NCBI GenBank assembly: GCA_021803215.1
Contig: JAJZLV010000075.1
Location: forward strand, 1-32,748
DNA: 32,748 nt
Reading direction: 5' to 3'
Source of the DNA: Actinomycetes bacterium
Lineage (GTDB): Bacteria; Actinomycetota; Acidimicrobiia; Acidimicrobiales; Bog-793
Positions 1 to 32,748 of the stretch are shown piece after piece. Position 1 is the first letter of the stretch. Every line of letters starts with the position of its first letter. Made by a program: the position numbers and the translations under genes. Below the pieces are notes generated by a model, which saw only the letters and a list, made by a program, of their open reading frames with translations, was not told where the DNA came from and did no database searches.

Positions 1-663
1 TACGCCTGTCTCGCCTCGCGCCACGCCGCGCCGGCCCGCCGGGCGAAGGTAGTGGCCGACCTGCTGGCAGAGGGGCCGCGACTCCTCTCTTTGGACAGGC
101 GAGATCGAGGCGACTTCCTTCGCCACTTCTACCGGCGCTATGAGGGTGCCCCGGTGGAGCGGCTCCGGCGGGATGCCCTAGAGCTGTGGAGCGACCTGCT
201 CATGCTGCGTGCTTTCCCGGACGGCCTCGCTCGTGTCCGCCGGCACCGGGCGCTCGGACACCACACGGTTCTCATCACCGGCGCCCTCGAGTTCGTCGTC
301 AGGCCGCACCGCCCGTTGTTCAGCGAGATCGTGGCCGCCCATCTCGGTGAACGAGCGGGCCTCTTCACCGGCGAGATGACATCGGCTCCTCCGACCGGGG
401 AGGCGAGAGCGCTTTTGCTGGAGGACTTCGCCGAGCGCTACGGCCTCGAGAGAGGTGCCGTGGTGGCCTATGCCGACTCGACGAGCGACCTCCCGATGCT
501 TGAAGCAGCCGGCCTGCCGGTCGCCGTCAACCCCGAGGCCAAGCTGGCTGCCATAGCCCGCCGCCGTGGCTGGCCCGTCGAGCAGTGGAGCAAGACGAGA
601 GGGTCCGACCGGCACCCTCTCCCCGTCTCGAGCCTGCGGCTCGGCACGAGGACCGCTCGGTGA
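1..663 (+). CDS. HAD-IB family phosphatase (5' end outside window)
   Basis: The reading frame is open from base 1, so the N-terminus, including the catalytic DxDxT motif I, lies upstream; the GTG at 52 is internal. Visible HAD features are the motif II Thr in VLITGAL, the cap region, and motif IV in ADSTSDLPML followed by the usual AVNP segment. This places it in the SerB-like HAD-IB group, cytosolic phosphomonoesterases often tied to lipid head-group chemistry in actinobacteria. The motif III Lys position appears to be Arg (TGEARALLLEDF), which could lower activity. Its TGA stop overlaps the GTG start of the dehydrogenase (GTGA), so it is translationally coupled to a dehydrogenase / LarA-like / PlsC cluster. 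It may also be the C-terminal half of a larger fusion such as a reductase-HAD protein. The substrate is unknown. Confidence 0.85.
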   Translation, partial: YACLASRHAAPARRAKVVADLLAEGPRLLSLDRRDRGDFLRHFYRRYEGAPVERLRRDALELWSDLLMLRAFPDGLARVRRHRALGHHTVLITGALEFVVRPHRPLFSEIVAAHLGERAGLFTGEMTSAPPTGEARALLLEDFAERYGLERGAVVAYADSTSDLPMLEAAGLPVAVNPEAKLAAIARRRGWPVEQWSKTRGSDRHPLPVSSLRLGTRTAR

Positions 664-1895
664 AGGCCCTGGTCTTCGAACGCCAGCTGGCCCGCTTCGC
701 CGCCTCTCGCCTGGTGTCCGATCTCTCAGGCTCCGGTCGTGGCGTCGGCGTCGGGCCGCTCGAGCTGCTCGAAGTAGAGCCGCCCGAGCTCCCCGGTCCA
801 GGCTGGGTGCGCCTCGAGCCTCGCCTCGCCGGCATCTGCGGCTCGGACATCGCCACCTTGGACGGCCGCAGCTCGCGCTACTTCGAGGACGTCGTCTCGC
901 TTCCCTTCGTGCCGGGCCACGAGATCGTCGCCGACGTGAGGGGCGGCCCCAAGGACGGCGAGCGGGTGGTGCTCGAGCCGGTCCTCTCCTGCACGGTGCG
1001 GGGCTTCGAGCCTCCTTGTGACCCCTGTCGGCGAGGAGAGCGAGGACGCTGCGAGCGGATCTCTTTCGGGGCCCTCGCTCCCGGCCTCCAGACTGGCTAC
1101 TGCGCCGACACCGGCGGCGGTTGGTCGGGAGGCTTGGTCGCCCATGAGAGCCAGCTGCTCGCCATCCCCGAGGAGATGAGCGACGAGGCCGCTGTCATGA
1201 TCGAGCCCACGGCCTGCGCCATCCACGCCGCCCTCCGGTCCGAACGAGCCCAGGCGGGGCGGGTTCTCGTCCTCGGTGCCGGCACACTTGGGCTGCTCAC
1301 CATCGCCGCCCTCCGTTCGGCCGTGTCGCCCTCGCTCCTCGTGGCGGTGGCCAAGCACCCCGAGCAGCGGAGGTGGGCAAAGCGCCTCGGCGCCGACTAC
1401 GTGGTCGCCCCGGCCGAGGCGGTTCGAGCCACCCGCCGCCTCACGGGTTCGCTCGCCTTGCCAGTCGACGGCAGCGTGATCGCGCGGGTGACGGGCGGGC
1501 TCGACGTCGTCTACGACTGCGTCGGTAGCCACTCCTCCTTGGCGAGCGCCCTTTCTGTCGTGCGGCCCGGCGGCGAGATAGTGCTTGTCGGGATGCCCGG
1601 GCCGGTGAAGGTGGACCTCGCCCCCCTCTGGCAGCGCGAGATAGCGCTGCGGGGCGCGTATGCCTACGGGACAGAGCAGACCGCCACCGGCCCGCGACGG
1701 ACCTTCGAGCTGGCTGCAGAGCTGGTGGCCACCGCCGGACTCGAAGAGCTGGTCTCCTCGACCTACCCGCTCGAGCGCTACGAGGAGGCGATCGCCCACG
1801 CCGCCGCTGCCGGACGGCGGGGCGCCGTGAAGGTCGTGTTCGATCTCCGCCGGCGGGGCGACCGCCGGCTCGGAGGAGAGAAGGAGAACAGGTGA
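660..1895 (+). CDS. Zinc-type MDR alcohol/polyol dehydrogenase
   Basis: A 411-aa medium-chain dehydrogenase. I chose the GTG at 660 over the ATG at 585 because it gives the usual MKALVF N-terminus and a GTGA overlap with the HAD stop. Catalytic zinc ligands are Cys60 (GICGSD), His87 (PGHE) and probably Glu182 (IEPTACAIHA); the Rossmann motif GAGTLG is at 206-211. The structural-zinc cysteines are spaced C111-x8-C120-x2-C123-x7-C131, unlike the compact family pattern CxxCxxCx7C. It should oxidise or reduce an alcohol or polyol with NAD(P). The family includes sorbitol, threonine and glucose dehydrogenases, and the substrate here cannot be read from sequence. It lies between HAD and LarA-like genes and overlaps both by 4 nt, so it probably works on the same metabolite. 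An SD-rich purine stretch near 1872-1886 precedes the next gene. Confidence 0.88.
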   Translation: MKALVFERQLARFAASRLVSDLSGSGRGVGVGPLELLEVEPPELPGPGWVRLEPRLAGICGSDIATLDGRSSRYFEDVVSLPFVPGHEIVADVRGGPKDGERVVLEPVLSCTVRGFEPPCDPCRRGERGRCERISFGALAPGLQTGYCADTGGGWSGGLVAHESQLLAIPEEMSDEAAVMIEPTACAIHAALRSERAQAGRVLVLGAGTLGLLTIAALRSAVSPSLLVAVAKHPEQRRWAKRLGADYVVAPAEAVRATRRLTGSLALPVDGSVIARVTGGLDVVYDCVGSHSSLASALSVVRPGGEIVLVGMPGPVKVDLAPLWQREIALRGAYAYGTEQTATGPRRTFELAAELVATAGLEELVSSTYPLERYEEAIAHAAAAGRRGAVKVVFDLRRRGDRRLGGEKENR

Positions 1896-3481
1896 GCCCT
1901 CGCCCCGGAGTCGTGCTCGAAGTCGACCGCTCCACCCCGCCGACTCTGTTCTGGCACGGGGAGGGCTTCCGCCTCGAGAAGCTCCCGGTCGGGAGCCGCA
2001 TCGTCTATGCCCCCGAGCCGGTCTCGCCCCTCGCGAACCCCGACAGCGCCATCAGGCAGGCTCTCGAGAACCCTCTCGGCGACAGCGCGCCCCTCTCCTC
2101 GCTGCTACGCCCGGAGATGAAGCTCACGATCGCCTTCGACGACGTCTCCCTCCCACTTCCCCCCATGCGGGCACCCGACGTCCGCCAGCGGGTCATCGAG
2201 GCCGTCCTGCAGATGGCGGCCGAAAAGGGCGTGGACGACGTCCAGCTCATCGCGGCTCTCGCCCTCCACCGGCGCATGACCGACGACGAGCTGCGCCATA
2301 TTCTCGGAGAGCGGGTCTTCAATGCCTTCGCCCCCTACGGGCTGCTGCGCCAGCACGACGCCGAGGACCCCTCGAACCTCGTCCACCTCGGGTTCACCGA
2401 CGAGGGCGAGGATGTCGAGATCAACAAGCGGGCAGCCGAGTCGGACCTCCTCATCTACGTCAACATCAACCTCGTCGCGATGGACGGCGGCCACAAATCG
2501 GTCGCCACCGGCCTCAGCTCCTACAAGAGCCTCAAGCACCACCACAACGTGCGCACGATGCAACACAGCCGCTCGTTCATGGACATGCACCACTCCGAGC
2601 TGCACACCTCGAACTGGCGGATGGGGAAGGTCATAGCCGATGCCGGCGTGAAGGTCTTCCAAATCGAGACGACCCTGAACACCGACACCTTCCCAGAGCA
2701 GTTCCGCTTCCTGCAGCGCCGGGAGTGGGAGTGGGCTCTAGCCGACCGGGCCGGCTTCTTCGCCTCCTCTCGGGCGCTCGAGCGCACCCCACCGGGACTC
2801 GCCCGCAAGATCTTCCACTCGATAAAGGCACCGCACTGCCTCGCCTCGGTGCAGGCAGGCGAGGTCGGCCCGGTGCACGCCCGCACCCTCGAGCACGTCC
2901 ACCGTCAGCAGCTGGTAACTGTCGAGGGTCAAAGCGACATCTTGACGATGGGACTTCCGTTCATCTCGCCCTACAACGTCAACTCGATCATGAACCCGAT
3001 CCTCGTCGCCTGTCTCGGCCTCGGGTACTTCTTCAACCTCTACCGGGGAAGGCCCCTCGTGCGCGAGGGCGGCGTCGTGATCATGTCGCATCCCACGCCG
3101 TGGGCCTTCAACCCGGTGCACCACCCGAGCTACATCGACTTCTTCGAGCAGGTGCTGGCCGAGACGACTGACATGTTCGAGATCGAGTCCAAGTACGAGA
3201 CGACCTTCGCCACCGATCCGTGGTACATCCACCTCTACCGCACCGGTCACGCCTACCACGGAGTGCACCCTTTCTACATGTGGTACTGGTGCGCCCACGC
3301 TTTGAGCCACCTCTCCCGGGTGATAGTGGTGGGCGGCGAGCGGGCGGCCGTCCGCCGTCTCGGCTTCTCGCCCGCGAGCACTTTCTCCGACGCCCTCGAG
3401 ATGGCAGAGGACGCAGTCGGTCGGAACCCCTCCATCACCCACATCCATACGCCGCCTTTGCTGATAGCGGACGTCCAGTGA
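1892..3481 (+). CDS. LarA-like (DUF2088) lactate-racemase-family protein
   Basis: A 529-aa protein; the GTG start overlaps the upstream TGA. The N-terminal part matches LarA: AFDDVSLPLPPM (81-92) resembles the LarA DxTRPxP loop, and ALHRRMTDDEL (124-134) matches the LarA LHRxMT motif with His126 at the catalytic His108 position. Further on are GGHKS (199-203), YKSL (211-214) and HHH (216-218), where LarA has its pincer-binding His/Lys residues; I cannot align these exactly. REGGVVI (391-397) resembles the start of the LarA C-terminal domain. At 529 aa it exceeds classical LarA (about 420 aa), mostly through a longer C-terminal half rich in His, Trp and Tyr. Known LarA enzymes use a nickel-pincer cofactor to racemise or epimerise 2-hydroxy acids by hydride transfer. 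No larB, larC or larE is in the window. The neighbours suggest a hydroxyacid or polyol step linked to lipid assembly. Confidence 0.8.
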   Translation: MSPRPGVVLEVDRSTPPTLFWHGEGFRLEKLPVGSRIVYAPEPVSPLANPDSAIRQALENPLGDSAPLSSLLRPEMKLTIAFDDVSLPLPPMRAPDVRQRVIEAVLQMAAEKGVDDVQLIAALALHRRMTDDELRHILGERVFNAFAPYGLLRQHDAEDPSNLVHLGFTDEGEDVEINKRAAESDLLIYVNINLVAMDGGHKSVATGLSSYKSLKHHHNVRTMQHSRSFMDMHHSELHTSNWRMGKVIADAGVKVFQIETTLNTDTFPEQFRFLQRREWEWALADRAGFFASSRALERTPPGLARKIFHSIKAPHCLASVQAGEVGPVHARTLEHVHRQQLVTVEGQSDILTMGLPFISPYNVNSIMNPILVACLGLGYFFNLYRGRPLVREGGVVIMSHPTPWAFNPVHHPSYIDFFEQVLAETTDMFEIESKYETTFATDPWYIHLYRTGHAYHGVHPFYMWYWCAHALSHLSRVIVVGGERAAVRRLGFSPASTFSDALEMAEDAVGRNPSITHIHTPPLLIADVQ

Positions 3482-4419
3482 GCAGGTCGGCCGCCAGGGA
3501 GCTCGCCTTGTTCCTGCTGCGCGCCCCGACCCGGCCGGCCGGGGTCGAGGCGCCGAGGCTCAAGAGCCGGACGGGCGTCGAGTACCCGACCGAGTGGGCG
3601 CGCCGCTATGCGGTTCGTCTGGCGCGGGCCATGGTGCTCGACGATGTCACGCTTCCCCTCGTGACGGCGGCGGCCCGACCGGCGTTCTATGGACGAGACG
3701 CCCTCGAGCGCCTCGAGGGCCCGGTCATCGTCGCCGCCAACCACGCCAGCCACCTCGACACCGCCATCCTGCTCGCCTCCCTTCCGCCCAAGCGCCGGCA
3801 CCACACCGTCGTGGCCGCGGCAGCCGACTACTTCTTCGACCGGCACTGGAAGGCGGCCCTCAGCGCCTTCAGCCTCGGAGCGATCCCGATGGAACGGGTG
3901 AAAGTGAACCGTCGCTCGGCCGACGCGGCCGCCGCGCTCATCGAAGAGGGCTGGTCGCTCATAATCTTTCCCGAGGGCGGCCGCTCGCCACATGGCTGGG
4001 GGCAGGAATTCAAAGGCGGTGCCGCCTACCTCGCCAAGCGCTGCCAGGTTCCGGTGGCGCCGGTTCACCTCCGCGGCACGCGAGCCATCCTCCCAAAGGT
4101 GCCAGAGCCCGCCCGGAGCCGCTTCCGGCCGGGAAAGACCGCCGTCAGGTTCGGAGAGCTCCTCTGGCCGAGCGAAGAGGAGGACGCCAGGAGGTTCGCC
4201 GCCCGGATCGAGGCCGCCGTCGCCCTCCTCGCCGACGAGGCCGAGGGCGACTGGTGGACCGCCCGGTTGAGAGCCGGTCGCGCGGAGACACCCTCTCTTC
4301 GCGGCCCGGCGGTCTCTCCCTGGCGGCGCGCCTGGTCTCTCCCGGCTTCGGCCGATCCCTCTCGCCGGCCCTCAGGGCGCCCCGAGGGCAGTGCCGCCAC
4401 CGCCTGGGACGAAGGCTAG
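3478..4419 (+). CDS. PlsC-type 1-acyl-glycerol-phosphate acyltransferase
   Basis: A 313-aa protein; GTG at 3478 overlaps the LarA-like stop (GTGA), although the frame is open further upstream. The acyltransferase signature is NHASHLD (H89-x4-D94) followed by FPEGGRS (164-170) and the PVAPVHLRGT segment typical of PlsC. The family moves an acyl chain from acyl-CoA or acyl-ACP to a glycerol-phosphate-like hydroxyl at the inner membrane. The N-terminal 65 residues are not obviously signal-like. The C-terminal 60 residues are Arg/Ser/Pro-rich and probably disordered. It closes the four-gene coupled cluster, which hints that the cluster's product is acylated. The stop overlaps the convergent GntR stop over a palindromic CTAG. 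Confidence 0.88.
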   Translation: MSRSAARELALFLLRAPTRPAGVEAPRLKSRTGVEYPTEWARRYAVRLARAMVLDDVTLPLVTAAARPAFYGRDALERLEGPVIVAANHASHLDTAILLASLPPKRRHHTVVAAAADYFFDRHWKAALSAFSLGAIPMERVKVNRRSADAAAALIEEGWSLIIFPEGGRSPHGWGQEFKGGAAYLAKRCQVPVAPVHLRGTRAILPKVPEPARSRFRPGKTAVRFGELLWPSEEEDARRFAARIEAAVALLADEAEGDWWTARLRAGRAETPSLRGPAVSPWRRAWSLPASADPSRRPSGRPEGSAATAWDEG

Positions 4420-5165
4420 GAGGGTCGCGGGATGCTCCCCCAGCGGGCCTGGAGCACGTAGGCTGAGCCTCTCACCCGCGAGATCCGCCACTCGACAGGG
4501 CGGGTGCCGGCGTAGCTGACGAGCTCGATCTGGAACAGCCCCTCCTCCGGCCCGAGGGAGAGAAGGCTCGCCTCCTCCTCGCGCGGGCGAACCGCCCGCA
4601 CCTCCTCCTCGGCCCCAGTCACCTGGATCTGGCAACGCTCCTCCAAAGCGCCGTAGATCGAGCCCTGTTCGAGCTCGCTCGAGAGGTAGCTCTTCCTCTC
4701 CCGCTCCGAGAGGGAGAGAGCCGAGCGGTCGATTGCGACCCGAAGGCCGTCGGCACTCCGCAGCCGCTCCACCCAGACCACCAGGTTGGCGGGGTCGAGT
4801 CCGAGGCGGCGAGCCGCCCGCTCGTCGGCTCTGGCCTCGATCAGGCGCAGCACCTTGGTCTCCTCGTTCAGCCCGGCGGCCCGGAGCGTCCCCGAGAGCC
4901 CGGGAGCTCCGATGAGGCCCTGCTCCAGCTGGCGGTGGACGACGAAGGTGCCGCTCCCTCTCCTCGCCCGGAGGAGGCCCTCTTCTCTGAGGTGCCTGAT
5001 CGCCTCTCGCACCGTCGCCCGGCTCACCGAGAACTCCTCGCACAGTTCCATCTCGGTCGGGAGGCGCTCGCGGTACTCGCCCGACAAGAGCCGGTCTCGC
5101 AGCACGCCCAGCAGCTGAGACCACAAGGGCTCTGGCAAAGCGCCGTCAAGTAGCTGAGCGGCCAC
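4416..5165 (-). CDS. GntR/HutC-family transcriptional regulator (UTRA domain)
   Basis: A 249-aa regulator. The N-terminal winged helix (about residues 15-80) shows the GntR signature LPTEMELCEEFSVSRATVRE, then REEGLLRARRGSGTFV. The C-terminal two-thirds fits the UTRA/HutC effector domain, which binds small carboxylates or sugar phosphates. The GTG start is supported by a TANNNT hexamer (TAGGTT) exactly 6 nt upstream, consistent with a leaderless transcript. It converges on the PlsC gene with a 4-nt stop overlap and diverges from the XRE gene. A plausible target is the neighbouring HAD/MDR/LarA/PlsC cluster, but that is inference, since the promoter of the cluster lies outside the window. Confidence 0.9.
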   Translation of the reverse strand: MAAQLLDGALPEPLWSQLLGVLRDRLLSGEYRERLPTEMELCEEFSVSRATVREAIRHLREEGLLRARRGSGTFVVHRQLEQGLIGAPGLSGTLRAAGLNEETKVLRLIEARADERAARRLGLDPANLVVWVERLRSADGLRVAIDRSALSLSERERKSYLSSELEQGSIYGALEERCQIQVTGAEEEVRAVRPREEEASLLSLGPEEGLFQIELVSYAGTRPVEWRISRVRGSAYVLQARWGSIPRPS

Positions 5166-5171
5166 GGACTC

Positions 5172-5177
5172 AACCTA
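5172..5177 (-). promoter_or_regulatory. -10 hexamer of leaderless gntR promoter
   Basis: TAGGTT on the minus strand, followed by 6 nt and then the GTG start. This is the TANNNT-N6/7-start arrangement of actinobacterial leaderless promoters. A TTGCCC about 19 nt upstream could serve as a weak -35. Confidence 0.5.
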
Positions 5178-5262
5178 GCCTTTACCCATCTGAGCTGGGC
5201 AAACTCGACAGCTACCTATCAGTCTGTAGACTGTTGCGTAGCGTCTCCAGCAGCTTTGGCAA

Positions 5263-5493
5263 GTGCCCGAAGGAGAGCTGCAGCGCATCGTCGGGGACAA
5301 CCTGCGCCGCCGCAGGCTAGAAAAGGGGCTCTCCCAGGAGGCCTTTGCCGAGCTGCTCGGCTGGCACCGCACCTACATCGGCGGCCTCGAGCGGGGCGAG
5401 CGCAACCTCTCCCTCCGGGCGCTCGAGAGAATTGCCGGGCGCCTCGGCGTCGCCCCCTACGAGCTCCTCGAGCCCTCGGACCCGCCCCGGTAG
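5263..5493 (+). CDS. Small XRE-family helix-turn-helix regulator
   Basis: A 76-aa single-domain HTH_3 (Cro/C1-type) protein. Residues 9-65 hold the whole fold: GDNLRRRRLEKGLSQEAFAE, then WHRTYIGGLERGERNLSL and LERIAGRLGV. The recognition-helix region HRTYIGGLERGERN resembles that of restriction-modification controller (C) proteins, but no restriction or methylase gene is nearby. The start is GTG. It diverges from gntR across a 97-bp spacer, and its last 37 bp overlap the convergent DMT transporter gene. Regulatory targets are unknown; self-regulation is common in this family. Confidence 0.85.
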   Translation: MPEGELQRIVGDNLRRRRLEKGLSQEAFAELLGWHRTYIGGLERGERNLSLRALERIAGRLGVAPYELLEPSDPPR

Positions 5494-6368
5494 GATCGCC
5501 GGCGGGACGGGGCGAGCTCCACCAGGTACATGGCGGTGAGCACCATGGCCCCGCCGACCAGCACCCGCCAGGAAAGCTCTTCTCCGGCCAGGGCAGCAAA
5601 AAGTCCGGCAAAAACGGGCTCCATCGTGAGCACGATCGCGACCCGGGTGGGAGCCATGCGGCTTTGGGCCCAGGTCTGGATCAAAAAGGCCAGCGCCGTC
5701 GCCAGAACCGCCGTCGCGCCGACGGCCGCCCAGAGACCTAGGTCCGGCGGAGGCGAAAGTCCCCCGCTCACCCCTGCGACGGCAATGCAGCAGGCGGCCG
5801 CCGCCGCCAGCTGGACGGTCGACAAGGCGAACGGGTCGTGGGCAGCGGCCCACTCCCCGAGGGCGACGATCTGGAGGGCGAAGCAGAGAGCACAGACGAG
5901 CGTCAGCCATTCGCCGAGCCCGAAGCCGAGGCGGTTGAGAGAGATCACGGCCAGTCCGGCGCCGGCCAGAGCCGTGGCGGTCCAGGCCGGGAGCGAGATC
6001 CGCCGCCTCAGCAGAGACCCGACGAGAAGCGGCGTCAGCACCACATACATCCCGGTGAGAAAGCCGGAGACGGCCGCCGAGGTGTGTTCGAGGCCGAAGG
6101 TCTGGGCGATGTAGCCGGCCCCGAGGAGAAGGCCGGCGACCCCTCCCTGCCAGGCTCCCCGTCGCGAGATCCTGCTCAAGGCGCTCGGTCGGACGGCGAT
6201 CATCGCCAAGGTGGCGATGCCAAAGCGCCAGGCGAGGAAGTCCATCACCGCCATGTACGAGACGGCCGCCTTCACGATGACGAAGGTCGACCCCCAGACA
6301 ACCGTCACCGCCAGGAGCAGCGCGATCGGGACGGCTTGGGAGCCACCTTGTTTCCCCGGAGCAGGCAC
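5457..6368 (-). CDS. DMT-superfamily (EamA) membrane transporter
   Basis: A 303-aa integral membrane protein with two tandem EamA repeats and about ten hydrophobic helices, beginning with AVPIALLLAVTVVWGSTFVIVK. The WGSTF motif in helix 1 and GAGYIAQTFGLEHTSAAVSGFL are typical of YedA/RhaT-like exporters, and the second repeat carries the conserved MEPVFAGLFA. The family exports or imports amino acids and other small metabolites; the substrate is unknown. The GTG start at 6368 has a purine-rich SD (GAGGAAGGA) about 10 nt upstream. The 3' end overlaps the XRE gene by 37 bp. The C-terminal tail is Arg/Ser-rich and cytosolic. Confidence 0.92.
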   Translation of the reverse strand: MPAPGKQGGSQAVPIALLLAVTVVWGSTFVIVKAAVSYMAVMDFLAWRFGIATLAMIAVRPSALSRISRRGAWQGGVAGLLLGAGYIAQTFGLEHTSAAVSGFLTGMYVVLTPLLVGSLLRRRISLPAWTATALAGAGLAVISLNRLGFGLGEWLTLVCALCFALQIVALGEWAAAHDPFALSTVQLAAAAACCIAVAGVSGGLSPPPDLGLWAAVGATAVLATALAFLIQTWAQSRMAPTRVAIVLTMEPVFAGLFAALAGEELSWRVLVGGAMVLTAMYLVELAPSRRRSYRGGSEGSRSS

Positions 6369-6455
6369 GGCCCAACATCCTTCCTCAACTGCCGAGGACG
6401 CCAGGAAGCTCGCCGGAAGAGGCGGCCGGCCGCATCATGGAGCTAGACACTTGCA

Positions 6456-7229
6456 ATGAGCGATCTCTTCTCGGTCGAAGGAAAGACGGCCCTCGTGACG
6501 GGCGGGTCGCGCGGCATCGGGCAGATGATCGCCGCCGGCTTCGCCACGGCCGGAGCGAGGGTCTACATCTCGTCTCGCAAGGCGCAGGTCTGCGAGCAGG
6601 TGGCGGCCGAGCTCCGAGCGGCAGGTGGCACCTGCTACGCCATCCCGGCCGACCTCTCGAGCGAGCAGGCGTGCCGCCACCTGGCGAGCGCCGTCGGCGA
6701 GGCGACGGGCGGGCGCCTCGACATTCTCGTCAACAACGCCGGAGCCACCTGGGGAGCCCCGTTGGCAGAGCACGACGAGGCCAGCTTCGAGCGGGTGCTG
6801 GCACTCAACGTGAAGGCGGTCTTCCACCTCACCAAGTTCGCCCTGCCTCTCTTGCAGGCGGCCGGCAGCGCGGCCGAGCCAAGCCGGGTGCTCAACATCG
6901 GATCCATCGACGGACTCGGGGTCCCGAGCCTCGAGACCTACTCCTACTCAGCCTCTAAGGCGGCCGTCCACCACCTCACCCGCCACCTGGCAAAGGTGCT
7001 CGCCCCGTCGGTTACCGTGAACGCCATCGCCCCTGGGCCCTTCGAGTCGAAGATGATGGCCGTCACGCTCGCCGCCTTCGGGGAGCAGATCGCAGCCTCG
7101 GCCCCTTTGCAGAGGATCGGTCGCCCCGAGGACATGGCCGGGACCGCCATCTTCCTCTCCTCCCGGGCCGCCTCCTATATCACCGGAGCGGTCATCCCGG
7201 TCGACGGCGGCATGGCCACCTGCCGTTAG
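6456..7229 (+). CDS. RhlG-like SDR oxidoreductase (3-oxoacyl-ACP reductase family)
   Basis: A 257-aa classical short-chain dehydrogenase. It has the NADP-binding GGSRGIG (16-22), NNAG (93-96), Asn118, Ser150 and the catalytic pair Tyr164/Lys168 (YSASK). From memory, several stretches resemble Pseudomonas RhlG more than housekeeping FabG: GGSRGIGQMIA, IPADLSSE, RLDILVNNAGATWGAPL and GAVIPVDGGM. RhlG-type enzymes reduce 3-oxoacyl intermediates with NADPH; the physiological substrate here is open. The ATG start lacks a clear SD. It lies 22 bp upstream of the DNA glycosylase and diverges from the DMT exporter across an 87-bp spacer in which I see no clear promoter. Confidence 0.92.
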   Translation: MSDLFSVEGKTALVTGGSRGIGQMIAAGFATAGARVYISSRKAQVCEQVAAELRAAGGTCYAIPADLSSEQACRHLASAVGEATGGRLDILVNNAGATWGAPLAEHDEASFERVLALNVKAVFHLTKFALPLLQAAGSAAEPSRVLNIGSIDGLGVPSLETYSYSASKAAVHHLTRHLAKVLAPSVTVNAIAPGPFESKMMAVTLAAFGEQIAASAPLQRIGRPEDMAGTAIFLSSRAASYITGAVIPVDGGMATCR

Positions 7230-7239
7230 GGCGCCTCGG

Positions 7240-7245
7240 TAGCGT
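7240..7245 (+). promoter_or_regulatory. -10 hexamer of leaderless glycosylase promoter
   Basis: TAGCGT, then 6 nt, then the GTG start of the Fpg/Nei gene. It begins 11 nt after the SDR stop, so the glycosylase probably has its own promoter in addition to any read-through. Confidence 0.5.
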
Positions 7246-7251
7246 GGCAGC

Positions 7252-8109
7252 GTGCCCGAGCTGCCGGAGCTGGAGGTCCTCTGCCGGCGCCTTGACGAGC
7301 GTCTGGCAGGGCAGCGCTTCGCCTCGCTCGACCTGGCCTCGATCGCGGCGCTAAAGACGTTCGATCCGCCTCTCGCCGCTCTTTTGCACCGAGAGATCAC
7401 GGGTGCGAGGAGACGGGGCAAGTTCATCTGCCTCGGGATCGAGGATGACCATCTCGTGTTCAACCTGGCCCGCTCAGGATGGATCCGCTGGCGTGCGAAG
7501 GAGCCGGCCCATGCCCGGCCCGGGCGGGGACCGTTGGCGCTCCGAGCGCGCCTCTGGGCCTCGGGCGGATTCGACGTGACCGAGCTGTCGAGCGAGAAAC
7601 GGCTCGCCATCTGGTCGGTGCGCGAGCTGTCGTCCATCGAGCCCCTCGCCCGTCTCGGGCCCGAGCCCCTGGACGACGGGTTCAGCCTCGATGCTTTCTC
7701 TTTCCTTTTGAGGGCCGAGAAAGGAGACGTGAAACATGCCCTCTCGCGCCAGTCCCTCATCGCCGGCGTCGGCAACGCCTACTCCGACGAGGCTCTCCAT
7801 GCCGCCCGACTCTCGCCATTCAAGCAGGCGGCCAAGCTAAAAGAGGCCGAGGTGGCTTCGCTGTACGACTCGTTGCGCTCCGTGCTCAAGAAGGCCATCG
7901 CCCGGGCCGAGAGCCTCGACATCGACGAGCTGAAGGACGAGAAGCGCTCTCACATGGCGGTCCACGGCCGGACCGGAGAGTCCTGCCGGGTCTGTGGCGA
8001 CACGATCGCCGAGGTCTGCTTCGCCAACCGCTCCCTCCAGTACTGCCCGACCTGCCAGACGGGTGGGAGAAAGCTCGCCGACCGCCGCCTCTCCCGCCTC
8101 CTCAGGTAG
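7252..8109 (+). CDS. Fpg/Nei-family DNA glycosylase (MutM-like)
   Basis: A 285-aa base-excision repair enzyme. After removal of Met, Pro2 is the Schiff-base nucleophile and Glu3 the acid (MPELPELE); Lys57 (GKFI) is the conserved beta-hairpin lysine. The helix-two-turn-helix motif is SLIAGVGNAYSDEAL. The C-terminal zinc finger is C245-x2-C248-x16-C265-x2-C268 and ends with the usual YCPTCQ. Such enzymes excise oxidised purines or pyrimidines and nick the strand at the lesion. Actinobacteria often hold several paralogues, so 8-oxoG specificity (MutM) versus Nei-like specificity cannot be fixed by eye. The GTG start is supported by a TANNNT at -7. It converges on the AsnB-CofE gene across 107 bp containing a strong GC hairpin. 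Confidence 0.92.
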   Translation: MPELPELEVLCRRLDERLAGQRFASLDLASIAALKTFDPPLAALLHREITGARRRGKFICLGIEDDHLVFNLARSGWIRWRAKEPAHARPGRGPLALRARLWASGGFDVTELSSEKRLAIWSVRELSSIEPLARLGPEPLDDGFSLDAFSFLLRAEKGDVKHALSRQSLIAGVGNAYSDEALHAARLSPFKQAAKLKEAEVASLYDSLRSVLKKAIARAESLDIDELKDEKRSHMAVHGRTGESCRVCGDTIAEVCFANRSLQYCPTCQTGGRKLADRRLSRLLR

Positions 8110-8188
8110 CCGCCCGACCCGCTGGCCAGCTCAGCCACGCCGGCCGGGTGGAGCCGCGTCCCAGCCCACCGCCGCCTCCGGAGGCCGG

Positions 8189-8212
8189 GGCCGGCTGGAG
8201 GCCTCGCCGGCC
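8189..8212. terminator. GC hairpin between convergent genes
   Basis: A perfect 7-bp stem GGCCGGC / GCCGGCC with a 10-nt loop that itself contains GAGGCCTC. A separate 12-bp palindrome, GCCTCCGGAGGC, lies just before it at 8174-8185. It sits between the converging glycosylase and AsnB-CofE stops, so a bidirectional terminator is plausible. No U-tract follows on either strand, as is usual in high-GC actinobacteria. Confidence 0.4.
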
Positions 8213-8216
8213 GCCA

Positions 8217-10898
8217 CTAGGCGCTCGGACGGGGCGTCCGTATCCGCCCGAGCCGGCGGATGAGAAGAACAGGGGTCTGCTCGCTTCCCTGGCCGAGCGG
8301 GTTGTCTCCAAAGAGCCAGGCGATCAGCTTTCGGTCGACACCCCGGCTCGCCCCGAGGACCGTAGCTCCCCTGTCGTTGGCGTCGACGATGGCGACCGAG
8401 ACGGCGTCGCCTGCTTCCTCGCTGAGTCGCTTGGCGAGGCGCTCGGCCACCCCATCTGGATCCTCGGGAGCGAGCTTGGCCTGGCTGTCGGAAGGCGGGA
8501 GGGTGCCGGCGGTCGGGCCGTCGATGGCCGCCACCCGGCCGCCCGCTACCCGATAGAAGTCGCCGTGACGCCCGACCAGACGGCCGAGAGCTCCGGCTGC
8601 GGCGGCCGCCAGAATCCGCTTTCGCCCCGCCTCGTCGATGGCGAGCTGCATCGTCTCGGGTATGCCCAGCCCAATGCCGGCCGGGCTGCGCGCGACGAAG
8701 CGGCTCAAGAGCTTCGCGAGCGGGCTCGGAGAGATCTCATCGAGGGGGAACGAGCGGCCCTGGGCGACGGCGACCGCTTTCTCGGAGATGGCGACGATGT
8801 CTCCCTGGGCAAGACCGAGGCGGCCGCCCGCCACGGCCAGCACCGACTCCTCGACGATCCTCTCTAGGTCGTCGCCGGGGGCGATCTTCGGGGTGCGCAC
8901 GGGCGCCCGGCCGTAGACCGAGCGGCCGTCGGGTCCGCAGCTGAAGACGTGACGGCCCGGATTGGCCTGCACGCTCACCCAGCTCGGTGCCTCGCCACCG
9001 CAGAGCGAAGCCGCCTCCAGGTCGGCGGCCGCCTGCAGGGAGCGCTGTGGTCGGCGGCCTTCGGGCGAGAGGGGGACAGGGCCGTGGAAGACCCGCAGCC
9101 AGGCCTCGACATTGAGCACCCGCCAGAAAAGGGGCGACTCCTCGAGCTCACCCTCGCAGACTGCTCGGAAGCCATGGGCGATCGAGGGCCCGTCCCAGTA
9201 GGGCCGGGAGCAGAAGGAAGGTGAGCGGAAGATGCCCTGCACCGTCGCCCGTTGCGAACGGAGCCAGCGGATCTCAGGAGTCGTGAAGCCGATCTTCTTC
9301 CGTCTAAGACGCACCTTCTCGGGTAGCACAGTCTTGAAGGCCTCTCGCAGGATGTAGCGACTCCAGCCGTGCCGGATTATGGCGTCCTCGGGCAGCCCGA
9401 GCACGAGCTCGACCAGCTCTTGATCCAAGAAGGGGGGTCGGCTCTCGATCGACCAGGCCATCGAGTTGCGGTCCTCGTACCGCAAGAGCGAGGGAAGCGA
9501 GTAGCGGCTCAGGTCCTGGGCGAGCCGCCCTTTCAGATTGTCCTGCAGCCGCTCGTCCGAGGCGCGGGCGGCCGCCGTCCGCTTGGTGTCGCCGAGGAGG
9601 GGGCGGCACAAGAGGGCCGGATCGACCCGCTTTCTCCGGTCGAGGAGCTTCTGGAGGACGAGCGGGCGCAGCACGTCGCCAGCCGCCTTCGACTCCCTGG
9701 CCAGCAGCTCGAGCTTGCGCTCAACCGCCAGCTGGCGGAGGTAGACGTAGTGATACGGCACGTAGCCGGCCAGGAGCTCGTCTCCTCCCTGCCCGTCCAA
9801 AAGGACCTTCGCCTGGCCGTGGGCGAGCTGCATCACCCGGTACTGGGCGTAAGGGCCGGAAGAGATCATCGGCTCGTCCTGATGCCACACCAGCTGGGGC
9901 AGGTCCTCGAACAGCTCCGGCGCCTTCGGGCGGACATAGGAGCTGCCGGCCCCCGAGAGGTCCAAGACCGACTCTATGTAGGCCTGCTCGTCGATCGGAT
10001 CCCCGTCGAAGACAGCCGAGAAGGTGGCGAGCCGTTCGCCCATCGAGGAGGCGTCGGGCACCTTGTCCGCCAACAGCTCGGACATCACACAGACGATGGA
10101 GGAGGAGTCGAGGCCGCCCGACAGACAGGTCCCGACGGTGACGTCAGCCACGAGCCGCCGTTCGACAGAGCGGGTGAATGCCTGGCGGAACTCGGCCGGT
10201 TCACAGGAGCTCTCCCGGCGGAGCTGTGGCTCCCAATAGCGCCAGGTGGAGCGGGCAGATGCTCTCGGCTCATCGAGCGGCACCGTCACTACCGAAGCCG
10301 GCGGCACCTGGTAGACGGACTCGAAGAAGGTCTGCTCGTCGTGATCGTGCAGGCTCAACAGCAGGTAGTCGACGAGGCGCTGGTCGTTCACGACCGGGAC
10401 GAGGTCCGGGTCTGCCAGGAGAGCCTTAATCTCCGAGGCAAAGAGCAAGCGCTCATGCGTCTCGGCGAAGTAAAGCGGCTTTATCCCGAGGTGGTCACGG
10501 CACAAGACGAGCGCGCCTTTTCGCTCGTCCAAGATGGCAAAGGCCCACATGCCGTTGAAGCGCTCGACGCAGGCCGGCCCCCACTCCTCGTAGGCGGCCA
10601 GCACCACCTCTGTGTCGCAGTGGCTCTCGAAGCTGTGACCGGCCTCTTCCAGCTCGGCACGCAGCTGGCGAAAATTGTAGACCTCGCCGTTGTAGACGAG
10701 GTGGATGTCGCCGGTCTTGTTCGACCAGGGCTGGTGGCCATGCTCGAGGTCGATGATCGAGAGCCGCCGGTGGCCAAGGCTCGCAGCCGCCGTCTCGAGA
10801 AAGCCCTCGTCGTCCGGACCGCGGTGGAAGATCCGCTCGGTCATGGCGGCGAGAAGGCCGTGGTCTACCCGGCCGAGAAACCCGGCGATGCCGCACAT
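8217..10898 (-). CDS. Asparagine synthetase (AsnB) fused to CofE-like F420 gamma-glutamyl ligase domain
   Basis: An 893-aa two-enzyme fusion in one uninterrupted frame. Residues 1-610 form a complete class-II glutamine-hydrolysing asparagine synthetase: nucleophile Cys2 (MCGIAGF), RGPDDEG (26-32), YNGEVYN (69-75), PP-loop SGGLDSS (260-266), DGQGGDELLAGY (368-379) and SRPPFLD (486-492). Residues about 665-880 resemble CofE (PF01996-type): IAPGDDL, GDIVAISEKAVAVAQGR (699-715), LAPEDPDGVAERL (809-821), VDANDRG (838-844) and DNPLGQGSEQTP (865-876). AsnB uses ATP and glutamine to amidate a carboxylate. CofE adds glutamate to F420-0 with GTP. AsnB paralogues in mycobacteria and corynebacteria (LtsA) amidate cell-wall diaminopimelate, so free aspartate may not be the substrate. 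It starts 3 nt after the HAD-PlsC stop with SD AGGAG, in one operon. The normal AsnB length is about 600-650 aa. Confidence 0.85.
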   Translation of the reverse strand: MCGIAGFLGRVDHGLLAAMTERIFHRGPDDEGFLETAAASLGHRRLSIIDLEHGHQPWSNKTGDIHLVYNGEVYNFRQLRAELEEAGHSFESHCDTEVVLAAYEEWGPACVERFNGMWAFAILDERKGALVLCRDHLGIKPLYFAETHERLLFASEIKALLADPDLVPVVNDQRLVDYLLLSLHDHDEQTFFESVYQVPPASVVTVPLDEPRASARSTWRYWEPQLRRESSCEPAEFRQAFTRSVERRLVADVTVGTCLSGGLDSSSIVCVMSELLADKVPDASSMGERLATFSAVFDGDPIDEQAYIESVLDLSGAGSSYVRPKAPELFEDLPQLVWHQDEPMISSGPYAQYRVMQLAHGQAKVLLDGQGGDELLAGYVPYHYVYLRQLAVERKLELLARESKAAGDVLRPLVLQKLLDRRKRVDPALLCRPLLGDTKRTAAARASDERLQDNLKGRLAQDLSRYSLPSLLRYEDRNSMAWSIESRPPFLDQELVELVLGLPEDAIIRHGWSRYILREAFKTVLPEKVRLRRKKIGFTTPEIRWLRSQRATVQGIFRSPSFCSRPYWDGPSIAHGFRAVCEGELEESPLFWRVLNVEAWLRVFHGPVPLSPEGRRPQRSLQAAADLEAASLCGGEAPSWVSVQANPGRHVFSCGPDGRSVYGRAPVRTPKIAPGDDLERIVEESVLAVAGGRLGLAQGDIVAISEKAVAVAQGRSFPLDEISPSPLAKLLSRFVARSPAGIGLGIPETMQLAIDEAGRKRILAAAAAGALGRLVGRHGDFYRVAGGRVAAIDGPTAGTLPPSDSQAKLAPEDPDGVAERLAKRLSEEAGDAVSVAIVDANDRGATVLGASRGVDRKLIAWLFGDNPLGQGSEQTPVLLIRRLGRIRTPRPSA

Positions 10899-10901
10899 GG
10901 G

Positions 10902-12329
10902 CTAGCTCCTGTTCTCCGCCGAAACTCCGACGGCTCGTTCCTCGCCGACCCTTCCCGGCGGGTAGGTCGCAACCAACTCTTGCTCGCTCGGCCGGCGCCA
11001 TCGCCGCCCCTCGGGCGGAAGGAGGCTGGAGATTGCCTCCATGATCCGCTCGGTGTCTTCCTCGGCGTCGCTGGGTCCGAGGCCGAGGCCACCGACCGGG
11101 CCCCCGACTCGCACCGTCACGAGTGGCGGGTTGAAGAGCTGGGTCATGCGGGGCAGACGGTGTGAGCGAGGCCAGACCGCCTCGGTGTTCCAGAGGGCCA
11201 CCGGGATGACGGGTGCCTTGCTGCGCGCCGCCAGGCGGGCAGCTCCGGTCTTGCCTCGTAGGACCGGATCGAAAAACGCCCTGCCCCGCGGGATTGTCCC
11301 CTGCGGCAGCAGGGCGAGCCCCTCGCCCGCTCTCAGCACCCTCGCGGCCCGCTCGAGCGAGGCCGCCGCCTGCCCTGCCCGGTCGACCTCTATGCCGCCC
11401 AGCGCCCGCAGGACCTGGCCGATCAAGGGCGCCTCGAAGAGCTCCTTTTTGGCGAGGAATCGCACGGGGCGGCCCTTCCCGGCGATAAGGAGGGCGAGGG
11501 CGACCACGTCGAAATAGCTGCGGTGGTTTGCGACGAGGATGAAAGGCCCCTCGTCCGGCAGCCGCTCGACGCCTTCGAGGTCGAAGCGGGCATAGGGAAA
11601 GAGCTCCGGGCGAACGAGGTGCCGGCCGATGTCGAAGGCCTCGAGGCCGGCCAGCGTCAACACACCGGGCGGCACGTCCAGGTGAAGCACGGGCCAGCGG
11701 TGCACCAGGGCGACCGAGTGGAGGGCGAGATCGGGGTTGACCGCCCGGGGATGCCCGACCGAGTGAAGAAGGAGGAGGTCGTTCACCGAGTCCGAGTAGG
11801 CGAAGCTGGAGGCGAGATCGATCTCGTGGCTGGCCGCAAAGCGCCGCACGGCAGTGAGCTTCCCCAAGCCCCAGACGAAGCCCCCCTCGAGCCGCCCCGT
11901 GTAGCGCCCGTCCCGGCTGGCATATCGGGTCGCCACCACCTCGTCGATGCCGAGACGCCGGGCAAGCGGAGCCACCAGGTCATACGGTGTCGTCGTGGCG
12001 AGGAGGAGGAGGTCCCCAGCCTCCCGGTGCTCGCCCAGGACGCCGGGGGCGTAGGCCGCCAGCCGGCTCATCAGGAGCTCGGCTGCTTGCTCGCCCGCCT
12101 CTCTCACCCTCTCGACCGGCCAACCCCGCACCGCAAGGGCGGCCCCGCGGGCCAGCGCCATGCCGAACGGGTTCTCACCGAAAGCGTCGTAGGCGCGGTA
12201 CATGAGCGACTCGCCCGGGAGCGAGCCCCGCCTGAGCCCCACCCTTTTGAGAGCCTCGTTGAGCAGCGGCCCGCTTGCACCCTTCAAGAGGGTGCGATCG
12301 AGATCGAAGATGGCGGCTCGTCGTGGCAC
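10902..12329 (-). CDS. HAD-IB phosphatase / PlsC acyltransferase fusion
   Basis: A 475-aa fusion. The HAD half (about 1-215) has motif I FDLDRTLL (Asp9, Asp11), motif II Thr in LLATTTPYD, Lys157 and YSDSVNDLLLL. The PlsC half (from about 240) has NHRSYFD (H269-x4-D274) and PQGTIPRG (342-349), where most PlsC proteins have PEGT, so a Gln stands in place of Glu. Such fusions occur in actinobacteria (mycobacterial HAD/PlsC proteins are known) and are thought to act in phospholipid or glycolipid acylation at the membrane. The frame is open to 12521, but GTG 12329 puts the HAD motif at the expected place and lies 7 nt after a TATCTT hexamer. It is the first gene of an operon with AsnB-CofE, 3 nt downstream. 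Confidence 0.87.
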   Translation of the reverse strand: MPRRAAIFDLDRTLLKGASGPLLNEALKRVGLRRGSLPGESLMYRAYDAFGENPFGMALARGAALAVRGWPVERVREAGEQAAELLMSRLAAYAPGVLGEHREAGDLLLLATTTPYDLVAPLARRLGIDEVVATRYASRDGRYTGRLEGGFVWGLGKLTAVRRFAASHEIDLASSFAYSDSVNDLLLLHSVGHPRAVNPDLALHSVALVHRWPVLHLDVPPGVLTLAGLEAFDIGRHLVRPELFPYARFDLEGVERLPDEGPFILVANHRSYFDVVALALLIAGKGRPVRFLAKKELFEAPLIGQVLRALGGIEVDRAGQAAASLERAARVLRAGEGLALLPQGTIPRGRAFFDPVLRGKTGAARLAARSKAPVIPVALWNTEAVWPRSHRLPRMTQLFNPPLVTVRVGGPVGGLGLGPSDAEEDTERIMEAISSLLPPEGRRWRRPSEQELVATYPPGRVGEERAVGVSAENRS

Positions 12330-12336
12330 CCTCGCC

Positions 12337-12342
12337 AAGATA
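12337..12342 (-). promoter_or_regulatory. -10 hexamer of leaderless HAD-PlsC operon promoter
   Basis: TATCTT on the minus strand, then 7 nt (GGCGAGG), then GTG at 12329. Transcription would start at or next to the start codon. The hexamer argues against the longer frame reaching 12521. Confidence 0.5.
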
Positions 12343-12383
12343 GGCAGGCTCTCGGGCCCCGTCGGCAATTCGGGGCTGGACGC

Positions 12384-12425
12384 GAAGAAGGGACCGGCGG
12401 GGGGGGAGATACCGGTCCCTTCTTC
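12384..12425. repeat. Perfect 14-bp inverted repeat with G-rich loop
   Basis: The left arm GAAGAAGGGACCGG (12384-12397) pairs perfectly with CCGGTCCCTTCTTC (12412-12425) around a 14-nt G-rich loop. It lies about 40 bp upstream of the HAD-PlsC -10 hexamer and about 130 bp upstream of lysR. As RNA it would form a very stable hairpin, but if HAD-PlsC mRNA is leaderless the element acts as DNA, as an operator, or as the end of an upstream antisense transcript. Confidence 0.75.
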
Positions 12426-12440
12426 CAAGACTCTCCAGGG

Positions 12441-12463
12441 CCGGTGGGGGGGAGGTACCGGCG
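12441..12463. repeat. Imperfect second copy of the CCGG-G-run-CCGG element
   Basis: CCGGTGGGGGGGAGGTACCGGCG repeats the core of the hairpin at 12394-12416 (CCGGCGGGGGGGGAGATACCGGT) 47 bp downstream. Both have CCGG, a G-run, GAG/GGT, TACCGG. The long outer arms are missing from this copy. Together they look like a duplicated protein-binding element in the divergent HAD-PlsC / lysR spacer. Confidence 0.6.
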
Positions 12464-12503
12464 GATCCTGTGGTCTGTTTCGAGAGCCATTCTCCGCCAG
12501 CAC

Positions 12504-12544
12504 CTGATATCTGTCAAACACATCCTAGTGATATCAGCTATCAT
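12504..12544 (+). promoter_or_regulatory. lysR promoter with 8-bp inverted repeat
   Basis: CTGATATC (12504-12511) and GATATCAG (12530-12537) form a perfect inverted repeat with an 18-nt spacer. A TATCAT -10 hexamer (12539-12544) follows directly, 8 nt before the lysR ATG. This AT-rich patch stands out from the surrounding DNA. The layout suits autoregulation by the LysR protein and possibly control of the divergent operon. Confidence 0.55.
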
Positions 12545-12552
12545 GTTTTCCG

Positions 12553-13485
12553 ATGGACCTTCGCCAGCTTGGAGCCTTGGTCGCGATAGCCGACCACGGC
12601 TCCTTCTCGGCGGCCGCCGACGCCCTCTCGACGGTGCAGTCGAACGTCTCGGCCCATGTGAAGAAGCTGGAGGAGGAGCTCAACACCGCCCTGGTCGACA
12701 GGGCGAGCGGCGAGCTCACCGAGGCCGGCGAGCTCGTCGTAGCCCGGGCGAGGAGGGCCAGGGCCGAGCTCGACGCTCTCTTGTCCGACGTCTTCGCCCT
12801 CAATCACGAGGTCGTAGGTACGGTCCGGGTCGGCATCATCGGGACCACCGCCCGGTGGCTCGTGCCGCGTATCTTCGAGCTCCTGCCGAGCCGCTTCCCG
12901 GACCTCAAAGTGGTCTTCGTCGAGTCCACCACGACCAGCCTCGACACCCAGCTCTCCTCCGGGCAGGTGGACCTCGCGGTGCTCAACCTGCCCCGACGCC
13001 CCTCGCAGTGGTCCGTCACGCCGCTGTTCGAGGAAGAGCTCCTCTTAGTGCTCGACCCCTCCCACCCACTGGCCGCGCGGGAGGAGGTGAGCCTCGTCGA
13101 GCTCTCGTCTGTCCCTCTCCTCCTGCCCTGTCGCGGGACCGCCTTTCGCAGCGAGCTCGACGAGACGGCGCTCCCGCTCGGCGTAGAGCTCGTCGCCCGG
13201 GCCGAAGTCGACGGCACCCGGCTCATCACCTCGCTCGTCTTCGAGGGTTACGGGCCGGCGATCCTGCCGGCTGCAGCCGTCCCGTCCTTCCTCCGACCGA
13301 GCTGGGCGATGGTGCGGGTCCACGAGCTGCCGCCGCGGCACGTCGGAGTCGCCCAGAGGGCAAGGAGCCTTCCCTCGGCCGCCACCCGGGCGGTCCTCGA
13401 GCTCCTACGGGCGGTGGTGGCCGACGAGAGCCGCCTGCCGCGCGGTCTCAGCCGGATGGACCGCGAGCCGGCCCTTCATCTCTAA
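12553..13485 (+). CDS. LysR-family transcriptional regulator
   Basis: A 310-aa protein. The N-terminal winged HTH (1-60) reads MDLRQLGALVAIADHGSFSAAADALSTVQSNVSAHVKKLEEEL, the LysR signature. Residues about 88-290 form the periplasmic-binding-like effector domain (GTVRVGIIGTTARWLVPRIFELL onwards). It diverges from the HAD-PlsC/AsnB-CofE operon, the classic arrangement for a LysR activator and its target, and an inverted repeat lies in its promoter. The ATG start is only 8 nt from a TATCAT hexamer, so the mRNA is nearly leaderless. The stop overlaps the convergent GNAT gene by 4 nt. The effector is unknown. Confidence 0.92.
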   Translation: MDLRQLGALVAIADHGSFSAAADALSTVQSNVSAHVKKLEEELNTALVDRASGELTEAGELVVARARRARAELDALLSDVFALNHEVVGTVRVGIIGTTARWLVPRIFELLPSRFPDLKVVFVESTTTSLDTQLSSGQVDLAVLNLPRRPSQWSVTPLFEEELLLVLDPSHPLAAREEVSLVELSSVPLLLPCRGTAFRSELDETALPLGVELVARAEVDGTRLITSLVFEGYGPAILPAAAVPSFLRPSWAMVRVHELPPRHVGVAQRARSLPSAATRAVLELLRAVVADESRLPRGLSRMDREPALHL

Positions 13486-14120
13486 GGCTCGCGGAGGCTG
13501 GGCGGCCGCCGCATGCACCAGAGACGGGGCGAGCTCCCCTTCCGGCTGCCGACCTCGCCCGTCACCTCGAAGCGATGCCTGAGGTAAAACGAGATGTTCT
13601 CCTCGCGAGACGACTCCAGGTAGACGGGGAGTGCCTCCTCGTCTGCCCTGGCCAGCATCGGCCCGAGCAGAAGTGAGCCGAGACCTGTTCGCTGGCGGGG
13701 AGGATCGACGCCGATGCCGGCGAGGTAGAAGTGGGCCTCTTTCGGACGAATCCTGTAGAGCTGATCACTCAGAGCCACCGCCCGCCCGGTGTTCGCCCCT
13801 AGGATCGAAGCCACTCCGAACAGCTGCCCGATCGCGGCCGCGAAGCTCGGCTCCCGCCGCTTTGGCAGGAGCCAGAGCGACACACCGTCGAGGTCATCGG
13901 TGGTGAGGGCGAGGCCACCCATGCTGCCGATCCTTTTCAGCTGGAGACGGAAGTACCGCTCGAGGCGCCTCTTGCGACTGCGCTCGCTCGGGAAGAGATA
14001 GATGGTCACCGGGTCGTCGTAGAAGGCTGCCACGAGGACATCGGTGAGCCGGGAGATGTCCTTCGCCTCGACCGCCCGCACGCCCGGGCGCCCGGAGGTG
14101 TCCGGCCCTCTCTCGCTCAT
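13482..14120 (-). CDS. GNAT-family N-acetyltransferase
   Basis: A 212-aa GNAT protein. I took ATG 14120 (MSERGPDTSG), since the only start further up is a weak TTG at 14219 that would add a low-complexity leader. The acetyl-CoA motif A reads AGIGVDPPRQRTGLGSLLL with the Q/RxxGxG loop; motif B ends in YLESSREENISFYLRHRFEV. The subfamily is one of uncharacterised actinobacterial GNATs of about 210 aa, and the second GNAT at 16103 has the same layout. The substrate is unknown. It is convergent with lysR (stops overlap over CTAA) and divergent from the DsbA-like gene across 98 bp. Confidence 0.85.
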   Translation of the reverse strand: MSERGPDTSGRPGVRAVEAKDISRLTDVLVAAFYDDPVTIYLFPSERSRKRRLERYFRLQLKRIGSMGGLALTTDDLDGVSLWLLPKRREPSFAAAIGQLFGVASILGANTGRAVALSDQLYRIRPKEAHFYLAGIGVDPPRQRTGLGSLLLGPMLARADEEALPVYLESSREENISFYLRHRFEVTGEVGSRKGSSPRLWCMRRPPSLREP

Positions 14121-14218
14121 CTCGGCCAAGGCCCACCTGTCCTCTGCGCTGCAACACCCGCCCCTCGGCCAGTGCAGGCAGGCTACCCGGCGGCCCGAGG
14201 GGAACAGGGAGATCCGCA

Positions 14219-14866
14219 ATGACGTTGACCATCATGATGAGCACCACAACCTCTCCTGACGCCTCCCTACCCGCCTTCGAGGTCACCTGGGACTACCGGT
14301 GCCCCTTCGCCCGAAACGCCCACGAGCACCTGGTGGCGGCTCTAGAGGGCGGCGCACCCTTTTCGGTTTCCTTCCTCGGCTACTCCCTCAGCCAAGGACA
14401 TCTCGAAGAAGGGGAGGCTTCCGTCTGGGAAGAGCCCGGAAAGGACTCGGGCATCCTTGCCATGCAGGCCGGGATAGTGGTTCGCGACAAGATCCCCGAG
14501 AAGTTCCTCGCCGTCCACCGGAGCCTCTTCTCGCTCCGCCACGACGACGGCGGCGACCTGCGTGAGGGGGCCTCGATCAGAAGGGTCCTCGCCCACAACG
14601 GTGTCGACGACGACTTCGTCTTCGCCGAGATCGAGAGCGGCTGGCCGCTCAAGACATTCCAGCAGGAGCACGAGCGCGGCGTCTCGGACCACGAGGTCTG
14701 GGGAGTGCCCACCTTCATCGTCGGCGATCAGGCTGTCTTCGTTCGGGTGATGACGCGTCCGGAGGGCGACTCGGAGGCGGCTCGCTCCACCATCGAGCGG
14801 ATCGTTCACCTCGTCTCCGACATGCCGGAGCTGAACGAGTTCAAGCACACCTCGATCCCCCGTTAA
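14219..14866 (+). CDS. DsbA-family thioredoxin-fold protein (single-Cys CPFA)
   Basis: A 215-aa protein of the DsbA/FrnE-like group. The active-site region is WDYRCPFARNAHEHL with Cys28-Pro-Phe-Ala31, so the second cysteine of the usual CxxC is missing; the cis-Pro loop is GVPTF (162-166). A helical insertion lies between, as in DsbA. A single-Cys site suggests a thiol transferase, isomerase or mycothiol-dependent role rather than a classical disulfide oxidase. No signal peptide is visible, so it should be cytosolic. ATG 14219 has an SD (CAGGGAG) 7-8 nt upstream; ATG 14234 and 14237 are alternatives. It converges on recA. Confidence 0.85.
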   Translation: MTLTIMMSTTTSPDASLPAFEVTWDYRCPFARNAHEHLVAALEGGAPFSVSFLGYSLSQGHLEEGEASVWEEPGKDSGILAMQAGIVVRDKIPEKFLAVHRSLFSLRHDDGGDLREGASIRRVLAHNGVDDDFVFAEIESGWPLKTFQQEHERGVSDHEVWGVPTFIVGDQAVFVRVMTRPEGDSEAARSTIERIVHLVSDMPELNEFKHTSIPR

Positions 14867-14875
14867 GGGGTACCG

Positions 14876-14893
14876 TTCGCAACAATCTGCGAA
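14876..14893. terminator. Small hairpin between convergent dsbA-like and recA genes
   Basis: TTCGCA-acaatc-TGCGAA, a perfect 6-bp stem in the 38-bp spacer between two convergent stops. It is short and lacks a U-tract, so its role as a bidirectional terminator is tentative. Confidence 0.3.
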
Positions 14894-14904
14894 TCGCCAA
14901 CCGT

Positions 14905-15957
<1,053 letters not shown>

Positions 15958-16054
15958 CGCCCGATCTCCTTGTCTCTATCTCTCTCACCTGTATCCCGAC
16001 TGGCTCGGGGACGATACGGCGAGGGTGTAACAGTGCTGGGTCTCGACTTACGAC

Positions 16055-16060
16055 AGTGTA
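16055..16060 (-). promoter_or_regulatory. -10 hexamer of the recA promoter
   Basis: TACACT on the minus strand, about 100 nt upstream of the recA ATG and 4 nt downstream of the LexA box on that strand. The box therefore falls between the -35 and -10 regions, where LexA would block RNA polymerase. Confidence 0.45.
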
Positions 16061-16063
16061 GTT

Positions 16064-16079
16064 CCGAACACTCGTTCGG
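16064..16079. promoter_or_regulatory. LexA-binding SOS box
   Basis: CCGAAC-ACTC-GTTCGG, a perfect 6-bp dyad that matches the actinobacterial/Gram-positive SOS consensus CGAAC-N4-GTTCG. It lies between divergent recA and a GNAT gene, 107 bp from the recA start and 24 bp from the GNAT start, and can control both. Confidence 0.88.
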
Positions 16080-16090
16080 TGGTGAACCGC

Positions 16091-16096
16091 TACCAT
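16091..16096 (+). promoter_or_regulatory. -10 hexamer of leaderless GNAT promoter
   Basis: TACCAT, then 6 nt, then GTG 16103. The -35 position falls inside the LexA box, so the gene should be repressed by LexA. Confidence 0.5.
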
Positions 16097-16102
16097 GCTC
16101 CC

Positions 16103-16750
16103 GTGGCACCGGGCAGAAGCGTCTTCACGGTCGTGCGTCTCGACCCGTTTGACCACACCCAGATCGAGGAGATCGCCACGGTGGCGGCTCGGGCCTTCCA
16201 CTTCGACCCATTCTTCGCATATCTGAGCCCAGCCCACCTGCTGCGCGCCCGAGGCCTTGCGATCTTCTGGCGGGCCCAGGCGGCCGCCTTCGCTCCGGCC
16301 GCCGAGGCCCACGGCGCGAGAGGGCCCGACGGACGCCTCGTCGGAGTTGCCCTTTGGATCAGGCCCGGTGCCTATCCCCTGCCGGCAAGCGCTCAGCTGC
16401 GACAGACACTCGGGGCGGCGCGGGCTCTCATTCCCCGCCCCCGCGCCCTCATAGATGGGGCGAGGTACCTCCTTGCAATCGAGAGGGTCCATCCGCACGA
16501 GCCGCTTTGGTATCTCGCCCTCCTCGTAGCGGATCCGTCCATGCAGCGCTCTGGGATCGGAACGGCGCTGCAGCAGCAGATCCTCGACCGAGCCGACCAA
16601 GAGGCCCTGGCCACCTACCTAGAGACTCAGAACCCGGACAACATCGCCTACTACCGACGTTTCGGCTACGAGATCGTGCACGAGCTCAAGCCTGTGAAGG
16701 CCGGCCCTCCTCTTTGGACCATGCGGCGCGAGCCGCGCCAACAGGACTAG
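16103..16750 (+). CDS. GNAT-family N-acetyltransferase, probable SOS-regulon member
   Basis: A 215-aa GNAT protein with motif A LALLVADPSMQRSGIGTALQQQ and motif B YLETQNPDNIAYYRRFGYEI. It belongs to the same subfamily as the GNAT at 13482-14120. In-frame GTG codons at 16079 and 16082 also exist. I prefer 16103 because it follows a TANNNT hexamer by 6 nt, while 16079 begins inside the LexA box. The LexA box over its -35 region suggests damage-inducible expression together with recA. The substrate is unknown. It ends 3 bp before the convergent cinA stop and interrupts the usual cinA-recA adjacency. Confidence 0.85.
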   Translation: MAPGRSVFTVVRLDPFDHTQIEEIATVAARAFHFDPFFAYLSPAHLLRARGLAIFWRAQAAAFAPAAEAHGARGPDGRLVGVALWIRPGAYPLPASAQLRQTLGAARALIPRPRALIDGARYLLAIERVHPHEPLWYLALLVADPSMQRSGIGTALQQQILDRADQEALATYLETQNPDNIAYYRRFGYEIVHELKPVKAGPPLWTMRREPRQQD

Positions 16751-16753
16751 CCG

Positions 16754-17998
16754 TCAACGGGACAACAGCTCCAGACGAAGAGCGTTGAGGGCCGAGATGA
16801 CCGACATCTGCCTCACCCTCTCCCGGTCGCCCGGCAGCTGAAGCTCGACCGCCGTCGCCTCCCGCCCGGGAAGAAGCATGCCTACGAAGACGGTGCCGGG
16901 CTCCCGGCCGTCCTGGCGCGTCGGGCCAGCCACCCCGGTCGTGGCGAGGCCGACCTCGGCGCCGAGCAGGCGGGCGACCGCCTGGGCCATGGCGGCCGCC
17001 GCCTCGGCCGAGACGACCGGACCCTCGGGAACCGACAAGAGCGCGGTTTTCACCGCTGTGGCATAGGAGACCAGCCCGCCGACGAACCAGTCGGAGGCGC
17101 CCGGGACCGCGACGATCCGGGAGGCGACCAGTCCTCCCGTGAGCGACTCCGCCACCGCCAGGTGGAGTGAGCGCTGGCGGAGAAGCGCGCCGACTGCGAA
17201 CTCCATCGTCTCTTCGTCGGTTCCGAAGACCGTCTTGCCGAGGAGCAGCCTTATGGCCGCCTCCTCGCGACAAAGGGCGGCCTCGGCCGCCTCGCTGTCT
17301 GGTGCCTTCACCGTCAGGCGGACCTTTATGCCCTCGATGCCGCTCGCCAGGAATGCGATCGTGGGTACGCCCTCGCCTCCCTGGCCGAGCGCCTCGATCC
17401 GAGGGTCGAGCAGCTCGGCGAGGCGGGACTCGGAGAGCCCCCAGGTGCGGATGGTGCGGCTGGCGATCACCGAGCTCACGCCGGCCCGAGCACGCAGATC
17501 GGGCAGGATCGCCCGCTCGAGCATCTCGCGCATCTCGTAGGGCACTCCAGGCAGCGCGTAGACGACCTTTCGTCCGACGGGACAGACGAGCCCCGGTGCC
17601 GTGCCACCCCTCTGCTCGATCACCCGCGCCCCGACCGGCACGTCGGCCTGGCGGGCGTTGTTGGCGGCCATCTCCCGCCCACGGGCCGCGAAGAGTTGTC
17701 GTATCTCCTCAAGTACGGCCTCATCCCGCTCGAGCGGGACGTTCATGACGGCTGCGATGGCCTCTCTCGTGATGTCATCCTGGGTCGGCCCGAGCCCTCC
17801 ACAGACGACCACGGCGTCCGAGCGCGAGAGGGCGGTTCGAAGCGCCAGCACTATCCGCTCGAGGTTGTCTCCGACCTTGGTCTGAAAGTGGCAGTCGATC
17901 CCCGCTCGAGCCAACTGCTGTCCGATGTAGGTCGAATTGGTGTCGACGATCTGGCCGAGCAAGAGCTCGGTCCCGACCGCCAGAACCTCAGCCCGCAC
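16754..17998 (-). CDS. cinA: CinA: competence/damage-inducible protein, NMN amidohydrolase
   Basis: A 414-aa two-domain protein. The N-terminal CinA/MoaB-like domain (1-170) has AVGTELLLGQIVDTN and VVCGGLGPTQDD and is associated with nucleotide pyrophosphatase activity. The C-terminal PncC domain (about 255-405) has LAVAESLTGGLVASRI and GLVSYATAVKTALL and hydrolyses nicotinamide mononucleotide to nicotinate mononucleotide in NAD salvage. The GTG start overlaps the end of pgsA by 11 nt, so it is the third gene of the rimO-pgsA-cinA operon. Elsewhere cinA is often followed by recA; here a GNAT on the other strand separates them. Confidence 0.97.
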   Translation of the reverse strand: MRAEVLAVGTELLLGQIVDTNSTYIGQQLARAGIDCHFQTKVGDNLERIVLALRTALSRSDAVVVCGGLGPTQDDITREAIAAVMNVPLERDEAVLEEIRQLFAARGREMAANNARQADVPVGARVIEQRGGTAPGLVCPVGRKVVYALPGVPYEMREMLERAILPDLRARAGVSSVIASRTIRTWGLSESRLAELLDPRIEALGQGGEGVPTIAFLASGIEGIKVRLTVKAPDSEAAEAALCREEAAIRLLLGKTVFGTDEETMEFAVGALLRQRSLHLAVAESLTGGLVASRIVAVPGASDWFVGGLVSYATAVKTALLSVPEGPVVSAEAAAAMAQAVARLLGAEVGLATTGVAGPTRQDGREPGTVFVGMLLPGREATAVELQLPGDRERVRQMSVISALNALRLELLSR

Positions 17999-18605
17999 CC
18001 GCAGCGGGCTCGCTCAGCGCCGCGTCCCCGGCCGCATCGGAGAGAAGGCGCCGCCCGTCCCGCGCGTACTCGAGCCCGGTGTACAAGGTGAGGGCGACCG
18101 CCACCCAGAGGAGATCGCGGACCGCCCCGACGGCGTGCAGCCCGATGAACGGAACAAGGGCGAGGAGGATGACCACATCTTGCAGGAAGGTCTTCGCCTT
18201 GGCGGTCGGCCGGGCCGGGATCGATATGCCCCGGCGGGCCGCGAAGGAGCGAAAGAGGCTCATCGACACCTCCCGGAGAGCGATGAGGGAGACGGGCAGC
18301 CACGCGAAGTAGCCGGCCCCGGCAAGTCCCATAAGGGCACCTAGAACGAGGAACTTGTCGGCCAGCGGGTCGAGGAAGGCTCCTGACCTGGTCGCCCCCA
18401 TCCGGCGGGCGACCCAGCCGTCGAGGCCATCGCTCCCGCTCGCCAGCACCCACAGCACGGCGAGCAGCCAGGTGGCCGGACCCGTCGTCACGACGAGTGC
18501 GACGAGGATCGGCGAGCAAAGGAGCCGAGCCATGGTAAGGGCGTTGGCTGGTGTGACGAGCGCCGTCGGACCGAAGCTCCGCTGCGCCTCGGTCGCCGTG
18601 CTCAC
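17988..18605 (-). CDS. pgsA: CDP-diacylglycerol-glycerol-3-phosphate 3-phosphatidyltransferase
   Basis: A 205-aa CDP-alcohol phosphatidyltransferase that makes phosphatidylglycerol phosphate at the membrane. The signature DGWVARRMGATRSGAFLDPLAD gives all the catalytic Asp residues. The first spacer is x7 rather than the textbook x8 between AR and G. About five to six hydrophobic helices are present. The frame is open far upstream inside rimO, but GTG 18605 forms a GTGA overlap with the rimO stop and gives a normal length. The substrate could be glycerol phosphate (PgsA) or inositol phosphate (PgsA/PIS paralogue); the operon with rimO and cinA favours PgsA. Confidence 0.93.
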   Translation of the reverse strand: MSTATEAQRSFGPTALVTPANALTMARLLCSPILVALVVTTGPATWLLAVLWVLASGSDGLDGWVARRMGATRSGAFLDPLADKFLVLGALMGLAGAGYFAWLPVSLIALREVSMSLFRSFAARRGISIPARPTAKAKTFLQDVVILLALVPFIGLHAVGAVRDLLWVAVALTLYTGLEYARDGRRLLSDAAGDAALSEPAAGAG

Positions 18606-19912
18606 CCGATCACCTCTCCGACGAGGTCCGGCCCCTCGGCCCTTATGATGCGAGCCTCGCAGAAGCTGCCGAGGCTTGCTGGGGCGCCCTTCTCCTCGAG
18701 ACGGATGACGCCGTCTATCTCGGGAGCCTCCCGGAACGAGCGCGCCTCTCCCCCACCGCAGGCGAGCACGGTCGCCGTCGAGCCGACGAGATCGGTCCGC
18801 TTCTTGGCGGTGATGGCATCCTGCAGTTCGGCGCACTCGTCCCGCCTGGCCTCTGCCAGGGCTCGGCTCACCTTCAGCTCGGCCGGGAAGCCAGCGGCAT
18901 AGGTGCCCTCTTCCTCGGAGAACGTGAAGAAGCCAGCCCAGTCGAGCTCGGCCTCCTCGAGGAAAGCGAGAAGGGCGTCGTGATCCTCTTCCGTCTCGCC
19001 GGGATAGCCAACGATGAACGAGGAGCGAAGAGCCGCCATCGGCTCGAGGCTGCGGATGCGACGGATGCGCCCGAGCACCTTCTCGGCTCCGCCGAAGCGG
19101 CGCATCCGCCGCAGGAGCGCCCGGGAGACGTGCTGGAGCGATAGGTCGAAATAGGGCACCTCCGTGGCGCAGATTGCGTCGATCAGACGGTCGTCGAGCG
19201 AGGAGGGATAAAGGTAGAGGAGTCTCACCCAACGGGTGAGAGCGGAGACCTCTTCGAGAAGATGAACGATCTCCTCCCCTTCACGGCGCTCGGCGCCCCC
19301 GTCCCGCCCGTAGGAGGCGAGATCCTGCGCTACGAGGACGATCTCGCTTGCTTGGAGGCTCTCAACCTCGGTGAGTATCGACTCGAGACGTCGCGAGCGT
19401 TGGGGCCCCCGGAACGAAGGGATGGCGCAGAAACCACAGCGCCGGTCGCAGCCCTCTGCCACCTTCACGTAGGCCCAGGGCGCCTCAACCGGCGGCCGAG
19501 GCAGCTCCAGGAGGTCGAAGGCGGGAAGCTCTGCTCGGCCTCGGAACGTCACCGGAGCATGGGAGACCTCCTGGCCGAAGCCTGCCACCACGTCGATCTC
19601 CGGCAGCGCCTGTTTCAGCTCCGACCCGCTTCGAGCTGCCAAGCAGCCGGTCACCGCCAGGCGAGCGCCGGGTCGCCGAGCCTCTGAGAGGGCGAGGATC
19701 GTCTCGATCGACTCCTCTCTCGCTGCCTCGATGAAGGCGCAGGTGTTGACGACCACGAGATCGGCCTCCTCGACCTCGGCCGCCTCGCCGTAGCCGGCGG
19801 CCTCGAGGCGCCCGGCCAGCTTGGCCGAGTCGACCTGGTTCTTCGGACAGCCGAGGGTGGAGAGGAAGTAGCGGCGACTCGGCGCGGCGACTCGCCCTGA
19901 CTCCTCGATCAC
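18602..19912 (-). CDS. rimO: Ribosomal protein S12 methylthiotransferase RimO
   Basis: A 436-aa radical-SAM enzyme that methylthiolates an aspartate of ribosomal protein S12. The N-terminal UPF0004 domain has the RimO hallmark STLGCPKNQVDS with further cysteines in VNTCAF and TGCLA. The radical SAM cluster is CDRRCGFCAIP. The C-terminal TRAM domain covers about the last 65 residues. It is the first gene of rimO-pgsA-cinA, coupled to pgsA by GTGA. A TAGCCT hexamer 6 nt before the GTG start indicates a leaderless operon transcript. Confidence 0.96.
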   Translation of the reverse strand: MIEESGRVAAPSRRYFLSTLGCPKNQVDSAKLAGRLEAAGYGEAAEVEEADLVVVNTCAFIEAAREESIETILALSEARRPGARLAVTGCLAARSGSELKQALPEIDVVAGFGQEVSHAPVTFRGRAELPAFDLLELPRPPVEAPWAYVKVAEGCDRRCGFCAIPSFRGPQRSRRLESILTEVESLQASEIVLVAQDLASYGRDGGAERREGEEIVHLLEEVSALTRWVRLLYLYPSSLDDRLIDAICATEVPYFDLSLQHVSRALLRRMRRFGGAEKVLGRIRRIRSLEPMAALRSSFIVGYPGETEEDHDALLAFLEEAELDWAGFFTFSEEEGTYAAGFPAELKVSRALAEARRDECAELQDAITAKKRTDLVGSTATVLACGGGEARSFREAPEIDGVIRLEEKGAPASLGSFCEARIIRAEGPDLVGEVIG

Positions 19913-19918
19913 GCCACG

Positions 19919-19924
19919 AGGCTA
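19919..19924 (-). promoter_or_regulatory. -10 hexamer of leaderless rimO-pgsA-cinA promoter
   Basis: TAGCCT on the minus strand, 6 nt before the rimO GTG start, with the same geometry as at the gntR, glycosylase and GNAT genes. Confidence 0.5.
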
Positions 19925-19951
19925 GCCGGGAAGAGGTGCCCGGAGTCCTGC

Positions 19952-21133
19952 TCAAGCCAATCTCAGCACTCCGCTCGCCTCGGCCGATCGGCGGCTCTCC
20001 TCACCGATCCCCCACTCCTCGAGCGCCTCTCTCCCGTTTCCGCCCGGAGCGCGCGGCGGCCTCGGCTCGCCGGCCGGCGTCAGGGAGAAGCGGGGGGCGG
20101 GAGCCGGCTGGGTGACTCCCTCCACCTGGATGAAGCTCCGGCGAGCGAGGTTGTGCGGATGGCCCGGCGCCTCGTCCATCGACAGGACCGGGGTGAGGCA
20201 GGCGTCTCCCCCTTCTTTGGCGGCGAGAGCCACCCACTCGTCTCTCGACCGCTTGGAGAAGACCTCGGCAAAGCGCCTCTTCGTGGCTGGCCAGCTGGCC
20301 CGGTCCATCTGGGCCGGGAGCTCTGTCTCGTCGAGTCCCATAACCCGGCACAAAGCGGCATGGAACTGCGGCTCGAGGGCACCTACAGCCACGTGGCGGC
20401 CGTCGGCGCACTCGTACACCTCGTAGTAGGGAGCCCCGGTGTCGAGCAGGTTGGTGCCCCGCTCGGATCGCCAGAACCCACTCGCCTTGAATGACCAGAG
20501 CATGGTCGCCAGGAGGGCGGCCCCGTCGACCATGGCGGCATCGACCACCTGACCCCTTCCTATCTCTTGCCGGGCGAAGAGAGCCGCCAGGACGCCGATC
20601 GCGAGAAGCATCCCGCCGCCGCCGAAGTCCCCGACGAGATTGCAGGGCGGCACCGGCGCCTCGCCGGCCCGGCCGAAGCCGTCCAGGACGCCTGCCAGCG
20701 CGATGTAGTCGATGTCGTGGCCGGCCGCCTGGGCAAGAGGGCCCTCCTGTCCCCAGCCGGTCATTCGGCCGTAGACGAGCCGGCCATTCCTCTCGCGGCA
20801 GACCTCCGGCCCTACGCCGAGGCGCTCGGTCACCCCAGGACGGAACCCCTCCAGCAAGACGTCTGCCCGCTCGACCAGCTCGAGCAGGAAGGCGGCCCCG
20901 GCTGGGTGCTTCAGGTCGAGCCCGATCGAGCGCTTGTTCCGCTGGAGGATGTCCGTCGGATTCACCTCGCCCGCGCCGACCGCGTCCGGCCGCTCGACTC
21001 GAAGCACATCGGCCCCGAGGTCCGCGAGGACCATGGCGCCAAAGGGCGCCGGTCCGATGCCCGCCAGCTCGATTACCCGCAAGCCGGCGAGCGGTCCGAC
21101 CCCGCTGGCGCCCCCGCTTCTGGTCACGTCCAT
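19952..21133 (-). CDS. mcr: Alpha-methylacyl-CoA racemase (CoA-transferase family III)
   Basis: A 393-aa family III (CaiB/BaiF) protein. It matches mycobacterial MCR motif by motif: GLRVIELAGIGPAPFGAMVLADLGAD, EGFRPGVTERLG, RMTGWGQEGP, GHDIDYI, NLVGDFGGG and GALEPQF. The racemase catalytic residues of MCR (His, Asp, Glu) correspond here to His139, Asp169 and Glu254. It interconverts the 2R and 2S forms of 2-methylacyl-CoA esters, needed for beta-oxidation of branched or sterol side chains. ATG 21133 is chosen; the frame runs on to 21250 into galK. It diverges from galK with a 55-bp spacer and shows no obvious -10 hexamer. Confidence 0.93.
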   Translation of the reverse strand: MDVTRSGGASGVGPLAGLRVIELAGIGPAPFGAMVLADLGADVLRVERPDAVGAGEVNPTDILQRNKRSIGLDLKHPAGAAFLLELVERADVLLEGFRPGVTERLGVGPEVCRERNGRLVYGRMTGWGQEGPLAQAAGHDIDYIALAGVLDGFGRAGEAPVPPCNLVGDFGGGGMLLAIGVLAALFARQEIGRGQVVDAAMVDGAALLATMLWSFKASGFWRSERGTNLLDTGAPYYEVYECADGRHVAVGALEPQFHAALCRVMGLDETELPAQMDRASWPATKRRFAEVFSKRSRDEWVALAAKEGGDACLTPVLSMDEAPGHPHNLARRSFIQVEGVTQPAPAPRFSLTPAGEPRPPRAPGGNGREALEEWGIGEESRRSAEASGVLRLA

Positions 21134-21188
21134 CCGGGCATGTTCGCCGTCGCCCCGCGATCTCGCAAGGCCTGCCAGCATTGGAGGC

Positions 21189-22226
21189 GTGTCAGGAGAG
21201 ATTCGCCGCGCCTTCGCGCCCGGGAGAGTGAACCTCATCGGGGAGCACACCGACTACACAGGCGGGCTCTGCCTCCCGATGGCCATCGGGCTCGGGACCA
21301 CGGCCAGCTTCGAGCGGCTGCTGGGAAGCCCAGAGGTCCTGGTGCGCTCCCGGCTCTATCGCGAGCCGGTGAGAGTCGGCCTAGACCTCTCGGCCACCAC
21401 CGAGGCGATCCGGGCGATCGAGCCCCCCTGGGGACGGTATGCCGCGGCCGTCGTCGCCACCCTCGGCCCGAAAGAGGGCGGGGTCGTCGAGGTGGAAAGC
21501 GACCTCCCAGTGGGAGCTGGCCTCAGCTCGAGCGCCTCGTTCGAGCTGGCGCTCTCGCTCGCACTCGGCTTCGAGGGAGACGCTCTCTCTCTGGCGAAGT
21601 CCTGCCAGGCAGCCGAGCAGCTCGCCTTCGGCTCCCCGACAGGCATCCTCGACCAGGCCTCCTCCGCACTCGGAAGAGCCGGCTTTGCCATGCGCCTCGA
21701 TTGCCACGACCTCTCTGTCCGCTACGTCCCGCTCCCCGAGGAGGTCGACATCGTGGTGGTCGACTCCGGCGAGACGCGCGCGGTGGCAGAGACCGCTTAT
21801 GAGGAACGCCGTCTCCAGTGCCTGGCGGCCGAAGAGGCCATTGGTCCGCTCCGTCAGGCCGCCCCCGGCGACGAGAAGTCGATCAAAGACCCCCTCATCG
21901 CTCGGCGTGCCCGCCACGTCGTCTCCGAGAACGCTCGGGTCGACGCCTTCGCCGAGGCGCTGGCCGGCGGCGACCTCGCCGAGGCGGGCCGGCTCATGGA
22001 CGAGAGCCACGCCAGCCTGGCCGGCGACTACGAGGTCTCGACGCCGACGCTCGACGAGCTCGCGTCGCACCTTCGCCGCTTCGAGGGCGTCTTCGGCGCC
22101 CGCCTCACCGGGGCCGGCTTCGGCGGCTGCGTGGTGGCGCTCACGAGGAGCGGGGCCCTCTCGACCAGGCTGGCGCGGAACGACCACTGGGTGGTCGGGC
22201 CGGCCGCCGGAGCCCGCCTCCTCTGA
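21189..22226 (+). CDS. galK: Galactokinase (GHMP kinase family)
   Basis: A 345-aa GHMP kinase. The galactokinase signature GRVNLIGEHTDY is at 13-24 (APGRVN onwards), the ATP-binding PVGAGLSSSAS at 107-117, the catalytic Asp155 in TGILDQ, and the C-terminal motif 3 GAGFGGCVVAL. It phosphorylates galactose at C1 for the Leloir pathway. It is slightly shorter than E. coli GalK (about 380 aa). No galT, galE or sugar transporter is nearby, so this is a stand-alone copy and another sugar substrate is possible. The GTG start has GGAGG only 1 nt upstream, an odd spacing. The stop lies 4 bp from the convergent PH-domain gene. Confidence 0.9.
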   Translation: MSGEIRRAFAPGRVNLIGEHTDYTGGLCLPMAIGLGTTASFERLLGSPEVLVRSRLYREPVRVGLDLSATTEAIRAIEPPWGRYAAAVVATLGPKEGGVVEVESDLPVGAGLSSSASFELALSLALGFEGDALSLAKSCQAAEQLAFGSPTGILDQASSALGRAGFAMRLDCHDLSVRYVPLPEEVDIVVVDSGETRAVAETAYEERRLQCLAAEEAIGPLRQAAPGDEKSIKDPLIARRARHVVSENARVDAFAEALAGGDLAEAGRLMDESHASLAGDYEVSTPTLDELASHLRRFEGVFGARLTGAGFGGCVVALTRSGALSTRLARNDHWVVGPAAGARLL

Positions 22227-22230
22227 CCAG

Positions 22231-23046
22231 CTAGAAGCCGAGGAGCTCCCTCCGCTTGGCATCGAACTCGGCATCTGTCAGCACGCCCGCTTCATGCAGC
22301 TCCTCGAGGTCGCGCAGCTGCTGTCGCAGCTCCAAGGCGCCTTCTAAAGGCGCTGGACCTGGCGGCGCGAGCGGCCCGGTCGGTTGCGCAGCCTCGTAGT
22401 CGAAGGGCCCTCCGACGACCGGGAGCTGGCCGGTGGCGGGCTCTCTTTCTGCCGGCACGAACCGGGTCGGGGCGGCCTTGGGCGGCGGCGGGCGGGGATC
22501 GGTCCGGGAGCGAGGCTCGCGCCCGGTCGAGACCACAGGGGCCGGCCCCCCTCCTCCCGGCCAGCCCGAGAGCGCCTGAGTGACCATCCGGTTGATGAGC
22601 GACTGCATGCGGGCCGGCCGCCTCACGTCAGGGAAGGGCTCTTGACCCGACGCGCCGGCAGACTCGATGAGCAGGCTCCCGGTACCGAGAATCCGCTCGA
22701 GGAGGCTCTGGTCATATGTGACGTCCTGTATCCGCTCGAGAGGTATCTCGCGGCCGACCCGGCGCAGCACGCCCGAGCGGTACACGACCCGCCGATTCGT
22801 GATGACGAGAAGGCGGGCCCGCCAGGAGGCGACCTTCCCACCGAGCCAGCACAGGGCGATGAGGGCCACCCCGGCGAGGCCGTAGCCGACCGACACCGGC
22901 GCCGAGCCGAACAAGACGATGACGGCGACGCAGGCTGCCAGGACGAGCAGGAAGACGAGCACCGGCCGGATGAGCACGGACCAGTGGGGGTGCGCCTCCG
23001 CTGCCACCTCCTCTCCGGGTCCGAGCAACTTCGTCGGATAGGCCAA
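22231..23046 (-). CDS. Membrane PH-domain (bPH2) protein with C-terminal SHOCT
   Basis: A 271-aa protein. Two hydrophobic helices lie near residues 26-46 and 52-70. They are followed by a bacterial PH domain (about 75-150: RLLVITNRRVVYRSG, REIPLERIQDVTYDQS, GTGSLLIESAG), a long Pro-rich linker, and a SHOCT motif at the end (LRDLEELHEAGVLTDAEFDAKRRELLGF). The TTG start at 23046 is chosen because GGAGG lies 8 nt upstream and the N-terminus (AYPTKLLGPGEEV) matches other actinobacterial PH proteins; frame extension upstream runs into ddl. It is the last gene of the hydrolase / Mur ligase / Ddl operon, 14 nt after ddl. The function is unknown; it is probably a membrane scaffold. Confidence 0.85.
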   Translation of the reverse strand: MAYPTKLLGPGEEVAAEAHPHWSVLIRPVLVFLLVLAACVAVIVLFGSAPVSVGYGLAGVALIALCWLGGKVASWRARLLVITNRRVVYRSGVLRRVGREIPLERIQDVTYDQSLLERILGTGSLLIESAGASGQEPFPDVRRPARMQSLINRMVTQALSGWPGGGGPAPVVSTGREPRSRTDPRPPPPKAAPTRFVPAEREPATGQLPVVGGPFDYEAAQPTGPLAPPGPAPLEGALELRQQLRDLEELHEAGVLTDAEFDAKRRELLGF

Positions 23047-23060
23047 CGCCAGCGCCTCCT

Positions 23061-24245
23061 CTAGGAGAGCTTCCCCCGAATCGAGCCTGCCACCCGCAGC
23101 ACCGAGCCGTCGGCTCCGGCGCTCGAGAAGGTGGCGGCCGGCCGGGCGACCGCCTCGGCGATCATGTCTGCGAGAAGCTGCCCGAAAGCGATCGGAGGGT
23201 CGATCCACAGGTGGCGGCCGAGCGAGCCCGGGATGGTGTTTAGCTCGTTCACGTAGACCGCCTCACCGTCGGAGAGAAAATCCAGGCGAGCGATCCCCCT
23301 GACGCTGCAGAGCGCTGCCACTTCGGGGGTCATCTTCTTGATCTGGGCCTCGACGGCCGAGCTCACCTGGGCAGGGAGCTCATGGGGGGCAGAGGCCATG
23401 CCCTCCGAGCCGACGTACTTGTCCGAGTAGCCGAGGATCTCGTTCGTCTCGGCTGCCTTGAGGGGTCGTTCGATAGCGGAGATCTGGAGCTCAGGGTAGG
23501 TGCGAACGGCTACTTGCAGGTCGAACAGGTTCGGGCGGTAGGGCTCGAGAACGGCCCCGCGTCTCAGATGCGGGTTGGCGGCCAGTCGGGCTCTGGCCGA
23601 CTCGTGGTCCGAGACCACGTCGATCCCGATCGAAGAGCCGCCGAAGCGAGGCTTCACGATGTAGGGACCGCCGAAGTCCGGGGCCGGCAGGTGCTCGTCG
23701 AGCGGGGCGCGGGGAAGCATCTGCAAAAAGGCCGACGCCATGAGGGCTGAGAAGGCGAGCTTGTCCATCCCGATGAGCGCCCCGGGGAGGCTCGGCCCGG
23801 TATAGGGGATGGCGCAGAGGTCGAGCAGGCCCTGTAAGGAGCCGTCCTCGCCAGGACCGCCGTGGCAGCAGACGAGGAGCACGTCGACCCCGAGAGCCTC
23901 CTCTCTCGATGAGAAGCGGCCGCCTTTTCTCGCCACGAAGCCACCCTCTGCTCCGACGCTCAGGCGAAGCGGGGTGGCCCCCTTGGGAACTCCCCCCAGA
24001 TAGGCGCTGGCCTCGAGGCCGTTCGGGACCTCGAACCACTCGCCCGTCTTGGTCCAGTAGATCGAGCGAAGCTCGGCCGCCTGCGAGCCGTTCAAAAGAG
24101 CACGGGCAGCCTGCAGCCCTGTGAGGATCGAGACGTCGTGCTCGGGAGAGGGCCCACCGAATAGGACGCCGATCCGACCGAGCTGGCGTCGGGAGCCAAC
24201 CGAGCCCCGGTCCTCGAAGCTGTGGCGGTACTGAGGGCTAGTCAT
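23061..24245 (-). CDS. ddl: D-alanine-D-alanine ligase family (ATP-grasp)
   Basis: A 394-aa ATP-grasp ligase. Ddl motifs in order are VLFGGPSPEHDVS, CHGGPGEDGSLQGLLDL, IPYTGPSLPGALIGMDK, IVKPRFGGSSIGID, IARLDFL and VNELNTIPG. The enzyme joins two D-alanines (or D-Ala with another D-residue or D-lactate) for the peptidoglycan stem. The segment after MDK reads LAF instead of the common LLTK, and the central domain is longer than in typical Ddl (about 310-370 aa). Altered acceptor specificity, or a role beside a housekeeping Ddl, is therefore possible. It follows the MurF-like gene after 91 bp in which I see nothing specific. Confidence 0.9.
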   Translation of the reverse strand: MTSPQYRHSFEDRGSVGSRRQLGRIGVLFGGPSPEHDVSILTGLQAARALLNGSQAAELRSIYWTKTGEWFEVPNGLEASAYLGGVPKGATPLRLSVGAEGGFVARKGGRFSSREEALGVDVLLVCCHGGPGEDGSLQGLLDLCAIPYTGPSLPGALIGMDKLAFSALMASAFLQMLPRAPLDEHLPAPDFGGPYIVKPRFGGSSIGIDVVSDHESARARLAANPHLRRGAVLEPYRPNLFDLQVAVRTYPELQISAIERPLKAAETNEILGYSDKYVGSEGMASAPHELPAQVSSAVEAQIKKMTPEVAALCSVRGIARLDFLSDGEAVYVNELNTIPGSLGRHLWIDPPIAFGQLLADMIAEAVARPAATFSSAGADGSVLRVAGSIRGKLS

Positions 24246-24336
24246 GGCGCGGCCACTCTAGACGTCGCTCCCCGGAAGCCGGCTGTCCCTCCCAAGGACC
24301 GCGGACGGCCGAGGGCAGGAGAAAGGCTCCTGCCGC

Positions 24337-25893
24337 TCAGGGGAAGTGGTCCGGCAGGTCGTTCTCGTAAAGGACGGCGTCGCCCGGTCCGAGATTCGCC
24401 CGGACCCAGTTGATCGCCTGGTCGAGCCGGTCGACCGTCGTGAGCTCGACATGGCCGGCGGCTCCGCTCAAAAGAGCCGCCCGGTTCGTGCGGCCGACTA
24501 CGAAGAGCCGGTCCACCACCCGGGCGGCCTCGGCGGCAAATGCCTCGTTCTCCTGCGCCTGTTCTGGGCCGAGCTCCACCATGCCCGGAGTGACCAGCAC
24601 CCGTCGCCCGCTCGACGAGACCTCCGGATCTTCCGCCAGCCGGCAAAGCGCCAGACGCGCCCCGGTCGGATTGGAGTTGAAGGTGTCGTCGTAGACGATG
24701 TAGCCGCCCTCTGCCCGGTAGCGCTGCAGACGGTTGGCCGGCAGCGGCAGGCTGGCGAGCCGTGTGAGGACCTCGGGAGCCGGCACGCCGAGCTCGAGGG
24801 CGACAGCCGCTGCGCAGGCCGCGTTCGAGGGGGCGGTCGGGCGCTCGGCCGGCCCGACGCTCACCAGACCGACTTTCTCGCCGGAGACGAAGAGCGAGAG
24901 CCCATCGCTGCTCGGCACCACCGCGACGTCGGCCGCCGGGTCCCGGCCGGAGGCGAGGAGGACCTTCTTCCCGCCCTGGGAGGCGAGCTCGGTCCCGAAG
25001 CGGGCGAGCCGCTCGTCGTCGTTGTTGAGCACTACGACCCGGGCGGTCTCGGTGATCTCCGACTTCGCCTTCAAGGTGTTGTCGAGGGTCTTGAAGCGCT
25101 CAAGGTGAGCCGGCCCGATGGCCGTCATCACCGATATCTCAGGACGCATCCACGAGCACATCTCGGCGATCTCGCCCGGTCCGTAGGTGCCCATCTCGGC
25201 CACCAGCACCTCGGTGGCAGACCCGAGGTGCTCGTTCACCGTTCGGGCGAGCCCGGCCCGGTTGTTGAAGGACCGCGGGCTCGGAAGGGTCGTCTTGTAG
25301 CTGCCGATCAAGTGGGCGATGTAGCCCTTCACCGTTGTCTTCCCGTAGGAGCCGGTCACTGCCACAACCATGGGCCGGACTCTCTCGAGGCGGCTGCGGG
25401 CCTGTTCGACGAAGCGGCGGGCCAGTCTCTCCTCGAAGGGCCTTGTCGCAACGAGGCCGCCGTCGACGAAGAGGGCCGTCAGCATCGCCTCGAGCCCAAG
25501 AGCCACAACGGCTCCGCCGAGTCCATCCCCGAGAGCGCCGGCCAGGCCCCCCAGGGCCTCTAGGAGAACCGTGACGCCTGCCACGGTCGTAAGGCGCCTC
25601 GTCCAGCTGAGATGCCCCGTGCGGCCCCGCAGGCCGAGGCGGCGCGGTGCGATGATGGCGATCAGACCCGGGACGAGGGCAGCGGCCGGGAAGCCGGCCG
25701 CCGCAGCCGCGCCGGCCAGCCCGAGAAGGAACAAGCCGGCGTTCTCCCACTCTCCTGCCCACCAGCGACGGGCGAAGTTCGAGGTCTCGCCTGCGAGGTA
25801 ATGCTCGCGTTGAGCCACCCGCAAGAAGCGGAGGTCGCCGCAGGCCGTTCCGGCGGCAGCGGCCGCGAGGGCGGCGGCGTCGAGAAGGGTCAT
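24337..25893 (-). CDS. Membrane-anchored MurF-like Mur ligase
   Basis: A 518-aa protein. Residues 1-150 hold about four hydrophobic helices (near 1-18, 52-82, 103-120 and 125-147) in place of the substrate-binding Mur_ligase N-domain of MurF. From about 170 it is a Mur ligase: P-loop TGSYGKTTVK (180-189), FNNRAGLARTVNEHLG, MGTYGPGEI, the AKSEI lysine segment (276-280), VLNNDDERL and the C-domain DDTFNSNPTGARLAL. Soluble MurF adds D-Ala-D-Ala to UDP-MurNAc-tripeptide. A membrane-bound form next to a Ddl suggests ligation to a lipid-linked substrate, which is inference. ATG 25893 starts 11 nt after the hydrolase stop. A dedicated housekeeping murF probably exists elsewhere in the genome. Confidence 0.82.
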   Translation of the reverse strand: MTLLDAAALAAAAAGTACGDLRFLRVAQREHYLAGETSNFARRWWAGEWENAGLFLLGLAGAAAAAGFPAAALVPGLIAIIAPRRLGLRGRTGHLSWTRRLTTVAGVTVLLEALGGLAGALGDGLGGAVVALGLEAMLTALFVDGGLVATRPFEERLARRFVEQARSRLERVRPMVVAVTGSYGKTTVKGYIAHLIGSYKTTLPSPRSFNNRAGLARTVNEHLGSATEVLVAEMGTYGPGEIAEMCSWMRPEISVMTAIGPAHLERFKTLDNTLKAKSEITETARVVVLNNDDERLARFGTELASQGGKKVLLASGRDPAADVAVVPSSDGLSLFVSGEKVGLVSVGPAERPTAPSNAACAAAVALELGVPAPEVLTRLASLPLPANRLQRYRAEGGYIVYDDTFNSNPTGARLALCRLAEDPEVSSSGRRVLVTPGMVELGPEQAQENEAFAAEAARVVDRLFVVGRTNRAALLSGAAGHVELTTVDRLDQAINWVRANLGPGDAVLYENDLPDHFP

Positions 25894-25904
25894 CCGCCCG
25901 CTAC

Positions 25905-26720
25905 TTACCCGAGGAGGCGGTCGATCCCCGCCCGCAGCTCGCCTGGGATGAGAAACGGGGTCAGATGGCCGACTCCGGACCTGACCACCAGGTTCACAGG
26001 ACCTCTGAGGCAAGAGGCGATCTGTTCGGCCACCCGCGGCGGGGCAGCGGTGTCGAGCTCGCCCCAGACGAGCTCGACGGGACAGCTGATCGAGCGCAGT
26101 GCCTCGCGATAGCCTCCCTCCCGCTCCTCTCTCAGGGCCTGCACGAGGACGCCCCGCATCCGCTCGCTGGCAGTCCGGTAGTCCTCCGACCCGTATTGCC
26201 GGCGGAGCGCCTCGAGGCGCTCTTGGCCGACGATCCCGCTTCTCGCCAGGCGCCGCGCCATGCGGAGCCTTAGCGGAGGCTTGCTCCGGCCGGGGTTGGC
26301 CGGAAACAACGGGGTTCCAGTGAGCAGGACCCCGCCTACCCGCTGCTGCTCCAGGGCGGCCAGCTTCACTGCCACCCTTCCCCCGAAGGAGTGACCGAGG
26401 ACGACCACCGGTGCCTCCATCTCAGAGAGGATCCGGCCGACCTCCTCGGCGTATCGATCCGAGCCCCAAGGGCCGTCGGGCTCCGGTGCAGAGCCGAAAC
26501 CTGGAAGATCGAGCGCGATCGAGTCGAGCGGCCGTCCTGGAAGCTCGGCGTCATCCGCCAAACGAGCAAGTCGCCCGCCGGGAGCGGCGACGGGCTCGCC
26601 GGTGAGAGTGGCGACGAAGTCGCTGTGGTCACGGCGCCAGCCGTGTAGGGCCAGCACCCGCGGAGAGCCCGAGCCGTAGACCTGCCCGAAGAGGCGGCCG
26701 CCGGCGAAGGAGGTCAGCAC
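25905..26720 (-). CDS. Alpha/beta hydrolase
   Basis: A 271-aa alpha/beta-hydrolase fold protein. The oxyanion region is ALHGWRRDHSDF, the nucleophile elbow GHSFGG (Ser), the acid Asp in WGELDTAAP and the catalytic His in GVGHLTPF. GTG 26720 is preferred over GTG 26729 because a TAGGGT hexamer ends 7 nt before it. It is the first gene of the Mur ligase / Ddl / PH operon, so its ester or amide substrate may be a cell-envelope compound. No signal peptide is seen, so it should act in the cytosol. Confidence 0.87.
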   Translation of the reverse strand: MLTSFAGGRLFGQVYGSGSPRVLALHGWRRDHSDFVATLTGEPVAAPGGRLARLADDAELPGRPLDSIALDLPGFGSAPEPDGPWGSDRYAEEVGRILSEMEAPVVVLGHSFGGRVAVKLAALEQQRVGGVLLTGTPLFPANPGRSKPPLRLRMARRLARSGIVGQERLEALRRQYGSEDYRTASERMRGVLVQALREEREGGYREALRSISCPVELVWGELDTAAPPRVAEQIASCLRGPVNLVVRSGVGHLTPFLIPGELRAGIDRLLG

Positions 26721-26727
26721 GGCGAGC

Positions 26728-26733
26728 ACCCTA
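26728..26733 (-). promoter_or_regulatory. -10 hexamer of leaderless hydrolase-Mur operon promoter
   Basis: TAGGGT on the minus strand, 7 nt before GTG 26720. It overlaps the alternative GTG 26729, which argues for the shorter protein. Confidence 0.45.
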
Positions 26734-26784
26734 GCTGTCTCGCCCCAGCTCGAGGAGCCTTCGGGGAGTTCGACACCTCGGCTG

Positions 26785-26790
26785 TACGGT
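26785..26790 (+). promoter_or_regulatory. -10 hexamer of leaderless helicase promoter
   Basis: TACGGT, 7 nt before GTG 26798. It overlaps the upstream GTG 26789, so 26798 is the likelier start if the promoter is real. Confidence 0.4.
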
Positions 26791-26797
26791 GAAGGAG

Positions 26798-28651
26798 GTG
26801 GAAGAGGGACCTCGGGCAGCTAAGCGGCGGCAGGCGAAGGCTCCGACCCCTGATGACATGCTGGCCGGCTGCGACGAAGAGCAGGCTGAAGCGATCACCT
26901 CGGCTGCCAGCCCGCTCTGCATCCTCGCTGGAGCAGGGGCCGGCAAGACACGCGTCCTCACCCGCCGGATCGCCTGGCGAGTGCTCGACGGCTCGGCCCT
27001 CGAGCCTCACGTTCTCACGCTCACATTCACCCGCAAGGCGGCCGGAGAGCTGAAGAGCCGCCTGGCGAGCCTGCGGCTGGGAGAGGCCGTCACAGCAGGC
27101 ACCTTTCATGCCATCGCGCTCGCCGAGCTGCGGCGGCTGGCAGCTGAGCGCCGCCGCCCCGCTCCCGTTGTCCTCGCGTCGAAGGCTCGCCTCATCGGCG
27201 AGGTCCTAGACGGTCTCGGAAGGACCGGCCAGCTCCCGAAGCGTCAGGGGGCTCGCAGTCCCGCCTATTCGGCCTCTCGCTCCGTCCACGACATCGCCGG
27301 CGAGATCGAGTGGGCGAAGGCCTGGCTCGTGAGCCCGCCCGAATACGAGCGGCGGGCGGCCGCAGCCGGCCGGACCTGCTCGATACCGCCGGCCATGGTG
27401 GGCGAGGTCTACCGGGCCTACGAGATCGAGCGGCGCAAGCGCCGCCTGGTCGACTTCGAGGACCTGCTCACACTCTGCGCGGCGGAGCTGGCAGAAGATC
27501 AGTCCTACGCGGCCTCGGCCCGCTGGCGCTTCCGCCACGTCTTCGTCGACGAGTACCAGGACGTCAACTCCGCCCAGCTCGCCTTGTTGCGGCAGTGGTG
27601 CGGCGAGGAACCCGACCTCTGCGTCGTCGGCGACCCGGATCAGGCGATCTACGGTTGGAACGGCTCCGACCCTCGAGCCATCCTTCGCTTCCCGCAGGAC
27701 TTCGCCGGGGCGAGCGTGCTACGACTCCGGGCCAACTACCGCTCGACTACCGAGATCCTGACCGTAGCCTCGGCCGTCCTTGACCGGCAGGAGGTCCCGC
27801 GGGTGAAGGGCCCGGCCCCGGAGGGTCCGATCCCGACGCTTCGCAGCTACGAGAACGATGCCGCCGAGGCCTCGTCGGTCGCGGAGCTGGCCCGCCTCTC
27901 GCACCGGCCAGGCCGCTCCTGGTCCCAGATAGCCGTCCTCGCTCGCACCAACGCCCAGCTGTCTTCCTTTCGCCGCGCCTTTGAGGTCAAGCAGATCCCT
28001 TATCGGGCTCTCGGCGACCACCTCTTCTTGCGCAGGGGCGCTGTCGCCACCGCTCTCACCGAGCTGTCGAGGGCCCCGAACGCCACCGTCCTGTCCGCCC
28101 TGGCGGCCGATCTACGGAGCGAGGCGGACGCCTCGCCCGACGAGGAGGGGGAGACTCAGGGCCAAGACGGTGACGGGTTGGCCGAGCTGGCCGAGCTGGT
28201 GGAGGACTACCTGCGGACAGACGTCGTCGCAACCGGCGCCGGCTTCCGCAGCTACCTAGAGACGACCATCCGAGCTGGAGACGCCAGGGATGGCGCCGAC
28301 GCCGTCGACCTGGTCACCTTTCACCGGGCAAAGGGTCTCGAATGGCAGGTCGTCTTCGTTACGGGGCTCGAGGACGGTCTCGTCCCGATAGCCCATGCCC
28401 GCGACGAGGCGAGCCTCGCCGAGGAGCGGCGCCTCTTGTACGTCGCATGTACCCGAGCGGAAGAGGAGCTCCATTGCTCGTGGTCGAAGGAGCGCTCCTT
28501 CTCGCCCGGCCAGATCTCTTCCCGCCAGCCCTCGCCCTACCTGGACGCCCTCGAGGTCGCCCGCCAGCGCCTCACGACGCTGCAGGGTCGCTCGTCTGCA
28601 GTCGCTCGGGCCGCCCTCGAGGCGAGCCGGCGGGCGCTCGCCTCCGGTTAG
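26798..28651 (+). CDS. UvrD/PcrA-type superfamily 1 DNA helicase
   Basis: A 617-aa SF1A helicase (620 aa if GTG 26789 is used). Motifs in order are Q-motif region CDEEQAEAI, Walker A AGAGAGKT (44-51), Ia TLTFTRKAAGEL, II VDEYQDVN, III GDPDQAIYGWNG, IV RANYRST, V VTFHRAKGLEWQVVFV and VI RRLLYVACTRAEEEL. It unwinds DNA 3' to 5' with ATP. The size and the C-terminal region recall mycobacterial UvrD2, but the cysteine linker and HRDC domain are missing. An acidic insert (DASPDEEGETQGQDGDG) lies before motif V. It stands alone, divergent from the hydrolase operon, and could serve repair or replication restart. Confidence 0.93.
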   Translation: MEEGPRAAKRRQAKAPTPDDMLAGCDEEQAEAITSAASPLCILAGAGAGKTRVLTRRIAWRVLDGSALEPHVLTLTFTRKAAGELKSRLASLRLGEAVTAGTFHAIALAELRRLAAERRRPAPVVLASKARLIGEVLDGLGRTGQLPKRQGARSPAYSASRSVHDIAGEIEWAKAWLVSPPEYERRAAAAGRTCSIPPAMVGEVYRAYEIERRKRRLVDFEDLLTLCAAELAEDQSYAASARWRFRHVFVDEYQDVNSAQLALLRQWCGEEPDLCVVGDPDQAIYGWNGSDPRAILRFPQDFAGASVLRLRANYRSTTEILTVASAVLDRQEVPRVKGPAPEGPIPTLRSYENDAAEASSVAELARLSHRPGRSWSQIAVLARTNAQLSSFRRAFEVKQIPYRALGDHLFLRRGAVATALTELSRAPNATVLSALAADLRSEADASPDEEGETQGQDGDGLAELAELVEDYLRTDVVATGAGFRSYLETTIRAGDARDGADAVDLVTFHRAKGLEWQVVFVTGLEDGLVPIAHARDEASLAEERRLLYVACTRAEEELHCSWSKERSFSPGQISSRQPSPYLDALEVARQRLTTLQGRSSAVARAALEASRRALASG

Positions 28652-28745
28652 CTCGGGGCAAGAGAGCTCCCGATAGCCTCGGAGAAGCGTCCTCGCCGCG
28701 ACAGCTCCGCTCCCGCATTGGCCTCGGGCGGAGAAGGGCTCACGG

Positions 28746-28751
28746 TAGCGT
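28746..28751 (+). promoter_or_regulatory. -10 hexamer upstream of the hendecad-repeat gene
   Basis: TAGCGT, about 33 nt before ATG 28779. A transcript beginning near 28758 would carry the GGAGGAAGGGG SD, so this gene is probably led by an SD rather than leaderless. Confidence 0.35.
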
Positions 28752-28778
28752 TTGTTCTCAGTGGAGGAAGGGGTGCGC

Positions 28779-29270
28779 ATGCCGAAGGAGGCGGACACGA
28801 GGCCGGCGGAGCTCGAGGCGCGCAACCAATACCTCGCGACGGTCGACGATGCCTGGGAGATCTACCGGGACGCGGTGGAGCGGGCTTGGGAGACCTACGA
28901 GGCTGGCCTGGCCGAGCCTCGTCGGGCCTACGAAGAGGCTCAAGACGCTGCCCAAGATGCCCACGGGAAGGCCATCGACGCCGCCTGGGCCGAATACAAG
29001 CACGCAGTGGCCAACGCCCCCTCTACCATGCGCCGTGACGTGGTCGCCCAGGCGCGGGCGGTCTACAACGAGGCTGCCTCCCAGATCCGCAAGGAGTACA
29101 ACGAGTCGCTCGCCATAGCGAGAGAGGACTACCTTCGCGCCGTCTCAGACGCCCGCCGCGCCTACCAGGAGGCCGTCGACCAGCAGCTAGAGGCCCACCG
29201 TGAGGCCGTCCGGGCCGCCCTCACGAGCTACCTGAAGCTCGTCGACTCCGCCACCTTGCCCCCCTTCTGA
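28779..29270 (+). CDS. Hendecad-repeat helical protein of unknown function
   Basis: A 163-aa protein I do not recognise. It is almost entirely predicted helix with a strict 11-residue period. Tyr recurs at 18, 29, 40 and 51, His at 62, Tyr at 73 and Met at 84. After a one-residue shift Tyr recurs at 96, 107, 118 and 129, His at 140 and Tyr at 151. The consensus is Y-x2-A-V-x2-A-x3, often with Trp or Arg at the ninth position (Trp26, Trp37, Trp70). The 11-mer period favours a right-handed coiled coil or an amphipathic membrane-surface helix. No signal peptide, Cys or enzymatic motif is present. ATG 28779 is chosen for its GGAGGAAGGGG SD. The 127 bp before it hold a TAGCGT hexamer and nothing else I can name. 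Confidence 0.8.
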   Translation: MPKEADTRPAELEARNQYLATVDDAWEIYRDAVERAWETYEAGLAEPRRAYEEAQDAAQDAHGKAIDAAWAEYKHAVANAPSTMRRDVVAQARAVYNEAASQIRKEYNESLAIAREDYLRAVSDARRAYQEAVDQQLEAHREAVRAALTSYLKLVDSATLPPF

Positions 29271-29316
29271 CCTGTTCAGGGGCAACGAACCCTAAAGAGG
29301 CTTTCTAACTGGAACA

Positions 29317-29784
29317 ATGGCGGCCGTGCACATCTCGGCCAAGGTGGATTACGCCTGTCGGGCCCTATGCGCTCTGGCGGCCCATGAGGACAGCGCGCTC
29401 ACGGCAGAGGACCTGGCCCGGGAGCAGGAGCTGCCGGTCCGCTTCTTGAGGGCCATCCTCAACGAGCTGCGCCGGGTGGGCATCGTGAGCAGCCAACGGG
29501 GAAACGAAGGCGGCTACCGCCTCGGGCGCCCGGCCGATCAGATCACCCTCGGAGAAGTCTTTCGCAAGCTGGAAGGACCGCTCGCCGAGATCCGCAACGA
29601 ACGGCCCGAGGCGGCCAGCTACCTCGGGCCGGCCGAGCACCTGCAGGACGTCTGGGTGGCAGTGCGAGCGTCGCTCCGCCACGTCCTCGACGCGGTCACC
29701 GTCCAAGACGTGCTGAGCGGCAAGCTGCCAAAGTCGGTGGCGAACCTGCTCGAACATCCAGAGGCCTGGAACTCGCGGGTTTAG
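29317..29784 (+). CDS. Rrf2-family regulator without Fe-S cysteines (CymR-like)
   Basis: A 155-aa Rrf2 protein. The winged HTH spans 1-75: ISAKVDYACRALCALA, LAREQELPVRFLRAILNELRRVGIV and QRGNEGGYRLGRPADQITLGEV. The three cysteines that hold the cluster in IscR are absent (the loop reads RNERPEAASYLG); only Cys14 and Cys18 exist, in helix 1. Cluster-free Rrf2 proteins include CymR, the cysteine-metabolism repressor of Bacillus. This gene converges directly on metB-cbs, so control of sulfur amino acid genes is plausible. A TTC-N6-GAA dyad (29303-29314) ends 2 nt before the ATG and could be an operator. The stop abuts the metB stop. Confidence 0.88.
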   Translation: MAAVHISAKVDYACRALCALAAHEDSALTAEDLAREQELPVRFLRAILNELRRVGIVSSQRGNEGGYRLGRPADQITLGEVFRKLEGPLAEIRNERPEAASYLGPAEHLQDVWVAVRASLRHVLDAVTVQDVLSGKLPKSVANLLEHPEAWNSRV

Positions 29785-30930
29785 CTAACCCACCTTCTCG
29801 AGCGCCCGCTCGAGGTCGCCGAGGAGATCCTCGAGTGTCTCGACACCGACCGAGAGCCTGAGGAGCCCCGGATCGACCTCCAGGGCCGAACCGGCCACCG
29901 AGAGGTGCGTCATGCGGGCCGGGTGCTCTATGAGCGACTCGACGGCCCCGAGGGACTCCGCCAGGGTGAAAAGCTCCGTCGAGGCTGCCACCTCTAAAGC
30001 GGCCTCTTCTCCGCCACGCAGGATGAACGAGACCATCGCTCCGAACTGGCTCATCTGTGCCTTGGCGATGCCGTGGCCCGGATGCGAGTCGAGCCCCGGG
30101 TAGAGCACGGCTGCGACGGCGGAGTGCTCCGCGAGGAAGGTCGAGATGGCACTGGCGTTGGCGCACTGGCGGTCGAGTCGAACTGCGAGCGTCTTCAGAC
30201 CGCGAAGGACCATGTAGCAGTCGAAGGGCGAGGGGACCGCACCCGTGGCGTTCTGGAGGAAAGCGGTCCGTTCGGCCACTTCGGCATCACTCGTGGCGAC
30301 GAAGCCGCCGACCACGTCGGAATGCCCGCCCAGGTACTTCGTCATCGAGTGCACCACCACATCCGCCCCGAGCGACAAGGGCCGCTGCAAGTAAGGGGTC
30401 GCGAAGGTGTTGTCGACGACGAGCCTCGCCGATGAGCGATGGGCCAGCTCGGCCAGAGCCGCGATGTCGGCGATCCGTAGATGTGGGTTGCTAGGGGTCT
30501 CCGACCAGATGAGACGGGTCCGCTGCCCGATAGCAGCCTCGACCGCGGACACGTCGCCCAGGTCGACCGGGGTGAACTCCAGCCCGTATCCGCCGTGCAC
30601 CCGGGCGATCAGGCGGTAGGTGCCGCCGTAGGCGTCGTTCGGGATGACTACGTGATCGCCGGGTCGGCAAAAGCGCAGTACGGCATCCTCGGCCGCCAGC
30701 CCGCTCGCGAAGGCAAAGCCGGCGGGGGCGCCCTCGAGGGTGGAAACCACCTTCTCGAGCACAGCCCTCGTCGGGTTCCCGCTTCGGCTGTACTCGAAGC
30801 CCTTGTGCTCGCCCACCTTCTGCTGGGCATAGGTGGTGGCGAGGTGGATGGGAGGAACCACCGAGCCCGTCAGCTCGTCCGGCTCCTGTCCGGCATGGAC
30901 GAGGAGGGTCTCGAAGCCGTGCTCAGTCAT
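29785..30930 (-). CDS. metB: Cystathionine gamma-synthase/gamma-lyase
   Basis: A 381-aa Cys/Met-metabolism PLP enzyme. Lys198 in HSMTKYLGGHSD is the PLP lysine; YSRSGNPTR (47-55) and the VDNTFATPYLQRPL segment are diagnostic. The family either makes cystathionine from O-acyl-homoserine (MetB) or splits it to cysteine (gamma-lyase, MccB). Sequence alone does not separate the two, and pairing with a cystathionine beta-synthase favours lyase activity in reverse transsulfuration. The ATG start overlaps the end of cbs by 8 nt, so the two are translationally coupled. Confidence 0.93.
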   Translation of the reverse strand: MTEHGFETLLVHAGQEPDELTGSVVPPIHLATTYAQQKVGEHKGFEYSRSGNPTRAVLEKVVSTLEGAPAGFAFASGLAAEDAVLRFCRPGDHVVIPNDAYGGTYRLIARVHGGYGLEFTPVDLGDVSAVEAAIGQRTRLIWSETPSNPHLRIADIAALAELAHRSSARLVVDNTFATPYLQRPLSLGADVVVHSMTKYLGGHSDVVGGFVATSDAEVAERTAFLQNATGAVPSPFDCYMVLRGLKTLAVRLDRQCANASAISTFLAEHSAVAAVLYPGLDSHPGHGIAKAQMSQFGAMVSFILRGGEEAALEVAASTELFTLAESLGAVESLIEHPARMTHLSVAGSALEVDPGLLRLSVGVETLEDLLGDLERALEKVG

Positions 30931-32614
30931 GCAGGCTCACCTCCAGGCTCTCGCCCGTCGCCAGAGACGCGAGGAAGGCAAGGGCGTCGCTCCTCGTCAC
31001 GACCCCGACTGGATGGCCGTGGTCGATGACCACGACGGCCGTCGCCTCCTCGAGGCGGCGCACGACCACCTCCACAGCCTCGCCGCTCCCGACGGTCGGA
31101 AGCGGCGGGCCCATGACCTGTCTCACCGGCTTGTCGAGGATGTCTCCCTCGGCAAAGGCGCGGTGCATGAGGTCCCGCTCGTGGACCGCGCCGACTACCT
31201 CTGCCTCCACGAGGGGCGGCTCGGCCTGAACGACGGCGAGCTGAGAGACGCCGTACTCAGCCATGATCTCAATGGCCTGCCGAGCTGTCTCATTGGGGTG
31301 GACATGGATCAGCTCGGGAAGTGAGCCACCCTTCTTCTCGAGCAGGTCGCCGATGGTGCGGCCTCGCGAGCGCAAGAAGCCGTGGTCAGCCATCCACTCG
31401 TCGTTGTAGAGCTTGGAGAGATAACCCCGCCCCGAGTCGGGCACCAAAGTGACCACGACGTCGTCTGGGCCCAGCTCAGCTTGCAGCTGGAGGCCGGCCC
31501 AGATGGCCGTGCCGGCTGAGCCTCCGACCAGGAGACCCTCCTCCACGCTCACCCGCCGGGCGGTGTTGAACGAGTCGCCGTCGCTCACCATGACGACGCG
31601 GTCGACGACGTTCGGGTCGTAGGTGGTCGGCCAGAAGTCCTCACCGATCCCCTCCACCAGGTAGGGCCGGCCAGAGCCCCCCGAGTAGACCGAGCCCTCC
31701 GGGTCCGCCCCGATGATCTGGATCTCGGGGTTCTGGCTCTTCAGGTACTGCCCGATCCCAGAGATGGTCCCGCCCGTCCCGATGCCGGCTACGAAGTGCG
31801 TGACCCGCCCCGCGGTCTGACGCCAGATTTCCGGTCCCGTCGTTGCTACGTGGGCTGCCGGGTTGGCCGGGTTGGCGTACTGGTTGGGGTGGTAGGCGCC
31901 CGGGATCTCCCCGGCCAGCCGGGCGGTCACCGAGTAATAGGAGTCGGGGTGGTCCGGCGCGACGGCGCTCGGACAGACTACGACCTGGGCACCGTATGCC
32001 CGCAAGAGGGCAATCTTCTCAGGCGCCATCTTGTCCGGCATGACGAAGATGCACTTGTAGTGGCGACGGGCCGCCACGATGGCGAGGCCGACGCCGGTAT
32101 TGCCCGACGTGCCCTCGACGATGGTGCCGCCTGGCTTCAAGAGGCCCTCTCTCTCGGCGGCATCGATCATGGCAACAGCCGGCCGGTCCTTCACAGAGCC
32201 CCCGGCGTTCAGGAACTCGAGCTTGGCGAGGAGAGGACACGGCAGGTCACGTCCGACGCGGTCCAGCCGGAGAAGCGGGGTGTTGCCGACAAGCTCGAGG
32301 AGCGAGCCGGCGACCTCCATCTTCGGGCCGCGGTCTGTGAGCGGCAGCACCTCGACGCCGGCCAACTCGCGTCGCCCGTTCACATCGTCGTCGGTGTGGA
32401 GACGCACGGGTAGCCCTGAGCGGTGCAGCTGGGCCGCCACCCGCTCGGCTTTGCCGGTCTCGCCTATGACGAGGGCCCTTTTCGGCAGACGGGAACGGAG
32501 ATCGGCTAGGACGGGCGGGGGCACCTCGGGGCCCTCTACCTCGACCACCCGGTTGACCCGCGCCAGCAGGTACTCGGGAGCCTTCAGCTGGCCTGCGATC
32601 ACCAGTACCTCCAT
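30923..32614 (-). CDS. cbs: Cystathionine beta-synthase with extra N-terminal domain
   Basis: A 563-aa protein. The PLP beta-synthase core begins at MEVAGSLLELVGNTPLLRL (from residue 99), with the PLP lysine in NAGGSVKDRPA, the cofactor loop EGTSGNTG, GIGTGGTISG and VGGSAGTAIW. Two CBS domains follow (HVHPNETARQAIEIM and RQVMGPPLPTVGSGEAVE). The enzyme condenses serine (or O-acetylserine) with homocysteine to cystathionine. About 98 residues precede the core (EVLVIAGQLKAPEYLLARVNR, then KRALVIGETGKAERVAAQL), a small alpha/beta segment that ordinary CBS lacks. ATG 32614 has an AGGAT SD 9 nt upstream; the frame also stays open to GTG 32722. The internal ATG at 32320 would give a normal CBS but has no SD. 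It is coupled to metB. Confidence 0.9.
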   Translation of the reverse strand: MEVLVIAGQLKAPEYLLARVNRVVEVEGPEVPPPVLADLRSRLPKRALVIGETGKAERVAAQLHRSGLPVRLHTDDDVNGRRELAGVEVLPLTDRGPKMEVAGSLLELVGNTPLLRLDRVGRDLPCPLLAKLEFLNAGGSVKDRPAVAMIDAAEREGLLKPGGTIVEGTSGNTGVGLAIVAARRHYKCIFVMPDKMAPEKIALLRAYGAQVVVCPSAVAPDHPDSYYSVTARLAGEIPGAYHPNQYANPANPAAHVATTGPEIWRQTAGRVTHFVAGIGTGGTISGIGQYLKSQNPEIQIIGADPEGSVYSGGSGRPYLVEGIGEDFWPTTYDPNVVDRVVMVSDGDSFNTARRVSVEEGLLVGGSAGTAIWAGLQLQAELGPDDVVVTLVPDSGRGYLSKLYNDEWMADHGFLRSRGRTIGDLLEKKGGSLPELIHVHPNETARQAIEIMAEYGVSQLAVVQAEPPLVEAEVVGAVHERDLMHRAFAEGDILDKPVRQVMGPPLPTVGSGEAVEVVVRRLEEATAVVVIDHGHPVGVVTRSDALAFLASLATGESLEVSLHD

Positions 32615-32748
32615 GGCAACATCCTGCCCGTTCGCAAGGGGCCGCACCACCTCTCTGTCCGGGGTCCCACCCTCGCCAGGGCAGGTCCACTGCCTCTCGG
32701 CCGCGGGGGTCGGTCTAGCCACTGACGGTGCCCAGTCGTAACTGTTCA

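Follow-up and report, generated by a model that had tools for sequence, protein, structure and literature searches.

The window (the whole stretch of DNA analysed, 32,748 nucleotides) carries on its minus strand a single open frame in which an AsnB-type amidotransferase is followed by a linker and a domain of the fold of CofE, the F420 gamma-glutamyl ligase (Table 1). The first-pass annotation had proposed that AsnB and a CofE-like domain, and with them two amide-forming enzyme types, are joined in one chain of this length, and Pfam domains, conserved motifs and predicted structure all bear this out: GATase_7, Asn_synthase and PF01996 each scored above their curated cut-offs, and structure prediction recovered the CofE fold in the C-terminal part. 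The same fusion was found as one open frame in more than ten genomes, both related and distant, and an assembly artefact or a frameshift between the domains is thereby ruled out. Within the library covered, a literature search returned no match for a CofE-type ligase paired with an asparagine synthetase, and no paper on the pairing, in agreement with the earlier remark that its author knew of no characterised protein of such architecture.

Table 1 Features of the fused gene and of its upstream neighbour, in window coordinates.
Feature	Position	Strand	Basis or remark
Fused gene, 893 aa	8217..10898	minus	ATG at 10898, stop 8217-8219; full-length fusion also in relatives
AsnB-type glutamine amidotransferase, residues 1-602	9093..10898	minus	Pfam/NCBIfam, motif alignment, fold
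Linker, residues 603-660, predicted helices	8919..9092	minus	Full-length model and alignment
CofE-fold ligase-like domain, residues 661-884	8247..8918	minus	Pfam, predicted fold, residue conservation
HAD phosphatase + PlsC-type acyltransferase, upstream gene	10902..12521	minus	Stop 3 nt before fusion ATG

The N-terminal part is a complete AsnB-type amidotransferase. Within the 893-aa protein, Pfam placed GATase_7 at residues 43-162 (163 bits) and Asn_synthase at residues 236-602 (236 bits), and residues 2-607 of the full-length model matched E. coli AsnB and TsnB9 (Z 33). Cys2, the PP-loop SGGLDSS and DGQGGDELLAGY are all found, and motif alignment showed that the lysine at the position of E. 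coli K449 is kept; Cys2, the SGGxDSS PP-loop and this lysine were invariant in two alignments. By motif alignment, EPM(I/V) stands where E. coli AsnB has its TTIR motif, in a region associated with the binding of aspartate. Loss of Asp-binding residues has been taken, in a study of Listeria, to argue for an acceptor other than Asp (PMC8554201). The unlinked, non-E. coli-type AsnBs that we compared also lack TTIR, however, so that its loss in the fusion does not discriminate, nor does it exclude asparagine synthesis.

We therefore weighed whether the AsnB part might be a plain asparagine synthetase, its Asn (or aspartate) being coupled to an acceptor by the ligase domain. Consistent with this, the AsnB part exceeded the cut-off of the asparagine synthase equivalog TIGR01536 (451 versus 267 bits), its own genome encodes no other AsnB (several other pair-bearing genomes encode additional AsnBs), and in Roizmanbacteria (L046 and L048) asnB, the ligase-like gene, gatC and gatA lie in a row, joined in L048 by gatB. 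Set against these points, besides the replaced TTIR motif with the qualification just given, is how the genomes appear to charge Asn-tRNA: AsnRS was over cut-off in none of the 21 genomes tested and in 1 of 12 further pair-bearing genomes (the Roizmanbacteria matches, at about 230 bits, were below cut-off), and GatB was over cut-off in 9 of the 11 genomes tested, with none found in the window's draft genome. With AsnRS mostly missing and GatB mostly present, Asn-tRNA most likely arises by transamidation, leaving AsnB available for a different task; translation in most pair-bearing genomes probably does without free Asn. Demand for Asn in translation was accordingly disfavoured as the role of AsnB, AsnRS being absent from the tested relatives, and we consider a plain synthetase feeding the ligase domain to be fairly unlikely.

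The C-terminal domain was matched by PF01996 (F420_ligase) at residues 667-843 with 71.4 bits (E 1e-19, cut-off 25). An AlphaFold2 model of residues 640-893, computed from an alignment of 44 sequences, had a pLDDT of 89.7, and its only significant solved matches in Foldseek were the CofE entries of A. fulgidus (best E 4e-12). VIA-align superposed it on A. fulgidus CofE 2PHN with a Z of 15.6 (rmsd 3.1, 186 residues aligned; next fold, Z 4.9), and the domain as it stands in the full-length model matched CofE with a Z of 14.4. Shared with CofE and with the N-terminal domain of FbiB are this fold, the motifs GDxVxxxxKxVxxxxGR and PEDPD, and a metal-binding Asp: D839 aligns with D150 of A. fulgidus CofE, which, together with D109 of that enzyme, we take to hold the metals.

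The domain nonetheless departs from CofE and FbiB in several respects. Counted from the metal-binding Asp to where the last strand ends, 109 of 109 family members have 39-48 residues (43-45 in most), versus 69-70 in 12 rows of canonical CofE; the stretch of about 26 residues that is thus missing would include part of a site in A. fulgidus CofE. The family has a block of its own (PxxMxxA, GxFYRxAG), and where CofE has the motif QKVVSKAEGR its second lysine is lost (EKAVAVAQGR in the window), so that the nucleotide or acceptor site differs. Candidate active-site residues are kept: ten positions (M750, G758, G779, F781, G786, D793, P811, D839, N866 and P876) were invariant in the 109 family members, a set made up mostly of free-standing proteins. 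These ten residues speak for a working and probably metal- and nucleotide-dependent site that takes another acceptor.

The missing stretch and the lost lysine could instead mean that the domain has ceased to be a ligase and controls the AsnB part by sensing a nucleotide or a metabolite, and AsnBs with a degenerate, shortened C-terminus in three genomes indicate that AsnB can work without it. But a sensor would have to be squared with the invariance of D793, D839 and eight other positions in 109 mostly free-standing proteins, and a regulatory domain of AsnB is not expected to stand free in Bacillota and Thermotogota, as this family does; we regard a purely regulatory role as quite improbable.

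That the domain acts as an F420 gamma-glutamyl ligase, as first annotated, was not borne out: it belongs to a separate branch of PF01996, fell far short of the equivalog cut-offs, and has no link to F420 genes. It scored 47.9 bits against TIGR01916 (CofE equivalog; cut-off 180.65), 44.4 bits against PRK13293 (CofE; cut-off 274) and 15.9 bits against TIGR04132 (FolC2; cut-off 350). On another contig of the window's genome, a canonical CofE (191 bits) adjoins CofD. CofD itself was below cut-off in 12 of the 20 family-bearing genomes (most of the 12 are drafts), and the asnB-ligase pair is present in four genomes that lack it (G295, which is 98% complete, two Roizmanbacteria and the genome of L052). 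The pair thus occurs independently of F420. FolC was detected in each of the 21 genomes tested and passed its cut-off in 20 of them.

These observations bear on the broader possibility that the domain builds the polyglutamate tails of F420 or folate, for which its fold and Pfam family, both the same as those of CofE, might be cited. FolC2, the chlamydial COG1478 protein modelled by TIGR04132 as a putative folate gamma-glutamate ligase, is likewise a PF01996 branch with a non-F420 substrate, and it rescues a folC mutant of E. coli (PMC1971073). A CofE role was nevertheless rejected on the strength of the missed equivalog cut-offs, the separate cofE beside cofD and the pair-bearing genomes without CofD, and a FolC2 folate role by its missed cut-off and the presence of FolC, with which a second folate enzyme is not needed. 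Taken together, the same four lines of evidence make either kind of tail a very unlikely product of this domain.

To place the fusion among its relatives, 60 related genomes were scanned for the ligase-like domain. A genome of the same genus carried it at 91% identity and nine further genomes at 66-84% identity, in each case with AsnB in the same open frame, so that about ten genomes of this bacterial family share the fusion, and the AsnB-ligase fusion was also recovered from three additional Actinomycetota genomes, from Dormibacterota (L108 and L116) and from one Chloroflexota genome (L110). Elsewhere the two proteins are encoded by separate genes. At four loci (L030, L031, L032 and L033) asnB is followed directly by an unfused ligase-like gene, and a species-genome scan with comparison of open reading frames added Intrasporangiaceae (including Phycicoccus elongatus Lp2), Chloroflexota, Dormibacterota and Roizmanbacteria; a literature search on Tetrasphaera elongata gave no match. 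The distance from the asnB stop to the start of the ligase domain match was 3-140 nt in the 16 cases measured, and at one locus (L043) another frame sits between the two genes. One bacterial family holds both forms, operon or fused (G003 and G021 versus G000 and others), a mixture that suggests horizontal exchange.

The ligase-like family as a whole spans Actinomycetota, Chloroflexota, Dormibacterota, Patescibacteria, Bacillota and Thermotogota, and is free-standing in the last two. It also occurs alone in genomes without any AsnB (G363 and G385), and the ligase must therefore have a task of its own, independent of AsnB, to which amidation would be an added step. Other arrangements were seen as well: TPR repeats precede the ligase-like domain at three loci (L134, L140 and L137), a different type of partner, and two or three ligase-like copies lie close together in Bacillota and in a Parcubacteria genome (L115:992-3379, L077 and L061).

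The two halves of the pair differ in how their trees reflect the linkage. In a tree of 68 AsnBs, built by a quick method without bootstrap, the partner-linked enzymes formed one clade of 42 rows (SH-aLRT 100), comprising 21 operon forms, 16 fusions, 2 operon forms next to fusions (L124 and L125) and 3 truncated paralogs; all members apart from the truncated paralogs are fused to a ligase gene or lie near one. The three paralogs (L034, at 4079-6430, L173 and L175) have a shortened, degenerate C-terminus with no PF01996 match, and an intact fusion is present in the same genomes. A class-wide AsnB search separated its matches into two groups (E 1e-133 or better versus 1e-78 or worse), and those members of the better-scoring group that were read with their flanks all have a ligase partner. 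In the ligase-domain tree, by contrast, AsnB linkage appears in three separate spots; the ligase may have been swapped or the partner lost repeatedly, and the rooting is unsure. That the linked AsnBs form one clade, nearly all of them with a partner, means that this kind of AsnB and the ligase-like protein have long been passed on jointly, a history within which the fusion arose. Moreover, with genes for the two enzymes lying next to each other in several phyla, the pair very probably serves one pathway.

Gene neighbours gave few clues as to which pathway this might be. The HAD-PlsC gene precedes the fusion among closely related members of its family but not in other phyla, which makes it a purely local operon partner. 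The gatC and gatA genes follow the pair in Roizmanbacteria alone, and a leucine-dehydrogenase-like gene lies near the ligase-like gene only at free-standing copies in the Sulfobacillus group (L078, L088 and about 18 more loci). Across phyla, the neighbourhood comparison revealed no third gene that consistently travels with the pair, an unexpected result if the pair belongs to a biosynthetic pathway.

The neighbourhoods also speak to a possible function in the envelope. Peptidoglycan-amidating AsnB and LtsA are, like the N-terminal part of the fusion, AsnB-type enzymes that amidate a carboxylate other than free Asp, and we know of no ligase domain on them. Accordingly, one domain of the pair might attach an amino acid to a peptidoglycan precursor while the other amidates a carboxylate, for example on mDAP or an Asp bridge. 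Such amidation of mDAP by AsnB-type enzymes is known from Listeria, and from LtsA in Corynebacterium (PMC8554201), and the window's AsnB resembles the Listeria enzyme in lacking residues that are associated with aspartate binding in E. coli; but AsnBs that have no ligase partner show the same features. No cell-wall gene travelled with the pair in the neighbourhood comparison, and the window's fusion has no envelope gene context, its Mur-type genes being more than 12 kb away. Peptidoglycan modification therefore strikes us as rather improbable.

AsnB-type enzymes activate a carboxylate by adenylation and then form the amide with nitrogen taken from glutamine. CofE, for its part, uses GTP to activate a carboxylate as an acyl phosphate and then couples L-glutamate to it (PMC10861534). 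A precedent for the combination of such steps is offered by the osmolyte pathway of AsnO and Ngg, in which an amidotransferase of the AsnB type and an enzyme that forms the peptide together make N-acetylglutaminylglutamine amide. The fusion shows the same kind of coupling, although Ngg belongs to the GNAT family and has no relation to CofE (PMC8070244) and the AsnB part of the fusion reached 320 bits against a cut-off of 570 for TIGR03104.

With these chemistries in mind, we find it plausible, if not yet probable, that the fused protein is a bifunctional enzyme that carries out two amide-forming steps on one carboxylate metabolite. The CofE-fold domain would phosphorylate an acceptor carboxylate in a nucleotide- and metal-dependent manner and would then couple an amino acid to it, most likely L-glutamate. 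The AsnB part would release ammonia from glutamine via Cys2, adenylate a carboxylate and amidate it. Both steps could use one and the same small metabolite, or each could work on an intermediate that the other leads to or from, yielding an amidated aminoacyl compound as AsnO and Ngg do, and the fusion would descend from the conserved two-gene operon. The analysis shows the architecture, the fold, the conservation of candidate active-site residues, the long coupling of the genes and the independence from F420; we infer that both sites are active, that glutamate is the amine and that the two steps lead to one shared product of this identity. Because the same two enzymes form a conserved operon, we prefer a joint two-step product to the alternatives, and to this extent the first-pass annotation is supported, whereas its ligase step, as F420 gamma-glutamyl ligation, is not. 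The occurrence of the ligase family alone in AsnB-free genomes weighs most against the two-step reading, and the want of a consistent third gene and the lost lysine also count against it. A more specific version, which we put forward tentatively and as the less probable, is that this unnamed PF01996 branch makes an amide-linked, perhaps gamma-glutamyl, metabolite or cofactor that AsnB caps by amidation, fusion and operon being two forms of the same pathway.

Overall, the pair is a conserved module built from known enzyme types. To our knowledge, the F420 ligase family genes that are found in many F420-less bacteria have no known function; fusion and a conserved operon with the well-understood AsnB give a firm functional link for one such orphan branch of PF01996, and with it a narrow set of assays. 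The same findings carry a warning for genome annotation, in that such genes should not be read as evidence of F420 or asparagine synthesis. If both sites are active, these bacteria, down to the reduced genomes of Patescibacteria, would make a doubly modified amide metabolite or cofactor that is not yet described.
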